DNA of 64,000 bases from Mogibacterium sp. Its GTDB lineage: Bacteria > Bacillota > Clostridia > Peptostreptococcales > Anaerovoracaceae. This document shows, piece after piece, positions 1 to 64,000 of this stretch. Position 1 is the first letter of the stretch. Each line of letters starts with the position of its first letter. The notes beneath the pieces were generated by a model that was given only the letters and a program-made list of their open reading frames with translations, had not been told where the DNA came from and searched no databases. The DNA is taken from NCBI GenBank assembly GCA_017434025.1, contig JAFRGC010000013.1:46411-110410 (forward strand), given 5' to 3'. The translations under genes and the position numbers were made by a program.

Positions 1-409
1 CGCCGGTCGTCTCGTTGGAGATCACTCTGCCGCCGTGCAGCATCAGTCTGACACCGGCAGGTCTGTCTGCAGTTCTTGTCACCATCGTGAGTTTGGAAAC
101 TGCAGCAATGCTCGCAAGCGCTTCTCCTCTGAATCCGAGAGAAGTTATGTTATCGAGATCGGCAATACCCGAGATCTTGCTGGTCGCATGTCTGAGAAAA
201 GCAGTCTCAGCTTCTTCAGCAGGGATTCCCGAGCCGTCATCAGTGACCCTGATATAGGATCGCCCTCCTCCCCTGATCTCAACGATGATCGAATGGGAGC
301 CGGCATCGATAGAGTTCTCCACGAGTTCTTTGACAGCACTAACAGGGCGCTCAATGACTTCGCCCGCCGCTATTTTATCCGCAATGAATTTGTCAAGTAC
401 TCTGATCAT
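1..409 (-). CDS. mutL: DNA mismatch repair protein MutL, N-terminal part (cut by window edge)
   Basis: About 136 N-terminal residues of MutL are present; the rest lies beyond base 1. MutL couples MutS mismatch recognition to strand removal. The protein begins MIRVLDKFIADKIAAGEV and shows the GHKL ATPase signature: ELVENSIDAG at residues 28-37 (catalytic Glu and Mg-binding Asn), DDGSGI near 60, RHATSKI, and GFRGEALASI. The ATG shares one base with the mutS stop (TAATG), so the two are translationally coupled. The C-terminal endonuclease half cannot be judged. Confidence 0.97.
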   Translation of the reverse strand, partial: MIRVLDKFIADKIAAGEVIERPVSAVKELVENSIDAGSHSIIVEIRGGGRSYIRVTDDGSGIPAEEAETAFLRHATSKISGIADLDNITSLGFRGEALASIAAVSKLTMVTRTADRPAGVRLMLHGGRVISNETTG

Positions 410-3057
410 TATCTGTCTGCTCCGTCACGGACCTCATCAATGAGATCCTGCAAAGTGTTGAGCGCCGCGAGAGGCGTCATCACATTGATATCGATTTCTT
501 TGATCTTATTGAGGATCCTGTCATACTTCTCGTTGCTCTCTGCGAGTTCTGCCATGCTGAATCCCTGCGGGATGAACGACAGCTGCACCTGTTCTTCTCC
601 TACGCTGTGCGAATCGGCAGAAGGCGCTCCGGATTCGAGTTCTCTGAGTTTGATCCTCGCTGATTTGCGGATCTCTTCCGGGACGCCTGCGATCCTCGCG
701 ACATGGATCCCGTAGCTCTTGCTGGCAGATCCGTCCACAATGTTATGCAGGAAAACGACATTGCTCCCCTCTTCACTTACAGCAACGGAAAGGTTGTGTA
801 TATTGTCAAAACTGTCCGCAAGCTCGGTAAGTTCGTGATAATGCGTAGCAAACATCGTTCTTACCCGGTGAGCAGGATCTGACAGGTACTCGACCGTTGC
901 CCATGCTATGGACAAACCGTCGAAAGTACTGGTGCCCCTTCCTATCTCATCGAGTATGATGAGGCTTCTTGATGTCGAATTGCGCAGAATCCCGGCAAGT
1001 TCACTCATCTCGATATAGAACGTTGACTGCCCATACGAAAGATTATCGGATGCGCCGATCCTCGTAAAGATCCTGTCAACGACACCGATCTCTGCGGACT
1101 CTGCCGGTACGAAAGATCCGATCTGTGCCATGAGGACGATAACAGCCGTCTGACGCATGTAAGTCGATTTACCGGACATGTTTGGGCCGGTGATGATCAG
1201 CATGCTGCGATCAGACATATCGATATATGTGTCGTTGGACACGAACATACCTGCACCCAGCAGCTGTTCTACAGATGGATGACGGCCTTTGCGTATATCT
1301 ATGATGTCACCATTATTGATAACAGGTTTGACATAGTTATTGTCAGAAGCGACTTTAGCAAACGAAAGCAGCACATCCAGTGACGCTACGCATGCAGAGG
1401 CTTTCTGCAGATCGGTTATGAACGGTTCCACGGAGGACCTGATCCTGCGGAATTCTTCGTATTCCAGCTTGTTGATCCTTGTTTCAGCACTGAATACAAG
1501 GTTCTCTTTTTCTTTAAGTTCCGGAGTGATGAACCTCTCATTGTTGACAAGTGTCTGCTTCCTGACATAGTCTTCAGGGACCTTGTCAGCCATAGCTTTG
1601 CTGACGTCGATGTAATAGCCGAATACTTTGTTATATCCGACTTTAAGAGTCTTGATCCCTGTACGCTCCTTCTCGGTTGCTTCCAGACCGGCAATCCACG
1701 CTTTGGCATCAGCGATCGATGCCTTGAGCTCATCCAGCTCTTCGGAATACCCCGGCTTAATAAGTCCGCCTTCTGTAATGACGTGCGGAGGTTCTTCGCA
1801 GATTGAGCGGTCTATCATGGTGTACAGACTGTCAAAATCTGCAATCCCTTCTTTGATCTCACCGATCAGAGCGCCTTGGAGATAGTCGAGCTGCTCGCGG
1901 ATATCCGGCAGCTGTCCAAGGGTTGTTTTGAGGGCGATGAGATCTCTTGCATTGGCACGTCCCGCTGCGATAGCCGCAGTGAGGCGCTGGAAGTCATATA
2001 CGTTCTTGAGTGAATTTGAAATATTGTTCGCAACGATCGGATTGTTCCTGAGTTCTTCGACAGCATCCAGTCTGCTGTTGATCTCAGCTGCGTCTGTAAG
2101 CGGCTCTCTGAGCCACTGTTTGAGCAGCCTGCCGCCCATTGCTGTACGAGTCTTGCCGAGGACCCCAAGCAGAGAACCCTTGACGTCATGATCATAGATC
2201 GTTTCCAGCAACTCCAGATTGCGCAGTGTCGACCGGTCAAGCTGCATGTGACTGCCATGCTGCCTGATGCTGATCTCCCTGATCTGATCGGGTTCGCTCT
2301 TCTGCGTATCAATGAGATACATCAGCAGAGATCCGACTGCGCATACCATCTCCTGATGGCCTTCGAGATCAAGCGGTACCAGTGAGGTCATGCCGAAATG
2401 CCGGAGGATGATTTCTCTGCAGGATGCTTCTCTGTAATATGAGTCATCAACTCTGTCTATAAACGGACTGATAAAATGATCATTGAGTGCCGCAGTGACT
2501 GTATCGGCACTGCTTTCAGCAAGCACAAGCTCTCTGATACCCATGACAGACAGTTCATCAGTCAGGATGCTGAATGACGGATCATCTCTGAACTCGGTGA
2601 CAGTGAGTTCTCCGGTCGTGATATCCGCCACTGCAAGAGCCGCAAGTTCTCCGGACAGACAGGCTGAAGCGATATAAACATTCTCTTCACGGCTGCCTGT
2701 ATCCGTAAGATCCAGCGTTCCAGGCGTATAGACACGGGTGATGTCTCTTCGTACGATGCCTTTGGCTTCTGCAGGATCTTCCATCTGCTCGCAAATCGCG
2801 ACTTTGTGACCGTTCTTGACCAACCTTACAATGTACGATTCGACGGAATGATAAGGAACACCACACATCGGCGCACGCTCTTCAAGGCCGCAGTTCCGGC
2901 CTGTCAGCGTAAGTTCCAGTTCCCGTGACGCAGTTATGGCATCATCAAAAAACATCTCGTAGAAATCTCCGAGACGGAACATCAGGATGGTATCGCGGTA
3001 ATCATCCTTGATCTTCATATATTGCTGCATCATTGGGGAAAGTTTATCCTGAGCCAA
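409..3057 (-). CDS. mutS: DNA mismatch repair protein MutS
   Basis: 882-residue mismatch-recognition ATPase, usual length for MutS1. The N-terminal GDFYEMF contains the Phe and Glu (residues about 32 and 34) that probe mispairs; the Walker A GPNMSGKST is near residue 625 and the Walker B LIILDEIGRGTS near 700. I start it at a TTG (3055-3057) because AGGAG lies 8 bases upstream (3066-3070) and the protein then begins LAQDKLSPMMQQY, matching the family. A longer GTG start at 3108 would translate a perfect hairpin (3081-3105) and has no family similarity. It follows the aminotransferase by 77 bases and overlaps mutL by one base. Confidence 0.97.
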   Translation of the reverse strand: MAQDKLSPMMQQYMKIKDDYRDTILMFRLGDFYEMFFDDAITASRELELTLTGRNCGLEERAPMCGVPYHSVESYIVRLVKNGHKVAICEQMEDPAEAKGIVRRDITRVYTPGTLDLTDTGSREENVYIASACLSGELAALAVADITTGELTVTEFRDDPSFSILTDELSVMGIRELVLAESSADTVTAALNDHFISPFIDRVDDSYYREASCREIILRHFGMTSLVPLDLEGHQEMVCAVGSLLMYLIDTQKSEPDQIREISIRQHGSHMQLDRSTLRNLELLETIYDHDVKGSLLGVLGKTRTAMGGRLLKQWLREPLTDAAEINSRLDAVEELRNNPIVANNISNSLKNVYDFQRLTAAIAAGRANARDLIALKTTLGQLPDIREQLDYLQGALIGEIKEGIADFDSLYTMIDRSICEEPPHVITEGGLIKPGYSEELDELKASIADAKAWIAGLEATEKERTGIKTLKVGYNKVFGYYIDVSKAMADKVPEDYVRKQTLVNNERFITPELKEKENLVFSAETRINKLEYEEFRRIRSSVEPFITDLQKASACVASLDVLLSFAKVASDNNYVKPVINNGDIIDIRKGRHPSVEQLLGAGMFVSNDTYIDMSDRSMLIITGPNMSGKSTYMRQTAVIVLMAQIGSFVPAESAEIGVVDRIFTRIGASDNLSYGQSTFYIEMSELAGILRNSTSRSLIILDEIGRGTSTFDGLSIAWATVEYLSDPAHRVRTMFATHYHELTELADSFDNIHNLSVAVSEEGSNVVFLHNIVDGSASKSYGIHVARIAGVPEEIRKSARIKLRELESGAPSADSHSVGEEQVQLSFIPQGFSMAELAESNEKYDRILNKIKEIDINVMTPLAALNTLQDLIDEVRDGADR

Positions 3058-3080
3058 ATTGTATTCTCCTGAATAAAGTT

Positions 3081-3105
3081 GTAGGGGGGATCGGATCCCC
3101 CCTAC
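3081..3105 (-). promoter_or_regulatory. Perfect 12-bp hairpin in the mutS leader
   Basis: Bases 3081-3092 (GTAGGGGGGATC) and 3094-3105 (GATCCCCCCTAC) are perfect inverted copies around one central base. The hairpin lies 24 bases upstream of the TTG start of mutS and downstream of the aminotransferase stop. On the transcribed strand it is followed by ACAACTTTATT, not a T-run, so it is not a standard intrinsic terminator. It may be a weak terminator, an RNA-processing or stability site, or an attenuator. Confidence 0.6.
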
Positions 3106-3134
3106 CACCTTAACATCATCTTAATGAGTTCTGA

Positions 3135-4331
3135 TTATCTAGCGTTGTAAGCAGCAACACCGAGTTTGATGAGTTCGCAAGCTCTTCTCATCTTGTCCGG
3201 TGTGAGGACGTATGCAATACGCATCTCGTTGCCGCCAAGGCCCTTGGTCGCATAGAATCCAGGAGCCGGTGCGAACATTGCAGTCTCGCCGTTATCATCG
3301 AATTCCTTGAGCATGAACATCAGGAAGGATTCGATATCATCTACAGGGAGTTTGCAAGTCATGTAGAATGCGCCTGCAGGCTTCTGGCAAACTACGCCAG
3401 GAATCTTGGAAATCTCTTCATAAGCAGCGTCTCTTCTTGCTTCGTACTCAGCCTTAGCTTCGTCATAGTAGCTCTTGTCCATTCTGTACAGAGCTGCTGC
3501 GCCGACCTGCTCAAGTGTTGGTACGCAGAGTCTGCCCTGAGCGAGCTTGAGGAGTGCGCTCATGAACTCTTCATTCTTGGAGATAGCAGCACCTACACGC
3601 GCACCGCATGCAGACCATCTCTTGGAAACGGAGTCTACGATAACGACTCTGTCAGCGATATCTTCGAGCTGTCCGAATGAGTGAGCTTCTGCTCCGTCAT
3701 ATACGAACTCTCTGTATACTTCGTCAGAGATGATCCAGAGATCATGTTCCTTAGCGATGTCGCCGATAAGTCTCATATCTTCAAGAGTAAGAACTCTTCC
3801 TGTAGGGTTGCCAGGCGAGAGGCAGCAGATTGCTTTCGTCTTAGGGGTGATAGCAGCCTCGATCAGATCTCTCTTAGCCCAGTTGTAACCGTCCTCAGCA
3901 GATGTTGTGAGCGGTACGAGGACTCCGGAAACCTCATTGCAGAATGTGTTGTAGTTGGTGTAGAAAGGCTCAGCGATAAGAGCTTCATCACCAGGGTTGA
4001 GGAGAGCTGTGAAGGCAAGGATCAGAGCTTCAGAACCACCGTTAGTGATAAGGATGTCCTTTCTCTCATACTCCATGTCGAAGTCTCTCTTCATGTAGTA
4101 GATCATTGCATCGCGCAGTTCATCGATACCCTGCGACTCAGCATATGCGATGACCTTCTTATCGAAATTTCTGATTGCTTCCATGAAGCAAGGAGGTGTC
4201 TCGATATCAGGCTGACCGATGTTAAGACGATAGACTTTCTTGCCATGTTCTCTCTCGGCCTCAAAAGCGAATACGTTGAATCTTCTGATCGGTGAGAACT
4301 GCATTGCTGCACATCTTTTTGATACTTCCAT
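3135..4331 (-). CDS. PLP-dependent class I/II aminotransferase
   Basis: 398 residues, fold-type I aminotransferase of the AspC/AlaT-like group. Visible motifs are NIGQPDIETP near the N-terminus, NGGSEALILAF (cofactor phosphate region), SPGNPTGRVL, SDEVYREFVYDG and SVSKRWSACGARVGA, whose Lys should carry PLP; a C-terminal RIAYV likely supplies the substrate-carboxylate Arg. Start is the ATG at 4329-4331 with AAGGAG six bases upstream; longer readings lack family similarity. It sits 61 bases after tlyA and 77 bases before mutS. The substrate (aspartate, alanine or aromatic) cannot be decided from sequence. Confidence 0.9.
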   Translation of the reverse strand: MEVSKRCAAMQFSPIRRFNVFAFEAEREHGKKVYRLNIGQPDIETPPCFMEAIRNFDKKVIAYAESQGIDELRDAMIYYMKRDFDMEYERKDILITNGGSEALILAFTALLNPGDEALIAEPFYTNYNTFCNEVSGVLVPLTTSAEDGYNWAKRDLIEAAITPKTKAICCLSPGNPTGRVLTLEDMRLIGDIAKEHDLWIISDEVYREFVYDGAEAHSFGQLEDIADRVVIVDSVSKRWSACGARVGAAISKNEEFMSALLKLAQGRLCVPTLEQVGAAALYRMDKSYYDEAKAEYEARRDAAYEEISKIPGVVCQKPAGAFYMTCKLPVDDIESFLMFMLKEFDDNGETAMFAPAPGFYATKGLGGNEMRIAYVLTPDKMRRACELIKLGVAAYNAR

Positions 4332-4392
4332 GTTGATCTCCTTACATATAAATATTGATAGCTTAAGGGTTACGCTATGTATTGATATAAAG

Positions 4393-5184
4393 TCAGTGAA
4401 GCTCAGAATGCGATGCCTGGACCACATCCCGCACACTTACTTTATTATCGCACGTTTTGTTGGAAAGTAAAAGCAGATATTCAATATTTCCTTTGGTTCC
4501 TCTGATCGGTGAATAGGTCAGTTCTACAGGATACAAGCCATTGTCCTGAGCATATCCTATGACCTTGCGGATGACTTCTTCATGCACCGCCGGCTCTCTC
4601 ACGATACCGCCCTTTCCTACCTGTTCTCTGCCTGCTTCAAACTGTGGTTTGACCAGGCACAGGATCTTACCTCCAGGAGCGAGGACCTTCGCTGCAACCG
4701 GGAACATATGGCTGACAGAGATGAAACTCACATCTATTGATATAAGCTCAACCGGCTCTTCGATAAGATCTGTGTCGAGGTACCGGATATTGGTCTTCTC
4801 CATATTTACGACTCTCGGATCGGTTCGAAGCTTGTAATCGAGCTGTCCGTATCCGACATCGATAGCATAGACTTTGGATGCGCCATGCTGGAGCATGCAG
4901 TCCGTGAAGCCGCCTGTGGAAGCGCCCATATCGATACATACAGCACATTCACAGGAAACTCCCCAGTCCTCGATCGCTTTCTGCAGCTTGAGACCTCCCC
5001 TGCTTACATACGGACATTCCTTGCCTGCAACTACGATCTCTGAATCCACATCAAAACTCTGGCCAGGTTTGTCTTCGAGTCTTCCGTTGACCGTAACAAG
5101 ACCGGCCATGATCGTTCTCTTGGCCTTCTCGCGGGATTCCGCCAGACCATTATTCACAAGCAGTACGTCAAGCCTTTCTTTCAA
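4393..5184 (-). CDS. tlyA: TlyA-family rRNA (cytidine-2'-O)-methyltransferase
   Basis: 263 residues. An N-terminal S4-like RNA-binding domain (MKERLDVLLVNNGLAESREKAKR through VTVNG) is followed by a FtsJ-type SAM methyltransferase with DMGASTGGFTDCML (SAM-binding loop), YAIDVGYGQLDYK and a CLVKPQFEAGRE segment. Members of the family methylate 16S and/or 23S rRNA ribose. The start overlaps the last 17 bases of dxs, so expression is coupled. The dxs-tlyA order is common in Clostridia; there it is often followed by nadK, argR, recN and spoIVB, none of which occur here. Confidence 0.93.
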   Translation of the reverse strand: MKERLDVLLVNNGLAESREKAKRTIMAGLVTVNGRLEDKPGQSFDVDSEIVVAGKECPYVSRGGLKLQKAIEDWGVSCECAVCIDMGASTGGFTDCMLQHGASKVYAIDVGYGQLDYKLRTDPRVVNMEKTNIRYLDTDLIEEPVELISIDVSFISVSHMFPVAAKVLAPGGKILCLVKPQFEAGREQVGKGGIVREPAVHEEVIRKVIGYAQDNGLYPVELTYSPIRGTKGNIEYLLLLSNKTCDNKVSVRDVVQASHSELH

Positions 5185-7027
5185 GTCTTTCCTGCACCTT
5201 TCGAACTATTGATTCAGCATCGATCCCGCATTCCTTCCTGAGCGAAGGAATATCTCCGTGAGGAATAAATCTGTCAGGGATCGCAATATTGATGATATCG
5301 TATGAAGCATCGCTGTTGGCCGCTCCGAATGATTCTCCGAAACCGCCTGAGAAGACATTGTCTTCAACTGTGACGACAAGTCCGGTATCAAGAGCAGCCC
5401 ATGTCGTATCGAGAGGTTTGACAACCGCCACGTTGACGACACCGGTATCAAGGCCGGAAGCTTTGAGGATCTCTGCAGCACGGATCGCTTCATCGAGCAT
5501 AGCTCCGACTGCAAGGATCGTAACGTCCCTGCCTTCACTGATCGTGCTGTTAGCGCCGCGGAATCTGCGAAGCCTGAGATGATCTCCCTCACTCGAACCT
5601 CTCGGATATCTGATGGCGACAGGCCCATCCATGTCAACTGCGAATTCGAGCATTTCAGCCAGCTGGTTGCCGTCTGCAGGAGCAAGCACCGTCATTCCCG
5701 GGATCATAGAGAGATACGACAGATCGAACTGACCATGATGAGTCTCTCCATCTGCTCCTACAAGACCCGCTCTGTCTACTGCGAAAACAACGTGAAGATC
5801 CTGAAGTGCCACATCCTCGATGATGTAATCGAAAGCCCTCTGGAGGAAACTCGAGTAGATGGCAACGACCGGTTTCATGCCTGCTTTGGCAAGTCCCGCC
5901 GCAAAAACTACTGCGTGCTCTTCCGCGATTCCGACATCAAAATACCTGTCTGTATGAGCTTCATAGAACGGGATCAATCCGGTTGCCGTTCCCATAGCTG
6001 CCGCGATAGCAACTATCTTGTCATCCTTATCAGCGAGTGCTGTCAGTGTCTCTCCGAAGACTTTGGAGTATGACGGCGAAGTACTCTTCTTCAGTTCCTC
6101 ACCTGTCTCAATGTCAAATGGTCCGATTCCGTGGAATTTGCGCGGATATTTCTCAGACCATTTGTAGCCTTTGCCTTTGACTGTTATGACGTGGATGAGT
6201 GTTGGCCCGTCGTATTCTGCCGCTGCTTTGAGAATATCTGACATCTGCCGGATATCATAACCGTCGACAGGTCCGAAGTACTTGATCCCAAGGTCTTCGA
6301 TCAGGTGGCCTTCCTCACCGAGTACAGAATACTTGATCTTCTGCTTAGAGCTCCTGAGGCCTTTGGTGATCGGGCGTCCGATGAACGGTACATTATCCAG
6401 GGCGGATTTGACAGATACTTTAGCCTGATCATATTTCTGCGATGAGCGGACTTTGTTAAGATATTTCGACAGCGCTCCTACATTGTGCGAGATCGACATG
6501 CCATTATCATTGAGCACTATATTGACATTGGTCTGATTCGCTCCGATGTTATTGAGCGCTTCATAAACTGTACCGTTAGTAAACGAACCGTCGCCGATCA
6601 CAGCAACAACGTTGTAGTCTTCCCCGCTGATATCTCTTGCGACAGCCATTCCGTAAGCAGCGCTGACTGAAGTGCTTGAATGACCGGTATCATATGCGTC
6701 AAACGCACTCTCACGGCTCTTAGGGAAGCCTGACATGCCGCCGTACTGCCTGAGTGTATCAAAACCTGCAGCGCGTCCCGTAAGGATCTTATGTACATAA
6801 GTCTGGTGCCCGACATCATATATGATACGGTCCTTCGGACAGTTAAAAGTCCTCATGAGAGCAACTGTAAGTTCGACGATCCCCAGATTGGATGAAACAT
6901 GTCCGCCTGTTCTGGAGACTTTCTCTACAATGAAAGACCGGATGTCTTCACACAGTTCATTGAGGTCAGACACTGGAGCAGTCTTGCATATATTGAGAAG
7001 GTCGTCGTTATATAAATCGTATTTCAT
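5168..7027 (-). CDS. dxs: 1-deoxy-D-xylulose-5-phosphate synthase
   Basis: 619 residues, full length. Makes DXP from pyruvate and glyceraldehyde-3-phosphate, the entry step of the MEP isoprenoid pathway. N-terminal GGHVSSNLGIVELT, YDVGHQTYVHK and the TPP/Mg motif GDGSFTNGTVYEALNN are present; the central VGIAEEHAVVFAAGLA and VDRAGLVGADGETHHG mark the transketolase pyrimidine domain, and a transketolase C-terminal domain ends the protein. It lies 21 bases after ispA, linking precursor supply and prenyl synthesis in one transcript, and overlaps tlyA. Confidence 0.98.
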   Translation of the reverse strand: MKYDLYNDDLLNICKTAPVSDLNELCEDIRSFIVEKVSRTGGHVSSNLGIVELTVALMRTFNCPKDRIIYDVGHQTYVHKILTGRAAGFDTLRQYGGMSGFPKSRESAFDAYDTGHSSTSVSAAYGMAVARDISGEDYNVVAVIGDGSFTNGTVYEALNNIGANQTNVNIVLNDNGMSISHNVGALSKYLNKVRSSQKYDQAKVSVKSALDNVPFIGRPITKGLRSSKQKIKYSVLGEEGHLIEDLGIKYFGPVDGYDIRQMSDILKAAAEYDGPTLIHVITVKGKGYKWSEKYPRKFHGIGPFDIETGEELKKSTSPSYSKVFGETLTALADKDDKIVAIAAAMGTATGLIPFYEAHTDRYFDVGIAEEHAVVFAAGLAKAGMKPVVAIYSSFLQRAFDYIIEDVALQDLHVVFAVDRAGLVGADGETHHGQFDLSYLSMIPGMTVLAPADGNQLAEMLEFAVDMDGPVAIRYPRGSSEGDHLRLRRFRGANSTISEGRDVTILAVGAMLDEAIRAAEILKASGLDTGVVNVAVVKPLDTTWAALDTGLVVTVEDNVFSGGFGESFGAANSDASYDIINIAIPDRFIPHGDIPSLRKECGIDAESIVRKVQERLERKA

Positions 7028-7048
7028 TGTTTGCCATTACCTGATCGA

Positions 7049-7939
7049 TCAGTACTTACGTATCTCGAGTTTGTCTGCGAGCTCATTGAAGAATGATGCA
7101 CTGCTGCCGAACTTCGCTATAGATGCTTTCGCGCCGGAAGTAAGTCTGTGGAGCTCGTTCTTTGCTGCTTCCATGCCATGTACACATACATAGTTGCATT
7201 TCCCGAGATCCTGATCTTTACCAACATTCTTGCCGATGAGTTCTGCGTCGCCCTCGAAGTCAAGAATATCATCAAGGACCTGGAACGCGACACCAATATT
7301 GTGTGCATATTCTGTGAAGGCTTCGAGAACTTCTTCGTCTGCGCCTGCCAGAATAAGGCCCGCACGGACAGGTGCGGTGATGAGATCAGCGGTTTTGTGA
7401 TCCTCTATGAAAGAAACGAGTTCGGGCGTTGCCTCCGCATACTCACCTCGTACGTCTGCAGTCTGACCGCCGATCATGCCTCTGATTCCTGCACGTGACA
7501 TGATCTCATGTGCTGCCCTGGCATGCCGGATGACGGTGCCCTGGTCATTGCAGTGCAGCAGGACTTCTCCTGTCATCACTTCCGCAGCAGTGTTGAGAAG
7601 ACCGTCGCCGGCCAGTATTGCCATATCCTCGCCGTATACTTTATGGTTGGTAGGCTTGCCTCTTCTCAGATCATCATTGTCCATTGCCGGGAGATCATCG
7701 TGAATAAGCGAATATGTATGTATATATTCAAGGCTCAGCGCGTATGGGAGAGCCTGTACGAGATCCCCTCCTGCCCAGTCACAGCTCGCCAGCAGAAGTA
7801 CCGGTCTCAGCCTTTTGCCGCCTACCTGAAGGCTGTATTCCATAGCATCTCTGAGGACTCCGGCCTCATCTCCTACTGCCGGTATACAGTCCGTGAGATG
7901 CTCATTGATGAAAGCCCTGTATTCCTCATAACTAAACAT
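7049..7939 (-). CDS. ispA: Polyprenyl synthetase (farnesyl/geranyl diphosphate synthase)
   Basis: About 296 residues, all-alpha prenyltransferase. The first Asp-rich motif is LIHDDLPAMDNDDLRRGKPT and the second is FQVLDDILDFEGD; GGKRLRP near the N-terminus binds IPP. I prefer the ATG at 7937-7939, which overlaps the xseB stop by 8 bases and has GAAGGG about 10 bases upstream; an ATG three codons earlier sits almost on top of that SD. The xseB-ispA-dxs order is the classic Clostridia/Bacilli arrangement. Chain length is likely C15, inferred from family and context only. Confidence 0.95.
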   Translation of the reverse strand: MFSYEEYRAFINEHLTDCIPAVGDEAGVLRDAMEYSLQVGGKRLRPVLLLASCDWAGGDLVQALPYALSLEYIHTYSLIHDDLPAMDNDDLRRGKPTNHKVYGEDMAILAGDGLLNTAAEVMTGEVLLHCNDQGTVIRHARAAHEIMSRAGIRGMIGGQTADVRGEYAEATPELVSFIEDHKTADLITAPVRAGLILAGADEEVLEAFTEYAHNIGVAFQVLDDILDFEGDAELIGKNVGKDQDLGKCNYVCVHGMEAAKNELHRLTSGAKASIAKFGSSASFFNELADKLEIRKY

Positions 7940-8132
7940 TCTGATCATTCCCTTCTGTATAGACTTCGATATGCTGATCTGCTTTATCAAGGATCTCTTT
8001 GCAGAACTCAGCCTCTTTCATTCCCTCTTCGAAGAGTCTGAGAGACTCTTCAAGGGTAGTCGCCTGCTTGCCGATTTCAGCAGCAGCTTTCTGAAGATTA
8101 TTGAGTGCCTCAGTGAATGTCTTATCAGCCAT
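7932..8132 (-). CDS. xseB: Exodeoxyribonuclease VII small subunit
   Basis: 66 residues, typical for XseB. The sequence is a coiled-coil pattern (FTEALNNLQKAAAEIGKQ, LEESLRLFEEGMKEAEFC). XseB binds several copies per XseA to form the ssDNA-degrading exonuclease VII. It begins one base after the xseA stop and overlaps the ispA start by 8 bases. Confidence 0.95.
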   Translation of the reverse strand: MADKTFTEALNNLQKAAAEIGKQATTLEESLRLFEEGMKEAEFCKEILDKADQHIEVYTEGNDQNV

Positions 8133-8133
8133 A

Positions 8134-9276
8134 TTATTCCTTCCTTATCTCGATGGCTCTTGCCGTAAATGATCCGTCTCTCATTCTGACAGTATAATCA
8201 TTACCTTCAATAATTCCGGTGACATCAGGTATTACCGATCCTTCATCATCGAGGACAGCCGCGTAGCCTTTTGAGAAAATGCTGCGCGGATCATTCTCTC
8301 TGATGAGTATCATCGCTTTTTCCATAGAACTGCGGGCATCAGCCAGCTTTCCTTTCATATTGGAATACAGCAGATCTGTTCTTGATGTGAGCAGCTGCCG
8401 TTCCGTCTTGATCTTATGACGGATAGATGTCAGAAGCAGCTGCATGTCGTATTCGATATCATCCCTCAGCTGTGCAGTGTCCATGACTGCCATGTCCGCT
8501 GCAGCTGTAGGAGTCTCAGCCCTGACGTCAGCAACAAAGTCGCTGATGGAGAAATCTGATTCATGTCCTACCGCGCTGATGACAGGGATATCGGATGCAA
8601 AGATCGCTCTCGCCACACCTTCATCATTGAACGCTGCGAGGTCTTCAGCAGAACCGCCTCCACGTCCTACGATCAGTGTATCTATCCTGTAGCCGCTTCG
8701 TACGAGTTCATTTGCGATCTCTATATTGCGGATGATGCTCTGTGCAGCACCGTCTCCCTGGACCTGGGTCGGGAAAATGAGGATGTCCGTAAGATCATTT
8801 TTGCCTGTGATGATCTTCTTGATATCTTCGACAGCCGCACCGGTCGAGGAAGTCACAACACCCACCCGCAGAGGGAATTCCGGGAGAGGCTTCTTCCACT
8901 TGCGGTCGAAGAGGCCTTCTTCTTCAAGCTTTTTCCTGATGCGGTTGAATTCCGCCATCAGATCTCCCTCTCCGACAGCTTCAACATGGGTGATGCTGAA
9001 GGAATAGCTGCCGCCCTTAGGATAAGGACTGATGTCTCCGACGGCTATGATCTTCTTGCCATTCTCAACAAGACTCATATCTATCCTGCGTACATTGGAT
9101 CCCCAGATAGCACACTTGAGAATACTCCCCGAGTCTTTGAGAGTAAGATACCAGTGCTGCCCTCCTCTGCTTAGCCCGGAGATCTCGCCTTCTACAGGGA
9201 GACCGCGGAGATTGTAGTCATCACGCAGTCTCTTGGCTATATATTCATTTACTTGAGTGACTGTTACGGGTTTCAT
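8134..9276 (-). CDS. xseA: Exodeoxyribonuclease VII large subunit
   Basis: 380 residues, slightly shorter than the usual 400-450 because of a short C-terminal coiled region. An N-terminal OB-fold (VTQVNEYIAKRLRDDY, VEGEISGLSRGGQHWYLTLKD) is followed by the catalytic domain with VGVVTSSTGAAVEDI, VGRGGGSAEDLAAFNDE (active-site region) and PVISAVGHESDFSISDFVAD. It degrades single-stranded DNA from both ends. The ATG overlaps the upstream M22 gene by four bases (ATGA). Confidence 0.96.
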   Translation of the reverse strand: MKPVTVTQVNEYIAKRLRDDYNLRGLPVEGEISGLSRGGQHWYLTLKDSGSILKCAIWGSNVRRIDMSLVENGKKIIAVGDISPYPKGGSYSFSITHVEAVGEGDLMAEFNRIRKKLEEEGLFDRKWKKPLPEFPLRVGVVTSSTGAAVEDIKKIITGKNDLTDILIFPTQVQGDGAAQSIIRNIEIANELVRSGYRIDTLIVGRGGGSAEDLAAFNDEGVARAIFASDIPVISAVGHESDFSISDFVADVRAETPTAAADMAVMDTAQLRDDIEYDMQLLLTSIRHKIKTERQLLTSRTDLLYSNMKGKLADARSSMEKAMILIRENDPRSIFSKGYAAVLDDEGSVIPDVTGIIEGNDYTVRMRDGSFTARAIEIRKE

Positions 9277-10262
9277 CTGGAATTCTGTATCCTGCGCGCA
9301 AGCCTTGCGATCCCGACAGCGTTGTCACCGCTGAGTGAAGGCTTGCCGAATATGACAGCGGGGCTGTCTTTTCCGATAGATTGTAGTTTATCCTGTATGA
9401 CGGATCTGATATATGCGCTGGAAGCTACACCGCCTGCCATATACACAGTATCCGTGTGATATTCGTTTGATAATCTGTATGAAGCCGCCGCAAGAAGTGC
9501 AGCGACAGAATCGAAAAGTTCTGCCGAATAAGCCGGATAGTCTTTCTTCTCTGCTGTTCCGATCGCGCGGAGGAGCTTGGTCTCTGCACCGGACAGATTG
9601 AAATACCCATCCTTGATCTTAATGGCCGGAAGTATATGTGTGCGAATATCAGACGATCTGCTGACTTCCTCATCGAGATATGCTCCGGATGGAAAAGGAT
9701 ATCCCATCGCAACTCCGACTCTGTCGATCAGCTGGCCGATGCTGATATCCCGTGTGCCTCCGACGATCCTGAGATCATATCCGGCATCATCCATTCTGCA
9801 CAGAAGGAACTCAGTCGTACCTCCGCTCAGATGGAACATAAGAGAGTCTGAGCCTGACAGATCCCTGCTGCACGTGTCTGAATCTTCTATGACGGCTGCT
9901 GCATGTCCTTCCTGATGGGAGAATTCATGAAGAGGGATATCCAGTACTGCTGCGATTTCACGCGCGGTATTGATCCCTGCAAGGAAGCAAGGCATGTAGG
10001 AGCCTTCGACCCTGCGCGGTCTTGACGAGACTCCGATTGCTTCCACAGATCGGATATCTAATGATTTACACAGTTCTTCGATGTATTCCGGAAGACGCTG
10101 AGAATGTCTGAAGAAGGCCTCTGACTGCCTCAGGCCACGCTTGCCTTTCTCTACTTCGAGGAATTCCGAACGCTCGAAAACGACATGATTCAAGGAATCT
10201 GTAACTGCGACAGAGGTCTTGTAATTGGAAGTATCGATACCCAGATACAGGCCGGACATCAT
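9273..10262 (-). CDS. TsaD/Kae1-like ASKHA protein (peptidase M22 family paralogue)
   Basis: 329 residues. The N-terminus (LYLGIDTSNYKTSVAV) is the ASKHA phosphate-1 motif. SHQEGHAAA keeps the HxxxH metal pair seen in TsaD/Kae1, and MAGGVASSAYIRS matches the adenosine-binding region. True TsaD usually opens with an ETSCDET motif, so this is probably the shorter clostridial paralogue that sits between nusB and xseA, annotated as 'O-sialoglycoprotein endopeptidase'. Its biochemical role is not established. It starts directly after the nusB stop, with GGAG inside the nusB end, and overlaps xseA by four bases. Confidence 0.85.
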   Translation of the reverse strand: MMSGLYLGIDTSNYKTSVAVTDSLNHVVFERSEFLEVEKGKRGLRQSEAFFRHSQRLPEYIEELCKSLDIRSVEAIGVSSRPRRVEGSYMPCFLAGINTAREIAAVLDIPLHEFSHQEGHAAAVIEDSDTCSRDLSGSDSLMFHLSGGTTEFLLCRMDDAGYDLRIVGGTRDISIGQLIDRVGVAMGYPFPSGAYLDEEVSRSSDIRTHILPAIKIKDGYFNLSGAETKLLRAIGTAEKKDYPAYSAELFDSVAALLAAASYRLSNEYHTDTVYMAGGVASSAYIRSVIQDKLQSIGKDSPAVIFGKPSLSGDNAVGIARLARRIQNSR

Positions 10263-10661
10263 CTATACTCCTAATTCTCTGGCGATCTTGCTGAGTACGG
10301 AATTGACGAAAGCATAGGATTTCTCATCGCCATATCTCTTGGAAAGCTCAACCGCCTCGTTGATCGATACCTTGACCGGAATGCTCTCCACGTACATCAT
10401 TTCAGCAACAGCAGTACGAAGGATCGCGAGATCGGTCTTAGCGACACGTTCCATCGTCCACTTGTCGAGATTGCGGCTGATCATGCCGTCAATTTCATTT
10501 ATATGTGCTCTGACCGCTTCAAGAGTCTGTACAGCCTGTTTCTTCTCGATGGCGTGCACGTTCTCCTCAACGGGAGAGAGTTTGGTGTAATCGAACTCTC
10601 CGTTGACGTCCATCTGGAATATTAGCTGCATCGTTTTCTCTCTGATCTTTTCTCTGTTCAT
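10263..10661 (-). CDS. nusB: Transcription antitermination factor NusB
   Basis: 132 residues, all-helical NusB. MNREKIREKTMQLIFQMD at the N-terminus, DKWTMERVAKTDLAILRTAV in the middle and SINEAVELSKRYGDEKSYAFVN near the end are the family landmarks. NusB with NusE/S10 binds boxA RNA in rRNA leader antitermination. It is 7 bases after the Asp23 gene and abuts the M22 gene. Confidence 0.97.
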   Translation of the reverse strand: MNREKIREKTMQLIFQMDVNGEFDYTKLSPVEENVHAIEKKQAVQTLEAVRAHINEIDGMISRNLDKWTMERVAKTDLAILRTAVAEMMYVESIPVKVSINEAVELSKRYGDEKSYAFVNSVLSKIARELGV

Positions 10662-10668
10662 TGACAGA

Positions 10669-10986
10669 TCACTCCTTATCTATCCCTTCGACTTTGATAT
10701 TGACAGCCTTGATATCAAGACCTGTCAGTTCGCGGATGTTGTTACGGACCTTAGTCTGTATGTCATAGCAGAGCTGAGGAATATTCACTCCGTAGTAAAC
10801 AATGATCTCGATACTGATCGTGATCTTACCGTCATCTTCCGAGATCCTTATGCTCGGATTCGGTATATCCAGTCCGAGCGCGACCTGAATGTTCTCTGTG
10901 AGGCTCGCATCAGCAAATCTGCTGACCCCACTGAACGCAAGGACTTCAGATTCTATAAATTCGATGAGCCTTGCTTCATCATTCAT
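10669..10986 (-). CDS. Asp23/Gls24 family envelope-stress protein (YloU/YqhY-like)
   Basis: 105 residues with the Asp23/Gls24 core: SGVSRFADASLTENI, ISIEIIVYYGVNIPQLCYDI and VRNNIRELTGLDIKAVNIKVEGI. Such small cytoplasmic proteins are linked to envelope or lipid homeostasis; the YqhY-type member commonly precedes nusB in Bacillota, as here. It overlaps the 3' end of the upstream CBS-domain gene by 8 bases. Confidence 0.9.
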   Translation of the reverse strand: MNDEARLIEFIESEVLAFSGVSRFADASLTENIQVALGLDIPNPSIRISEDDGKITISIEIIVYYGVNIPQLCYDIQTKVRNNIRELTGLDIKAVNIKVEGIDKE

Positions 10987-12280
10987 CTCTGTCTTCCTCT
11001 CTGTCTATGATCTCTATGCGGACCTTCTCGATACGTCTGTCCTTGACAGCAAGGATCGTGAATGAGTAATCCTCATAAGTGATCGGATCATAAACTACAT
11101 TTTCCTTAGGAATCTCACCCATAAGATCGATCAGGAATCCTCCGACAGTCTCACTTGTCTCTGATTCGAGTTCTACATCGGTTTCCTCCTCAAGATCATC
11201 AAGATAGACATTGCCGTCTACGATAAATGTAGTATCGTCAACTTTCTCGATGATACGGTCTTCTTCATCGAATTCGTCATCGATATCACCTACGATCTGT
11301 TCGATGATGTCCTCAACGGAAACGATCCCGCTGAAACCGCCGTATTCGTCGATCAGAATCGCGATATGCTGCTTCTCTTTCTGCAGTTCCCGGAACAGAG
11401 AATCGATATTCTTGGTCTCTGGAACGAAATATGCAGGTCTGAGCAGTGATCTGATGTCAACGTTGTCGAAACCTTTCTCTGTGGCATTATGGAGGTAATC
11501 CTTGAGATGAAGTATTCCGACGATATTGTCCGGATCTCCTTCATATACAGGGATCCTGGAATGCGTGAGCTCCATCAGCTCGTCAAAGTACTCTTCTCTT
11601 TTATCATCGAGATCGATCATCAGCACATCGGTCCTCGGAGTCATGATCTCGTATGCGAGCAGATCGTCAAATTCGAAGATCGAGTCGATCATTTTGCGCC
11701 CTTCTTCTTTGATCTCGCCGGATTCCTGACCTCTGTCAAGCATTGACATTACTTTGTCTTCTGAGAAATAGGAATCATCGACATCTACTTTCTTGCCGAT
11801 GATGCGCAGGATGCAGTTAGCGATCCCCCTGCAGAGCCATACCAGCGGCAATGTGATGATATAGATGAACTTCTGGAAACCGATCAGGCCGACACCTGTC
11901 GACTCACTGGACTGTGCAGCGAGTTTCTTAGGCAGAATGTCCGAGAATGCGGTATAGAAGACATAGAAGCCGATATTTGCAGCGATGAGGACAGGAAGTG
12001 TCGTCCTCGGAACGACCGCGATGTTGAAGAGCATGAACGCAGCGATGATGCTGATAAAGCTTGCTGCATGATCTGCATAGTGATATTTCGAAGGTTTTGC
12101 CAGGAATGCTGTTACCGTCTTGAGTTTGACGTTTTCCGGATCGTCTTCGAGATTCTCTTTGATGATGTTGCGGTCTATATAATCGAGAGCCCTCTTACAT
12201 GCTACGACAAGTGCGTTGATGAGCATTATCACTGCTATCAACGAAATGATCAGATATAAAGGGCAACTGTCATCAGACAT
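10979..12280 (-). CDS. Hemolysin/CorC-family (CNNM-like) membrane protein with CBS pair
   Basis: 433 residues. An N-terminal DUF21/CNNM membrane domain (about four hydrophobic segments in residues 5-165) is followed by a linker, two CBS domains (YEIMTPRTDVLMIDLDD; RIPVYEGDPDNIVGILHLKD; IAILIDEYGGFSGIVSVEDI) and a C-terminal CorC/HlyC transporter-associated domain. Family members are implicated in Mg or Co homeostasis and efflux; hemolysis is unproven for most. It is 15 bases downstream of trhP and overlaps the Asp23 gene. Confidence 0.9.
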   Translation of the reverse strand: MSDDSCPLYLIISLIAVIMLINALVVACKRALDYIDRNIIKENLEDDPENVKLKTVTAFLAKPSKYHYADHAASFISIIAAFMLFNIAVVPRTTLPVLIAANIGFYVFYTAFSDILPKKLAAQSSESTGVGLIGFQKFIYIITLPLVWLCRGIANCILRIIGKKVDVDDSYFSEDKVMSMLDRGQESGEIKEEGRKMIDSIFEFDDLLAYEIMTPRTDVLMIDLDDKREEYFDELMELTHSRIPVYEGDPDNIVGILHLKDYLHNATEKGFDNVDIRSLLRPAYFVPETKNIDSLFRELQKEKQHIAILIDEYGGFSGIVSVEDIIEQIVGDIDDEFDEEDRIIEKVDDTTFIVDGNVYLDDLEEETDVELESETSETVGGFLIDLMGEIPKENVVYDPITYEDYSFTILAVKDRRIEKVRIEIIDREEDRDE

Positions 12281-12295
12281 ATGTTCCGTTCCTTT

Positions 12296-13522
12296 CTATT
12301 TCTTCTTACGCATGATGAAATCCTCACCCGGCGTTCTGTTGAATCTTATCTTAAGGATCTGCTGTGGATGAGGCGCGGACGAGACCGGCTCGCCCTCTTC
12401 GTTATACATTTCTGTAATAGTTTCTTCATAGTAAGGTGTGCGCGGTCCGAAGATCTCGATCACATCCCCTACTGAGAATTTGTTGCGCTGTTCGACCGTT
12501 GTCAGACCAGTCACAGGATCTGTGCCTCTTACAAGACCAACGAACGAATAATCTCTGGTGTATTCACTGGTGAGATAATTCTGGTCCTTGTCAGTCGGCT
12601 TGTTATAATAGAAACCGTGCGTGAATTCTCTGTGGCTGGCTTTGCACAGCTCACTGAAATCAGCCGGGTCATATTCATAGTTGTCAGGATCTGCCAGATA
12701 CCTGTCGATCGCGGACCTGTACGCCGATACTACAGTAGCTACATAATACATGGACTTCATGCGTCCTTCGATCTTGAAGGATGTAACTCCGGCAGCAGCC
12801 AGATCAGGTATGCAGTCTATCATGCACAGATCTCTGGAATTCATGATGTAGCTGCCTCTGCCATCTTCCTCTATCGGATAATACTCTCCCGGTCTCTGTT
12901 CCTCTACGAGTGAGTATTTCCATCTGCAAGGATGAGTACAAGCACCTCTGTTCGCATCTCTTCCTGCCATGAAATTGCTCAGCAGACATCTTCCGGAATA
13001 GGAGATACACATCGCACCGTGGACGAAAGCTTCTATTTCAATTTCGTCCGGCAGCTGCGCTCTCATCTCCGCAAGTTCTCTGAGACTCATCTCTCTGGCT
13101 GCAACTACTCTGCTCACACCCTGGCTGACCCAAAATGAAGCAGTGACATAATTGGTAGTATTCGCCTGCGTCGACAGATGGATCTCAGCATCAGGGATCT
13201 GCTCTCTGATCAGCAGTAAAACGCCCGGATCTGACACGAGAAAAGCATCGATAGGAATATCCTTGATCTTGCCGATATAATCGCGCAGAAGCGGAATATC
13301 GTCGTTATGGGCATATATATTGATGGTCATATACCCCTTGCATCCGTGCTCATGTATGAAATCCATCGCATAGCGGATCTCATCGACACTGAGATTGCCG
13401 GCTCCGGCTCGGAGACTGAACATCTCTCCGCCGAAATAGACGGCATCAGCACCGTACAGTATTGCAGTTTTCAGTTTTTCGAGATCTCCGGCAGGTGCCA
13501 GGAGTTCGATATTCTTCTTCAT
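12296..13522 (-). CDS. trhP: U32-family tRNA hydroxylation protein TrhP-like
   Basis: About 408 residues. The N-terminus LLAPAGDLEKLKTAILYGADAVYFGG and the peptidase U32 signature EAFVHGAMCISYSGRC (about residues 155-170) are plain, with the following NRGACTHPCRWKY. TrhP (formerly YrrO/YegQ type) is needed for prephenate-dependent 5-hydroxylation of U34 in tRNA. Two starts are possible: ATG at 13522 (one base after the trmR stop region, used here) or ATG at 13531; neither has a clear SD, so coupling to trmR is likely. Protease activity is an old label and is not supported. Confidence 0.9.
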   Translation of the reverse strand: MKKNIELLAPAGDLEKLKTAILYGADAVYFGGEMFSLRAGAGNLSVDEIRYAMDFIHEHGCKGYMTINIYAHNDDIPLLRDYIGKIKDIPIDAFLVSDPGVLLLIREQIPDAEIHLSTQANTTNYVTASFWVSQGVSRVVAAREMSLRELAEMRAQLPDEIEIEAFVHGAMCISYSGRCLLSNFMAGRDANRGACTHPCRWKYSLVEEQRPGEYYPIEEDGRGSYIMNSRDLCMIDCIPDLAAAGVTSFKIEGRMKSMYYVATVVSAYRSAIDRYLADPDNYEYDPADFSELCKASHREFTHGFYYNKPTDKDQNYLTSEYTRDYSFVGLVRGTDPVTGLTTVEQRNKFSVGDVIEIFGPRTPYYEETITEMYNEEGEPVSSAPHPQQILKIRFNRTPGEDFIMRKKK

Positions 13523-13523
13523 A

Positions 13524-14186
13524 TCATTCATGTAATTTGATAATTGCGAGACCATCCCCGCTCGACAGAAGCGATACGGTCAGGTCTTCCCTTTCATAGA
13601 TATAATCCAGGAACTGTCTCATATACTTGACATTGGTCCTGTGGCGTTTAGCACCTTCATAACTGCGGTCCACGGTCCAGCCGTGCATCAGTATGTTATC
13701 GCATACGATGACTGCGCCCGGACGGCAGAGCTGCTCAGCTTTATCGAAGAAGTCCCTGTAGTGGCTTTTGCCTGCATCGATAAAGACAAAGTCGTATAGA
13801 TCGTCACCGGAACAGTTCTCGACCAGATCATCCAGAACATCGGCAGCATCACCTGTGCGGAAATCGATGCGCTCCCCTTCTTCATGATCATAGAACACCT
13901 GTGTGGCAACAGGTATCATTGCAGGTGCACGGTCGATCGTAGTGATGCGGGCAGCCGGAAGCTTCTTCGCAAAAAACATTGCCGAATAGCCATAGGCTGT
14001 GCCGATCTCAAGTATATGCTGAGGCTTGAGGATCTCAAGGAGGAACGACAGCAGACCTTCGGTTTCTCTGAGGATCAGCGGCACCTCATTCTCTTCGTTG
14101 TAATATCTGAGAGCCGCAAGATCATCATCGACCGGCCTGTAGAACGTACTCAGATATTCAGTGACTTTGTCGCTGGTGAAGCTCAT
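13524..14186 (-). CDS. trmR: O-methyltransferase, TrmR-like (tRNA 5-hydroxyuridine methyltransferase)
   Basis: 220 residues, class I SAM O-methyltransferase: ILEIGTAYGYSAMFFAKKLP (SAM loop), TIDRAPAMIPVA, FVFIDAGKSHYRDFFDKAE and VCDNILMHGWTVD (metal-binding DN). In Bacillus subtilis TrmR turns ho5U34 made by TrhO/TrhP into mo5U34. The immediate neighbour here is a TrhP-like gene, which supports that specific role over a generic catechol methyltransferase. It overlaps mltG by four bases (ATGA). Confidence 0.85.
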   Translation of the reverse strand: MSFTSDKVTEYLSTFYRPVDDDLAALRYYNEENEVPLILRETEGLLSFLLEILKPQHILEIGTAYGYSAMFFAKKLPAARITTIDRAPAMIPVATQVFYDHEEGERIDFRTGDAADVLDDLVENCSGDDLYDFVFIDAGKSHYRDFFDKAEQLCRPGAVIVCDNILMHGWTVDRSYEGAKRHRTNVKYMRQFLDYIYEREDLTVSLLSSGDGLAIIKLHE

Positions 14187-15229
14187 TCCCCGTCACTCTC
14201 CTCTTCTCCTGACTCCATATTCTGATTTCTGTCTTCTTTCGCCTGGTTGTATGCTTTGACCAGTTCTTCATACTCTTCTTCGCTGTCAGTATAGACGTGA
14301 GAACCATCGAGCTTATCACTCAGAACATAATATGTATATTCTGTGTCTTCCGGATACAGCGCCGCAGTGATGGATTCTCTTGACGGGCAGCAGAGCGGTA
14401 CATCAGGCAGATCCGCGTCTGATATCAGCTCCAGATTGATCCTGTTGTGAATGATCCCTGAGATCAGGGCTTTTTCCTTCTCAATGCTGGTCTCAGATTC
14501 TATCATCGAAGCAATGACAACGATCTCTCTGATACTCATATCCAGTTCTTCCGCGCGGGCTTTGTAGTCATCGTTGAAGAAGTTGCTGAATCTGTCGATC
14601 ATAGTTATCAGGATCATGGATTCGTCTGCATTGGAATTGATGACGTATTCATCCGGCAGAAGGAATCCCTCCAGCTGTTTCTCGCCCTTGATACTATGGC
14701 CTATTATCTCGATATCCTGGAAGAAATCGCTGGAAGCGGCTTTGAGGAATTTGTCCTTATCTACAAACCCGTCTCTGGAAAGCGAATCCGCTATCTGATA
14801 GATCGTGTATCCCGCAGGTATCGTAAAGCCGTTGGATGTCGTCAGGCCTTTGACCATCGTCCTGGCGATCTCAACAGTATCCATTGATGGTGACAGATAG
14901 TATGTTCCTGGCTTGAAGTCAGTAAGAAACATCAGTCTGGAAATGAATGCGAATCTGCGGGCATTATATACGATGCCTGCCTCTTCGAGTTTGGTTGCTG
15001 CATCACTGAGTTTATCTGTCTTCTCGATCGTGATATTCGTGAACCTGTTATTTGTCTTGTCAAATGGCCTCGAACAGAAGCTCAGAGAAAATAACACAGC
15101 AAAAACCACCGCTAGGATCAGAATTATGATTCTCAGCGGTTTGAGATATTTCTTGCTGCTTCCGGCAGAGGAACTGCCGGAAGCGTTGACAGTGCTCAAG
15201 TCAGTCTCCTGATTACTTGGATCTTCCAA
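14183..15229 (-). CDS. mltG: Endolytic transglycosylase MltG (YceG-like), divergent
   Basis: 348 residues: short Ser-rich cytoplasmic tail, one membrane helix (about 30-50, [18 protein letters not shown]), LysM-like region ([17 protein letters not shown]) and the catalytic YceG domain. The [10 protein letters not shown] motif near residue 242 keeps the catalytic Glu. The usual LQSDPTV, PYNTY and GLPPGPI blocks are shortened to a stretch with [13 protein letters not shown]. MltG cuts nascent glycan strands. Start is TTG (15227-15229) with AGGAG six bases upstream, inside the end of efp (17-base overlap). Confidence 0.88.
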
Positions 15230-15773
15230 GATATTCTCCTGTTCTGGTATCTATCTGGATCCTCTCACCTTCGTTGATGAAGATAGGAACCTGGATAACA
15301 GCTCCGGTCTCTACTGTTGCTGCCTTGGTTACGTTAGTAGCGGTATCGCCCTTGACGCCAGGCTCAGTTTCAACTACCTCGAGATCGACGAAGTTAGGAG
15401 CTTCAACTGTGAACGCGTTATCTTTGTAGAATTTGACTGTCGCGATATCATTCTCACGGATGTACTTGATAGCGTCTTCAACAAGTTCTGCGGTCAGTGG
15501 AACCTGATCATAGGTGTCCTGATCCATGAAGTAGTACAGCTCGCCGTCATTGTACAGATACTGCATCTGCTTTGTCTCGATATGAGCCTTAGGGAACTTG
15601 TCATTAGGGTTGAACGCTTCTTCTCTTGTTGCTCCGGTAAGGATGTTTCTGTACTTAGTCCTTACGAAAGCAGCACCCTTACCAGGCTTTACATGCTGGA
15701 AATCAAGTACTACATGTGGCTCTCCGTTCATCTCGAAAGTGATGCCTTTTCTGAAATCGCTTGCATAAATCAT
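15213..15773 (-). CDS. efp: Elongation factor P
   Basis: 186 residues, three-domain EF-P, which relieves ribosome stalling at polyproline. [20 protein letters not shown] holds the conserved tip loop with its Lys (KPGKGAA); [23 protein letters not shown] closes the OB domain. The SD GAGAGG precedes the ATG. A possible -10 (TATAAT at 15814-15819 on this strand) lies in the 53-base gap after ylbF, without a clear -35. The P1 peptidase at 35745-37280, with its many Pro-rich repeats, is an obvious EF-P client in this window. Confidence 0.97.
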
Positions 15774-15826
15774 TGTATCTACCTCTCTTATGAAATATTG
15801 TTGGTCAAATTATATTATAGCGTATT

Positions 15827-16159
15827 TTACTGCTGAAGTCCTACAGCTTCTCCGATGATCCCGAACACATCGTTCATCATGATCGTGAAAGCTGCTTCAG
15901 CCTGCATGTATCTTGCTGCAAGAGGCTTGGTCGCCAGCATTGTTCCCAGACTCTGCATTCTTGACATCATATCCTGATCAGGAGTATTCCCTGTCATCTG
16001 TGCAGTCTGCAGCTGTATCTGGAGCTGATGGAATTCAGCGAGCATCTGTGTGACATCGTTGTCCTGCTCCGCTTCTTTTCTTATCCTGTCGAATTCTTTG
16101 AATTCTCCGGATTCTCTGATTGCTCTTGCGAGATCATGAGCTTGATCGTAAACGTTCAT
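15827..16159 (-). CDS. YlbF/YmcA family protein
   Basis: 110 residues, predicted all-helical. DQAHDLARAIRESGEFKEF and the repeated amphipathic helices through ARYMQAEAAFTIMMNDVFGII match the YlbF/YmcA family, whose members (YlbF-YmcA-YaaT in Bacillus) bind and modulate RNase Y. Its position 8 bases after rnj, another RNA-decay gene, fits an RNA-turnover role, but which paralogue it is cannot be told. Confidence 0.85.
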   Translation of the reverse strand: MNVYDQAHDLARAIRESGEFKEFDRIRKEAEQDNDVTQMLAEFHQLQIQLQTAQMTGNTPDQDMMSRMQSLGTMLATKPLAARYMQAEAAFTIMMNDVFGIIGEAVGLQQ

Positions 16160-16167
16160 ATTGCCTC

Positions 16168-17949
16168 CTAAACATAAAGTATGATCGGTATTATGACAGG
16201 GCTGCGCTTGGTCTTACGATAAATGAATGACTTCATATCAGACTTGATTGTCTTCTTCAGCGAAGCCTCATCTAAAGCACCGGCATCGATACTCTTCCCT
16301 ATCGAATTGTAAACTATGTTGAGTGCTTCATCCAGCAGATCCTGATGCTCCAGCTCATAAACGAATCCAACAGTACGCATTTCCGGTACTGCCATCAGTG
16401 AGCCCGTTGCCGTATCGAGAGCAATGGCGATCGTTACGAGTCCGGACTGTGAGAGATTCTTACGGTCTTTGAGTACTGAACTGCCTACGTCGCCGATTCC
16501 GTAACCGTCGACCATGACATCTTCACCGGATGTATATTCTCTGATGATGTGAGCCATACTGCCTTCAAGCTGCAGCGCGTCACCGTTGCTCAGTAAGAAT
16601 ATATGACCGAGCGGCTGTCCAAGAGACTGTGCCAGTTTGCTGTGTTCCGCAAGATGACGGTATTCTCCATGTACCGGCATGAAGAACTTCGGTCTGAGCA
16701 GAGTATGGATCAGCTTGAGTTCCTCAGAGGAAGCATGTCCGGATACATGGACGTCCATCGATGATGCAAGTACCACTTTGACATTCTTCTCATAGAGCTG
16801 ATTGACGATCTGTGAAATGACCTTCTCATTGCCCGGTATCGGCGATGAAGAGAACACTACCACGTCATTCTTCTTGAGTTTGACCGACTTGTGGTTGTCA
16901 TATGCCATTCTTGTCAGAGCTGACATAGGCTCACCCTGAGTACCGGTCGTGATGATCGTGAGATTCCTGTCCGCAATGTCCTTGATCTCTCCCGCTTTGA
17001 CAAAAGCGGATTCGTGAATATCATCAAGGTATCCAAGCTTCTTGGCAAGCTCGAAGACATTCTCCATCGATCTGCCCGAGATCGCGATACGTCTGTTGTG
17101 CTTGATCGAAGCTTCGACAAAATACTTGATCCTGTGAACGTTGGACGCGAATGTCGCGATGATGATCCTCCGATCGGTATTGTCGAAGATCTCATCGATG
17201 GATTTGCGTACTACAGCTTCTGAAGGTGTATACCCTTCTCTCATCACATTCGTGCTGTCGCAGAGAAGCAGATCGACACCTTCATCGCCGAGCTGAGACA
17301 GTCTGTTCAGATCGATGACTTTGCCATCGAGCGGTGAATAGTCGATCTTGAAGTCTCCGGTATGTACGATGTGGCCGCCCGGGAATTTGACTGAGAATGC
17401 CATAGAATCGGCAATGCTGTGGTTAGTCTGTATCGCTTCGACTTTGAAGCTGCCGACCTTGAACACATCACCGGATCTGATCGTATGGCGCTCGCATGTC
17501 AGCCCGTGCTCCTCAAGTTTGTGTTCGATCAGTCCCATCGCAAGCGGTGAAGCATATACCGGGACGTTGATCTCTTTGAGGAGATATGGGATACCTCCGA
17601 TATGGTCTTCGTGACCGTGTGTAATGATCAGGCCTTTGACCTTGTGACTGTTCTCAATGAGATATGTGAAGTCCGGGATGACTACGTCGATGCCGAACAT
17701 CTCATATTCCGGGAAAGCAAAACCGCAGTCGATGATAAGTATCTCATCCTGACACTCGACCAGAGTACAGTTCTTGCCAATTTCCTTGAGACCGCCAAGA
17801 GGGATCACCTTGTAAGGGATGCCTCCTCTTACAGAGGATTTCCTCTTGGTGTTTTCCTGAGTCTTGCCCTTGATCTCCTTGTTCTTGCTGTTATTCTTAC
17901 CTGTCTTGTATTTTCTGTATCTGTAATTAGTTTTCTTAAGTGTAGCCAT
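16168..17949 (-). CDS. rnj: Ribonuclease J
   Basis: 593 residues. A basic N-terminal tail of about 45 residues precedes the metallo-beta-lactamase/beta-CASP core: GLKEIGKNCTLVE, THGHEDHIGGIPYLL (metal ligands), QTNHSIADSMAF, HTGDFKIDYSP, SDSTNVMREGYTPSE, SGRSMENVFELA and HVSGHASSEELK. RNase J is the 5'-3' exo/endonuclease central to Bacillota mRNA decay and rRNA maturation. It is 17 bases after leuS and 8 before ylbF. Confidence 0.96.
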   Translation of the reverse strand: MATLKKTNYRYRKYKTGKNNSKNKEIKGKTQENTKRKSSVRGGIPYKVIPLGGLKEIGKNCTLVECQDEILIIDCGFAFPEYEMFGIDVVIPDFTYLIENSHKVKGLIITHGHEDHIGGIPYLLKEINVPVYASPLAMGLIEHKLEEHGLTCERHTIRSGDVFKVGSFKVEAIQTNHSIADSMAFSVKFPGGHIVHTGDFKIDYSPLDGKVIDLNRLSQLGDEGVDLLLCDSTNVMREGYTPSEAVVRKSIDEIFDNTDRRIIIATFASNVHRIKYFVEASIKHNRRIAISGRSMENVFELAKKLGYLDDIHESAFVKAGEIKDIADRNLTIITTGTQGEPMSALTRMAYDNHKSVKLKKNDVVVFSSSPIPGNEKVISQIVNQLYEKNVKVVLASSMDVHVSGHASSEELKLIHTLLRPKFFMPVHGEYRHLAEHSKLAQSLGQPLGHIFLLSNGDALQLEGSMAHIIREYTSGEDVMVDGYGIGDVGSSVLKDRKNLSQSGLVTIAIALDTATGSLMAVPEMRTVGFVYELEHQDLLDEALNIVYNSIGKSIDAGALDEASLKKTIKSDMKSFIYRKTKRSPVIIPIILYV

Positions 17950-17966
17950 AAATATCTACAGCCGCG

Positions 17967-20468
17967 CTATCTGACTACGAAATTGATGATCCTGTTCGGG
18001 ATAACGATAACTTTGACGATTTGTTTGCCTTCTATCGCTTCCTTGACCTTATCGAGTCCTCTGGCGGCTTCTTCAGTTACCTCCTTGCTCGAGTTGTTCG
18101 GCAGCAGAAGTTTGTCCTTGAGCTTGCCGTTGATCTGTACGATAACTTCCACTTCGTCCTTGACGAGCGCGGATTCATCGTATGCCGGCCATGCAGTCTC
18201 ATAGAGCCTTGTCTCATGACCGAGTTGGCTCCACATCTCTTCTGTGATATGCGGAGTAAATGGATTGAGAACAGTCAGCAGAGTCTCGATCGCTTTGTTG
18301 AAGAGCGGGAGATTCATCTCTGCGTTCTGTTTGTATTTATACATTTCATTGACGAGTTCCATGATGGAAGCAATCGCCGTATTGAAATTGAACCTGCCGC
18401 CTGCATCCTCTGTGACCTTCTTGATCGTTGCATTGACCATGAAGTTCAGGGATTTATCAGCTTCGTTAGCCATAACAGGCTCAGCAAATTCTCTCTGATC
18501 TCCTCTGATATCATTGATATACTCGAATACCAGTCTGTAGACTCTGTTAAGAAATCTGTAGCTGCCTTCTACGCCTTCATCAGACCAGTCGAGTTCTTTC
18601 TCCGGCGGTGCAGCGAAGAGTATGAAGAGTCTCGCTGTATCCGATCCGTATTTTGCCTGGATCTCCTGCGGGCTTACGACGTTGCCAAGTGATTTGCTCA
18701 TCTTAGCCTTGACGTAATTGCCTTCGCTGTCAGTATATCCCTTGATGACCATGCCCTGGGTCAGAAGGTTCTTGAACGGTTCTTCCGCATCACAGAGTCC
18801 GAGATCATGCAGTACCATCTGGAAGAATCTCGCGTACATGAGGTGCAGGATCGCATGCTCTACACCGCCGATATACTGATCAACGTTCATCCAGTAATTT
18901 GCCTTTGCAGGATCGAAAGGCATCTTTTCGTTATGCGCGTCGCAGTATCTGAGGAAGTACCATGAAGAGTCGAGGAACGTATCCATGGTATCGATCTCTC
19001 TCTCAGCATCTCCACCGCATTTCGGGCATTTGCACTTTCTGAATGTCTTGGAAGTTGTGAGCGGTGAATCACCTTTGCCTGTAAACTCTACGTCTGTCGG
19101 AAGCAGTACAGGAAGGTTCTTTTCATCTTCAGGAACCCATCCGCACTTGTCGCACCAGATCATAGGGATAGGTGTTCCCCAGTATCTCTGTCTGCTGATC
19201 AGCCAGTCTCTGAGCTTGTAATTGATTGTGCCCTTACCCAGGCCCTTGCTCTCAAGATCAGCAGTGATCTTCCTGATCGCATCCTTGTTGTTCATTCCGT
19301 TATAATCACCGGAATTGATCATTGTGCCTTCTGCAGCAGCAGCTTCAGTAAGGTTGTCAAGATCCACATCCGGAACATCAACTACAGGGATGATATCGAG
19401 GCCAAACTTCTTCGCGAACTCGAAGTCTCTCTGGTCATGTGCAGGTACCGCCATGATGGCTCCTGTACCGTAATCCATCATGACATAGTCAGAGATATAG
19501 ATCGGCACTTTCTTGCCGTTGACCGGATTGACAGCATAGTGTCCGATGAACTCTCCTGTCTTCTCCTTGGTGAGTGAAGTTCTCTCCAGTTCGGACTTGT
19601 GCGCGCACTCTTCAACATATGCATTGACAGCATCCTCATATTCAGTGCCTGCAACGAGTTCTTTCACATATGGATGCTCAGGTGACATTACCATGTAAGT
19701 GACACCGAACAGTGTATCCGGACGAGTCGTGAAGACTACCAGATCTTTATCGAATCCATCGATAGTGAATGTTACTTCGGCACCTTCCGACCTGCCGATC
19801 CAGTTCTTCTGCATGGCTTTGACTTTGTCCGGCCATCCAGGCAGCTCTTCAAGATTGGAGAGCAGTCTGTCTGCATAATCAGTGATCTTAAGATACCACT
19901 GGCTGAGGTGCTTCTTGGTTACCGGCGTATGGCAGCGCTCGCAGCAGCCGTCAACGACCTGCTCGTTCGCCAGTACTGTCTGGCAGTCAGGGCACCAGTT
20001 GACCGGATTATCTTTCTTATAAGCGAGACCTTTCTTGTAGAACTGAATGAAGATCCACTGCATCCATCTGTAGTAATCAGGCTTGCAAGTAGCAACTTCC
20101 CTGTCCCAGTCATAGCTGAGACCGAGCGATTTCAGCTGGTCACGCATATCGTTCATGTTGTCATTGGTCCAGCTGAAAGGATGGATCCCGTGCTTGATCG
20201 CAGCGTTTTCTGCAGGCAGACCGAAAGAATCCCATCCCATCGGATGAAGCACGCTGTATCCTGCCATCTTCTTGAATCTGGCAACAACGTCGCCGATCGA
20301 GTAGTTCCTTACATGGCCCATGTGAAGCTTGCCTGAAGGATAAGGGAACATCTCAAGTACGTAGTATTTCTCCTTATCAGGGTCTTCAGTGGTCGAGAAT
20401 GCCTTCTCTTCTTCCCAGATCTTCTGCCATTTGCTTTCTATAGCGGTAAAATCGTATTTGTCTCGCAT
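17967..20468 (-). CDS. leuS: Leucyl-tRNA synthetase
   Basis: 833 residues, bacterial-type LeuRS. HIGH-type [16 protein letters not shown] near 41-56, zinc-type [13 protein letters not shown], editing-domain [25 protein letters not shown] and the [10 protein letters not shown] loop are all present, ending with the usual small C-terminal domain. No T-box leader is possible: only 39 bases separate it from rsfS. Two tRNA-Leu genes lie elsewhere in the window (32.2-32.4 kb). Confidence 0.98.
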
Positions 20469-20507
20469 TTCTGTATTATCTCCTTATGAATTTGATCCCG
20501 GATACCC

Positions 20508-20849
20508 TTATCCAATAATGATGGATTCGCAGTCGCTCCAGATCTTCTCCAGTGTATATTTATCTCTGACAGCTTCAGTGAACAAGTTCACAATAACGTC
20601 CCCGCCATCAACAAGGATCCATCCTGTATCCGGGCGGCCTTCTTTATTCCTCAATTCGATCCCGAGTTCGGCAAGTTTGTCTTCCACTTCATCCGCAAGT
20701 GCTCCAAGCTGTCTTTCCGATCCGCCGGTAGCGTTTACGAAGAAATCCGCGAAAGAAGATTTCTCTGCTATATCGATCATAACGATATCTCTTGCTTTCT
20801 TGGAATTGAGCAGTTCAGCGATAACCTGTGCGATTTCTTTACTTTCCAT
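20508..20849 (-). CDS. rsfS: Ribosomal silencing factor RsfS
   Basis: 113 residues, DUF143/Iojap family. DIVMIDIAEKSSFADFFVNATGGSERQLGALADEV and GRPDTGWILVDGGDVIVNLF are the family core. It binds uL14 and blocks subunit joining in starvation. The nadD-yqeK-rsfS order is typical of Bacillota; here it continues directly into leuS. Confidence 0.95.
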   Translation of the reverse strand: MESKEIAQVIAELLNSKKARDIVMIDIAEKSSFADFFVNATGGSERQLGALADEVEDKLAELGIELRNKEGRPDTGWILVDGGDVIVNLFTEAVRDKYTLEKIWSDCESIIIG

Positions 20850-20864
20850 CTTCTCTCCTTGAAA

Positions 20865-21449
20865 TTATGATCTGTTATTGATCCTGTTGACTATAAATTC
20901 TCTTGCAAGGATCGTATCCTCGTCAGGGATACGTCCCATTGAATATAATCTGTTGATCGTGAAATCCATTATGAACAGGCATGCTCCGTCAAGATCGGTC
21001 CTTGCCTGATCCTGCAGCTCTCTGAGCCCCTGATAGTTCCTGTTATCCTCTATCGCATCAGCAACATATACGATCTCTTCCAGCATCGACATCCCTGCCC
21101 GTCCTGTCGTATGGCTTCTTACGGCATTGAGGATCTCTTCATCCTTAACTCCGAACTCGCTCCTCAGGATCTCTGCACCTACTTTGGAATGTGCAAGCGC
21201 GTTGTTGCCGATATACATATCCGGCAGTCCGAATTTCCTGACATAGCCGTTCATCACGTCTTCGGAAAAACACTTCGCGATATCATGATATCTGCCGGCA
21301 AAACGAGCTTTGCTCACGTCCTCTCCGTATATCTCCGCGAGCTCTGCAGCCATTTTCTCAACACCGAGTGAATGTCTGTAACGAGATGCTTTGAGATGAT
21401 CCACAAGGAACTGTTCCAGGCGTTCTCTATCTGTACAGATCGTGTCCAA
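20865..21449 (-). CDS. yqeK: YqeK-type HD-domain hydrolase (bis(5'-nucleosyl)-tetraphosphatase, symmetrical)
   Basis: About 194 residues. HD signature residues are visible as SRYRHSLGVEKMA, GRYHDIAKC and AHSKVGAEIL, with NAVRSHTTGRAGMS and EIVYVADAIEDNR downstream. YqeK proteins cleave Ap4A to 2 ADP. I chose the TTG at 21447-21449 (protein LDTICTDRERLEQFLVD) because GGAGG lies nine bases upstream; a more distant ATG at 21503 only re-reads the nadD 3' end. It overlaps nadD by 23 bases. Confidence 0.9.
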   Translation of the reverse strand: MDTICTDRERLEQFLVDHLKASRYRHSLGVEKMAAELAEIYGEDVSKARFAGRYHDIAKCFSEDVMNGYVRKFGLPDMYIGNNALAHSKVGAEILRSEFGVKDEEILNAVRSHTTGRAGMSMLEEIVYVADAIEDNRNYQGLRELQDQARTDLDGACLFIMDFTINRLYSMGRIPDEDTILAREFIVNRINNRS

Positions 21450-22032
21450 TAATGTATTCCTCCACTCCGGGCAGTACCAGATCTGAAATAGGCCGCCCGT
21501 CATTGATTCTTGTTCTTATCTCAGTAGATGAAGCGTCTACCGGCGCCATGTCCAACAGCGTTATATCTGCGCGGTATCTCTCTCTGAACGAGTCGATGAT
21601 CTTCAGTCCTGCTGTGTCATCCGATCCCGGTCTGCGGGCAGTGATCAGGTGATAATTCCTTATGATCTCCTCACCCTTATACCATTGATCAAGCTGTACT
21701 AAAGAATCAAATCCGAGAACAAAATACAGTTCTCCTCCGAGAAGATCTTTCCAGTATCTCAGTGTTTCAATGGTATACGAAGTACCGCCTTTGCGAAGCT
21801 CGTATGTGGACAGGCAGAAAGCTTTGTTGTAGCTGAGCGCGGCCTTGATCATGCCGCATCTGTCCTTGCCGTCAGTGACTTTCCTGTCCTGTTTGAACGG
21901 TGAGACATATGCAGGCATGAAGATCAGTTTGTCCAGAGAACATTCACGGACAGCACTTTCAGCCAGCTTGATGTGTCCGATATGGATCGGATCGAATGAT
22001 CCGCCGTAGATCGCGTATCTCTTGTCTTTCAT
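21427..22032 (-). CDS. nadD: Nicotinate-nucleotide adenylyltransferase
   Basis: 201 residues. The nucleotidyltransferase motif YAIYGGSFDPIHIGHIKLAE is followed by FMPAYVSPFKQDRKV and the SSTEIRTRINDGRPIS motif. NadD makes deamido-NAD from NaMN. The ATG at 22030-22032 is taken; a TTG three codons earlier is an alternative and neither has a strong SD, the gene following aspS by 12 bases. Confidence 0.95.
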   Translation of the reverse strand: MKDKRYAIYGGSFDPIHIGHIKLAESAVRECSLDKLIFMPAYVSPFKQDRKVTDGKDRCGMIKAALSYNKAFCLSTYELRKGGTSYTIETLRYWKDLLGGELYFVLGFDSLVQLDQWYKGEEIIRNYHLITARRPGSDDTAGLKIIDSFRERYRADITLLDMAPVDASSTEIRTRINDGRPISDLVLPGVEEYIIGHDLYR

Positions 22033-22044
22033 TGATATCAATGC

Positions 22045-23814
22045 TTAGTCAGCCTGCTGAACTACTTCGATACCAAGCTCTTCGAGCTGGCCTTCGCCTG
22101 CAGGAGCAGGAGCTTCGCATACAGGACATTCAGCATTCTGGTTCTTAGGGAATGCGATGACTTCTCTGATGCTCTTCTCTCCGAGGAGAAGCATTACGAG
22201 TCTGTCAAGCCCATACGCAAGACCTGCATGAGGCGGTGCGCCGTATTTGAATGCTTCGATCAGGAATCCGAACTTCACCTGGCATTCTTCTTCTGTAAGT
22301 CCGAGGACTTCGAACATCTTCTTCTGCAGCTCTTTGTCATGGATTCTGACACTGCCTCCGCCGAGCTCAACACCGTTCAGAACGATATCGTAAGCGTTTG
22401 CGTTGAGTGACATGATATCGCCGTTATCGAGTTTGTACAGCTCGTCGAGTTTTGGCTGTGTGAACGGATGATGCATAGCCTTGATGGTACCCTCTTCGTC
22501 CTTCTCGAACATCGGGAAGTCTACGACCCAGAGGAAGTTGTACTGATTATCATCAAGCATTCCGAGGATACCGGCGATCCTTCTTCTGAGGAAGCCGAGA
22601 GAATCATATGTGACCTTGGATGTTCCGCTGACGATGAATACTGCATCTCCTGCCTTAGCTCCGCACTTGTCGAGAACGGCTTTGAGCTCTTCATCGCTGA
22701 AGAACTTGCCTATCGAAGAAGATATTCCATCCGCTTCTTCTTTGATCCAGAAGAGGCTCTTGGCTCCATAGTGTTTGACCTCGGATGTAAGTTTGTCGAT
22801 CTTCTTCCTGGAGAACTCGTGAGCTCCGCCTGGTACGCAGATACCTCTGATATCTCCGCCTGCAGCAAGATTGTCCGTAAATACGCCGAATCCGCAGCCT
22901 TCGAAAACATCATTGAGTTTGATGAGTTCGATATCAAATCTCGTATCAGGCTTGTCGGAGCCATAACGCTCCATCGCCTCAGCATATGTCATCCTTGGGA
23001 ACGGGGTCTCGATATCGATGCCCTTGACTTCCTTCATGACTCTCTTGAGGAAACCTTCCTGAACTTCGATAACATCATCGACTCCGGCAAATGACATCTC
23101 CAGGTCGATCTGAGTGAACTCAGGCTGTCTGTCAGCTCTGAGATCCTCATCTCTGAAGCACTTGGCGATCTGAATATATCTGTCAGTTCCGGATACCATC
23201 AGAAGCTGCTTGAACATCTGCGGCGACTGAGGCAGAGCATAGAAGTATCCATTGTGTATCCTGCTCGGAACGATATAGTCTCTCGCACCTTCCGGTGTAG
23301 GCTTGATCAGGATCGGAGTCTCAACTTCAGTGAAGCCCATTTCGTCGAAGTAATCTCTGGCGCACTTGACTACTTTGTGACGGAATGTGAGATTGCGCTG
23401 CATCTTGTTCTTGCGAAGATCAAGATATCTGTACTTGAGTCTCAGATTGTCATCTACATTATCATCATCTCTGACATAGATCGGCGGTGTCTCAGACTTT
23501 GAATAAATGACCATGTCAGTAGCGAAAACTTCGATTTCTCCTGTAGGGATACCTGCATTCTTGGAAGATCTCTCCCTGACAACGCCCTTGACTCCGATAC
23601 AGTATTCGCTTCTAAGAGACTTTGCCATCTCATGAATGTCAGCCGGTACATCTTCATTGAAAGTGACCTGTGTGATACCGGTCTTGTCTCTGATATCTAC
23701 GAAAACTAGGCTGCCCAGGCTCCTTGCCTTAGCTACCCAGCCGTTGAGTACTACGCTGCTTCCTTCGTCAGAGAGCCTGAGCTCTCCGCACATATGAGTT
23801 CTCTTATATAGCAT
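22045..23814 (-). CDS. aspS: Aspartyl-tRNA synthetase
   Basis: 589 residues, bacterial AspRS: OB-fold anticodon domain (LNGWVAKARSLGSLVFVDIRDKTG), class II motif 2 (QIAKCFRDEDLRADRQPEFTQ), GAD insertion domain (FRR-type region replaced by KAGDAVFIVSGTS) and motif 3 (GLAYGLDRLVMLL). Whether it is discriminating or also charges tRNA-Asn cannot be told without the rest of the genome. It overlaps hisS by 11 bases. Confidence 0.97.
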   Translation of the reverse strand: MLYKRTHMCGELRLSDEGSSVVLNGWVAKARSLGSLVFVDIRDKTGITQVTFNEDVPADIHEMAKSLRSEYCIGVKGVVRERSSKNAGIPTGEIEVFATDMVIYSKSETPPIYVRDDDNVDDNLRLKYRYLDLRKNKMQRNLTFRHKVVKCARDYFDEMGFTEVETPILIKPTPEGARDYIVPSRIHNGYFYALPQSPQMFKQLLMVSGTDRYIQIAKCFRDEDLRADRQPEFTQIDLEMSFAGVDDVIEVQEGFLKRVMKEVKGIDIETPFPRMTYAEAMERYGSDKPDTRFDIELIKLNDVFEGCGFGVFTDNLAAGGDIRGICVPGGAHEFSRKKIDKLTSEVKHYGAKSLFWIKEEADGISSSIGKFFSDEELKAVLDKCGAKAGDAVFIVSGTSKVTYDSLGFLRRRIAGILGMLDDNQYNFLWVVDFPMFEKDEEGTIKAMHHPFTQPKLDELYKLDNGDIMSLNANAYDIVLNGVELGGGSVRIHDKELQKKMFEVLGLTEEECQVKFGFLIEAFKYGAPPHAGLAYGLDRLVMLLLGEKSIREVIAFPKNQNAECPVCEAPAPAGEGQLEELGIEVVQQAD

Positions 23815-25051
23815 CTGTCAGTTCCTCCCTTGAAACTTTAACCTGTTCGGAATTTGCCATGTTCTTGAGTGTGAGCTGTCCGCTCTCCACTTCGTCGTCT
23901 CCGATCACGACGGTATAATGAGCGCCAAGCTTGTTGGCGTATTTCATCTGGCCTTTGAAATTTCTTTCTCTGGTATCCATTTCAGCGCGAACGCCTTTGG
24001 ACCTGAGTTCATGCAGCAGTCCCAGCGAATACTCTCTCGCATTATCTCCTATCCATGCGATGAATACCTGAGGTGTCTGAACACCTCCGAAATCGTGTCC
24101 GTTGAGCTCCATCATCATGAGAAGTCTCTCTTTGCCAAGTCCAAAACCTACACCCGGCATATCCGGCCCGCCGATCTCCTCGATCAAGTGATCATATCTG
24201 CCGCCTCCGCACACAGTTCCCTGTGCTCCGATCTTAGTCGTGATGAACTCGAATGCAGTCTTAGTATAGTAGTCGAGTCCTCTTACGATCGTAGGATCAA
24301 CAGTATAGCTGATACCCATAGCATCGAGGTGCGATCTGAGCTGGTCGAAATCCCTGCGGCAATCCTCACAGAGATAATCGAGCATCATCGGTGCGCCTTT
24401 GACAGCCTCTTTGTCTTCCGGTGACTTGCAGTCGAGGATCCTCATAGGATTTTTGTCAAATCTGGACTTGCATGTATCGCAAAGACAGTCGAATTTCGGT
24501 CTCAGGAATTCCTGAAGAGCCTGTCTGTGGAGTGGTCTGCACTTCCTGCATCCCACACTTGAAATATGCAGTTCAATGTCGTTGATCCCCATGCGGTGCA
24601 GGAAATCGTTTCCAAGAGCTATGACCTCAGCATCTGCGATCATGCTCGATGTTCCGAAATTCTCAATACCGAACTGGTGGAACTCTCTCAGTCTGCCTGC
24701 CTGCGGCTTCTCATATCTGAAGCACGATGTATTGTAATAATACTTCGTCGGCTGAGTCTCGGCATACTGGTTGCTCTCAATAAAAGCTCTGACAGCAGAA
24801 GCTGTGCCTTCCGGCTTGAGAGTGATGCTCCTGCCGCCCAGATCATCGAACGTATACATTTCTTTCTGGACTATGTCAGTCGTGTCTCCGACTCCCCTTT
24901 TGAAAAGTTCTGTGGCTTCGAAGGTAGGAGTTCTCATCTCTTTGAAACCATACTCAGAACATATCCTGGCCCATTCAGATTCGATATACTGCCATTTGTA
25001 CGAATCTGCCGGGAGTATGTCTTTAGTCCCTTTTGGCGCTTTGATAGCCAT
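23804..25051 (-). CDS. hisS: Histidyl-tRNA synthetase
   Basis: 415 residues. KGTKDILPADSYKW at the N-terminus, class II motif 2 (YYNTSCFRYEKPQAGRLREFHQ), the HisA motif PTIVRGLDYYTKTAFEF and GVGFGLGKERLLM are present. An internal four-Cys element (CRKCRP, CDTCKSRF, CEDC) is usual for clostridial HisRS. Start is the ATG at 25049-25051 with GGAGG five bases upstream; that SD is also the end of hemZ. The hisS-aspS pair is a standard Bacillota arrangement. Confidence 0.97.
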   Translation of the reverse strand: MAIKAPKGTKDILPADSYKWQYIESEWARICSEYGFKEMRTPTFEATELFKRGVGDTTDIVQKEMYTFDDLGGRSITLKPEGTASAVRAFIESNQYAETQPTKYYYNTSCFRYEKPQAGRLREFHQFGIENFGTSSMIADAEVIALGNDFLHRMGINDIELHISSVGCRKCRPLHRQALQEFLRPKFDCLCDTCKSRFDKNPMRILDCKSPEDKEAVKGAPMMLDYLCEDCRRDFDQLRSHLDAMGISYTVDPTIVRGLDYYTKTAFEFITTKIGAQGTVCGGGRYDHLIEEIGGPDMPGVGFGLGKERLLMMMELNGHDFGGVQTPQVFIAWIGDNAREYSLGLLHELRSKGVRAEMDTRERNFKGQMKYANKLGAHYTVVIGDDEVESGQLTLKNMANSEQVKVSREELTDAI

Positions 25052-25052
25052 C

Positions 25053-26432
25053 TTATCCTCCGTAATACTTATATTTCCTTGCGAGCATCTCATCGAAACG
25101 CTCGTTGTAAACTTTGTAATTGCTGACATTGGCAACTCTTTCGAGTCTGTCCTCGTCAGGATAATATATCTTACCGATCGCTCCGGCACCGAGGCCGATG
25201 ATCGTTTGTTTCTCTTCCATGATCCTGATGTTATACAGGGAATGTCTTCCCGGCATGCAGTAGCCTACGTTCTCAAGTGCGCCCATCTGGTGCTTCTGCC
25301 TGTAAATGTAGTATGGTACAAAACCGGCTTCACCCAGTCTGGTCCTCGCATAGTCGACCATTTCTGCTACTGCAGCTGTATTCCGTCTGTAGTATTCAGG
25401 GTCATTCTCTCTTAATCTGGATCCTCTCTTGACTGAGAGTGTATGTACTGTAATGTTGTTCGCTCCGAGACTGATGATCTCATCAAGTGTGGAACGGAAA
25501 TCATCGATATCTTCCCCCGGAAGGCCTGCAATGAGATCAGCATTGATCACATCAAATCCGTATTTCGAAGCCAGTTCATATCCATTACGGATATCCTGTG
25601 CTGTATGATCCCTTCCGATGGCACGGAGCGTTGCGTCTTTCATAGACTGCGGATTGATACTGATCCTGCTGACACCGGCTTCGCGCATGACACGGAGCTT
25701 ATCTGCTGTGATCGTATCCGGTCTGCCGGCTTCAACGGTGAATTCGACCGCTGCCGGATCGATATGGAACGCTGAACTGACCTCACCGATAAGGACCCTC
25801 AGCTGTTCTGCACTCAGCGTTGTCGGTGTACCTCCGCCTATATATATGCTCTCAAGGACAGTACCGTTTGAAACCGCAAGGTCTCCCGTCAGCCTTATCT
25901 CTCTGAGCAGATTGTCAAAATACTCTGCTATCTCCTTCTCTCCCGCAACGTTGGAAGCAAATGCGCAGTATTCGCAGCGTGTAGGACAGAACGGGATACC
26001 GATATACAGTCCGGTATAAGCGGAAGGATCGCCGTTCACATTCTCAACCTGATACTCAGCGATCTCTCTCAGCAGACTGCCTTTGTGATTGCTCACCAGA
26101 TATCTTTCAGCAAGAAGATCCTGCACCATATCCATTGAACCGCAGTTCTCTAACAGTTCAAATGCGAGCTTGAGCGGTCTGACTCCGGTCAGTGTTCCCC
26201 ATCCCGGATCAAGACCGGTAAGAGTCGACAGCAAATGGTACAGTTCTCTCTTGACCTCATCCCTGTCATCAGATCTGCGCTGATTGATCAGCCAGCTGGA
26301 AGATCCGAGCGCAAGCGGAGCGTCAGGAACATCCACAGGGATCACTTCGAACTCATCATCCGACAGGAAAACCCTTGCCAGTTCTCCGTAATGATAATCA
26401 TTTTCTGTATTGTTGATATAGAACCTATACAA
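25053..26432 (-). CDS. hemZ: HemZ-type radical SAM protein (coproporphyrinogen III oxidase-like)
   Basis: About 459 residues. The radical SAM cluster motif is CPTRCEYCAF, preceded by GLYIGIPF; SIYIGGGTPTTLSAEQL and a C-terminal HemN-like region follow. HemZ is anaerobic coproporphyrinogen dehydrogenase in Bacillus, but in haem-free Clostridia its real role is open and no other haem gene is in this window. Start is uncertain: TTG at 26430-26432 with AGAGGG nine bases upstream and 8-base overlap with the MBL gene (used), or ATG at 26453 without SD. Confidence 0.88.
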   Translation of the reverse strand: MYRFYINNTENDYHYGELARVFLSDDEFEVIPVDVPDAPLALGSSSWLINQRRSDDRDEVKRELYHLLSTLTGLDPGWGTLTGVRPLKLAFELLENCGSMDMVQDLLAERYLVSNHKGSLLREIAEYQVENVNGDPSAYTGLYIGIPFCPTRCEYCAFASNVAGEKEIAEYFDNLLREIRLTGDLAVSNGTVLESIYIGGGTPTTLSAEQLRVLIGEVSSAFHIDPAAVEFTVEAGRPDTITADKLRVMREAGVSRISINPQSMKDATLRAIGRDHTAQDIRNGYELASKYGFDVINADLIAGLPGEDIDDFRSTLDEIISLGANNITVHTLSVKRGSRLRENDPEYYRRNTAAVAEMVDYARTRLGEAGFVPYYIYRQKHQMGALENVGYCMPGRHSLYNIRIMEEKQTIIGLGAGAIGKIYYPDEDRLERVANVSNYKVYNERFDEMLARKYKYYGG

Positions 26433-27054
26433 ATGGATTGGCCCTCTTTTCATATCCGATAGTAGTCGGCTGACCATGTCCCGGATAAGCTATCATATCT
26501 TCATCTAATGTGTACAGTTTGGACCGGATGGATTCTACAAGAGTCTCCCAGTTGCCTGTCTCGAGAGAAGTATTGCCGACAGACAGACGGAACAGCGTGT
26601 CACCGGTAAATACTTCACGGTCTGTCACAAAACAGATACCGCCTTCCGTATGTCCCGGTGTCTCAATGACACGTATCACAGTCTGTCCCAGATCAATGGT
26701 ATCGCCTTCTTTGAGCAGCAAATGTGCTTCCGGACAGATCCCCGGACGTCCGTTATTGAGAGCCATCCACTTATTGTCACGTCCCCCGTGAAGGAGATAA
26801 GTCTCAGCCGCTGGAGCTGCAAAAACAGCATCTGGATAATCGTTCAGATACTTGTCTGCCGCAGCGAAATGATCGTAATGGCCATGCGTCAGCAGAATAT
26901 ATTTGAGAGAAAATGCGTCACCGCAGCCAATATCCAATGAAGGTATCAAATATCCGGGATCGATAACAGCGCAGCTGCCCGTTGCTTCATCTGTTATCAG
27001 ATAAGTGTTTTCCCCGAGAGGGCCAAACGGATAACATTTTATTGTAATACTCAT
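26425..27054 (-). CDS. MBL-fold metallo-hydrolase (YqgX/glyoxalase II-like)
   Basis: 209 residues. Metal-ligand motifs: THGHYDHFAAADKYL (HxHxDH), ETPGHTEGGICF, FTGDTLFRLSVG and YPGHGQPTTIGYEK. This is the compact single-domain glyoxalase II-like group. The substrate is unknown. It lies 25 bases after relA and overlaps hemZ; a relA-MBL-hemZ-hisS order is frequent in Clostridia. Confidence 0.9.
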   Translation of the reverse strand: MSITIKCYPFGPLGENTYLITDEATGSCAVIDPGYLIPSLDIGCGDAFSLKYILLTHGHYDHFAAADKYLNDYPDAVFAAPAAETYLLHGGRDNKWMALNNGRPGICPEAHLLLKEGDTIDLGQTVIRVIETPGHTEGGICFVTDREVFTGDTLFRLSVGNTSLETGNWETLVESIRSKLYTLDEDMIAYPGHGQPTTIGYEKRANPFV

Positions 27055-27079
27055 GTGAAATCTCCTCTAAGCTGAACTA

Positions 27080-29284
27080 TTATCTTGGTCTGAATACTTT
27101 GATCACGCCTTCTACCTGCCTGAGCCCGGTGAGAAGTCTCTGTATCTGATGCATATCGGATATCTCTACAGTGAGCAGCGAATTCGTCGTGCCCGGCTCA
27201 CCCTGTGTGAGGTTGAGCCCTACTACCTCGATGTCGTAGTCATCGCATACCTTAGAGAGATCTTTGAATATACCTTTGCGTTCCTCGGATGTGACCTGAA
27301 TGTCAACGTAATACTTGCGGAGTTTGTCCGGAGTATCCCATTCAACTTCGATCAGCCTGCCTTTGTCTGCTTCTCTGATGTTGCATATGTTAGGACAATC
27401 CGATCTGTGAACAGTGATACCCTTACCTTTCGATATATAGCCTAAAATGCTGTCGCCAGGGACAGGATTGCAGCATGTTGCGCGTCTGATCAGCAGGTTG
27501 TCGGAGCCTTTGACTACGATACCGGATTCTGATCCCTCTGCTCCCCTGTTGACAGGTTTCTTCTTGGTCTCGATCTGCTCAGGTATCGGTTCTTCTTTCT
27601 TCTGGTTATCAGCCTCATAATATTCTATGAGTTTCTGTCCCAGTTTGGATACCGAGTTGCCTCCCCTGGAGATCTGAAGGTAGAGTTCGTTGACGTTCGA
27701 GCAGTTGAAATCCTTGGCAGCTTTCAGGATATATGCGTTCTTCGCAACGAGAACAGGATCATATCCTTTCTTCTTGATATAACTTGTGATATTCGTCTTG
27801 CCCTTGATGACGTCGTCGTTCTTGTCAGCCTTGCGCAGCCAGTTCCTGATCTTGGCACGCGCCTGCGAAGTCTTACAGAGTTTGAGCCAGTCCATGCTCG
27901 GTCCTGAAGAGTTCGCAGATGTTACGATCTCTACGATATCACCGTTGTTCAGCTGGTGGTCGATAGTGACCATCTTGCCGTTGACTTTGGCTCCTACGCA
28001 CTTGACGCCTATCTCGGTATGGATCTTGAAAGCAAAATCCAGAGGTGTACTGCCTGCAGGGAGTTCCATAACGTCTCCGCCAGGTGTAAATACGAATACC
28101 TGCGTATCAAAGAGATCCATCTTGAGCGTCTGAAGGAACTCTACGGAGTCGGCAGCTTCTTTCTGCCATTCGAGAGCCTGCCTCAGCCAGGCGAGTTTCT
28201 GTTCACTCTCATCCTCAGAACCGCTGATCTTGCCTTCTTTGTATTTCCAGTGAGCTGCGATACCGTATTCTGCGATACGGTGCATCTCATAAGTTCTGAT
28301 CTGTATCTCAAATGGCTCGCCGTTGTCACCCAGCACAGTTGTGTGGAGTGACTGATACATATTAGGCTTAGGCATCGCGATGTAGTCTTTGAACCTGCCC
28401 GGGATCGGCTTCCACCTCGTATGTACGAGTCCGAGAGCCGCGTAGCAGTCCTTGACGCTCGATACCAGTATCCTTACAGCGAGGATATCGAAGATCTCAT
28501 CGATCTTCTTATTCTGCATCACCATCTTGCGGTAGATGCTGTACAGATGTTTGTGTCTTCCCTTGACATCATGCTGGATCCCTGCAGAATCAAGCTCTTC
28601 TGAAATCTCGGATGTCAGAGATTCGAGATTCCTCTCATAGAGCTGTTTCTTGCGTTCGACCTCTTCGGAAAGATTCTTGTACTCTATCGGATGGAGGTAT
28701 TTGAGCGCGAGATCCTCAAGCTCGAATTTGATGCTGAATATTCCCAGTCTGCCTGCGAGCGGAGCGTAGATCTCAAGCGTCTCCATCGCTTTGGTGATAC
28801 GCTTCTCCGTCGGCATGTATTCAAGAGTCCTCATATTGTGCAGTCGGTCTGCCAGCTTGATGATAAGGACTCTGATGTCCTTGGACATCGCAAGGAACAG
28901 TTTGCGGAAGTTCTCAGCCTGCGCGGCTTCTGTTGAGTCGTAAGAGATATTACCGAGCTTGGTGACGCCTTCGACAAGCGCAGCGATTTTCTCGTCAAAA
29001 TCTTTTACCAGCTCTTCGCGCGTATAAGGCGTATCTTCTACAGCATCATGGAGAAGTCCGGCTATCACCGTCTCATTGTCCATACCAAAACCGGCCAGTA
29101 TCTTGGCAACTGCGATCGGGTGAATAATGTAAGGTTCCCCGCTCTTACGAAACTGCCCTTCATGAAGTCTGAGGGCAGTTTCATATGCCTTGATAATGAC
29201 TGAATCATCATACTTAGGATTGATATCCCGCATATCCTGTATGAACTTCTCGGTTGACAGGTCCAGGACCTCTCTCATCGCCAT
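27080..29284 (-). CDS. relA: Bifunctional (p)ppGpp synthetase/hydrolase (Rel)
   Basis: 734 residues with all Rel domains. The N-terminal HD hydrolase has HPIAVAKILAG, GLLHDAVEDTPYTREEL and KLADRLHNMRTLE; the synthetase has GRFKDYIAMPKPNMYQSLHTTV; then TGS (VFTPGGDVMELPAGSTPLDFAF), a zinc-finger-like segment (RRATCCNPVPGD, HRSDCPNI) and a C-terminal ACT domain. Both active sites look intact, so it should make and destroy the alarmone. It follows secDF by 21 bases. Confidence 0.97.
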   Translation of the reverse strand: MAMREVLDLSTEKFIQDMRDINPKYDDSVIIKAYETALRLHEGQFRKSGEPYIIHPIAVAKILAGFGMDNETVIAGLLHDAVEDTPYTREELVKDFDEKIAALVEGVTKLGNISYDSTEAAQAENFRKLFLAMSKDIRVLIIKLADRLHNMRTLEYMPTEKRITKAMETLEIYAPLAGRLGIFSIKFELEDLALKYLHPIEYKNLSEEVERKKQLYERNLESLTSEISEELDSAGIQHDVKGRHKHLYSIYRKMVMQNKKIDEIFDILAVRILVSSVKDCYAALGLVHTRWKPIPGRFKDYIAMPKPNMYQSLHTTVLGDNGEPFEIQIRTYEMHRIAEYGIAAHWKYKEGKISGSEDESEQKLAWLRQALEWQKEAADSVEFLQTLKMDLFDTQVFVFTPGGDVMELPAGSTPLDFAFKIHTEIGVKCVGAKVNGKMVTIDHQLNNGDIVEIVTSANSSGPSMDWLKLCKTSQARAKIRNWLRKADKNDDVIKGKTNITSYIKKKGYDPVLVAKNAYILKAAKDFNCSNVNELYLQISRGGNSVSKLGQKLIEYYEADNQKKEEPIPEQIETKKKPVNRGAEGSESGIVVKGSDNLLIRRATCCNPVPGDSILGYISKGKGITVHRSDCPNICNIREADKGRLIEVEWDTPDKLRKYYVDIQVTSEERKGIFKDLSKVCDDYDIEVVGLNLTQGEPGTTNSLLTVEISDMHQIQRLLTGLRQVEGVIKVFRPR

Positions 29285-29305
29285 TATTCTTGAGCCTCTT
29301 ATTGA

Positions 29306-31564
29306 TTATTTGACTATGCCGTTATTTCTCTTTCTCTGTCTCTCGGCCTTCTGTCTGTTGTCTTCGTATTTCGAAATGCTTTCCTTCTTAGTCAGCTCAT
29401 AGAAGAGCGGGCTGCACAGGAAGATGGATGAATATGTACCGACAAATACACCGATCATCAGAGGGATAAGGAATCCTCTGAGTTCTGAGCTTGCCATAAA
29501 GAACAGCGGCAGCATTACAGCAAGTGTAGTGAGTGATGTCATAAGTGATCTTGACAGTGTCTGGTTGATACTGTCATTGATCAGCTCTACGTTCTGTTTA
29601 CGCTTATAGAACTTGGTATTCTCCCTGATCCTGTCGAATACTACGATCGTGTCGTTGATCGAGTAACCTACTACTGTGAGGATACCTGCGATGAACGGGT
29701 TGTTGATCGTAAAGTGGAAGATCGCGTAGAGCGAGAGTGTTACAAGCACATCGTGCGCGAGTCCTGCAACTGCTGCAAGTCCGTACTGCCAGTTCTTGAA
29801 TCTGAATCTGATATAGATCAGCATTACGACCGCAGCGATCAGGATCGACTTGATGGCGTTCTGCCTGAGGTCTTTACCGACAGTCGGTCCGAACTCTTCC
29901 GATGCAAGAACATCTGCATCACTGAATCCGTATTTGTCCTGAAGTGCATTGACAACTTCCGTTCTCTCAGCTGACTTCAGATCCTTGATCGTCCTAATGA
30001 TGACCTGTGAGTGATTGGATGTTGCATAAACGATCGTCGGGTTGAGATCGAAATCTGCGATCACATCTTTGACCTCATCGATCTCGACTTCCTGTCCCAG
30101 CTCGATCTGCATCATGGTACCACCGGTAAAGTCGATACCATAATTGAATCCTCTGAACAGGCCAAACGCGAGTCCGATAATGATGACACATGCACTGACT
30201 GCGAAGAATTTCTTCCTGTTCTCGATGAACTTGAACTTAAAGTCGGTAACCATGCGCTTCGGGCCGCTTCCGTCTTCTTTCATTCCGAACATGGAATAAG
30301 TTCCGAACTTCTTGCTCTCTGCGATGAGATTTACGAACAGCTGTGTGATAAGTACAGCTGTGATAACGCTCATAACAGTACCTATCATGAGGGTAAGTGC
30401 AAATCCCTTGACGGATGTAGTTCCGAACAGATAGAGAACAAATGCAGCAACGAGTGTGGTCGTCTGTGCGTCAACGACTGTACCGAGAGCAGCACGATAT
30501 CCCATATCTACAGCGACTCTTACAGACTTGCCCTTGGCGATCTCTTCTCTGATCCTGGTGAAGATGATGACGTTCGAGTCTACTGCCATACCTATCGAGA
30601 GGATGATACCTGCGATACCAGGGAGTGTCAGGACTGATCCCATACCTACCATGATCCAGAGTACGAACTGGATATACAGCAGCAGAGCAAGGTCTGCGAT
30701 CACTCCAAGGATACCGTAATACAGAACCATGATGATCATAACCAGACAGAGACCGATAGCACCGGCCTTGACGCTCAGTGTCAGAGCGTTGGCACCGATC
30801 GTAGCGGTCTGTACGGATGAATTGATCTCAGTGAGATTTGCCGGCAGAGCACCGCCCCTGATGAGAGCAGAGAGTCCGGACGCTTCAGTCTCAGAGAATC
30901 CGCCAGGTCTTGTGATCTCGCAAGATCTGTTGTTGATCTTCTCATGAACGACCGGAGCCGAAATGACTTCATCATCAAGGCAGATGACGATAGCTCTGTT
31001 GCTTACGAGATTGCCTGCTTCATCGGTCATGGTAGGAACGATCTCACCGCTGATCGCTTTGCCTGTGGCATCTGCAAACAGATCAGTTCCCTCTGCTGTG
31101 AAATCGATAGTGATCTTATAGCCACCGTTATTAGTATCAGTAGCTATCTGTGAATCACTGATGCCTTCACCTGTAAGTGCCAGAGTCTCGTCGGCAAGAT
31201 AGAATTTCAGCTGCGCTGTTCTTCCGATCTGCTCGATAGCCTGTTCTGCATTCTCAACACCAGGCATCTCTACTCTGATCCTGTTGGTTCCTTCGATGGA
31301 GACCGCTGCTTCGCTGATACCCATAGCATTTACTCTGTTCTCGAGTACGCTCTTGGTCTGGTTCATGATCTGCGTAAGTCCGGTCCCGGTCTCAGTAGTA
31401 TCAGCTTCGAGAAGTACGTAAACACCACCGTTGATGTCAAGGCCGTACTTGAGCTGTTTGCCGAGATTTTCTACCTTACCGATGCCGAAAATGGAGATGA
31501 ACCATGAAGCGATCAGCACTAAGATAACAATTACTGCTAAAACTTTTCTTCTTCCTGTTTTCAT
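29306..31564 (-). CDS. secDF: Protein translocase subunit SecDF (fused)
   Basis: 752 residues, SecD and SecF in one chain. N-terminal membrane helix, GKQLKYGLDINGGVYVLLEAD (SecD D1), first periplasmic domain, six-helix SecD membrane unit with GIAGIILSIGMAVDSNVIIFTRIREE, then the SecF half with FNYGIDFTGGTMM and GYSINDTIVVFDRIREN. SecDF uses ion gradient energy to finish export. It has its own promoter (31647-31675) and is separated from yajC by a terminator-like hairpin. Confidence 0.97.
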   Translation of the reverse strand: MKTGRRKVLAVIVILVLIASWFISIFGIGKVENLGKQLKYGLDINGGVYVLLEADTTETGTGLTQIMNQTKSVLENRVNAMGISEAAVSIEGTNRIRVEMPGVENAEQAIEQIGRTAQLKFYLADETLALTGEGISDSQIATDTNNGGYKITIDFTAEGTDLFADATGKAISGEIVPTMTDEAGNLVSNRAIVICLDDEVISAPVVHEKINNRSCEITRPGGFSETEASGLSALIRGGALPANLTEINSSVQTATIGANALTLSVKAGAIGLCLVMIIMVLYYGILGVIADLALLLYIQFVLWIMVGMGSVLTLPGIAGIILSIGMAVDSNVIIFTRIREEIAKGKSVRVAVDMGYRAALGTVVDAQTTTLVAAFVLYLFGTTSVKGFALTLMIGTVMSVITAVLITQLFVNLIAESKKFGTYSMFGMKEDGSGPKRMVTDFKFKFIENRKKFFAVSACVIIIGLAFGLFRGFNYGIDFTGGTMMQIELGQEVEIDEVKDVIADFDLNPTIVYATSNHSQVIIRTIKDLKSAERTEVVNALQDKYGFSDADVLASEEFGPTVGKDLRQNAIKSILIAAVVMLIYIRFRFKNWQYGLAAVAGLAHDVLVTLSLYAIFHFTINNPFIAGILTVVGYSINDTIVVFDRIRENTKFYKRKQNVELINDSINQTLSRSLMTSLTTLAVMLPLFFMASSELRGFLIPLMIGVFVGTYSSIFLCSPLFYELTKKESISKYEDNRQKAERQRKRNNGIVK

Positions 31565-31646
31565 ATCTATCGTGTAAACCTTTCAGTAAAATAATATCAA
31601 AATGTCAAAATACGCATAGTCCGACATTTAAACAAATATTCAATAT

Positions 31647-31675
31647 ATTGTATCCGATTAGCATTGCAATTTCAA
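31647..31675 (-). promoter_or_regulatory. Sigma-A promoter of secDF
   Basis: On the minus strand TTGAAA (31670-31675) and TACAAT (31647-31652) are spaced by exactly 17 bases, giving a start near 31640 and a leader of about 75 bases before the secDF ATG at 31564. It lies just after the hairpin that ends the yajC message. Confidence 0.65.
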
Positions 31676-31680
31676 TATAA

Positions 31681-31702
31681 AAGCACTCCCAGAGGAGTGC
31701 TT
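31681..31702 (-). terminator. Probable intrinsic terminator after yajC
   Basis: A perfect 9-bp stem AAGCACTCC / GGAGTGCTT with a four-base loop, followed on the minus strand by TTATATTG. The T-run is short, so some read-through into secDF is likely. The rest of the 192-base yajC-secDF gap holds only the secDF promoter and leader. Confidence 0.65.
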
Positions 31703-31756
31703 AAATGTACTATTTTAGATACCATTCCGATTATGTCAGCGCTGTCCGCGCGTTGC

Positions 31757-32146
31757 TTATTCGGACTTTCTTGTAAGCTTCTTAGGAGTGACTTTCTTGT
31801 CTCTGTCCGGTCTTGTCTCCTCTTCCTGCTCAGCTGCCTTAGCGGCTTCCTTCTTAGCCTCAGCCTTAGCTGCTTCGCCCTTGCTGACACTTGCGACAGC
31901 AGTCTTGAGGAACTCGATCTTGGTCTTCTCAGCACCTGTTGTAATGACTACAGACTTCTCATTGAGCTTGACGACCTTACCGATAACTCCGCCGATCGTG
32001 ATGATCTCATCACCGAGCTGGATGCTGGATCTCATCTCTGCATCAGCTTTCTCTTTCTTCTTCTGCGGTCTGATCATCATGAAATAGATCATGAGAATGA
32101 ATACAACCAGTAATATAATGCTAGGAATCGGGCTCTGACTTGACAT
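31757..32146 (-). CDS. yajC: Preprotein translocase accessory subunit YajC
   Basis: 129 residues. One N-terminal membrane helix (IILLVVFILMIYFMMIRPQKKK) and the YajC core GDEIITIGGVIGKVVKLNEKSVVITT; then an unusually long charged Ala/Glu/Lys tail of about 45 residues. Start is the ATG at 32144-32146 with GAGGAGG upstream. A longer reading into the tRNA-Leu gene is spurious. Yaj C binds SecDF; the two genes are adjacent here. Confidence 0.95.
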   Translation of the reverse strand: MSSQSPIPSIILLVVFILMIYFMMIRPQKKKEKADAEMRSSIQLGDEIITIGGVIGKVVKLNEKSVVITTGAEKTKIEFLKTAVASVSKGEAAKAEAKKEAAKAAEQEEETRPDRDKKVTPKKLTRKSE

Positions 32147-32165
32147 AATTACCTCCTCAAATAAA

Positions 32166-32252
32166 TGGTACCGGTGGTGGGGCTCGAACCCACACGATAT
32201 CGCTATCACCGGATTTTGAATCCGGCGCGTCTGCCAATTCCGCCACACCGGC
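32166..32252 (-). tRNA. tRNA-Leu (anticodon CAA)
   Basis: The minus strand folds into an 84-base type II tRNA plus an encoded CCA (32166-32168). Acceptor arms are GCCGGTG / CACCGGT, the anticodon stem CCGGA / TCCGG encloses loop TTCAAAA (anticodon CAA, reads UUG), there is a long variable arm, and the T arm is GTGGG-TTCGAGC-CCCAC. Confidence 0.96.
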
Positions 32253-32285
32253 ACAGGCAGATCTACACAATTTGTGATAAAAAAA

Positions 32286-32368
32286 TGGTGTGGATGACTG
32301 GACTCGAACCAGCACGGTTGCCCACATGGCCCTCAACCATGCGCGTCTGCCTATTCCGCCACATCCAC
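32286..32368 (-). tRNA. tRNA-Leu (anticodon GAG)
   Basis: A type II tRNA of 80 bases plus encoded CCA (32286-32288). Acceptor arms GTGGATG / CATCCAC are perfect. The anticodon stem CATGG / CCATG encloses TTGAGGG, giving anticodon GAG for CUC/CUU. It lies 33 bases upstream of tRNA-Leu(CAA) and probably shares its transcript. Confidence 0.96.
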
Positions 32369-32381
32369 ACGTCAATTATGT

Positions 32382-32410
32382 ATTATAGAGATTCATCAGG
32401 TAAAAATCAA
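32382..32410 (-). promoter_or_regulatory. Sigma-A promoter of the tRNA-Leu pair (and yajC)
   Basis: Minus-strand TTGATT (32405-32410), a 17-base spacer and a consensus TATAAT (32382-32387) lie 14 bases before the tRNA-Leu(GAG) 5' end. With no terminator before yajC, one transcript may carry both tRNAs and yajC. Confidence 0.7.
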
Positions 32411-32460
32411 GCATAAATTTTAAAAAATCTCTACACACATAATCGATCTTACGGACAGGA

Positions 32461-33057
32461 TCATTCTGTGATCGCTTTCAAAGCTTCATCTACAGCAGCT
32501 TCCAGTTCAGCAATCGTCCCGTTATTGTAGAAAACTCTGTCTGCCAGACTGATCTTATGATCTTCTTCTGCCTGAGAGTCTATGATCAGCTCGATCACTG
32601 TTGGATCGATGTTATCTCTCGCCATAATCCTGGCCGCTCTCAGGTCATGATCAGCAGTGACGACCCACACCTCATCGTAGTTGTTCTCCTGATGCTTCTC
32701 GAACAGCAGAGGGATATCGAAGAACATGACTTTGGCGCCTTGTGCAGTCAGGTCCGCCTTGATCTTCTCGATATCTCTCAGAATGACTGCTGTTGTCCCC
32801 TCCTCGAGGATCTTCATATACCTCTCATCTCTGAACACGAGGTCGCGCATCGCAACACGGTTCAGACTGCCATCCTCATTGATGTACTGAGGGCCAAAGT
32901 GCTCTAGTATGTAAGGCATAGCCTTACCGCCCGCAGAGGTCATCTCCCGTGACATCTTGTCTGCGTCAATAACAGTATATCCTCTGGATATCAGATGATC
33001 TGTTATAGTTGATTTACCAGTACCTATACCTCCGGTTATTGCAATTGAAATCATCAT
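32461..33057 (-). CDS. coaE: Dephospho-CoA kinase
   Basis: 198 residues. P-loop AITGGIGTGKSTITDHL, DADKMSREMT, and the lid/CoA-binding region VVTADHDLRAARIMARDNI are clear. It catalyses the last step of CoA synthesis. polA-coaE is a familiar Bacillota pair, here 15 bases apart. An ATG one codon later is equally possible as start. Confidence 0.95.
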   Translation of the reverse strand: MMISIAITGGIGTGKSTITDHLISRGYTVIDADKMSREMTSAGGKAMPYILEHFGPQYINEDGSLNRVAMRDLVFRDERYMKILEEGTTAVILRDIEKIKADLTAQGAKVMFFDIPLLFEKHQENNYDEVWVVTADHDLRAARIMARDNIDPTVIELIIDSQAEEDHKISLADRVFYNNGTIAELEAAVDEALKAITE

Positions 33058-33072
33058 ATACCTCTCTCATAA

Positions 33073-35739
33073 TTATTTCAGATCATACCAGGTCGTCCCG
33101 GAATGGATGTCACATGTGAGTTCGACTGCAAGATCAGCAGCACTTTTCATGCATGTATCCAGCAGTTCGGCGACTTCTCTCTCTTCGCTCACAGGTCCTT
33201 CTACGATCAGTTCATCGTGGATCTGCAGTATGAGTCTGGATCTCAGACCTCTTGCAGAGAGCTCATGAGAAACCGAATTCATTGCCTTCTTGATGATATC
33301 GGCTGCGGTACCCTGGATAGGAGTATTCATCGCAAGTCTCTTGGCAAGCTCCCGCTCCATGAATTTACGCGACGCGAATTCCGGGATCTGTCTGACTCTG
33401 CCGAAATACGTCCTTACTTCTCTTGACGTCTCCCCTTCGTTGATCAGGCCGTCGAGATATTCTTTGACAGCTTTGTGTTTGGCAAAATAATCGTTGATAT
33501 ATCTCTGCCCTTCTGCTCGTGAAATATTGAGACTCTCACCGAGGCCAAATCCGCTCATCCCGTAGACAACGCCAAAATTAACGGCTTTCGCTCTTGTCCT
33601 GTCAAGTGGCGTTACCTGATCTTCCGGTATGTCGAACACTCTCGAGGCAGTCGCCCGGTGGATGTCTTTGCCCTCTTTGAAATCATTGATCAGTGAAGCA
33701 TCCCCGCTGAGAGACGCCAGGATCCGCAATTCGATCTGAGAATAATCAGATCCGGTGAAAATGCTGTTCTCATCAGATACTACGAATGCTTTGCGGATCA
33801 GTCTGCCGTAATCGTCCCTGATCGGTATGTTCTGCAGGTTCGGCTCAGTACAGCTGAGACGTCCTGTAGCAGCGACTGTCTGCATGAAATGCGGTCTGAT
33901 CCTGCCGTCATCACCGATAAGGCCTAGAAGCCCCTCGACATAGGTACTGTTCAGTTTGGCAAGCTTGCGGTATTCAAGCACATCTTCGACGATCCTGTTG
34001 TCGTCTTTGAGCTTATCAAGAATGTCCGCCGCTGTTGAATATCCGCCTTTGCCTTTTGGCTTAGGATATGGTATCGCTAATTCTTCAAAAAGCACCTGTG
34101 CGAGCTGCTTCGGGGAATTGATATTGAAATCTCTCCCAGCTTCTTCGTATATACCAGACTCAAGAGACTTGATCCTTTCCGTGATCTCTGCTCCGATCGA
34201 TCTGAGAACTTCAGGATCACACTTGATCCCTTCAAATTCCATCCTGGCAAGGGTATGTACCAGCGGCATCTCGCATGTCTCAAAGAGCTCTTTGAGACTG
34301 TTGCTATCCAGAGCTTTCTCCTGCTCTTCTCTGACTTTGCTTGTATAGAATGCTCTGACAAAACAGTCTCCTGCTGTCAGGCCGGATGATCTGTCGTTTC
34401 TGTCATCTCCGAGGATCCCTGCTTCTGTTTCGCTTGCGACATAATTGTTATGTCTGAGCAGAAGTTTATCAAGCGGATACTTCTGCCTGTTCGGATCGAG
34501 AAGATATTCCGCAATTACAACATCATAGAAAGGCACCGGCACATCTTCAGAACAGCTCAGCATAGAATAAATGATCTTCTTGAGGCCGCAGCCGCAGAGC
34601 CTGTAATGCATGCCGGCAATGGAACTGATGACGATTGACGAATCCATTGGCGTAAGATCTCTGACACATGCGATCGCCTTTTCAGAGTCATATAGCGCAA
34701 ACGCAGTGACTTCAGGCGATCTGAGATGATCATCATCCGTCGCAGTCTCTATGTATACCTGACTCCCGGAAGGTACAATGCGGAAGAACTCTTCCAGATC
34801 GACCATCTTCTGTTCCGTTATCTCTTTCCTGAAGTCTTCCCCTCCGGATGCTGCCGAAAACGATGCTTCTTCCGCAGCTGCGCCTTCCCTGAGCTTCTTG
34901 ATAAACGAATTGAATTCAAGTTCAGTGTATACAGCAACCAGCTCGTTTATATCCGGTTCAGTAAATTCAAGATCTTCCCATTTGAATTCCACAGGAGAAT
35001 CTGTATTGATCGTCGCGAGCCACTTCGACATACGTGCGGATTCCGCGTTCTCACGGACATTCTCACCCATTTTGCCTTTGATCTCATCAGCATGCTCAAG
35101 AACATTTTCCAGAGATCCGTACTGCTGGAGAAGCGCGATCCCCTTCTTCTCACCGATCCCCGGTACGCCGGGGATATTATCGGATTTGTCGCCCATCAGG
35201 CCTTTGAGATCGATAAATTGCTTCGGTGTGAGTCCATATCTCTCCTGCATAGCAGCGATATCATATAGGTCAAATTCGCTCATTCCGCGCTTGTTTATCA
35301 GCACATTGACATTCTCATCGACAAGCTGCAGTTCGTCCTTGTCACCGGAAATTACGAGCGTTGTGAGCCCTGCCTGTGTAGCTTTGACAGACAGCGTTCC
35401 GATAATATCGTCAGCTTCGTATCTCGGCATTTCCAGTACTGCGATATTCATGGCACGCAGAACTCTGTGCAGAAGCGGGATCTCAGACAGAAGTTCTATC
35501 GGGGTCTGCTGCCTGCCGGCTTTGTATTCTGTATATTGTTCATGGCGGAAAGTTTTCTCTTTCATGTCAAAAGCTACAGCCAGGTAATCCGGGCTGTAGT
35601 CTTTGATGATCTTATTGAGCATATTGATAAAAGCGAAAACTCCCTGAGTGTGCATTCCTGTGGATGTTACCATAGGACGCATGGCAAAGTATGCTCTGAA
35701 CAGCAGACTGTTGCCGTCAATAAGAATCAGTTTCTTCAT
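33073..35739 (-). CDS. polA: DNA polymerase I
   Basis: 888 residues. The N-terminal 5'-3' exonuclease (LILIDGNSLLFRAYFA, LAVAFDMKEKTFRHE, GDKDELQLV, GLMGDKSDNIPGVPGIGEKKG) and the polymerase domain (TGRLSCTEPNLQNIPIR, GSDYSQIELRILASLS, DIHRATASRVF, RAKAVNFGVVYGMSGFGL, LQIHDELIVE) are complete. The middle 3'-5' exonuclease region reads YIETATDDD where proofreading enzymes have a D-x-E pair, so editing is probably lost as in Bacillus Pol I. It starts 5 bases after the P1 peptidase stop. Confidence 0.97.
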   Translation of the reverse strand: MKKLILIDGNSLLFRAYFAMRPMVTSTGMHTQGVFAFINMLNKIIKDYSPDYLAVAFDMKEKTFRHEQYTEYKAGRQQTPIELLSEIPLLHRVLRAMNIAVLEMPRYEADDIIGTLSVKATQAGLTTLVISGDKDELQLVDENVNVLINKRGMSEFDLYDIAAMQERYGLTPKQFIDLKGLMGDKSDNIPGVPGIGEKKGIALLQQYGSLENVLEHADEIKGKMGENVRENAESARMSKWLATINTDSPVEFKWEDLEFTEPDINELVAVYTELEFNSFIKKLREGAAAEEASFSAASGGEDFRKEITEQKMVDLEEFFRIVPSGSQVYIETATDDDHLRSPEVTAFALYDSEKAIACVRDLTPMDSSIVISSIAGMHYRLCGCGLKKIIYSMLSCSEDVPVPFYDVVIAEYLLDPNRQKYPLDKLLLRHNNYVASETEAGILGDDRNDRSSGLTAGDCFVRAFYTSKVREEQEKALDSNSLKELFETCEMPLVHTLARMEFEGIKCDPEVLRSIGAEITERIKSLESGIYEEAGRDFNINSPKQLAQVLFEELAIPYPKPKGKGGYSTAADILDKLKDDNRIVEDVLEYRKLAKLNSTYVEGLLGLIGDDGRIRPHFMQTVAATGRLSCTEPNLQNIPIRDDYGRLIRKAFVVSDENSIFTGSDYSQIELRILASLSGDASLINDFKEGKDIHRATASRVFDIPEDQVTPLDRTRAKAVNFGVVYGMSGFGLGESLNISRAEGQRYINDYFAKHKAVKEYLDGLINEGETSREVRTYFGRVRQIPEFASRKFMERELAKRLAMNTPIQGTAADIIKKAMNSVSHELSARGLRSRLILQIHDELIVEGPVSEEREVAELLDTCMKSAADLAVELTCDIHSGTTWYDLK

Positions 35740-35744
35740 GTAAT

Positions 35745-37280
35745 CTACCTCAGGTCTCTGGCTGCCGGAAGGCCGAAAGCTCCTTCCGCAGACATAGCGC
35801 CGTCTATGATCGCGTACTGCATGACATCCGTTGCCAGTGCGGCAAATGCATCGAAGTTGACTTCTTCCTTGTTCGTTGACATAACAAAGATCGTATCTCC
35901 GTCCATTGTGCTGTGCACTGGTTTGATCGCTCTGGCATAAGCATCGTGAAGGATCGATGCAAGTTTGTTAGCCTGCGATTTGGTAAGTTTCGCATTAGTG
36001 ATCAGACATGCGATAGTTGTATTGAATGGGATATCGTAGCCTTTGTCTCTTTCTTCCTCTTCAGAAAGCTCATAAGGGTCGACATATACAGGTTCCTGGA
36101 TCGGTTCCGGAGCAGGTTCAAAGACAGGCTGTTCAGGCGCTGTCTCCGGTTCAGCAAAGATAGCATCCTCTGATGCGAACATATCCGCACTGACTTCTTC
36201 TGCAACAGGTTCCTCAACAGTTTCCTGAATTTCGGTGATCTCCGGTTCCGGTTCTGGTTCCGGAACTGGTTCTTCAAATACTGCAGACTCTTCCTCAACT
36301 GGTTCAGACACTGCAGGTTCCTCAACAGCCGGTTCAACTACTGCAGGTTCATCAGCTGCTGTCTCAGGAACTGCAGGCTCTTCAACAACTGGTTCAGGCA
36401 CTGCCGGTTCAGGTTCAGCTGACTCGGCTATATCGGATACCAAGGCAGCCGGCTCTTCTGCAGGAGCTTCCGGCTCGGAAGCTTGCTCATATGCCTCCAT
36501 TATGGCTTTGGCAATATCGGATCTGTCATCGGGATCGGCACTCTCACGTGTCTTCGTCTCTTCTGCTGCCATATATTTGATCTCATTCAGATCGAGTTCC
36601 TTTTCAGACTGTGAGTGAAGCATTTCCTTGAGGATCTTGATCGTTCCCTGGATCTTGGATCCGTCTCTGGTCCTCAGTCCCGCAATGATATTGCCTGCTC
36701 CGTTATATACATCAGCGCATGCGTTGACTGCAGCGATTGCGCCTACCTGCACAACGTCATCTCCACAGGCAAAAGTTCCAAGTCCGGTCTTCATAGAGCG
36801 ATCCATGCCGAGCATCTTACCGCATGTCGCTCCTGTGCCGGCACCGTGGTTGCCAGGCAGGAATGTCCCGGAGTAAGCACATTCAACGGCCTGCATTCCC
36901 AGGAATGCATCAGGGAAAACATCGCTTCTTCCGACTGCAAGGTCATACAGTGACGCTCCCGGAACGATCGGGACGACGATACCGTCTCCTACGCTGAAGC
37001 CTATTCCCTTCTGTGCCAAAGCTCTCATGACTCCGGATGCTGCCTCAAGTCCGAAAGCCGATCCTCCGCTGAGAACAACAGCATTTACTGTCTGAACGGT
37101 ATTCTCAGATCTGAGCAGATCGGTCTCGCGTGTTGCCGGAGCACCGCCCCTCACATCGACACCCGCAACAGCACCCTCCTCACAAATGATTACTGTGCAG
37201 CCGGTACCTGCTTCTGAATATTCTGCATTGCCCAGTCTGAATCCTTCAATGTCACCGATATCGATTTTCCTGACCTTCAT
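35745..37280 (-). CDS. P1-family (DmpA-like, S58) peptidase with long Glu/Pro-rich insert
   Basis: 511 residues from the ATG at 37278-37280, against about 320-350 for the family. Typical segments are AGVDVRGGAPATRETDLL, VVLSGGSAFGLEAASGVM, NHGAGTGATCGKMLG and, late, NTTIACLITNAKLTK with HDAYARAIKPVHSTMDGDTIF. In S58 enzymes autocleavage before the Ser/Thr of that late motif (here Thr about 421) creates the active N-terminal nucleophile. Between the alpha and beta parts lies an extra acidic, Pro-rich stretch (about residues 265-415) with tandem EEPAV-type units. No signal peptide is seen. Substrate unknown (aminopeptidase or amidase). Confidence 0.85.
   Translation of the reverse strand: MKVRKIDIGDIEGFRLGNAEYSEAGTGCTVIICEEGAVAGVDVRGGAPATRETDLLRSENTVQTVNAVVLSGGSAFGLEAASGVMRALAQKGIGFSVGDGIVVPIVPGASLYDLAVGRSDVFPDAFLGMQAVECAYSGTFLPGNHGAGTGATCGKMLGMDRSMKTGLGTFACGDDVVQVGAIAAVNACADVYNGAGNIIAGLRTRDGSKIQGTIKILKEMLHSQSEKELDLNEIKYMAAEETKTRESADPDDRSDIAKAIMEAYEQASEPEAPAEEPAALVSDIAESAEPEPAVPEPVVEEPAVPETAADEPAVVEPAVEEPAVSEPVEEESAVFEEPVPEPEPEPEITEIQETVEEPVAEEVSADMFASEDAIFAEPETAPEQPVFEPAPEPIQEPVYVDPYELSEEEERDKGYDIPFNTTIACLITNAKLTKSQANKLASILHDAYARAIKPVHSTMDGDTIFVMSTNKEEVNFDAFAALATDVMQYAIIDGAMSAEGAFGLPAARDLR
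36050..36485 (-). repeat. Degenerate Glu-Pro repeat region inside the P1 peptidase gene
   Basis: The coding strand is built from recurring GAACCTGCAGTT-like blocks encoding variations of EPAV, EEPAV and PEPEPE. The units are imperfect, about 5-10 residues each. The reading frame stays open throughout and resumes in a normal catalytic domain, so it is an in-frame expansion and not a broken gene. Confidence 0.75.
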
Positions 37281-37324
37281 ATCTGACCATCCCCTTTGAC
37301 CAATCACATGGAATCCCCATAAGA

Positions 37325-37345
37325 TGTACTATTTTGTACATTGTA
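37325..37345 (-). promoter_or_regulatory. Possible promoter -10 and TGTAC inverted repeat before the P1 peptidase
   Basis: A TACAAT hexamer (37340-37345, minus strand) lies 60 bases before the ATG. It abuts an inverted repeat TGTAC-N6-GTACA (37325-37340). No good -35 is visible 16-18 bases upstream in the T-rich tract, so this is a weak call. Confidence 0.3.
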
Positions 37346-37383
37346 ACATATTTAAAAAAAAACACAAAAAAATCCCGAAATAC

Positions 37384-37552
37384 CGTCAAGCTTTTAATTG
37401 ACGCCCTATCGAAACAGATAAGGTGGGTACTTCCTGAGCCTGGCTTCTGTAGTCCACTCCATGGAGGCTTTACATAATGCTTCCGCATCGGAATCCCTTT
37501 AAGAAAGTGTAGGTTCAATTAAGTTAGCTTTAACGAATATTCCAGGACGAAG
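37384..37552 (-). ncRNA. ssrS: Probable 6S RNA (SsrS)
   Basis: The 276-base gap between yebC and the P1 peptidase has no open frame of note but looks like a structured RNA on the minus strand. It contains TTGAACCTACACTTT followed by AAAGGGA, then GGACTACAGA, and ends near GTACCCACCTT with GGGCGTCAA; this block order is what I recall from clostridial 6S RNAs. A CGTCAA/TTGACG hairpin (37384-37403) and a later T-run (37366-37372) may form the 3' end. Boundaries are approximate. 6S RNA sequesters sigma-A RNA polymerase by mimicking an open promoter. Confidence 0.65.
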
Positions 37553-37583
37553 ATCCGTTATTATTCAGTTATCGGATGATCTA

Positions 37584-38312
37584 TCACTCAAGATCGAGGT
37601 CGCAGTTGAAGTAAACCTTCTGGACATCGTCGTTGTCTTCGAGCGATGTGATGAGTTTGGTAAGAGCCTTGATCGCGCTCTCATCAGTTACAGTTGCTTC
37701 CATCGAAGGGATCTGCTCGATCTCTGCCTCGACGATTTCAAATCCTGCATCCTTGACAGCCTGATGGACTTCGTTGAATGCAGATGGTTCGGTCCTGATC
37801 TCGAAATTGTCCTCATTAACGATCATATCGTCAGCGCCGGCATCGAGTGCTGTCATCATGACTTCTTCCTCATCGAGATCCTCAGAGTCAACAATGATAA
37901 CACCTGCGCGTGAGAACATATATGAAACGCATCCCGGTGTACCGAGATTGCCGCCGTTCTTATCGAACACGGATCTTACGAATGATGCGGTCCTGTTCTT
38001 GTTATCCGTCAGTGCTTCTACTATTACAGCTACTCCGGATGGTCCGTAACCTTCGAACTGCAGCTCTTCGTAGGATTCTCCTCCGAGTTCGCCTGTGCCC
38101 TTCTTGATAGCTCTGTTGATGTTATCGTTAGGCATACCGATGGCCTTAGCCTTATCGATAGCGACTCTTAGCGAAGGATTGAATTCAGGATCTCCACCAC
38201 CCTTAGCTGCAACGATGATCTGTCTTGAATACTTGGTAAACATCGCTGAACGCTTGGAGTCCTGAGCTGATTTTCTGTTAGCTATTGTTCCATGCCTGCC
38301 CAATGGAGACAC
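37584..38312 (-). CDS. yebC: YebC/PmpR-family regulator
   Basis: 242 residues. GTIANRKSAQDSKRSAMFTKYSRQI, GGGDPEFNPSLRVAIDKAKAIGMPNDNINRAIKKG and the GYGPSGVAVIVEALTDNKNRT block are the TACO1/YebC core. Members act as transcription regulators or, in newer work, as ribosome-associated helpers at difficult sequences such as polyproline. Start ATG at 38312 gives MSPLGRHGTIANRK, a known clostridial variant of the usual MSGHSKW opening. Confidence 0.95.
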   Translation of the reverse strand: MSPLGRHGTIANRKSAQDSKRSAMFTKYSRQIIVAAKGGGDPEFNPSLRVAIDKAKAIGMPNDNINRAIKKGTGELGGESYEELQFEGYGPSGVAVIVEALTDNKNRTASFVRSVFDKNGGNLGTPGCVSYMFSRAGVIIVDSEDLDEEEVMMTALDAGADDMIVNEDNFEIRTEPSAFNEVHQAVKDAGFEIVEAEIEQIPSMEATVTDESAIKALTKLITSLEDNDDVQKVYFNCDLDLE

Positions 38313-38366
38313 CTCCTTTTGATATAGAATCTATTGATTATCTGTATTTCAATAATGATTATACTA

Positions 38367-41300
38367 CTAGCGAATCTCATCTTCAAGATTCTTGAAAGCC
38401 GTAGACATCATAAGCTTGATCCTGTTGAGCTGATTGACATTCGATGCGCCAGGGTCATAATCGATCGCTACGATATTAGCTTTGTCATCATATTGCCTGA
38501 GGGCTTTGAGCATACCTTTGCCCGCCACGTGATTCGGCAGACATGCGAAAGGCTGCAGACAAAGGATGTTCTTGACGCCGTCATCAATGAGATCGACCAT
38601 CTCGCCGGTGAGCAGCCAGCCTTCTCCGCACTGATTGCCTACAGAAATGAATCTCTCTGCGTTAGCTGCAGTGTGTTCGATCCTGGCATCCGGAGTAAAT
38701 CTCTTGCTCTCTTCGCACGCTTCCCTTGCGTATTTGCGGTACGATTCGATGAATGTGATCATCGCTTTGTTCATCGCCATGTCTTTCCATGTCCCGGAGA
38801 GATTGTTGTAGTTGAAGATCTTGTTGATAAACCCGTACTCGAAGAAGTCGATAAATGACGGAACGACTGCCTCTCCGCCCTCCTCCTCGATCGTCTCAAC
38901 GAGATTGTTGTTGGCGTTAGGATGATACTTAACGAGGATCTCTCCCACGATACCGACTCTCGGTTTGACAAGGTCTTCATCGATAGGAATGCTGTCAAAA
39001 TCCCTGACGATCGCCTTGAGATTCTTCCGGAACTGCTTCTTATTTAGATCCTGGCAATTCTTCACGATCTTGTCGAACCAGGAATCCATAACTGCCTGAG
39101 CTGATCCTTTTTCCAGCTCGTAAGGTCTTATCCTGTACAGGCACTTCATCATGATATCGCCATAAAGCGCACCGTAAACGAGTTGCAGCGCCATTCTAGG
39201 TGTGATCGTAAATCCAGGGTTCTTCTCAAGGCCTACCATGTTGAAAGAGATAACAGGTATCTGTTCCATTCCAAGGTCTTTGAGGGCCTTGCGCAGGAGC
39301 GCGACATAGTTGCTCGCCCTGCATCCGCCGCCGGTCTGTGACATGAAGACTCCGGTCTTGCTCAGATCATATTTACCTGATTTGAGCGCATAAATGATCT
39401 GTCCAAGAGTAACTATCGTAGGATAGCAGGCATCATTATTCACATATCTGAGGCCTTCTTCTTCGGACTCTTTCGTGACTGCAGGCAGCAGAACAGCATT
39501 ATATCCTGAGGAACGCAGCACAGGTTCGAAATACTGGAAATGGATCGGTGACATCTGCGGTACAAGCAGTGTATAGCCTTCCAGTCTCATCTGTTTGGTG
39601 AACAGTTTGCGCATATACGGATTGTTGATCTTTCTGGTCTTAGTTCCCAGCTTGTCGCGCTCTTCGAGAGCAGCCTTGAGCGACCTGATCCTGATCCTTG
39701 CAGCACCGAGATTAGCACCTTCATCGATCTTGAGAACCGTATAGAGCTTGTTGTTCATCTCAAGCAGCTCATCGACCTCATCGGTTGTGACTGCGTCCAG
39801 ACCGCATCCGAAAGAATTCAGCTGGATGACTTCCAGATCATCTCGCTGTCCGGCATAGATAGCAGCTTTATAGAGTCTTGAATGATAGACCCACTGATCG
39901 AGTATCCTGATCGGCCTTGCTGCCCTTACCTTCCAGCTGACGGAGTCCTCAGAAAGAACTACCATATCCTGCTGTGTGATGAGTTCGTCGATGCCGTGAT
40001 TGATCTCAGGGTCGATATGATAAGGTCTTCCGGTAAGGATGATACCCTTCTTATGATGATCATTCATATACCGCAGAGCTCTGTCTCCGGCATCCTGGAC
40101 CATCCTCTTGTAATTCTTCTGCGCATTTCTGCCTGCCCTGAGAGCATGGGAGATCTCAAGGATATCTGTCCCTATTCCATACAGCGAATACTTTCTCTTG
40201 TCTCTTCCGAGATGATAGCTCTCTACGATATTCTCCGTACTTGCAAGATCGACGTCTCTCATTCCTGAGAAGAACTTGGTCATCTCCTGAATGAATCTGT
40301 CATCATTATCGTAAGGAACGAAAGGATGATAGAACTCGACTTTCTTATCGAAGAAATAATCTGCCATGTTCTTGTCGATCACTTCAGGATATGTGGCGAC
40401 TATTGGACAGTTATAGTGGTTCGGTGCTGTCGAGTCTTCGACCATTTCATAATTGATCGAAGGATAGAAGATCCTTGTCACGCCATTCTCGACCAGCCAC
40501 TTGATGTGACCGTGAACGAGTTTGGCCGGATAACACGCTGTATCGGATGAAATGGTATCCATACCGCTCTGATAGATCTCTTTGCTGCTCTGCGGACTGA
40601 TAACGACCCTGAATCCCAGCTTAGTGAAGAATGCATGCCAGAACGGATAGTTTTCATACATATTGAGTACGCGCGGTATTCCGATCGTTCCTCTCTTGGC
40701 CTCTTCTTCGCTGAGGACCGGTCTGTCAAACAGCAGCTGCGCTTTGATCTTATACAGATTAGGAAGTTCAGATTTCTCTGTCTTGATCCCTGCACCTTTC
40801 TCGCATCTGTTCCCGGTGATGTAGCGGCTGCCGTCGGAGAATTTGGAAATGGTGAGAAGGCAGTTATTGCCGCATCTCCCGCATCTCGCATTGGATGTTT
40901 TGACAGAAAAGCTGTCGACATCCTCAAGCGGCATGATATCCGAAACATCTCCTTCGGTATAATCCTCACAGGCAACTATCGCAGCACCGTAAGCTCCCAT
41001 CAGGCCCGAGATCTCAGGTCTGATGACATTCTTGCCAAGTATCAGTTCAAGGCTGCGAAGAACTGCATCATTGAGGAATGTGCCGCCCTGTACGACAACA
41101 TTCGGTCCGGTTTCTTCTGTATTCCTCAGTTTGATGACTTTATACAGCGCATTCTTGATAACAGAGTAAGACAGTCCGGCAGAGATGTCAGCAATGCTGG
41201 CACCTTCCTTCTGTGACTGTTTTACCTTGGAGTTCATGAAGACTGTACACCTCGTTCCGAGATCGACAGGCCTCTTGGATGTAAGAGCTTCCTGTGCAAA

Positions 41301-42692
41301 TTCCGGAACTGTCATACTGACGGATTTCGCATACGTCTCAAGGAAAGATCCGCAGCCGGATGAACACGCCTCATTCAGCATGATGCTGCTGATAGCGCCG
41401 TCCTTGATCTTCATGCATTTCATATCCTGACCGCCGATGTCGAGAATGAAACTGACATCAGGCAGGAACTGTCTGGCTGCTTTGTAGTGAGCCATGGTTT
41501 CGATCTCGCCGCCATCCAGTCTGAATGCCGCTTTGATCAGACCTTCCCCATAGCCGGTAACTACAGAGCGTCCTATATACGCAGCTTCAGGAAGCATTCC
41601 GTATACTTCTTTGAGAACACATTTGACAACTGCGAGCGGATCGCCTTCGTTGTTCTGGTAGTGTTCATAGAGAAGCTTCCTTTTACTGTCTATCAACGCT
41701 GCTTTGGTCGTTGTTGATCCCGCATCGATACCCAGGAAAACAGGACCGACAGCATCAGCGATATCGCCCCTGACGATCTTTGCGGATGCATGTCTTGCTT
41801 TGAATTCTTCGTATTCTTCTTCCGACTCAAACAGAGGTCTCAGATATTTGGTATCAGAAACATCTTCCGGTGATGCATTATGCAGTTTGTCTATCAGTGA
41901 GCTGAGTTTGACCGGCTCTTCGTTATCTGCAAGGTATGCTGCTCCGAGAGCCACGAAAAACTTCGCGTTGTCCGGGAAAATCACGTTCTCTGGTTTGAGA
42001 TCAAGTGTTTCTATGAAACGCTTTCTGAGTTCCGAAAGGTACTCGAGAGGTCCGCCGAGGAAAGCGACATTACCTTTGATAGGACGGCCGCATGCAAGTC
42101 CTGAGATCATCTGGTTAACAACAGCCTGGAAAATCGATGCCGCGATATCCGATGACTTGGCCCCGTCATTGATCAGTGGCTGAATGTCAGTTTTGGCAAA
42201 AACTCCGCATCTCGACGCGATCGGATAGATGATCGAATAGTTCTTAGCAGCTTCATTGAGCCCGCCTGCATCTGTATTGAGGAGTACTGCCATCTGATCT
42301 ATGAACGCTCCGGTACCGCCAGCGCAGGTACCATTCATTCTCTGTTCCACAGTCGATCCATAGAACGTGATCTTAGCGTCTTCGCCGCCGAGTTCAATAG
42401 CAACATCGGTCTGTGGTATCAGTTTCTCGACAGCATTGCTGCACGCGATGACTTCCTGTTCGAATTTGATTCCGAACAGGTCTGCCAGAGACAACCCTCC
42501 TGAACCGGTGATGACAGCTTTGAGAGTGAGATCCCCCTTCTCTGCCCGGAGTTCTTCAAGAAGCTCTCCTGCCTTCTCGAAGACATTTGACATATGTCTC
42601 TCATATTTTGAATATACAATGTTGTCATTATCGTCGAGAACAACCAGCTTGACTGTAGTCGAACCAACATCGATACCAAGTCTTAATTTCAT
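38367..42692 (-). CDS. 2-hydroxyacyl-CoA dehydratase activase-like protein (two ASKHA units fused to DUF2229/dehydratase-like domain)
   Basis: 1441 residues. Two BadF/HgdC-type ASKHA ATPase modules occur in tandem: LRLGIDVGSTTVKLVVLDD (1-270) and VFLGIDAGSTTTKAALIDS (about 315-590), the second with NEACSSGCGSFLE, whose Cys resemble the HgdC cluster ligands. Then come a four-Cys element (CGRCGNNC near 625), a DUF2229 region (GIPRVLNMYENYPFWHAFF) and a dehydratase-subunit-like region rich in Cys. Family activases use ATP to inject an electron into a dehydratase. No separate dehydratase subunit is nearby, so the real target is unknown. Full-length relatives of this size are common in Clostridia. 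Confidence 0.85.
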   Translation of the reverse strand: MKLRLGIDVGSTTVKLVVLDDNDNIVYSKYERHMSNVFEKAGELLEELRAEKGDLTLKAVITGSGGLSLADLFGIKFEQEVIACSNAVEKLIPQTDVAIELGGEDAKITFYGSTVEQRMNGTCAGGTGAFIDQMAVLLNTDAGGLNEAAKNYSIIYPIASRCGVFAKTDIQPLINDGAKSSDIAASIFQAVVNQMISGLACGRPIKGNVAFLGGPLEYLSELRKRFIETLDLKPENVIFPDNAKFFVALGAAYLADNEEPVKLSSLIDKLHNASPEDVSDTKYLRPLFESEEEYEEFKARHASAKIVRGDIADAVGPVFLGIDAGSTTTKAALIDSKRKLLYEHYQNNEGDPLAVVKCVLKEVYGMLPEAAYIGRSVVTGYGEGLIKAAFRLDGGEIETMAHYKAARQFLPDVSFILDIGGQDMKCMKIKDGAISSIMLNEACSSGCGSFLETYAKSVSMTVPEFAQEALTSKRPVDLGTRCTVFMNSKVKQSQKEGASIADISAGLSYSVIKNALYKVIKLRNTEETGPNVVVQGGTFLNDAVLRSLELILGKNVIRPEISGLMGAYGAAIVACEDYTEGDVSDIMPLEDVDSFSVKTSNARCGRCGNNCLLTISKFSDGSRYITGNRCEKGAGIKTEKSELPNLYKIKAQLLFDRPVLSEEEAKRGTIGIPRVLNMYENYPFWHAFFTKLGFRVVISPQSSKEIYQSGMDTISSDTACYPAKLVHGHIKWLVENGVTRIFYPSINYEMVEDSTAPNHYNCPIVATYPEVIDKNMADYFFDKKVEFYHPFVPYDNDDRFIQEMTKFFSGMRDVDLASTENIVESYHLGRDKRKYSLYGIGTDILEISHALRAGRNAQKNYKRMVQDAGDRALRYMNDHHKKGIILTGRPYHIDPEINHGIDELITQQDMVVLSEDSVSWKVRAARPIRILDQWVYHSRLYKAAIYAGQRDDLEVIQLNSFGCGLDAVTTDEVDELLEMNNKLYTVLKIDEGANLGAARIRIRSLKAALEERDKLGTKTRKINNPYMRKLFTKQMRLEGYTLLVPQMSPIHFQYFEPVLRSSGYNAVLLPAVTKESEEEGLRYVNNDACYPTIVTLGQIIYALKSGKYDLSKTGVFMSQTGGGCRASNYVALLRKALKDLGMEQIPVISFNMVGLEKNPGFTITPRMALQLVYGALYGDIMMKCLYRIRPYELEKGSAQAVMDSWFDKIVKNCQDLNKKQFRKNLKAIVRDFDSIPIDEDLVKPRVGIVGEILVKYHPNANNNLVETIEEEGGEAVVPSFIDFFEYGFINKIFNYNNLSGTWKDMAMNKAMITFIESYRKYAREACEESKRFTPDARIEHTAANAERFISVGNQCGEGWLLTGEMVDLIDDGVKNILCLQPFACLPNHVAGKGMLKALRQYDDKANIVAIDYDPGASNVNQLNRIKLMMSTAFKNLEDEIR

Positions 42693-42734
42693 GTAAAATT
42701 CCTCAAAAAACTATAAAACAAGAGATCTGCAATC

Positions 42735-42765
42735 CCAATAAAAAAAGATTTATTTAAGTAATAAC
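42735..42765 (-). terminator. Terminator of rnpB
   Basis: After the RNase P RNA 3' end the minus strand reads a weak TTATT-N5-AATAA hairpin followed by ATC and a run of seven T. Most of the 73 bases between rnpB and the activase gene are used by this element and the SD. Confidence 0.5.
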
Positions 42766-43103
42766 GGGCAGACCGTAAGCCGGGTTCTGTATCTGACGAT
42801 CATCCATCTAGTACTGCAATTGCTTGCAGCATCATGCGGCTCACCTGCGGGCGGGTACGGGCCGCACCCATGTTGCCCAACTCAGCCTTGCTCCGGATGG
42901 GGTTTACACGGCTGTCATGTCTCCATGACACCGGTGAGCTCTTACCTCACCATTTCAACCTTGCCACGGCATTACCCGTTTCGGCGGAGTGTTTCTGTTG
43001 CACTTTCCCTATAGTTACCTACGGCGGACGTTATCCGTCATCCTTGCCCTGCGGAGCCCGGACTTTCCTCATGTCATAAGACACGCGATCGCCTGGTCTA
43101 CCC
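42766..43103 (-). ncRNA. rnpB: RNase P RNA, type A
   Basis: About 338 bases. The minus strand contains the universal GAGGAAAGTCCGGGC, CCGTAGGTAACTATAGGGAAAG, AGTGCAACAGAAA and the 3' ACAGAACCCGGCTTACGG. Ends pair as GGGTAGACC / GGTCTGCCC (P1). The fold follows the ancestral type A plan used by Clostridia, not the Bacillus type B. A sigma-A promoter lies 20-47 bases upstream. Confidence 0.96.
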
Positions 43104-43122
43104 GATATCAAATACCTGATAT

Positions 43123-43150
43123 ATTATATTCAACAAATTTATTATTTCAA
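43123..43150 (-). promoter_or_regulatory. Sigma-A promoter of rnpB
   Basis: Minus-strand TTGAAA (43145-43150), 16-base spacer, TATAAT (43123-43128). The start would fall near 43116, leaving a short ATATCAGGTATTTGATAT hairpin before the mature RNA end. Confidence 0.7.
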
Positions 43151-43180
43151 TGAAGATTTTGCGATTATTGAACTCAGTTT

Positions 43181-44254
43181 CTATTTTGTGGAAGGCTGTC
43201 TGCTGCCAGGACTGTTCTTCAGCAGTTCCATGCAGAAGTTGATAATGATCAGCACAATAAATACCATTCCGATATATCCCTGTGCCGGATACAGAAACTC
43301 AACAAGTCTCTTGAATCCCGTGAGACCCAGGGAGAAACCTGCAGCAGCTCCGAATACGATGATATACTTTTTAGCTGGATTATCCGGAAGCTTGGTGCTG
43401 AATCCGTAATAGGTGCTTGTACCGGTCGAATACACCGCACCGTAGAGTATTACTGCGTATATAACATTGAGCACAGGCGATATCCTTGCTGAGTACCCGA
43501 GCATCGGAAGATCAAGCCCGCTGGAGAACGCCATATCAGTCAGAAGCGCGCGCAGCAGCAGCAATGTAAGGATGCCCAGGCATAATGTTCCCATCACTGC
43601 GCCGAAATACGCATTTTTTGCGTTCTTCGCATTCAGGGCTGAATTACCCGACATGGTGATCATCCCAGTTGTATTGTATGCCATGAAAACAACTGCAGAT
43701 ATGAACCAGTTTGGTGACATTCTGCCCGGCCGATACCCTGTAACAGCACCGCTTTGTCCGAAATCAGCGCGAATCGTCAGGATGATCGTAAATATTCCGA
43801 TTACGAAAAGCACCGGAACGATCAGCCGGAAAATCCTTGAGACTCTTTCGAAATCGCCAAGGACTGTGACGACACACAGAACAGCAATAATGATCCCGCC
43901 GATGACTTTACTGATCCCGAACTGCTGATTCAGGAGTGAACCGCCGGCTGCAGTCATAGCTATGATCATCGAATAGTATATCGCTGCAAGAGTCCAGCCG
44001 ATCATTCCATCGATATACTTGTTATTGAACGGTGATATCAGTTTGCCAAGGTCAGCAGTTTCTTTGCTCCTTGCGATATATGTCAGCATGCACGCAAGCA
44101 GTATAAAGCATATTGTGCTCGCAACTGCTCCATAGTAACCACGGCTGCCAAACACACCGAAAAACTGCCAGCATTCTCTGCCGGAAGCGAATCCGGCTCC
44201 CATAATGACCCCGATATATAACGATGTGATCTCGATCCAGTTAAGTTTCTTCAT
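43181..44254 (-). CDS. YkvI-family membrane transporter
   Basis: 357 residues, ten or eleven hydrophobic helices, APC/LeuT-like superfamily. The opening IEITSLYIGVIMGAGFASGRECWQFFG carries the broken-helix glycine motif (GAGFASGRE) typical of YkvI (COG3949). The substrate is unknown. It overlaps the trmK stop by four bases, an odd partner for a tRNA methylase, and ends the sigA operon 31 bases before the rnpB promoter. Confidence 0.85.
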   Translation of the reverse strand: MKKLNWIEITSLYIGVIMGAGFASGRECWQFFGVFGSRGYYGAVASTICFILLACMLTYIARSKETADLGKLISPFNNKYIDGMIGWTLAAIYYSMIIAMTAAGGSLLNQQFGISKVIGGIIIAVLCVVTVLGDFERVSRIFRLIVPVLFVIGIFTIILTIRADFGQSGAVTGYRPGRMSPNWFISAVVFMAYNTTGMITMSGNSALNAKNAKNAYFGAVMGTLCLGILTLLLLRALLTDMAFSSGLDLPMLGYSARISPVLNVIYAVILYGAVYSTGTSTYYGFSTKLPDNPAKKYIIVFGAAAGFSLGLTGFKRLVEFLYPAQGYIGMVFIVLIIINFCMELLKNSPGSRQPSTK

Positions 44255-44952
44255 CGTATCAATTCTGTGAGGTATTCTCTGTCTGCAACGAGCTGTGTGA
44301 TCAGATCACTGTGGTCAGCGTTGCTGTTACGGAGATTCTCTATCTGTTCTGTAATACTGCCGATCTTCCATCCTATGCGTTTTGCAGCAAGGTCATGATC
44401 AGCCAGGACGATCGAATCCGGATATTTCCATCGTATGTCTCCTTCAGGATAAGGTGCTTCTCTGTGAAGCACACCGGATGGAACAGCGGTTATGATCTCA
44501 CAGACGAACTTCCCTTCCGGTGCCAGATCTTCATCTGTGATGTCCCATCCATGCGTATACAGGAAAAATCTGAGATCTCCGGAATACTTCCGAGGCTGCA
44601 GGATCAGTTTGGAGAAACTGCGGCTCTTCTGTATATCGCTTTTCAATATTTCTATTATCGTAAAACCGCCAAGGCCTGCGATGATGATATCATCGACTTC
44701 CCCTTCACAGATCGTTGTCAGCCCGTCGCCTACTCTGAAACACGTAGGATCTACGGTGATCCCGGCAAGTTCAAAGGTTTCGATCGCTTTCTTGAGTGAT
44801 CCGTCACTGATATCAGACATGATCACTGCCGGAGAAACTTTATTGCGCATCAAAAGCATTGGGACGTATCCATGATCCGTCCCAATGTCTGCAGCAGTCT
44901 CACCCTGCTGTACTTTACCTGCTATTGAATAGATCCTCTTGCTGAGCCTCAT
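44251..44952 (-). CDS. trmK: tRNA (adenine(22)-N1)-methyltransferase TrmK
   Basis: 233 residues from ATG 44952 (MRLSKRIYSIAGKVQQG). SAM-binding TAADIGTDHGYVPMLLM, NPPR-like catalytic region as IIAGLGGFTIIEIL and QPRKYSGDLRFFLYTHGW identify TrmK, which makes m1A22 in tRNA-Ser/Tyr of Bacillota. Readings that begin further upstream run into sigA and lack similarity. It starts one base after the sigA stop; sigA-trmK order is conserved in Bacillota. Confidence 0.94.
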   Translation of the reverse strand: MRLSKRIYSIAGKVQQGETAADIGTDHGYVPMLLMRNKVSPAVIMSDISDGSLKKAIETFELAGITVDPTCFRVGDGLTTICEGEVDDIIIAGLGGFTIIEILKSDIQKSRSFSKLILQPRKYSGDLRFFLYTHGWDITDEDLAPEGKFVCEIITAVPSGVLHREAPYPEGDIRWKYPDSIVLADHDLAAKRIGWKIGSITEQIENLRNSNADHSDLITQLVADREYLTELIR

Positions 44953-44953
44953 A

Positions 44954-46216
44954 CTATTCGAGATAATCTCTGAGCTTCTTGCTGCGGCTCGGATGTCTGA
45001 GCTTCCTGAGTGCCTTAGCTTCGATCTGACGGATCCTCTCACGAGTTACGTTGAACTCTCTTCCTACTTCTTCGAGTGTGCGAGGACGTCCGTCATCAAG
45101 TCCGAATCTGAGGATAAGTACTTTCTTCTCTCTTTCCGAAAGAGTATCGAGCACTTCTCTGAGCTGTTTCTGCAGCATCGAATATGCAGCAGCATCAACA
45201 GGTGAAGGGATATCTTCATCCGGAATGAAATCTCCGAGATGGCTGTCTTCCTCCTCACCGATTGGTGTCTCGAGCGATACAGGATCCTGACTGATCTTCT
45301 TGATCTCTCTTACCTTCTCTACAGAAATACCCATCTCTCTTGCGATCTCTTCAGAGGTCGGTTCACGTCCGTACTCCTGAAGCAGCTGTCTGGAGATCCT
45401 GATCAGCTTGTTGATCGTTTCGACCATGTGTACAGGAATTCTAATTGTCCTTGCCTGGTCTGCGATCGATCTTGTAATTGCCTGTCTGATCCACCATGTA
45501 GCATATGTTGAGAACTTATATCCCTTAGTATAATCAAATTTCTCAACCGCCTTGATCAGTCCGAGATTACCTTCCTGAATGAGATCCAGGAATGAGAGTC
45601 CCCTGTTAAGATAACGTCTTGCGATACTTACTACGAGCCTGAGGTTGCTCTCACAGAGCTTCTTCTTGGCTTCTTCATCACCCTGCTCGATCCTGATCGC
45701 GAGATCTCTTTCTTCTTCCGCTGAAAGCAGAGGGACTTTACCGATCTCCTTGAAATACATTCTTACAGGATCATCCGTAGGGATGTTCTTGGCAGAATCA
45801 GATACTTCGATCTCTCCGGTCGATTTGATGATGACTCCGCTCTTGTTATCCTCTTCGTTCTCATCAACGAGATCGTCTTCAAGATCCAGATCGAGATCGA
45901 GATCCATGTCCAGATCCATGTCAAAATCAAGAACATCATCATCCGGACCATCATTCTCGAGTTCACTCGAAGTCGGTTCTCTCGTCTCGATAATCGTGAT
46001 CCCTTTGCTCTCAACGATATCATAGATATCCTCCAGCGAGTCCTTATCAAGACTCATATCGCTGAGAAGACTGTTGATTTCAGAGTAAGTGATCTCATTC
46101 GAAGTATGTCTCGCAGATTCAATAATTGTAGATGCGATCTCTTCATTTCTGGAGAGCTCTGTAGTAACAGTTTCTTCATTCATTACTTCATTCTTCTTGT
46201 TCTTGCTTTCAGGCAT
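44954..46216 (-). CDS. sigA: Primary sigma factor SigA/RpoD
   Basis: 420 residues. Region 1.2 ([21 protein letters not shown]), region 2 ([53 protein letters not shown]), region 3 and region 4 ([48 protein letters not shown]) are complete. The N-terminal region 1.1 segment holds a run of alternating Asp with Met or Leu (residues 98-115). It overlaps dnaG by 8 bases, the classic macromolecular-synthesis arrangement. Confidence 0.98.
45885..45935 (-). repeat. Hexamer repeat in sigA coding Asp-Leu/Asp-Met units
   Basis: Near-identical six-base units (GATCTC, GATCTG, GACATG on the coding strand) repeat about nine times, encoding the [18 protein letters not shown] tract. The period of six keeps the frame, so copy number could change by slippage without breaking the gene. 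Confidence 0.75.
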
Positions 46217-48005
46217 TATTTACCTCCACTGCTTGAATTAACCTGTCGATTTCAATCAGCTTCGCCGCAAGCCGCGAGATCTCTTCTGAATTGCCGGTCT
46301 TCTCGGCTATCGCGAGATCATTCATGACTTCAGACTTTTCAGACCTGTAATTGTTGATGAGATAGCTTGCACGTGTCTCCCTGTAGAAAGCTTCATCATC
46401 AGGTCCTATCTGTATTGAATTGAGATACTTTCTGAATACGGCTTCCTGATCCGGATCGAGCTGTTCAGCAACTCTTCTATGATCTATCCTGTGGATCCCG
46501 GCTTCATGATCATCCTGAAGCAAATCGCATACAGACATTACCGCTGAAGCGAGCTCCGACCTGAACAGTATGCCATCTTCTCTGTATCTGCTTATATATC
46601 TTGAATTATTGATTGCCAGTATTGCCAGAGACATCTCTATACGTGTCTCGATACTGTTATCGTCTCTGTTATCAGTTCTGGCACGCCGATGGTTCCTTGC
46701 TGCAGGAACTCGGCCAGTGCTGCCGCTCTGTCTTCTTAACTCTCCGTCGGTACGTACGGCCATCATGATCGCGTGTTCAGATATGCCGAATTCCTCTGAC
46801 AGCCTGCGTACATACAGATCCTGTTCAACAGGCCCGAGGTCCCTCAGGATAGGAACAGCTCTTTCGATATACTCAAGAACGTCCTGGTCATTGCGCAGAT
46901 CAAATCCTCGCCTTGCGAGTTTGAGCCTGAATTCGGCAGCCGGCACTGCCTCGTCAGCAAGCCTGACAAAGGCATCTCTGCCATGTTTCTGTACGAACTC
47001 ATCAGGATCCTTGCCGTCGCTCACTGTCATGACACGTGGTTTGCCGCCCGCAGCAGTAATTACAGAGATCCCGCGCAATGCAGCATTGATACCTGCGGCA
47101 TCGGAGTCGTACGACAGAACGATATTCTTCGAATATCTGCACAGGAGTTTGGCCTGATTGTCTGTAAGTGCCGTACCCAGGGAAGCAGCGACATTGCGGA
47201 CACCGCTCTGATACAGCGATATGACATCCATATACCCTTCAACGATGATCGCTCTGTCAGAACCCGATATTTCACTTTTCGTGAAATTCAGCGCGTAGAG
47301 GTTGTTCTTCTTGAGGAAGATCTCACTCTCGGGCGAATTCAGATATTTGGGCTTGACATCACCGATCGCTCTTCCGCCAAAGCCTATGACTTTGTCCTGT
47401 GTATTGATGATCGGGAAGATCACTCTGTCCCGGAATTTGTCATACAGGCCATTCTTGCCGCTGTTGGCAAGTCCGAGCTTCAGCATGTCTTCATCTGCGA
47501 CTTTCTCAGATCTGAGATAATCTACGAGAGTGGTACCGCCAGCCGGCGCATAACCCAGTCCGAATTTGGTGATAGTCTCTCTGGAGAGTCCACGCTTCTT
47601 CAGATAACTGAGTCCGTGGTTGCCCGGTATGCTCAGAGCGTTATAGAAGAACCTCGCTGCCTTGGCATTGATCTCGTAATACTTGTTGTAATCGACTTTA
47701 GGTGCAGAACGTCTCTTCTCCGGCATTTTGATGCCATAGTCACCTGCAAGTTTCTCAACGGCTTCCATGAAAGGAAGCTTGTAATATGACTGGACGAATT
47801 TGATAACATCGCCTTTCTGTCCGCAGCCAAAGCAGTTGAATATCTGTTTCTCCTCGTTGACCATGAACGATGGTGTCTTCTCGGAATGGAACGGACACAG
47901 GCCTTTGTAATTCGCCCCTGCTTTCTTAAGAGGTACTTCCCGGCCTACGACATCGACGATATTCACTTGCATCTTGAGATCATCAATGAAATTGTCCCAG
48001 GCCAT
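46209..48005 (-). CDS. dnaG: DNA primase
   Basis: 598 residues. N-terminal zinc-binding domain ([27 protein letters not shown]), RNA polymerase core with [15 protein letters not shown] and the TOPRIM residues in LSYDSDAAG, and a C-terminal helicase-binding domain with a poorly conserved linker. It lies 7 bases after dgt and overlaps sigA by 8 bases. Confidence 0.97.
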
Positions 48006-48012
48006 CGATCAG

Positions 48013-49023
48013 TTATTCCTCCGCATGGTCATTGAAAAGCCGGTTATACATATTGAGCGCATATCTGTCAGTCATGCCGGAAATCATGTCCTTGACAGCG
48101 GTATTGATACCTTCTGCCTGATAGATATCCCTGTACACGCCCTTGATCTCTTCCGGATGGGTCAGATAATACTCATACAATGATGTTATGACAGTATCCA
48201 CCTTGGCTGCATCGGCTACCTGAAGTACTTTGGACGAGTTATATACATTCTTGAACATGAATGCCCTGAGGTCCAGCAAAGCGTTGCTGAAATCCTCTGA
48301 CAGCGAGATGGTGTTGCGGCCTTCACTGTTAGTACACAGGTCTACTATAAGATTGTTGATCCTGTCGCTGTGAGTGTTGCCGAGAATTTTGATATCTTCT
48401 GCAGGAAGATCATCAAAAGTGATGATCCCGCTCCGGATCGCGTCGTCGATGTCGTGATTGACATATGCAATGCGGTCGCAGATCTTGACGATCTGTCCCT
48501 CGAGAGTGACCGGTGTTATAGGGCCTCTGTGATTGAGGATTCCATCCCGCACCTCATATGTAAGGTTGAGGCCGCGGCGTCTCGATGTATCCTCTATGCA
48601 GTCTACTGTTCTGAGACTCTGTACATTATGCGCAAACCCATCAGGATGGATCCTGTTGAGTACCGATTCTCCCAGATGGCCAAAAGGCGTATGTCCGAGG
48701 TCATGTCCGAGAGCGATCGCTTCGGTGAGATCTTCGTTATATCTCAGGATGCGCGCAACTGTCCTTGATATCTGCGACACCTCAAGTGTGTGAGTAAGCC
48801 TCGTCCTGTAATGATCATCTTCAGGAGCAAGAAAAACCTGAGTCTTATGGATCAGTCTTCTGAAAGCCTTGGAATGGACGATACGATCACGGTCACGCTG
48901 AAAATCCGTCCTGAAAGCGCACTTCTCTTCAGGGACCTCTCTTCCTCGGGATTCAGCCGCTCTGCAAGCGAGCGGTGAAAGGATCTCATATTCTCTTGCC
49001 TCTATACCCTCTCTGTTGATCAT
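48013..49023 (-). CDS. dgt: Deoxyguanosinetriphosphate triphosphohydrolase-like protein
   Basis: 336 residues, HD superfamily. FRTDFQRDRDRIVHSKAFRRLIHKTQVF, HYRTRLTHTLEVSQISRTVARIL (first HD His), ALGHDLGHTPFGHLGE and CDRIAYVNHDIDDA are diagnostic. It converts dNTP to nucleoside and triphosphate. dgt-dnaG-sigA is a usual clostridial string. The ATG shares one base with the stop of the upstream unknown gene (TGATG). Confidence 0.95.
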   Translation of the reverse strand: MINREGIEAREYEILSPLACRAAESRGREVPEEKCAFRTDFQRDRDRIVHSKAFRRLIHKTQVFLAPEDDHYRTRLTHTLEVSQISRTVARILRYNEDLTEAIALGHDLGHTPFGHLGESVLNRIHPDGFAHNVQSLRTVDCIEDTSRRRGLNLTYEVRDGILNHRGPITPVTLEGQIVKICDRIAYVNHDIDDAIRSGIITFDDLPAEDIKILGNTHSDRINNLIVDLCTNSEGRNTISLSEDFSNALLDLRAFMFKNVYNSSKVLQVADAAKVDTVITSLYEYYLTHPEEIKGVYRDIYQAEGINTAVKDMISGMTDRYALNMYNRLFNDHAEE

Positions 49024-49544
49024 CAGTTGTAATCGTCACTTACAAATCCGGATATCTTAACATCATATCCGTCTATACTATAGTCAAGCGCTGTCCTGAA
49101 ATCGTAATCACAGGATTCACCCAGAAATCTGGCAGCCAGAATATTGAATCTGGCATCTCTGACGTTAAGCTCCTCGCCTGTCTTCCTGTCGAAGACATTC
49201 AGATCATGCACATACCATTTGCGGAATCTTGCTATCTCTTCCGCCAGAGTATGGATATCCTCACTGGTCATATCATCCGATATCAATCCGTTCATCATCC
49301 TTCTGATCGAATCTACGGTGATATACAGGTCTGTCTCATCATCAGGCAGGTTGTCGAGAAAACTGTCATAATATGAATCGATGTGTTCAGCAAGAACTTC
49401 TTTGTTCACATCCTTGATGAGATCTCTGATAAGATTCTCCTCGATGTAATCATCTTCTTCAAGAAGAGCAGAAAGATTCTCATAGTACTTGAACTCATCG
49501 ATCGTATCTATGTCTAATTTTTTGTAAAGCTCTGTTTTATCCAT
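49023..49544 (-). CDS. Conserved-looking acidic protein of unknown function, first gene of the dgt-dnaG-sigA operon
   Basis: 173 residues, not recognised. It is strongly acidic (many DD/DE/EE pairs), predicted mostly helical, with no signal peptide, membrane helix or Cys pair. Landmarks are LYKKLDIDTIDEFKYYENL, EIARFRKWYVHDLNVFDRKTGEELNV in two pieces, and NILAARFLGESCDYDF. The TGATG junction with dgt and a good promoter 45-72 bases upstream argue that it is a real, translated gene. No function is proposed. Confidence 0.8.
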   Translation of the reverse strand: MDKTELYKKLDIDTIDEFKYYENLSALLEEDDYIEENLIRDLIKDVNKEVLAEHIDSYYDSFLDNLPDDETDLYITVDSIRRMMNGLISDDMTSEDIHTLAEEIARFRKWYVHDLNVFDRKTGEELNVRDARFNILAARFLGESCDYDFRTALDYSIDGYDVKISGFVSDDYN

Positions 49545-49546
49545 TA

Positions 49547-49576
49547 TTCAAAAGCATCATTCATTTATGCTATAAT
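49547..49576 (+). promoter_or_regulatory. Probable nadK promoter
   Basis: A consensus TATAAT (49571-49576) with a weak TTCAAA 18 bases upstream, about 50 bases before the nadK ATG. It sits inside an 83-base divergent gap and its region overlaps that of the opposite promoter. Confidence 0.55.
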
Positions 49577-49588
49577 TGCTGACAGAAT

Positions 49589-49616
49589 ATTATACCATAA
49601 TCATAAGGAATCACAA
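49589..49616 (-). promoter_or_regulatory. Promoter of the unknown-dgt-dnaG-sigA operon
   Basis: Minus-strand TTGTGA (49611-49616), 16-base spacer, TATAAT (49589-49594). Start would be near 49582, 38 bases before the first ATG. Confidence 0.6.
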
Positions 49617-49627
49617 GAGGATAGATT

Positions 49628-50431
49628 ATGTCCAGAAAAATCTACATTTTCAGAAATAACAAAGACAACTCAATGGCCGCTCACAACGATCTTCTTGAAG
49701 TAGTCCGTGCACGAGGATACGAAGTCCTCAGTGAGTATTCTGATGACGCAGACCTTCTCGCATGTATCGGTGGTGACGGAACTTTTCTCAGTTTCGTACA
49801 TAAATGCAGATTCCCTTCTATTCCGATCATCGGGATCAACACAGGACATCTTGGATTTTTCCAGGAATCATCTCCGAATAATCTTGATGAAACGATCGAT
49901 GACATTGAAAACGGCAATATAGTGATCCAGAAGATCCGCCCTGTCCAGGCCAGAATCGTGACCCGCAATAATGAATTTACCCGTATCGGACTCAATGAGA
50001 TCCTCGTCAGGGGGCAGTATTCACATGTATCTCAATTCTCAGTTTCCATTGATGAAACAGTAATACAGAATTTCTCCGGAGACGGTATACTGGTGTCTAC
50101 ACCGGTTGGATCGACAGCATATAACTATTCTCTGGACGGCGCTCTTGTATCTCCGGATCTCGATGTTCTGCAGCTGACACCTGTTGCTCCGATGAATACC
50201 AGCGCTTACAGGTGTTTCCATTCGAGCATTCTGCTTCCTGCAAGTGAGCGCATTCGTATCAGGGGGATCGGCCGCAGCACGGGTGGTACTATTATCCTTT
50301 CTTTTGACGGCAGGACACATGAATTCAGCAACGTCAACTATGTCGAAGTATTCCAGTCTGATAAGGAGATCCATCTGATACGTCATAAGGATTACGATTA
50401 CTGGAAGAAACTCAGCAGCAAGCTTCTGTAG
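49628..50431 (+). CDS. nadK: NAD kinase
   Basis: 267 residues. GGDGTFLSFVHKC (near 47-60), INTGHLGFFQESSP, LNEILVRG, FSGDGILVSTPVGSTAYNYSLDGALVSPD and LTPVAPMN are the full NAD kinase motif set. Makes NADP from NAD. It is the first of only two adjacent plus-strand genes here; nadK in Clostridia more often follows tlyA, so it has been relocated relative to that order. AGAGG precedes the ATG. Confidence 0.96.
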   Translation: MSRKIYIFRNNKDNSMAAHNDLLEVVRARGYEVLSEYSDDADLLACIGGDGTFLSFVHKCRFPSIPIIGINTGHLGFFQESSPNNLDETIDDIENGNIVIQKIRPVQARIVTRNNEFTRIGLNEILVRGQYSHVSQFSVSIDETVIQNFSGDGILVSTPVGSTAYNYSLDGALVSPDLDVLQLTPVAPMNTSAYRCFHSSILLPASERIRIRGIGRSTGGTIILSFDGRTHEFSNVNYVEVFQSDKEIHLIRHKDYDYWKKLSSKLL

Positions 50432-50449
50432 CAGATCAGCAGGATATTA

Positions 50450-51358
50450 ATGGCAAAATACGAACATATCGTGACCGAAGATGAAACCGGTCTCACAATC
50501 AATCAGATATTAAGGCAGAACTACAAATTTTCATCAAGGTTCCGCACCAAGATGAAGTATCAATCTCTGGTAGATCTCAACGGATCACCGGCACCGGGTT
50601 ATATCAGACCTGAGGCCGGTGATGTTATTGGTGTGAGGCTGCCTGAAGAAACAAGCGATTTCCCTCCGGAGGACATCCCTCTTGATATTATCTATGAGGA
50701 TGATGATCTGATCCTGATCAACAAACAGCCCGGTGTCATTGTTCATCCGACCAAAGGCCACCCTCATCACACGATCGCTAACGGTGTGATGAAGTACATG
50801 GAAGAGACCGGACAGGTGTTCAAAGTTCGTTTTGCGAACAGGATCGATATGGATACTACCGGGATAATTATCGTGGCGAAGAATGCAAATGCTCAGAATG
50901 ATCTCGCGGATCAGATGCGACATAGTACCGTGATCAAGAAATATATAGCTCTTGTTCAGGGCAACGTCACAGAGGATCATTTCACCATAGATCTCCCTGT
51001 TGGACGACCTTCTCAGGAGTCCATCCGCAGGATCGTAATGGACGAAGGCAAGAATGCCCTGTCTGAAGTCCGGGTGCTGGAAAGGTTCTGCAGCGAAGAA
51101 TATGGTCCGCACACTTTGGTTGAAGTCACACTGCACACAGGAAGGACCCATCAGATCAGAGTCCATCTCTCGCACATAGGTCATATCATAGCCGGAGATG
51201 AACTATACGGAGGCAGTACAGAACTGATCGCCAGGCAGGCGCTCCATGCGTATCACATCGAATTCACGCATCCAGCGACCCGGGAATATATGAGCTTTGA
51301 CGCAGGCCTGCCGGATGATATACTGCAGGCAGTTGCGGCACTCAGATCGGACGAATAA
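50450..51358 (+). CDS. RluA-family 23S rRNA/tRNA pseudouridine synthase
   Basis: 302 residues. A short S4-like N-terminal region (LTINQILRQNYKFSSRFRTKMK) precedes the RluA catalytic domain; the catalytic Asp is in ANRIDMDTTGIIIVAKN (usual HRLDxxTSG), with YIALVQG and HTGRTHQIRVHLSHIGHIIAGDELYGG downstream. RluD-like by layout, but the exact target uridine cannot be read from sequence. It follows nadK by 18 bases. Confidence 0.92.
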   Translation: MAKYEHIVTEDETGLTINQILRQNYKFSSRFRTKMKYQSLVDLNGSPAPGYIRPEAGDVIGVRLPEETSDFPPEDIPLDIIYEDDDLILINKQPGVIVHPTKGHPHHTIANGVMKYMEETGQVFKVRFANRIDMDTTGIIIVAKNANAQNDLADQMRHSTVIKKYIALVQGNVTEDHFTIDLPVGRPSQESIRRIVMDEGKNALSEVRVLERFCSEEYGPHTLVEVTLHTGRTHQIRVHLSHIGHIIAGDELYGGSTELIARQALHAYHIEFTHPATREYMSFDAGLPDDILQAVAALRSDE

Positions 51359-51380
51359 ATACATGCCATATTAAACAAAA

Positions 51381-51415
51381 GAGATGTGCACGGCTGCACG
51401 GCACATCTCTTTTTG
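51381..51415. terminator. Bidirectional intrinsic terminator between converging genes
   Basis: GAGATGTGC (51381-51389) pairs with GCACATCTC (51401-51409), followed by a T-run on the plus strand and preceded by AAAA, so it can stop both the RluA message and the DUF975 message. Confidence 0.85.
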
Positions 51416-51447
51416 ATTCCTCATATTATGGATTATGGATATCAGAT

Positions 51448-52269
51448 CTATCTTTCGTATTCTCTGAATGCTTCCTGACCCGCATACTTGAAGTATGCAA
51501 ATCCTTCATTGATCATAAGCTCATAGAACACGGTTCTTCCAAGGCAGATATACCCATGCGCAGCGAAAACCGGCAGTTCTGCCAGCATACTGATGATCAG
51601 AAGGCCTGCAACAGGCAGCTTCATACCGGCAATCAGTCCTGAGATGAGAAACGCCGGCATATAACCGAACAGCAGATAAGGCAGATAGTACAGCAGCAAT
51701 CTTAAATACGTTAATCTGTTGCCCTGCATCAGCATTTTGCTCTCGGCAAGCACCTGCGTAACGCCCTTATCCGGATCATCGGCAAGCACATAATATGCCT
51801 GGGAAAAATTGAGAGCCACTACGATACCCGGTATCACGAAGAAAATCGACCAGAAAGCTACGATGAGAAGCTGAAGGATATATATGCCGAGTGTCTTGAG
51901 ATACAGCGGCGCTCCTTCCGTCAGAGCTTTATATTCTACTTTCCTGTTCCTGATATAAGTCAGAGCATACAGAGCTTCTCCCAGATTGACTACACCGCTG
52001 AAGAATAATGCGTAGACATATATGACAAGCGGTGTCCCGTTGAGTCTGCTGAGCATCTGCTCATCAACACCCGGAAGTGCAGCCATGAGATCAAGATTCG
52101 TCGCAGGGAAATACAGACTGAGGATCTCAGGGATCCAGTTGAGGAAAGCATAGAGCATACAAATCCCGGCAAGGAAACTCACAAGAGTTCCCTTGCTGTG
52201 GCTTTTGCATTTGGACATGATCCGCAGCGGATGTTCTTTGATGATGTAGTACTGTCTTCCCTCGGGCAT
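51448..52269 (-). CDS. DUF975-family integral membrane protein
   Basis: 273 residues with about five hydrophobic segments. The DUF975 hallmark is the VALNFSQAYYVLADDPDKGVTQVLAESKMLMQGNRLTYLRL region (shown here as consecutive landmarks FSQAYYVLADDPDKG and ESKMLMQGNR). Function unknown. It starts 4 bases after the pheT stop and ends at the bidirectional terminator, so it is the last gene of the pheST unit. Confidence 0.85.
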   Translation of the reverse strand: MPEGRQYYIIKEHPLRIMSKCKSHSKGTLVSFLAGICMLYAFLNWIPEILSLYFPATNLDLMAALPGVDEQMLSRLNGTPLVIYVYALFFSGVVNLGEALYALTYIRNRKVEYKALTEGAPLYLKTLGIYILQLLIVAFWSIFFVIPGIVVALNFSQAYYVLADDPDKGVTQVLAESKMLMQGNRLTYLRLLLYYLPYLLFGYMPAFLISGLIAGMKLPVAGLLIISMLAELPVFAAHGYICLGRTVFYELMINEGFAYFKYAGQEAFREYER

Positions 52270-52273
52270 TATA

Positions 52274-54694
52274 CTAACGCAGTTCTGCTTTGCACTTATT
52301 GTTGAGCACCTTGATGATGCCGTTCATCTTCTTCTCTATCTGTTTGGAAGTCATCGTTGAATCGTCATTACCGATCTTAAGGCTGAGCATAACAGACTTC
52401 TTGCCTGCCGGGATCTGCTTGCCGCGGTATTCCTCGACAAACCTCAGGTCTTTGACCATGTACTTGATCGCATCTCTGATCTCAGCCCATGTTACCGACT
52501 CATCGACCAGAAGTGACAGATCCTGCTCAACCAGCGGATACTGCGGCAGGTGTACGAATTCATTCGTCCTTGACGGATATGGCTTGAGCCCATCTGTATC
52601 AAACTCGAATGCTGCTGCATTGATCATCTTGATGCCGGACTCGGCAAGAGCCGGTACAGAAACGAGTCCGATCGAACCGATTACCTTCTTGCCTGACTTG
52701 ATATTCAGCCATACCTTATCATCAGCCCAGGATGGTTTGTCCTTCTGCGCAAAATCAAGTGATTCACAGTGACAGTATCCGGCAAGTCCTTCGATCACGC
52801 CCTTCACCTTGAAGAAGAGTTCCGTTGCGTTCTTGCCTGCGAAAACACCGGAAAGAAGATTATGGTGGACCGGAAGTACTTCTTCTTCCGTTGATGGTCT
52901 GTATTCGCCTTTCTCGAAGACCTGTGCAGCCTCGAAAATGCTGAACTCATCGAAATACCTGCTGTTCTTGTCGACCGCTTCCAGCATACCAGGGATCAGC
53001 GATGATCTGAGGTAACCCAGTTCCGGTGCCGGAGGTGTCGCAAGCCTGATGGATCTTGAAGTATCGATACCTGCAGCATTGATGAACTTAACATCGATCC
53101 ACGGATATGTGAAGATCTCATTCATTCCGCATCTGTATGCAAGATACTCTCTGAGTTTTCTTGCAAGGTCTGCTCTCACCTGATTGACCGATGATTCGAA
53201 GCTGATCTTCAGCGGCTGCTTCTTGAAGTATTCATAACCGATCAGTCTTGCGATATCACCGAGGATATCGTCGTGAATAGAGACGTCACCGGTCGATCTC
53301 CATGTCGGAGTGATGCAGTGATATGTCTCACCATCAAAGCTGACCTCATAACCGAGCCTTGTAAGGATATCTTCGATCTCTGCCTGTGGAAGCACTTCTC
53401 CGAGTCTTCTGTCCAGGAAGTCCTGAGTGATATCGATCACGGCATTTTCTGTTTTCACTGGGTAATTATCTGTGAATGCTGAAATGACGCAGTCAGGATA
53501 GATTTCCTTGAACAGAGAGAGTGCCATGGAAACTCCGAGATCTGCTCTCTGAGTGTCAATGCCCTTCTCATATCTGAGCGCAGCATCAGTCTTCTCATTG
53601 AAGTATGCTGTAGTGCGTCTGATGCCAGGCGCGGTGAAAACAGCACACTCAAGGATGACGGAATCTGTGGTATCCAGAATTGAGTCGTCTTTGCCTCCCT
53701 TGATGCCTGCGAGGTTCAGCGGTTTTCTTGTATCGCAGATAACAAGGTGATCATGTGTGAGTTCCAGATCTTTCTCATCCAGCAGGAGCAGCTTCTCACC
53801 GTCTTCAGCGAGTCTGACGATGATCTTGTCGCCTTCGACGTGAGTGCTGTCGTATGCATGCTGAGGAGATCCGACTGCAAGCAGAACGAAGTTTGTGATA
53901 TCTACAAGTGCATTGATCGGCCTCATCCCTGCATTAGTGATGAGTGTCTTCATCCATGCAGGAGATTCCTTGACGTACACATTGTCGATCTTAGTCGCTG
54001 TGAATCTGTTGCATCTTTCCGGCTCTTCGATGACTACCGGATATTCAGGGAGCCCTTCCGGAAGCTCACTGCTGAGTTCATTGAACGGAACCTTGTATAT
54101 AGCCGCCAGTTCTCTGGCAATACCGTAATGTCCCCAGAGGTCAGGCCTGTTAGACAGAGACTTATTATCGACTTCCAGAATCACGTCATCAAGTCCCATC
54201 ACTTCTGCTACAGACTGGCCGACTTCGCACTCTATCCCGAGTTCTGTAAAGTCTACGATCTCTCTTTCGTCTTTCGGTACAATAATATCTCCAAGATAAA
54301 CTTCAAGCGGAGAGCAGATCATTCCGTATGATTTCTCGCCTCTGAGTTTGCTTTCTTTGATAAGAACAGGTTCACCTTCGCCGTGCCATACTACTTCAGC
54401 ACCAGGCTTGGAAACACAGACCTTATGTCCTTCGGTAAGATTAGATCCACCGCATACGATCTGTTTGAGTTCGTCCTCACCTACATCTGTAATACAGATC
54501 TTGAGCGCATCAGCATTCGGATGAGCTTTGATCTCCTTGATCTCTCCGACAACAATATCATGGAACTTGTCTGCAGTCCTGATGACATCTTCGACCTCGA
54601 CAGTTCTCATAGTGAGATCATACGCTATCTGGTCATATGTAAGATCTGCAGGCAGAGTGACAAATCTGTTGATGAATTTCATCGAAATATTCAT
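52274..54694 (-). CDS. pheT: Phenylalanyl-tRNA synthetase beta subunit
   Basis: 806 residues with the complete bacterial layout: EMAP/tRNA-binding domain (GEIKEIKAHPNADALKICITDVG), B3/B4 editing domain (GHYGIARELAAIYKVPF, RPINALVDITNFVLL, HAYDSTHVEG), B5 domain, class II-like core (AYRCGMNEIFTYPWI) and the C-terminal FDX-ACB domain (FVHLPQYPLVEQDLSLLVDE). It follows pheS by 15 bases. Confidence 0.97.
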   Translation of the reverse strand: MNISMKFINRFVTLPADLTYDQIAYDLTMRTVEVEDVIRTADKFHDIVVGEIKEIKAHPNADALKICITDVGEDELKQIVCGGSNLTEGHKVCVSKPGAEVVWHGEGEPVLIKESKLRGEKSYGMICSPLEVYLGDIIVPKDEREIVDFTELGIECEVGQSVAEVMGLDDVILEVDNKSLSNRPDLWGHYGIARELAAIYKVPFNELSSELPEGLPEYPVVIEEPERCNRFTATKIDNVYVKESPAWMKTLITNAGMRPINALVDITNFVLLAVGSPQHAYDSTHVEGDKIIVRLAEDGEKLLLLDEKDLELTHDHLVICDTRKPLNLAGIKGGKDDSILDTTDSVILECAVFTAPGIRRTTAYFNEKTDAALRYEKGIDTQRADLGVSMALSLFKEIYPDCVISAFTDNYPVKTENAVIDITQDFLDRRLGEVLPQAEIEDILTRLGYEVSFDGETYHCITPTWRSTGDVSIHDDILGDIARLIGYEYFKKQPLKISFESSVNQVRADLARKLREYLAYRCGMNEIFTYPWIDVKFINAAGIDTSRSIRLATPPAPELGYLRSSLIPGMLEAVDKNSRYFDEFSIFEAAQVFEKGEYRPSTEEEVLPVHHNLLSGVFAGKNATELFFKVKGVIEGLAGYCHCESLDFAQKDKPSWADDKVWLNIKSGKKVIGSIGLVSVPALAESGIKMINAAAFEFDTDGLKPYPSRTNEFVHLPQYPLVEQDLSLLVDESVTWAEIRDAIKYMVKDLRFVEEYRGKQIPAGKKSVMLSLKIGNDDSTMTSKQIEKKMNGIIKVLNNKCKAELR

Positions 54695-54709
54695 ACCTGG
54701 CCTCCTTTC

Positions 54710-55747
54710 CTACTTGAACTGTTTGAGGAATCTCAGATCGGCGCTGTGGAAGAGCCTTACATCATCAACTCCGTAACGCATCATTACGAGTCTGTCCAGA
54801 CCGATATTCGTATAGAATCCAGTCCATACGTCAGGGTCCAGGTTTGCAGCTCTCAGCACGTTAGGATGAATGACTCCGCCAGGCATGACTTCGATCCAGC
54901 CTGCATGATTACAAGCCTTGCAGCCCTTGCCGCCGCACAGAAGACATTCCATATCGATCTCGTATCCAGGTTCAGTAAATGGGAAGAAGCCTTCTCTCAT
55001 CCTGACATTGACCTTGCGCCCGAATACCTTCTCAAGGATCGTCTCGATCATTACTCTTCCGGAACTGAAGGAGATATCCTTATCTACGATAAGAGCTTCA
55101 TACTGGAAGAATGCTCTCTCGTGACGAGCATCCGTTGTCTCATTACGGTATACCCTGCCAGGATAAACGAATCTTGCAGGAGCGCCATGCTCAAGGAGAT
55201 ATCTTACGGAACCACCTGTCAGATGAGGACGGAGGCAGAGTCTCTCGTTGCCCCTCTTATCCTCAGTTCCTTCGAGCCAGTAAGTATCCATCGATGCTCT
55301 GGCCGGATGATCAGCTGCAAAATTAAGATTATCGAAAGCGAATTTCTCGCTGCTTATATCGTCTTCACTGTAGATCTCAAATCCGAGGGATCTAAAGGCA
55401 TCATTGAGGTCGTAACACATCTGTGTTATCGGGTGAAGTGCACCTTTCGGCACTTCGATTCCAGGAAGAGTCAGGTCGATCTCCCCCTCAACTACTGAAG
55501 CATTTGCTATCAGCTCTTCCTCTTTCTCTCTGATCTTCTCTGCGAACTGGTTCTTGACCTCATTAGCCTTCATTCCTACGGACTTCCTCATATCTGCGTC
55601 AAGGCTTCCAAGGCTCTTGAGCACCTCCTGCAGTGAGCTCTTCTTGCCGGTAAGTTCCTTACGGACCATCTCGAGCTTCTCCCTGTCCGGAGCTGCTGCG
55701 ATGCTCTCGAAACCTTCCCTGCGAATCTGTTCGAGCTTTTCCAACAT
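54710..55747 (-). CDS. pheS: Phenylalanyl-tRNA synthetase alpha subunit
   Basis: 345 residues. N-terminal coiled coil, then GALHPITQMCYDLNDAFRSLGFEI, motif 2 (YPGRVYRNETTDARHERAFFQYE) and motif 3 (GFYTNIGLDRLVMMRYGVDDVR). A four-Cys CLLCGGKGCKAC element is inserted before VMPGGVIHPNVL, a feature known from many anaerobe PheS. Only 28 bases separate it from buk, so no T-box leader is possible. Confidence 0.97.
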   Translation of the reverse strand: MLEKLEQIRREGFESIAAAPDREKLEMVRKELTGKKSSLQEVLKSLGSLDADMRKSVGMKANEVKNQFAEKIREKEEELIANASVVEGEIDLTLPGIEVPKGALHPITQMCYDLNDAFRSLGFEIYSEDDISSEKFAFDNLNFAADHPARASMDTYWLEGTEDKRGNERLCLRPHLTGGSVRYLLEHGAPARFVYPGRVYRNETTDARHERAFFQYEALIVDKDISFSSGRVMIETILEKVFGRKVNVRMREGFFPFTEPGYEIDMECLLCGGKGCKACNHAGWIEVMPGGVIHPNVLRAANLDPDVWTGFYTNIGLDRLVMMRYGVDDVRLFHSADLRFLKQFK

Positions 55748-55775
55748 CTCGTATTCCCTCCTTTGATCTGTTGAT

Positions 55776-56867
55776 CTACACCATGCCTCTGCCGGTATAC
55801 ACTTTGGCTTTTTCCTTGCCTCTCAGTACCCTCAGTGCCCCAGCAGCCATAGCTTCCTGTTCGACTTCATTCTCGTATATATATATCGGAGCGATCCAGC
55901 CCACATAGTCTTTGATGTAGTCCATCAGTGACTGGAACCTAGTGTATCTGCCTGTGATTATGATACCGTCCAGCTGTCCCTTGAGGACAACGGCCATCGA
56001 TCCGATGTATTTGACTATATTATATCCAAGAGCTTCCCACACGAGCGCGGCTTCTGCGTCTCCGGCCTGAACTCTGCGGTATATCTCATCAGCATCAGAA
56101 GTGCCGAAGTGTGAGACGAATCCTCCTGTACCTGTACATAGGTGGCGCATTTCTTTGACTGTATGAGTCTTGAAATAATCAAGTACGCCCATCAGCGGAA
56201 GCGATCCTGTCCTGGTTGCGGTAAAAGGTCCTTCACCGCCTGCGCCTTCGTTGCAGTCGACCTGCCTTCCGTGATCGTGCGCAGCTATTGTGATGCCTCC
56301 ATCGATATGCGCGACGACCCATCTGGTCTGCTTGTAATCGATCCCGTTCAGTTTGCAGTGTTTCATCACCGTTCCGCGAAGATTGAGCGCGTGTGACTCC
56401 GCTTTTCTCGCAATCTCTTTGACACCGGTGATCCTTGCAACATCGGTATATTCATCTACACAGATCGGGTCTACCATGAACAGCCTGCCGCCGTATTCAT
56501 CCTGAAGGCTCTTAGCAAGCTGAACGCCCAGAACGGAAGGATGGATCGTACGGCCGACGTTATTGCGGATATCTTCAAGCAGCAGATCGTTGACTTCGAA
56601 CGTACCGGAAGGTACCGGCCAGCATCCGCCGCCCCTGCCGACAAAAGCATCAACATCAGAGAGATCTATATCATTATTGTTGATAAAATCCTTGATCACT
56701 CCCATCCTGTAACCGAACTGATCGTTTACAGATGAAAATGAGTTGAGTACCTGTGCGTCATGTGTCACTGATGTCTGAAGGATCTTGCGGTTGTCGTGAA
56801 ACAACGCGAGCTTGGTCGAAGTTGACCCTGGATTGATGACGAATACTTTGAATCTGTAATCTTTCAT
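55776..56867 (-). CDS. buk: Butyrate kinase family protein
   Basis: 363 residues, acetokinase/ASKHA fold. FVINPGSTSTKLALFHD, GRGGGCWPVPSGTFEVND, HPSVLGVQLAKSL, VAHIDGGITIAAHDHGRQVDCNEG and GEGPFTATRTGSLPL are butyrate-kinase positions. It interconverts butyryl phosphate and ATP/butyrate; branched-chain acids are also possible. ATG 56865-56867 is taken, 12 bases after GAAGGG; an ATG four codons earlier sits directly on that SD. No phosphotransbutyrylase gene is nearby. An intrinsic-terminator-like hairpin sits just upstream. Confidence 0.9.
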   Translation of the reverse strand: MKDYRFKVFVINPGSTSTKLALFHDNRKILQTSVTHDAQVLNSFSSVNDQFGYRMGVIKDFINNNDIDLSDVDAFVGRGGGCWPVPSGTFEVNDLLLEDIRNNVGRTIHPSVLGVQLAKSLQDEYGGRLFMVDPICVDEYTDVARITGVKEIARKAESHALNLRGTVMKHCKLNGIDYKQTRWVVAHIDGGITIAAHDHGRQVDCNEGAGGEGPFTATRTGSLPLMGVLDYFKTHTVKEMRHLCTGTGGFVSHFGTSDADEIYRRVQAGDAEAALVWEALGYNIVKYIGSMAVVLKGQLDGIIITGRYTRFQSLMDYIKDYVGWIAPIYIYENEVEQEAMAAGALRVLRGKEKAKVYTGRGMV

Positions 56868-56884
56868 GATATCGATCATCCCTT

Positions 56885-56925
56885 CAAAAAATCGATCAGT
56901 GGCCGGATCTTCGGAGCCACTGATC
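56885..56925 (-). terminator. Intrinsic terminator in the buk leader
   Basis: GATCAGTGGC / GCCACTGATC form a perfect 10-bp stem (56894-56903 with 56916-56925) followed on the minus strand by GATTTTTT. The T-run ends 18 bases before the buk ATG, leaving no space for another promoter in between, so buk depends on read-through or on regulated antitermination. Confidence 0.8.
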
Positions 56926-56962
56926 ATTTAATGGATATACAGCTTAGCTCCTGTCTTACGCA

Positions 56963-58765
56963 TCAGAAGAATAGTCCTCCGATCTCACTAAAGACAGGAA
57001 GAAATGCAGCAGTCAGGACTACCATAAGCTTGATGAGTGATCCAAGCGAGCGTACCGCTGTTCTGCCGAAATGCTCTCCTGAATCGCATATTGCAGGCAT
57101 GATCATGCAGCCTGTAATAACGGTACCAATAAGGAATCCAAGAGTACATTCTACTCCGAGGAACAGTGCAACAAGCGCCGGAAGGACAATTACGATGGCA
57201 ACAGGAAGCACGGACCATCTTAATGATCTGGCTGAACCTGTATCCTCGCCCCTTCCGAGCTTGCTGAATGCTACAAGAGCTGTAGTCCTAACCGAATATA
57301 TCACAATACCCGTCAGCACAAACGGAACAGCAGCTCCGCCGAATAAAGCACCTATGAAAGCAGAATGAAGCAAGTCGATCTGCTCAACGCCTGAATTATA
57401 GAATACTGCTGTCAGCAAAGCTATCAGAGTCAATGCTGAAGCATAATTCGTGTAAGTCCATGCTGCAGGTGCTGTTCTGACAGAAACAGTATCCATATAA
57501 TCAGCAATAGCTTCGGTATCAGCGCCTTCTCCGTGAGCTCTGATCGCTTCCCCGGCGGAACCGGAGACCTGCGAGAGCCCATTAGCCGCGGCCAGCGTCC
57601 CGGTAACTGAGCAGAATCCGACAGCAGCGAGAGCTATGCCGTAAACCGATGAGAATTTGGCCGCAAAGAAAATGCAGATAAGAACGATCGCAGTCTGTAA
57701 TACTGTTGAGATCATTCCACGTGACAATCCTGATATAAGCGGCATATGAGAATTGAGCCTTCTGTCCTCTTTGGTTCCAGACATCATGAAACGGCTGTCA
57801 TACGAATATATTCTCGATATCTCTCCGAGAATGAGTCCGCCGGCTATACCGCAAACTGCAGAAATGCCGTATACAGCAGACTCCAGATAATAATTACTGA
57901 AATAGATAGCAGCCGCAGCGGTCAATAAACCTGAAACTATAGCCGCAACCGATACGGATCTCGAATTATTCACTCCGGAAGTGCCTCTATAGAGCATTAC
58001 TCCTATAAGTGATGCAACAATGCCGGCAGCAAGCAGGATCAAAGGATACTTTGTTACTGATGACAGATTGAATGTTGACATTACTCCGGATGAATCGAGA
58101 CCGTTCTGTGCCATCATGATCGCTGCCGCACCTGCAAGGACATATGATTCCATCATGTCCGCACCTGTGCCGGAAAAAGATCCTGTTATATCAGTGAAAT
58201 CATCATCCGGGAGCGCCAGAGAATATGCATCAGAATAAACCGTTCCTCCGGTGCTGAGATGAACCGCGGTTGTTGATACTCCCAGAGCAAGACATGTGAT
58301 TGTCTCTATTACATTTTCGACTTTGAAGAAAACGAACATAGCACCAAGCAGAAAAAGGCCTGCAGCAGAAATGACTGCTCCCATAACTGCACCTGTTCTG
58401 TATGATGCTTTGAGTGCTCCTGCGTAATCGCCTTCAGCTGCCATGCCTGAAGCAGCAGTAGTGCCAGCAGGAATTGCACCGGTACCTGCCATTACTGCAC
58501 CAAAACATACCACTGTGCCTGCGATATAGACCGCGGCATTGATCCATCCTGAACCAATACCGAGTGCGATCGCAATGATCACAGCAGTTATTAATATCGG
58601 CATGTATTGAAATCTACGAAAACTTGTATTCCTCTTGCCAGTGATGCCGAGTATCCTGACGGCAAGGTCACCGCGTCCTCTCCTGCTCATGAGCCAGGAC
58701 TGGTCTATAACAGCGGTGAGCACTGCAACAAGAACACAGATAATTGTTAGTATCCTTAGCAGCAT
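56963..58765 (-). CDS. Degenerate homologue of membrane-bound H+/Na+-translocating pyrophosphatase
   Basis: 600 residues (active family members about 660-720), about 14-16 hydrophobic helices. Clear collinear homology: ALGVSTTAVHLSTGG, GTGADMMESYVLAG (family GADLFESY), ISGLSRGMISTVLQ (family ISGLAVGMEST), YGIALAAVGFCSVTG, and SLIKLMVVL at the end (family ILIKLM). Yet the PPi/Mg motifs are gone: GGGIxTKAADVGADLVGK is STGGTVYSDAYSL, DNVGDNVGD is TDITGSFSG, DNAGGIAEM is SGSAGEAIR, and the last GGAWDNAKK to DPFKDTSGPSLN block is reduced to ICDSGEHFGRTAVRS. Pyrophosphatase activity is therefore very unlikely. It follows secG by 23 bases. Confidence 0.85.
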   Translation of the reverse strand: MLLRILTIICVLVAVLTAVIDQSWLMSRRGRGDLAVRILGITGKRNTSFRRFQYMPILITAVIIAIALGIGSGWINAAVYIAGTVVCFGAVMAGTGAIPAGTTAASGMAAEGDYAGALKASYRTGAVMGAVISAAGLFLLGAMFVFFKVENVIETITCLALGVSTTAVHLSTGGTVYSDAYSLALPDDDFTDITGSFSGTGADMMESYVLAGAAAIMMAQNGLDSSGVMSTFNLSSVTKYPLILLAAGIVASLIGVMLYRGTSGVNNSRSVSVAAIVSGLLTAAAAIYFSNYYLESAVYGISAVCGIAGGLILGEISRIYSYDSRFMMSGTKEDRRLNSHMPLISGLSRGMISTVLQTAIVLICIFFAAKFSSVYGIALAAVGFCSVTGTLAAANGLSQVSGSAGEAIRAHGEGADTEAIADYMDTVSVRTAPAAWTYTNYASALTLIALLTAVFYNSGVEQIDLLHSAFIGALFGGAAVPFVLTGIVIYSVRTTALVAFSKLGRGEDTGSARSLRWSVLPVAIVIVLPALVALFLGVECTLGFLIGTVITGCMIMPAICDSGEHFGRTAVRSLGSLIKLMVVLTAAFLPVFSEIGGLFF

Positions 58766-58788
58766 ATCTATGGATCACCGTATCTCTC

Positions 58789-59022
58789 TTAGTTGAATAT
58801 TGCAACGATCGCGAGGGAGAGAATGATATAGACCACCGCTGCGATTGTAGTTATTTTGGAAAGTATTGCATCATATCCTCTGCTCTTGCGCTTACCGAAC
58901 AGCTGCTCTGCTCCGCCGGCGATGGAACCGGAAAGTCCGTCACTGTTGCCGTGCTGCAGCAGGATGCTGACGATAAGAATGATGCTTGCAAGCAAAAGAA
59001 TGATCATTAAAGCTGTATGCAT
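58789..59022 (-). CDS. secG: Preprotein translocase subunit SecG
   Basis: 77 residues, two membrane helices (MHTALMIILLLASIILIVSILLQ in two halves and ITTIAAVVYIILSLAIVAIF) joined by the conserved loop GNSDGLSGSIAGGAEQLFGKRKSRG. Start is ATG 59020-59022 with CGGAGG upstream; a longer reading begins in the terminator hairpin. In most Bacillota secG precedes rnr and smpB; here the pyrophosphatase-like gene follows. Confidence 0.95.
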   Translation of the reverse strand: MHTALMIILLLASIILIVSILLQHGNSDGLSGSIAGGAEQLFGKRKSRGYDAILSKITTIAAVVYIILSLAIVAIFN

Positions 59023-59042
59023 TTTATCCTCCGTTGATTTGT

Positions 59043-59092
59043 AAAAAGATATAAAGTGCCCGATTCTGATCATCTCAAAATCGAACACTTTA
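59043..59092 (-). terminator. Terminator between tpiA and secG
   Basis: A 14-bp stem (59052-59065 with 59079-59092, two G-U pairs) is followed on the minus strand by TATCTTTTTAC. It separates the glycolytic genes from the secG group. Confidence 0.75.
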
Positions 59093-59127
59093 TAATAACA
59101 TTGATTGGATATTGTGTCAACGAATGA

Positions 59128-59892
59128 CTATTTGCTCAGTTCATTTGCAGAATTGATGATCGAAGCAAAATCATCTGCCTTGAGGCTTGCTCCGCCGATC
59201 AGTCCACCATTGATGTCCGGCTTAGCAAGGAGATCAGCAGCATTGGATGCCTTCATACTTCCGCCGTACAGAATCAGAACTTCATCAGCTGTCTCATTGT
59301 CATACAGACCGCCGACAACGCCTCTGATGAATGCACACATTTCTTCTGCCTGATCAGGTGTAGCAGTTTTGCCAGTACCGATAGCCCAGATCGGTTCATA
59401 AGCGATCACAATCTTCTTAGCCTGAGCAGCAGGGATCCCCTCGAAATCAGCGTAGAGCTGTGATGCAACAAATGTCTGCTCTTCTTTGCCCTCTCTGACC
59501 TCAAGTGATTCACCAACACAGAGTATCGGTGTGATGTCAGCATCGATCAGAACCTTGAGTTTCTTGTTAACAGTCTCATCTGTCTCTGCGAAATACTCTC
59601 TGCGCTCTGAATGACCAATGATGCAGTAGTTGACGCCGATCTCCTTGAGCATAGGAACGGAAATCTCCCCTGTATAAGCTCCGGACTGCTCAAAGTGTAC
59701 ATTCTGTGCGCCGAATCCGATACCGCTTCCTTCCAGAGCAGCGCCGAGTGCTGCAAGCTGTGTGAACGGAGCAAGAATCGCTACATCCTTCGCGTTCTCG
59801 AACTTTCTCCCCTTCATGTCTTCACCAAAAGCAACTGCTTCCGATGTGAGTTTGTTCATTTTCCAGTTACCGGCAATAAGAAATTTTTTCAT
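59128..59892 (-). CDS. tpiA: Triosephosphate isomerase
   Basis: 254 residues. AGNWKMNKL at the N-terminus, CIIGHSERREYFAETDE (catalytic His), VIAYEPIWAIGTGKTATPDQA (catalytic Glu, loop 6) and LYGGSMKASNAADL are complete. It lies 38 bases after pgk. Confidence 0.98.
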   Translation of the reverse strand: MKKFLIAGNWKMNKLTSEAVAFGEDMKGRKFENAKDVAILAPFTQLAALGAALEGSGIGFGAQNVHFEQSGAYTGEISVPMLKEIGVNYCIIGHSERREYFAETDETVNKKLKVLIDADITPILCVGESLEVREGKEEQTFVASQLYADFEGIPAAQAKKIVIAYEPIWAIGTGKTATPDQAEEMCAFIRGVVGGLYDNETADEVLILYGGSMKASNAADLLAKPDINGGLIGGASLKADDFASIINSANELSK

Positions 59893-59930
59893 TTGTACAA
59901 CCTCTTTCTGTAATATATTATTGGTAAACT

Positions 59931-61115
59931 TTAAAGATCTTCAATAATGGCTATTCCCGGAAGCACTCTTCCCTCAAGGAATTCCATGCTGGCTCCGCCA
60001 CCGGTGCTGATGTGGGTCATCTTATCAGCAAGGCCAAACTGTGTGACTGCTGCTGCACTGTCGCCTCCGCCTATAACTGTCGTTGCGTCGAGGCCTGCGA
60101 GACATTCAGCGATCGCTTTGGTACCGACGGCAAAGTTCTCCATCTCGAATACTCCCATCGGACCATTCCATACGATAGTCTTGGATTCTTCAAGTGCCTT
60201 GCAGTACAGTTTGATAGTCTCTGCTCCGATATCCAATCCCATTCTGTCTTCAGGGATCGCAGTTACCGGATATGTGTCATATGGTGAATCATTTGCGAAT
60301 TCATCTGCGCATACTACATCAACAGGGAGCAGGAACTTAACGCCTTTCTCCTCAGCAAGCTTGAGAATGTCTAATGCGAGATCAAGACCTTCTTCATCCA
60401 GAAGGGATTTGCCGATCGAATAACCCTGAGCCTTGAAGAATGTATAAGCCATACCTCCGCCAATGAGAAGTGTGTCGACTTTGTCGAGCAGATTGGTGAT
60501 CACCGGGATCTTATCCTTAACTTTCGCACCGCCCATGATCGCTGCAAACGGTCTTACAGGATCCTCAACTGCCTGTCCGAGGAACTTCAGCTCTTTCTCA
60601 ATAAGGAATCCGGATACAGCAGGGATATAATCTGCGATGCCTGTCGTGGAAGCATGCGCTCTGTGTGATGTGCCGAACGCATCCTGAACGAAAATGTCAC
60701 CGAGTTCCGAAAGTTCACGGCTGAATTCAGGATCATTCTTCTCTTCCTCAGCTCTGTATCTGACATTCTCGATCAGCATTACTTCGCCTGCGCCGAGAGC
60801 TGCCGCTGCGGCTCTTACAGTATCGTCCACAACAACATCAGAAGGAACGAATTTTACCTCCTGTCCGAGGTATTCGCTGAGTCTTGCTGCAACAGGTGCC
60901 AGCGTATAGTCGTGATTCGGCTTGCCCTTAGGTCTTCCCAGATGCGACATGAGTACGATTGCCGCGCCGTTCTCGAGCAGATACTTGATAGAAGGAAGTG
61001 ATGCGGTGATCCTGGTATCATCCGTAATGCAGCCTTCCTTGAGAGGAACGTTGAAATCACATCTCATCACAGCCTTCTTGCCTGCCCAGTTTACATCTTT
61101 GATCGTTTTTTTCAT
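59931..61115 (-). CDS. pgk: Phosphoglycerate kinase
   Basis: 394 residues. [80 protein letters not shown] and [34 protein letters not shown] cover both substrate and nucleotide sites. ATG 61113-61115 has AAGGAG upstream; readings starting earlier run into the gap-pgk hairpin. Confidence 0.98.
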
Positions 61116-61148
61116 TGATGTCTCTCCTTGTTTTAGATCTTTTACAAA

Positions 61149-61175
61149 ATGTGCCGTGCTGTATGCACGGCACAT
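61149..61175 (-). terminator. Hairpin in the gap-pgk gap (partial terminator or processing site)
   Basis: A perfect 11-bp stem ATGTGCCGTGC / GCACGGCACAT with loop TGTAT, followed on the minus strand by TTTTGT. The short T-run suggests partial termination or RNA processing that sets different gap and pgk levels. Confidence 0.6.
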
Positions 61176-61197
61176 ACACGTATCAATTATTCAGGAA

Positions 61198-62235
61198 TCA
61201 GTCCTCGATCGGGAAATTGCTGTTGTCGACTGTATACATATGTCTCACCATTCTGAGCATGTTGGATGTATAGCCGAACTCATTATCATAATAGCCTACA
61301 ACTTTGAAGAATTTGTCATTGACTTCGATACCCATCTTAGCATCATATACCGATGGTGCGCTGCATCCCAGGAAGTCGAGTGATGTAACTTCTTCATCAG
61401 TATACAGCAGGACATCCTTCAGATAAGTCTCTGACGCTTCCTTCATTGCCTGATTGATCTTCTCGTAGGAAGTCGCATTTCTGAGTACTACGTCAAGGTC
61501 TACTGCGGATACGTCTACAGCAGGAATACGGAAAGCCATACCCGTGATCGCACCTTCAAGTTCCGGAATGACCAGAGCTACGGCTTTGGCAGCACCTGTA
61601 GTCGTCGGGATGATGTTGTTGAATACAGAACGTCCCATTCTCCAGTTATACTTGGTACGGCCGTCATTAGTCTTCTGTTTACCTGTTGTAGCGTGGATCG
61701 TTGTCAGAAGTCCTTCGTAGATACCCCAATTGTCATTGATTACTTTGCAGATCGGTGCAAGACAGTTCGTCGTACATGAAGCTGTAGAAACAACATTCAT
61801 ATTTCTCTTGTACCAGTCATGATTGACGCCATAGACGAATGTTGGTGTTACCTTATCCTTGGCCGGAGCAGAAATGATGACTTTCTTAGCTCCTGCAGAG
61901 AGATGCGGCGCTGATTTCTCAGTAGATGTGAGTGTGCCAGTACCGTCGATGATATACTCTGCTCCGCACTCTGACCATGGAATATTTGCAGGATCGGATT
62001 CGAAATATACAGGGATCTTCTTGCCGCCTACAGTGATACCCTTCTCATAAGTGCCAATTTCCTCTGGGAATCTTCCAAATGCTGAATCATACTTGAGCAT
62101 GTATGCTACATAATCGTAATCAGCATTACGCCAGTTGATGCCAACAACTTCCATTTCCGGAAAATTTCGGATCGCTCTCATAACGCATGTTGAAATTCTT
62201 CCCCATCCATTGATACCAACTTTGATCATATCCAT
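61198..62235 (-). CDS. gap: Glyceraldehyde-3-phosphate dehydrogenase, divergent
   Basis: 345 residues. Catalytic ASCTTNCLAP (Cys near 152), LLTTIHATTGKQKTND, NNIIPTTTGAAKAVALVIPELEG and WYDNE-type YYDNEFGYT are intact, so it should be active. Departures from the family include GINGWGRIS (usual GFGRIG), and INWRN at residues 33-37 where NAD-linked enzymes have IND; the NAD-selecting Asp is Trp35 and the next residue is Arg36. It heads gap-pgk-tpiA with its own promoter and GGAGG. Confidence 0.93.
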   Translation of the reverse strand: MDMIKVGINGWGRISTCVMRAIRNFPEMEVVGINWRNADYDYVAYMLKYDSAFGRFPEEIGTYEKGITVGGKKIPVYFESDPANIPWSECGAEYIIDGTGTLTSTEKSAPHLSAGAKKVIISAPAKDKVTPTFVYGVNHDWYKRNMNVVSTASCTTNCLAPICKVINDNWGIYEGLLTTIHATTGKQKTNDGRTKYNWRMGRSVFNNIIPTTTGAAKAVALVIPELEGAITGMAFRIPAVDVSAVDLDVVLRNATSYEKINQAMKEASETYLKDVLLYTDEEVTSLDFLGCSAPSVYDAKMGIEVNDKFFKVVGYYDNEFGYTSNMLRMVRHMYTVDNSNFPIED

Positions 62236-62308
62236 CCTCCTGAATCGCTGATTGCTTATTGTTCCTTACAAGCTTATTGTGTGAGGTAGATGTCATTCAC
62301 CTTCATTA

Positions 62309-62337
62309 ATATTATCAATAAGTCAGCTGCTTTACAA
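62309..62337 (-). promoter_or_regulatory. Possible promoter of gap-pgk-tpiA
   Basis: Minus-strand TTGTAA (62332-62337), 17-base spacer and TAATAT (62309-62314), 4 of 6 matches in each box, about 65 bases of leader before gap. No strong terminator for nth is seen in the 134-base gap. Confidence 0.45.
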
Positions 62338-62369
62338 CCCTTGAAAAACCAATAACAATCTAACTCAGG

Positions 62370-63017
62370 TCACTGAATCTCTTTGTTTTCAAAGAGACAG
62401 AGATCATTGATCAGACATCTGCTGCACGCAGGTTTTCTGGCGCTGCAGCACTTCCGTCCGTGGAAAATCAAAAGGTGATGTGTCCTGATCCAAAGTTCTT
62501 TCGGTATGCGCTCCATCAGCTGCTCCTCGGTCTCAGTTACATCTTTACCGCATGTAATGCCGATCCTGTTTGCAACTCTGAAAACATGCGTATCTACAGC
62601 GATTCGGGGAACACCAAATCCTTCCGCGAGGACCACATTCGCTGTTTTGCGCCCTACTCCGGGCAGTGATACAAGGTCATCGAAAGACTCCGGGACTGTT
62701 CCCTCATATCGATCAACCAGCTGCTTCGCGAGCTTGATGATGTTCGCGGATTTGTTTTTGTACAGTCCGATCGTCCTGATCAGATCTTCTACATCTTCCC
62801 TGTCTGCCTCTGCGAGATCACCCGGTTCAGGATACTTCGCAAAGAGTGCCGGCGTAACTTTATTGACGCTGACATCCGTTGTCTGGGCAGAGAGAACTAC
62901 TGAAATCAGCAGTTCATACTTATTCCGGTGATCCAGAGCGCAGGCAGCCTCAGGATGCATTATTTCAAGCTTTTCGAGTACCTGCGGAATTGATTTTTCA
63001 TCTAATAATCTATCCAT
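62370..63017 (-). CDS. nth: Endonuclease III
   Basis: 215 residues. HhH-GPD glycosylase/AP-lyase: LLISVVLSAQTTDVSVNKVTPALF, LPGVGRKTANVVLAEGFGVPRIAVDTHVFRVANR in pieces (catalytic Lys in VGRKTAN, Asp in AVDTHV), and a C-terminal 4Fe-4S motif C-x6-C-x2-C-x5-C within CCSARKPACSRC and INDLC. It removes oxidised pyrimidines. It is transcribed away from the GntR gene. Confidence 0.97.
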   Translation of the reverse strand: MDRLLDEKSIPQVLEKLEIMHPEAACALDHRNKYELLISVVLSAQTTDVSVNKVTPALFAKYPEPGDLAEADREDVEDLIRTIGLYKNKSANIIKLAKQLVDRYEGTVPESFDDLVSLPGVGRKTANVVLAEGFGVPRIAVDTHVFRVANRIGITCGKDVTETEEQLMERIPKELWIRTHHLLIFHGRKCCSARKPACSRCLINDLCLFENKEIQ

Positions 63018-63044
63018 TTTTGTTGAAAAATAGTCTTGCTTTCA

Positions 63045-63073
63045 TTGACATCAAATTTGAATGCTCTTATATT
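63045..63073 (+). promoter_or_regulatory. Sigma-A promoter of the GntR-type regulator
   Basis: TTGACA (63045-63050), 17-base spacer, TATATT (63068-63073). The start would be near 63080, immediately before the palindrome at 63086. Confidence 0.75.
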
Positions 63074-63085
63074 ATTAATATAAAC

Positions 63086-63095
63086 TTGTATACAA
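63086..63095. promoter_or_regulatory. Candidate GntR/FCD operator TTGTATACAA
   Basis: A perfect 10-base palindrome of the TTGTATACAA type often bound by FadR/FCD-subfamily GntR regulators. It lies just after the predicted transcription start of the regulator gene, a position suited to autorepression, and also upstream of nth. Confidence 0.6.
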
Positions 63096-63142
63096 TTTTA
63101 ATCAAGTTGTTGATAGTCTTTGTATCCTGCCGGGAGGAAAAC

Positions 63143-63802
63143 ATGGATAACTACAGTAACGATAAGTCCAGCCAGCCGCTGTCAGCGGGGCTTTACCAGG
63201 AAATACAGAAGGATATACTTTCAGGCGAGATCCCATCGGACTCCAAACTCACAGAAGCCGCAGTCTGCAAGCGGTATAACGTCAGCCGCACACCTGTCAG
63301 AGAAGCTTTTCGCCAGCTCGAAGCTGACGGCCTCATTGAGAATATCCCTAACAGAGGCGCTTTCGTAACAGGTCTGTCAAGAAGAGACATCTCTGACCTC
63401 TTTGATATGAGGACGCTGTTTGAAATACAGGCTGTTGAATGGGCTATCAAGCGCATGACTGCCGAAGACATAGACGCACTCAAAGAAACTCTTGAATTCA
63501 TGGAGTTCTATACCCTCAAGGATGATCTCGACAAGGTTCTCGCTTTCAACTCTCAGTTCCACAACATTCTGTATGCAGGAACCAAGGACAGGATGATCCA
63601 GAAGACTCTGACAGCGTATCAGACCTATCTCAAGCATTCCGCTCCGGCCAAGACTTATACCGGAGATAATCTCAAGATGATCCTTGAAGAGCACAAAGCG
63701 ATCTTCGCAGCAGTCGAGAACAAGAATGTCGCTGCCGGCCGCAAAGCCATGGAGTATCACATGGAGCAATCCAAGCTGCGCAGGATCTCTAAATACTTCT
63801 GA
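63143..63802 (+). CDS. GntR-family transcription regulator, FCD (FadR-like) subgroup
   Basis: 219 residues. Winged HTH: KLTEAAVCKRYNVSRTPVREAFRQLEADGLI followed by NRGAFVTGLS (given as pieces KLTEAAVCKRYNVSRTPVRE and NRGAFVTG), then the FCD all-helical effector domain (DISDLFDMRTLFEIQAVEWA, FNSQFHNILY, EEHKAIFAAVENKN) with Asp/His metal-type residues. ATG 63143-63145 has GGGAGG five bases upstream; longer readings are spurious. The effector is unknown; the gene is alone between nth and the insertion element. Confidence 0.93.
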   Translation: MDNYSNDKSSQPLSAGLYQEIQKDILSGEIPSDSKLTEAAVCKRYNVSRTPVREAFRQLEADGLIENIPNRGAFVTGLSRRDISDLFDMRTLFEIQAVEWAIKRMTAEDIDALKETLEFMEFYTLKDDLDKVLAFNSQFHNILYAGTKDRMIQKTLTAYQTYLKHSAPAKTYTGDNLKMILEEHKAIFAAVENKNVAAGRKAMEYHMEQSKLRRISKYF

Positions 63803-63830
63803 TTATCTTCAGATCAATCAGGCATCAAAA

Positions 63831-63858
63831 AACAGGATCTTCATCACGATCCTGTTTT
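63831..63858 (+). terminator. Intrinsic terminator after the GntR gene
   Basis: AACAGGATC (63831-63839) pairs with GATCCTGTT (63848-63856), with A-rich sequence before and TTTT after it. Confidence 0.85.
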
Positions 63859-63875
63859 AATTGTTGCTTCAGCGT

Positions 63876-64000
63876 GATCAAACCACCGGCTATGCCGGTG
63901 AGGATAAAAAGCTTTAGCTACAAGGAAAATACCTCCAATGCTAACATGAGAGTGGCTACCAACCGCATCTCAGAGCAAAGGAGGTAATAAACGTTGAGTA
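63876..64000 (+). mobile_element. Left end of an IS200/IS605-type insertion element with start of tnpA (cut by window edge)
   Basis: A perfect subterminal hairpin CACCGGC-TAT-GCCGGTG (63884-63900) is the kind of DNA hairpin recognised by Y1 transposases. A leader follows, with AAAGGAGG (63977-63984) and a TTG at 63994-63996 opening Leu/Met-Ser-, as in IS200 TnpA proteins. The transposase itself lies beyond the window. The precise left boundary and any target site cannot be fixed here. Confidence 0.7.
63930..63986 (+). promoter_or_regulatory. Anti-Shine-Dalgarno pairing in the insertion-element leader
   Basis: TACCTCC (63930-63936) is the perfect complement of GGAGGTA (63980-63986), the SD of the partial tnpA. 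A smaller GAGA/TCTC stem lies between them. This arrangement would hide the ribosome-binding site, as known for IS200 transposase mRNA. Confidence 0.6.

Follow-up and report, generated by a model that had tools for sequence, protein, structure and literature searches.

The described proteins closest to the one studied here are the K+-dependent Na+-translocating pyrophosphatases, represented by that of Thermotoga maritima (TmPPase, 4av3; PF03030), and the H+-pyrophosphatase of Vigna radiata (4a01). Membrane pyrophosphatases are homodimers in which closure of loop 5-6 is needed for directional pumping, according to an excerpt of PMC5150537, and an excerpt of PMC10897367 gives the ion gate as D6.50, E6.53/57, S6.54 and D/N16.46 together with K16.50. 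How hydrolysis is coupled to ion movement is debated, with pumping placed either before or together with hydrolysis (excerpts of PMC10897367 and PMC9408878). We found no described non-catalytic form of these enzymes in the open-access literature, in searches that were partly broad and that left most subscription papers outside; an earlier note on this DNA had likewise known of no described function for such a form.

The window, a stretch of 64,000 nucleotides from a Mogibacterium sp. genome (G000), encodes a protein of this kind. We call dead form a non-catalytic membrane-pyrophosphatase homologue that has lost hydrolytic residues, and g1 the genus of the window protein, which consists of Mogibacterium-like gut MAGs of the Anaerovoracaceae. 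The window protein shares common descent with TmPPase and has D6.50, E6.53, S6.54 and K16.50 in common with it; unlike TmPPase, it lacks loops 5-6 and 15-16 as well as the majority of the hydrolytic residues, and it has not kept 16.46. Its residues 104-563 are homologous to the Vigna enzyme (phmmer), from which it differs in carrying the gate glutamate at 6.53 rather than 6.57 and in the absence of the hydrolytic residues and loops. With its intact relatives in the family it shares the hydropathy pattern and the secG-linked locus. Pseudoenzymes are dead relatives of enzymes that are kept for other roles. The window protein resembles them in having lost catalysis while remaining under selection and apparently keeping its fold; unlike pseudoenzymes in general, the loss in the dead forms appears several times at one chromosomal locus.

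Homology and genomic context

The window protein matches the Pfam H_PPase model PF03030 at 145.1 bits (E 4e-42), against a gathering cut-off of 29.7. With all 11 matching NCBIfam pyrophosphatase models it scores far under the curated cut-offs, the equivalog cut-off for sodium-translocating pyrophosphatase included (best 164.7 versus 546 bits). When a profile of 30 dead-form sequences was aligned with 14 intact homologues, the alignment ran end to end over 597 columns (E 6.7e-77). Dead and intact forms show 13 hydropathy segments in corresponding order, which speaks to the question of the 16-helix fold at the level of hydropathy only. No other family passed its cut-off for the window protein in Pfam or NCBIfam; two weak hits fell short of theirs, one to a holin (E 0.0036), the other to subunit C of a cation/H+ antiporter (E 0.0073). 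The Pfam score and the aligned length bear out the earlier note, which had seen a full-length pyrophosphatase homologue and had proposed the H_PPase search. Judged on these alignments, descent places the protein in the membrane pyrophosphatase superfamily (PF03030); as read from its residues, it is not a membrane pyrophosphatase (EC 7.1.3.1) on the catalytic features that define one.

Table 1. Features of the locus and of the encoded protein, in positions of the window.
Feature	Position	Strand	Basis
Non-catalytic membrane-pyrophosphatase homologue, 600 aa, ATG start	56963..58765, stop included	-	ORF, Pfam, profile alignment
secG, 23 bp upstream of the homologue's start codon	58789..59022	-	NCBIfam, neighbour loci
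Butyrate kinase gene (buk), downstream; first in-frame ATG 35 bp past the stop of the homologue	55776..56927	-	NCBIfam
Loop 5-6 junction, ~20 aa of intact pumps (PPi/Mg block 1) gone, between residues 183/184	58216..58217	-	Alignment
D192 codon (Vigna D283, 6.39), block 2; invariant in 30/30 A2 sequences	58190..58192	-	Alignment A2
D203 codon, gate D6.50 (Vigna D294)	58157..58159	-	Alignment; gate per excerpt of PMC10897367
E206 and S207 codons, gate E6.53 and S6.54	58145..58150	-	Alignment; gate per excerpt of PMC10897367
Third-loop junction, ~19 aa gone, between residues 508/509	57241..57242	-	Profile-profile alignment
Loop 15-16 junction, 33 aa (last PPi/Mg block) gone, between residues 568/569	57061..57062	-	Alignment
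K579 codon, gate K16.50 (Vigna K742)	57029..57031	-	Alignment; gate per excerpt of PMC10897367

The start of secG was set at the ATG of MHTALM, which we infer to be the true start; the listed frame opens at 59088. The gene order in the window is gap-pgk-tpiA-secG-dead form-buk-pheS-pheT, where the identities of gap, pgk, tpiA and pheT are presumed from sequence. Neighbourhoods were compared in 31 of the 40 other g1 genomes with a dead form, and the remaining nine were judged from search rows alone. secG directly precedes the dead form in all 30 g1 neighbour loci with upstream DNA, and buk follows it in 28 of the 30 with downstream DNA; it is absent beside the dead form in G019 and G043. The gap between tpiA and secG (59050-59120, minus strand) holds a near-consensus extended -10 promoter (TTGACA, 17 nt, TATTAT) that overlaps a 20-pair hairpin with a T run, and hairpins of the GTTCG type lie 5' of secG in some of 14 relatives (L036, L037, L040, L042, L043 and L046), not in all. 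On the 3' side of pheT (51448-52269, minus strand) is the gene of an apparently membrane-bound protein of 273 aa without any NCBIfam match, which has counterparts in g1 relatives at 37-62% identity.

Loss of the hydrolytic centre

The window protein is 71 residues shorter than its intact relative in G005 (671 aa), and the difference lies chiefly in three loops (Table 1; the profile-profile alignment places the loop 5-6 junction one residue later). We take loops 5-6 and 15-16 to be the carriers of the PPi and Mg ligands. Of 15 Asp, Lys and Asn positions (Vigna numbering) taken as the hydrolytic set, the window protein keeps two, the equivalents of D279 and D283, and the other 13 are substituted or deleted. 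The full-length intact pumps of g1 and of g16 that we tabulated have 15 of 15. Each of 32 tabulated g1 dead forms has between one and four, a count in which the match at D691 seen in some of them is possibly an alignment effect next to the deletion. D253 and D257 are kept in none of the 32, nor are D723 and D727, and D6.43 is kept in one of 31. Retained D192 stands in a stretch that reads FTDYTG in the majority of A2 sequences, and in the majority of g1 sequences the canonical acids at Vigna 423, 500 and 607 have given way to Arg or Lys.

This listing of residues had been suggested in the earlier note, together with the caution that the acids of the active site might be found at shifted positions. 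Such a shift was looked for and is rejected: the loops that bear most of these acids are absent, and the mean number of Asp plus Glu per protein falls from 51 in 19 intact proteins to 32 in 27 dead ones. Where the note described four catalytic blocks as replaced, the loss of the PPi site stands, whereas two of the blocks (loops 5-6 and 15-16) proved to be deleted outright, the third loop is missing as well, and block 2 retains D192. From the residues that are left, the window protein would be unable to bind Mg-PPi in the known way.

Partial retention of the ion gate

Four of the five gate positions are kept in the window protein (D203, E206, S207 and K579), and position 16.46 is Gly. Among dead forms, D6.50 is Asp or Glu in 32 of 32 from g1 and Asp in 5/5 from g16, 2/2 from g27 and 1/1 from g81. 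K16.50 is present in 27/31, 5/5 and 2/2 dead forms of g1, g16 and g27, respectively, and is Arg in g81. Ser or Thr occupies 6.54 in 28 of 32 g1 dead forms and E6.53 is present in 23 of 32, while N or D at 16.46 occurs in only 5 of 31. In g16, E6.53 is found in none of five, three of which have Asp. Eight of the 30 A2 sequences have lost E6.53, and four of these (G021, G054, G042 and G043) have lost K16.50 too. Because of these losses in A2 and in g16, a gate of the known chemistry would not be essential everywhere. We also ranked the 1540 triples that can be drawn from the 22 charged, undeleted columns showing no variation among 39 intact pumps: only nine are kept as well as D6.50/E6.53/K16.50, which is a ranking and not a probability since the sequences are related.

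Distribution and origin at the secG locus

A search of close relatives, as the earlier note had advised, found the dead form in 41 of the 47 g1 genomes. The genus profile gave matches above 400 bits in 39 of them, 35 with frames of 598-621 aa; the remaining four comprise the frame-broken G007 and three genomes, G001, G048 and G053, in which a contig end truncates the gene. More divergent dead forms in G040 (607 aa) and G013 (503 aa) complete the 41. In G005 and G062 the secG slot is taken by an intact pump and there is no dead form, G011 has only a second-type intact pump, and the intact-type gene of G050 is interrupted by N and was left out of the alignments, as its frame passes through a stretch of N. 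No match was found in G020 (59% complete) or G041. Sequencing or assembly error was considered and rejected, as 39 of the 47 genomes have the same form. Among the best 80 loci from the contig search, 8 held a dead form and 70 an intact-like one, and 2 were cut or interrupted. Outside g1, the genus profile found nothing above 400 bits in samples of 393 order and 391 class genomes, with the best three candidates per genome considered; the forms of g16, g27 and g81 came from PF03030 scans or from lower-scoring rows of the genus profile.

This slot behind secG is filled by an intact pump not only in the two sister species (G005 and G062) but also in further genera of the family and, beyond it, in two more families of the order. 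Linkage to secG is common, not universal: with dead forms included, secG is adjacent in 35 of the 74 named loci with upstream DNA and not in 39. Comparison of these loci indicates that the adjacency is older than the loss of the hydrolytic centre. Since G005 and G062 carry an intact pump in this slot, the g1 dead form is the orthologue of that Na+/H+-pumping enzyme, changed in situ.

The other groups carry different lesions. In g16, dead forms of 552-614 aa occur in 5 of the 15 genomes scanned (G123, G210, G293, G364 and G379); their deletion is larger and takes away the beginning of helix 6 too. Here secG adjoins the four with upstream DNA, and the contig of G364 ends before it. The g27 form (G353 and G175) is full-length and keeps 9 of the 15 positions, having lost D6.39, D6.43, D507, N534 and D691. 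The g81 form (G397) has 650 aa and 3 of 15 positions, with an intact pump elsewhere in the genome. Single or double losses are found in g37 (G305 and G245), where each genome also has an intact-scoring second copy. Two g37 pumps (L084 and L087) lack D691, which is Lys or Asn there, and are otherwise nearly intact; these are perhaps early steps of the same loss.

In the best tree, the g1 dead set lies beside the g1 intact pumps and the g16 dead set among the g16 intact pumps, with the dead forms of g27 and g81 placed elsewhere and poorly resolved; the program gave a warning of long branches that come together within the g16 set. A single origin of all dead forms is disfavoured by this tree, although one clade survives the AU test (p 0.186 for g1 and g16; 0.067 for all dead forms). 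Because of the best tree, the different lesions and the intact genes in the same slot of the sister species, independent loss of catalysis in several lineages at one locus is likely, not proven.

Possible functions

A new membrane job for the dead form is probable from its conserved features. We propose, with a probability of roughly 0.4, that it provides an uncoupled, gated pathway for a cation (Na+ or H+), with the funnel open and a soluble enzyme handling PPi. In g1 the hydrolytic centre is gone, as is the lid loop that would shut over it, while the core in the membrane and the larger part of the gate have been kept under purifying selection. On the proposal made here, the cytoplasmic end of the emptied funnel would stand open, with the D6.50/E6.53/K16.50 cluster still controlling the passage of cations. 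A soluble family II enzyme would take care of PPi, joined in most genomes by a second intact pump. With loop 5-6 closure absent, a pump is unlikely and a conduit possible; with the ligands gone as well, the dead form should not act as a pump of the known kind. Among the roles that the earlier note had offered, the ion channel or carrier is the one that the retained gate would favour. The wider proposal, that membrane pyrophosphatases at a single locus have repeatedly become gated cation channels free of hydrolysis, by shedding the catalytic half with its lids and keeping the gate half, and so form a natural class in which pumping is separated from hydrolysis, is put forward tentatively, as a possibility that may well not hold.

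Several findings count against a cation pathway. The Na+ site of the Tm type is incomplete (N or D at 16.46 in 5/31 g1 dead forms; Gly in the window protein), and a simple Na+ channel fits poorly both with this and with the four sequences that lack E6.53 and K16.50 alike. Buried charges must balance, and D6.50 and K16.50 could have persisted for that reason only. The soluble enzyme does not explain G353, because that genome has no match to the DHHA2 domain (see below). Natural proteins without the hydrolytic half, with the gate mostly kept under selection, would allow the ion pathway to be studied alone, and they would be a case of a primary pump turned to another role.

Next after the cation pathway we rank a scaffold or other structural role in the membrane, with no transport, in which the protein serves as a platform for Sec, an operon enzyme or another partner, with the gate charges as buried salt bridges. 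All four A2 sequences without K16.50 are also without E6.53, as expected of a structural ion pair, and 18 of the 31 best-kept columns among those invariant in intact pumps are glycines. Against this, D6.50 persists in lineages with unlike lesions, and adjacency to secG is shared by intact pumps, so that it shows no new partnership; buk does not always adjoin. The suggestion in the earlier note of a partnership with secG or buk loses ground for these last two reasons, and we regard a scaffold role as unlikely.

Somewhat less likely still is a repurposed carrier or sensor, in which another small solute would occupy the emptied funnel and be coupled to an ion through the gate region. New consensus residues near the old site, the invariant D192 and the Arg or Lys at 423, 500 and 607, would suit such a role. 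However, g1 sequences diverge among themselves to ~30% identity, no substrate motif stands out, and neither the holin nor the antiporter subunit C match passes its cut-off.

Selection and divergence

Slow decay, with the gene caught at an intermediate stage, would account for several features. Across 28 pairs from eight genomes, the dead form shows 2.8-9.4 times the non-synonymous divergence seen in the intact second pump, the g16 dead forms lie on very long branches (dN/dS covers g1 only), and shorter frames occur in G013 (503 aa), G364 (564 aa, near a contig end) and G379 (552 aa). There is also a frame break near the N-terminus in G007, the one exception noted. Against decay, omega (dN/dS) is 0.045-0.174 in 24 of the 25 closest g1 pairs, with 0.395 in the distant pair G000-G001, and in the 28 pairs it is 0.045-0.100 in 27 and not computable in one. 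The values for the closest pairs come from 30 stop-to-stop frames, in which internal stops are absent by construction and frame length is the informative figure, and G007 entered from codon 46 on only. Frames of 598-621 aa in 35 of the 39 strongly matching genomes, with three others cut by contig ends, point the same way. The form is also old, given that the window protein is 26-43% identical to its g1 counterparts; the neighbouring genes are mostly 70-95% identical.

On this pattern of substitution the dead form evolves fast yet under clear constraint, and decay, improbable overall, is already hard to hold for g1. The dN/dS analysis that the earlier note had called for thus upholds its view of a gene under selection and not in plain decay; as for the stops and frameshifts in relatives that would have spoken against the note, frames are mostly full-length and G007 is broken.

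Intact pumps and soluble pyrophosphatase in the same genomes

The least probable reading is a non-hydrolysing subunit that heterodimerises with an intact membrane pyrophosphatase and regulates it: known enzymes are homodimeric (excerpt of PMC5150537) and 36 of the 41 dead-form g1 genomes also have an intact-type match elsewhere, two of them with broken frames (G012, with a TGA inside, and G060, split over two frames), but intact pumps were not found in 5 of 41 g1 genomes, 5 of 5 in g16 or G353, incomplete MAGs in which incompleteness could explain some of the absences. The same counts answer the question in the earlier note of whether a normal hppA exists in these genomes and weaken its idea of a regulator of an active enzyme. 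The five g1 genomes are G054 (96% complete), G061 (93%), G059 (82%), G001 (74%) and G010 (71%); those of g16 are 99, 97, 92, 91 and 86% complete, and G353, with a dead form of the g27 type, is 90% complete. The other g27 genome, G175, has an intact pump. An obligate partner of the intact pump is unlikely because in 11 genomes a dead form was found but an intact pump was not. These 11 are among 205 family genomes scanned with PF03030 (53 + 72 + 80), which are not necessarily all of the family and exclude 19 that were negative with the genus profile. A Pfam H_PPase match or an hppA label therefore need not mean a pyrophosphate pump.

DHHA2, a match to which would mark the domain of a soluble family II pyrophosphatase, was found in 32 of the 36 genomes tested, including all ten g1 and g16 genomes with a dead form only, and not in G353.

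The clear intact pump of the window's genome lies on contig C51. A second piece of an intact pump in G000 (L055, on the 3.3-kb contig C72) groups with g16, nearest to G252 at 86% DNA identity, and was rejected as a type-A second pump of this genome; C72 may be a contaminant contig or a transfer. In G043 and G042, an intact type-A pump (L091 and L092) sits away from the secG slot and does not group with the g1 intact pumps, and here a transfer is possible. In the pump of G242 (L083, 5815-7905), four residues of the block 2 repeat DNVGDNVGD are missing, either a real deletion or a collapsed repeat.
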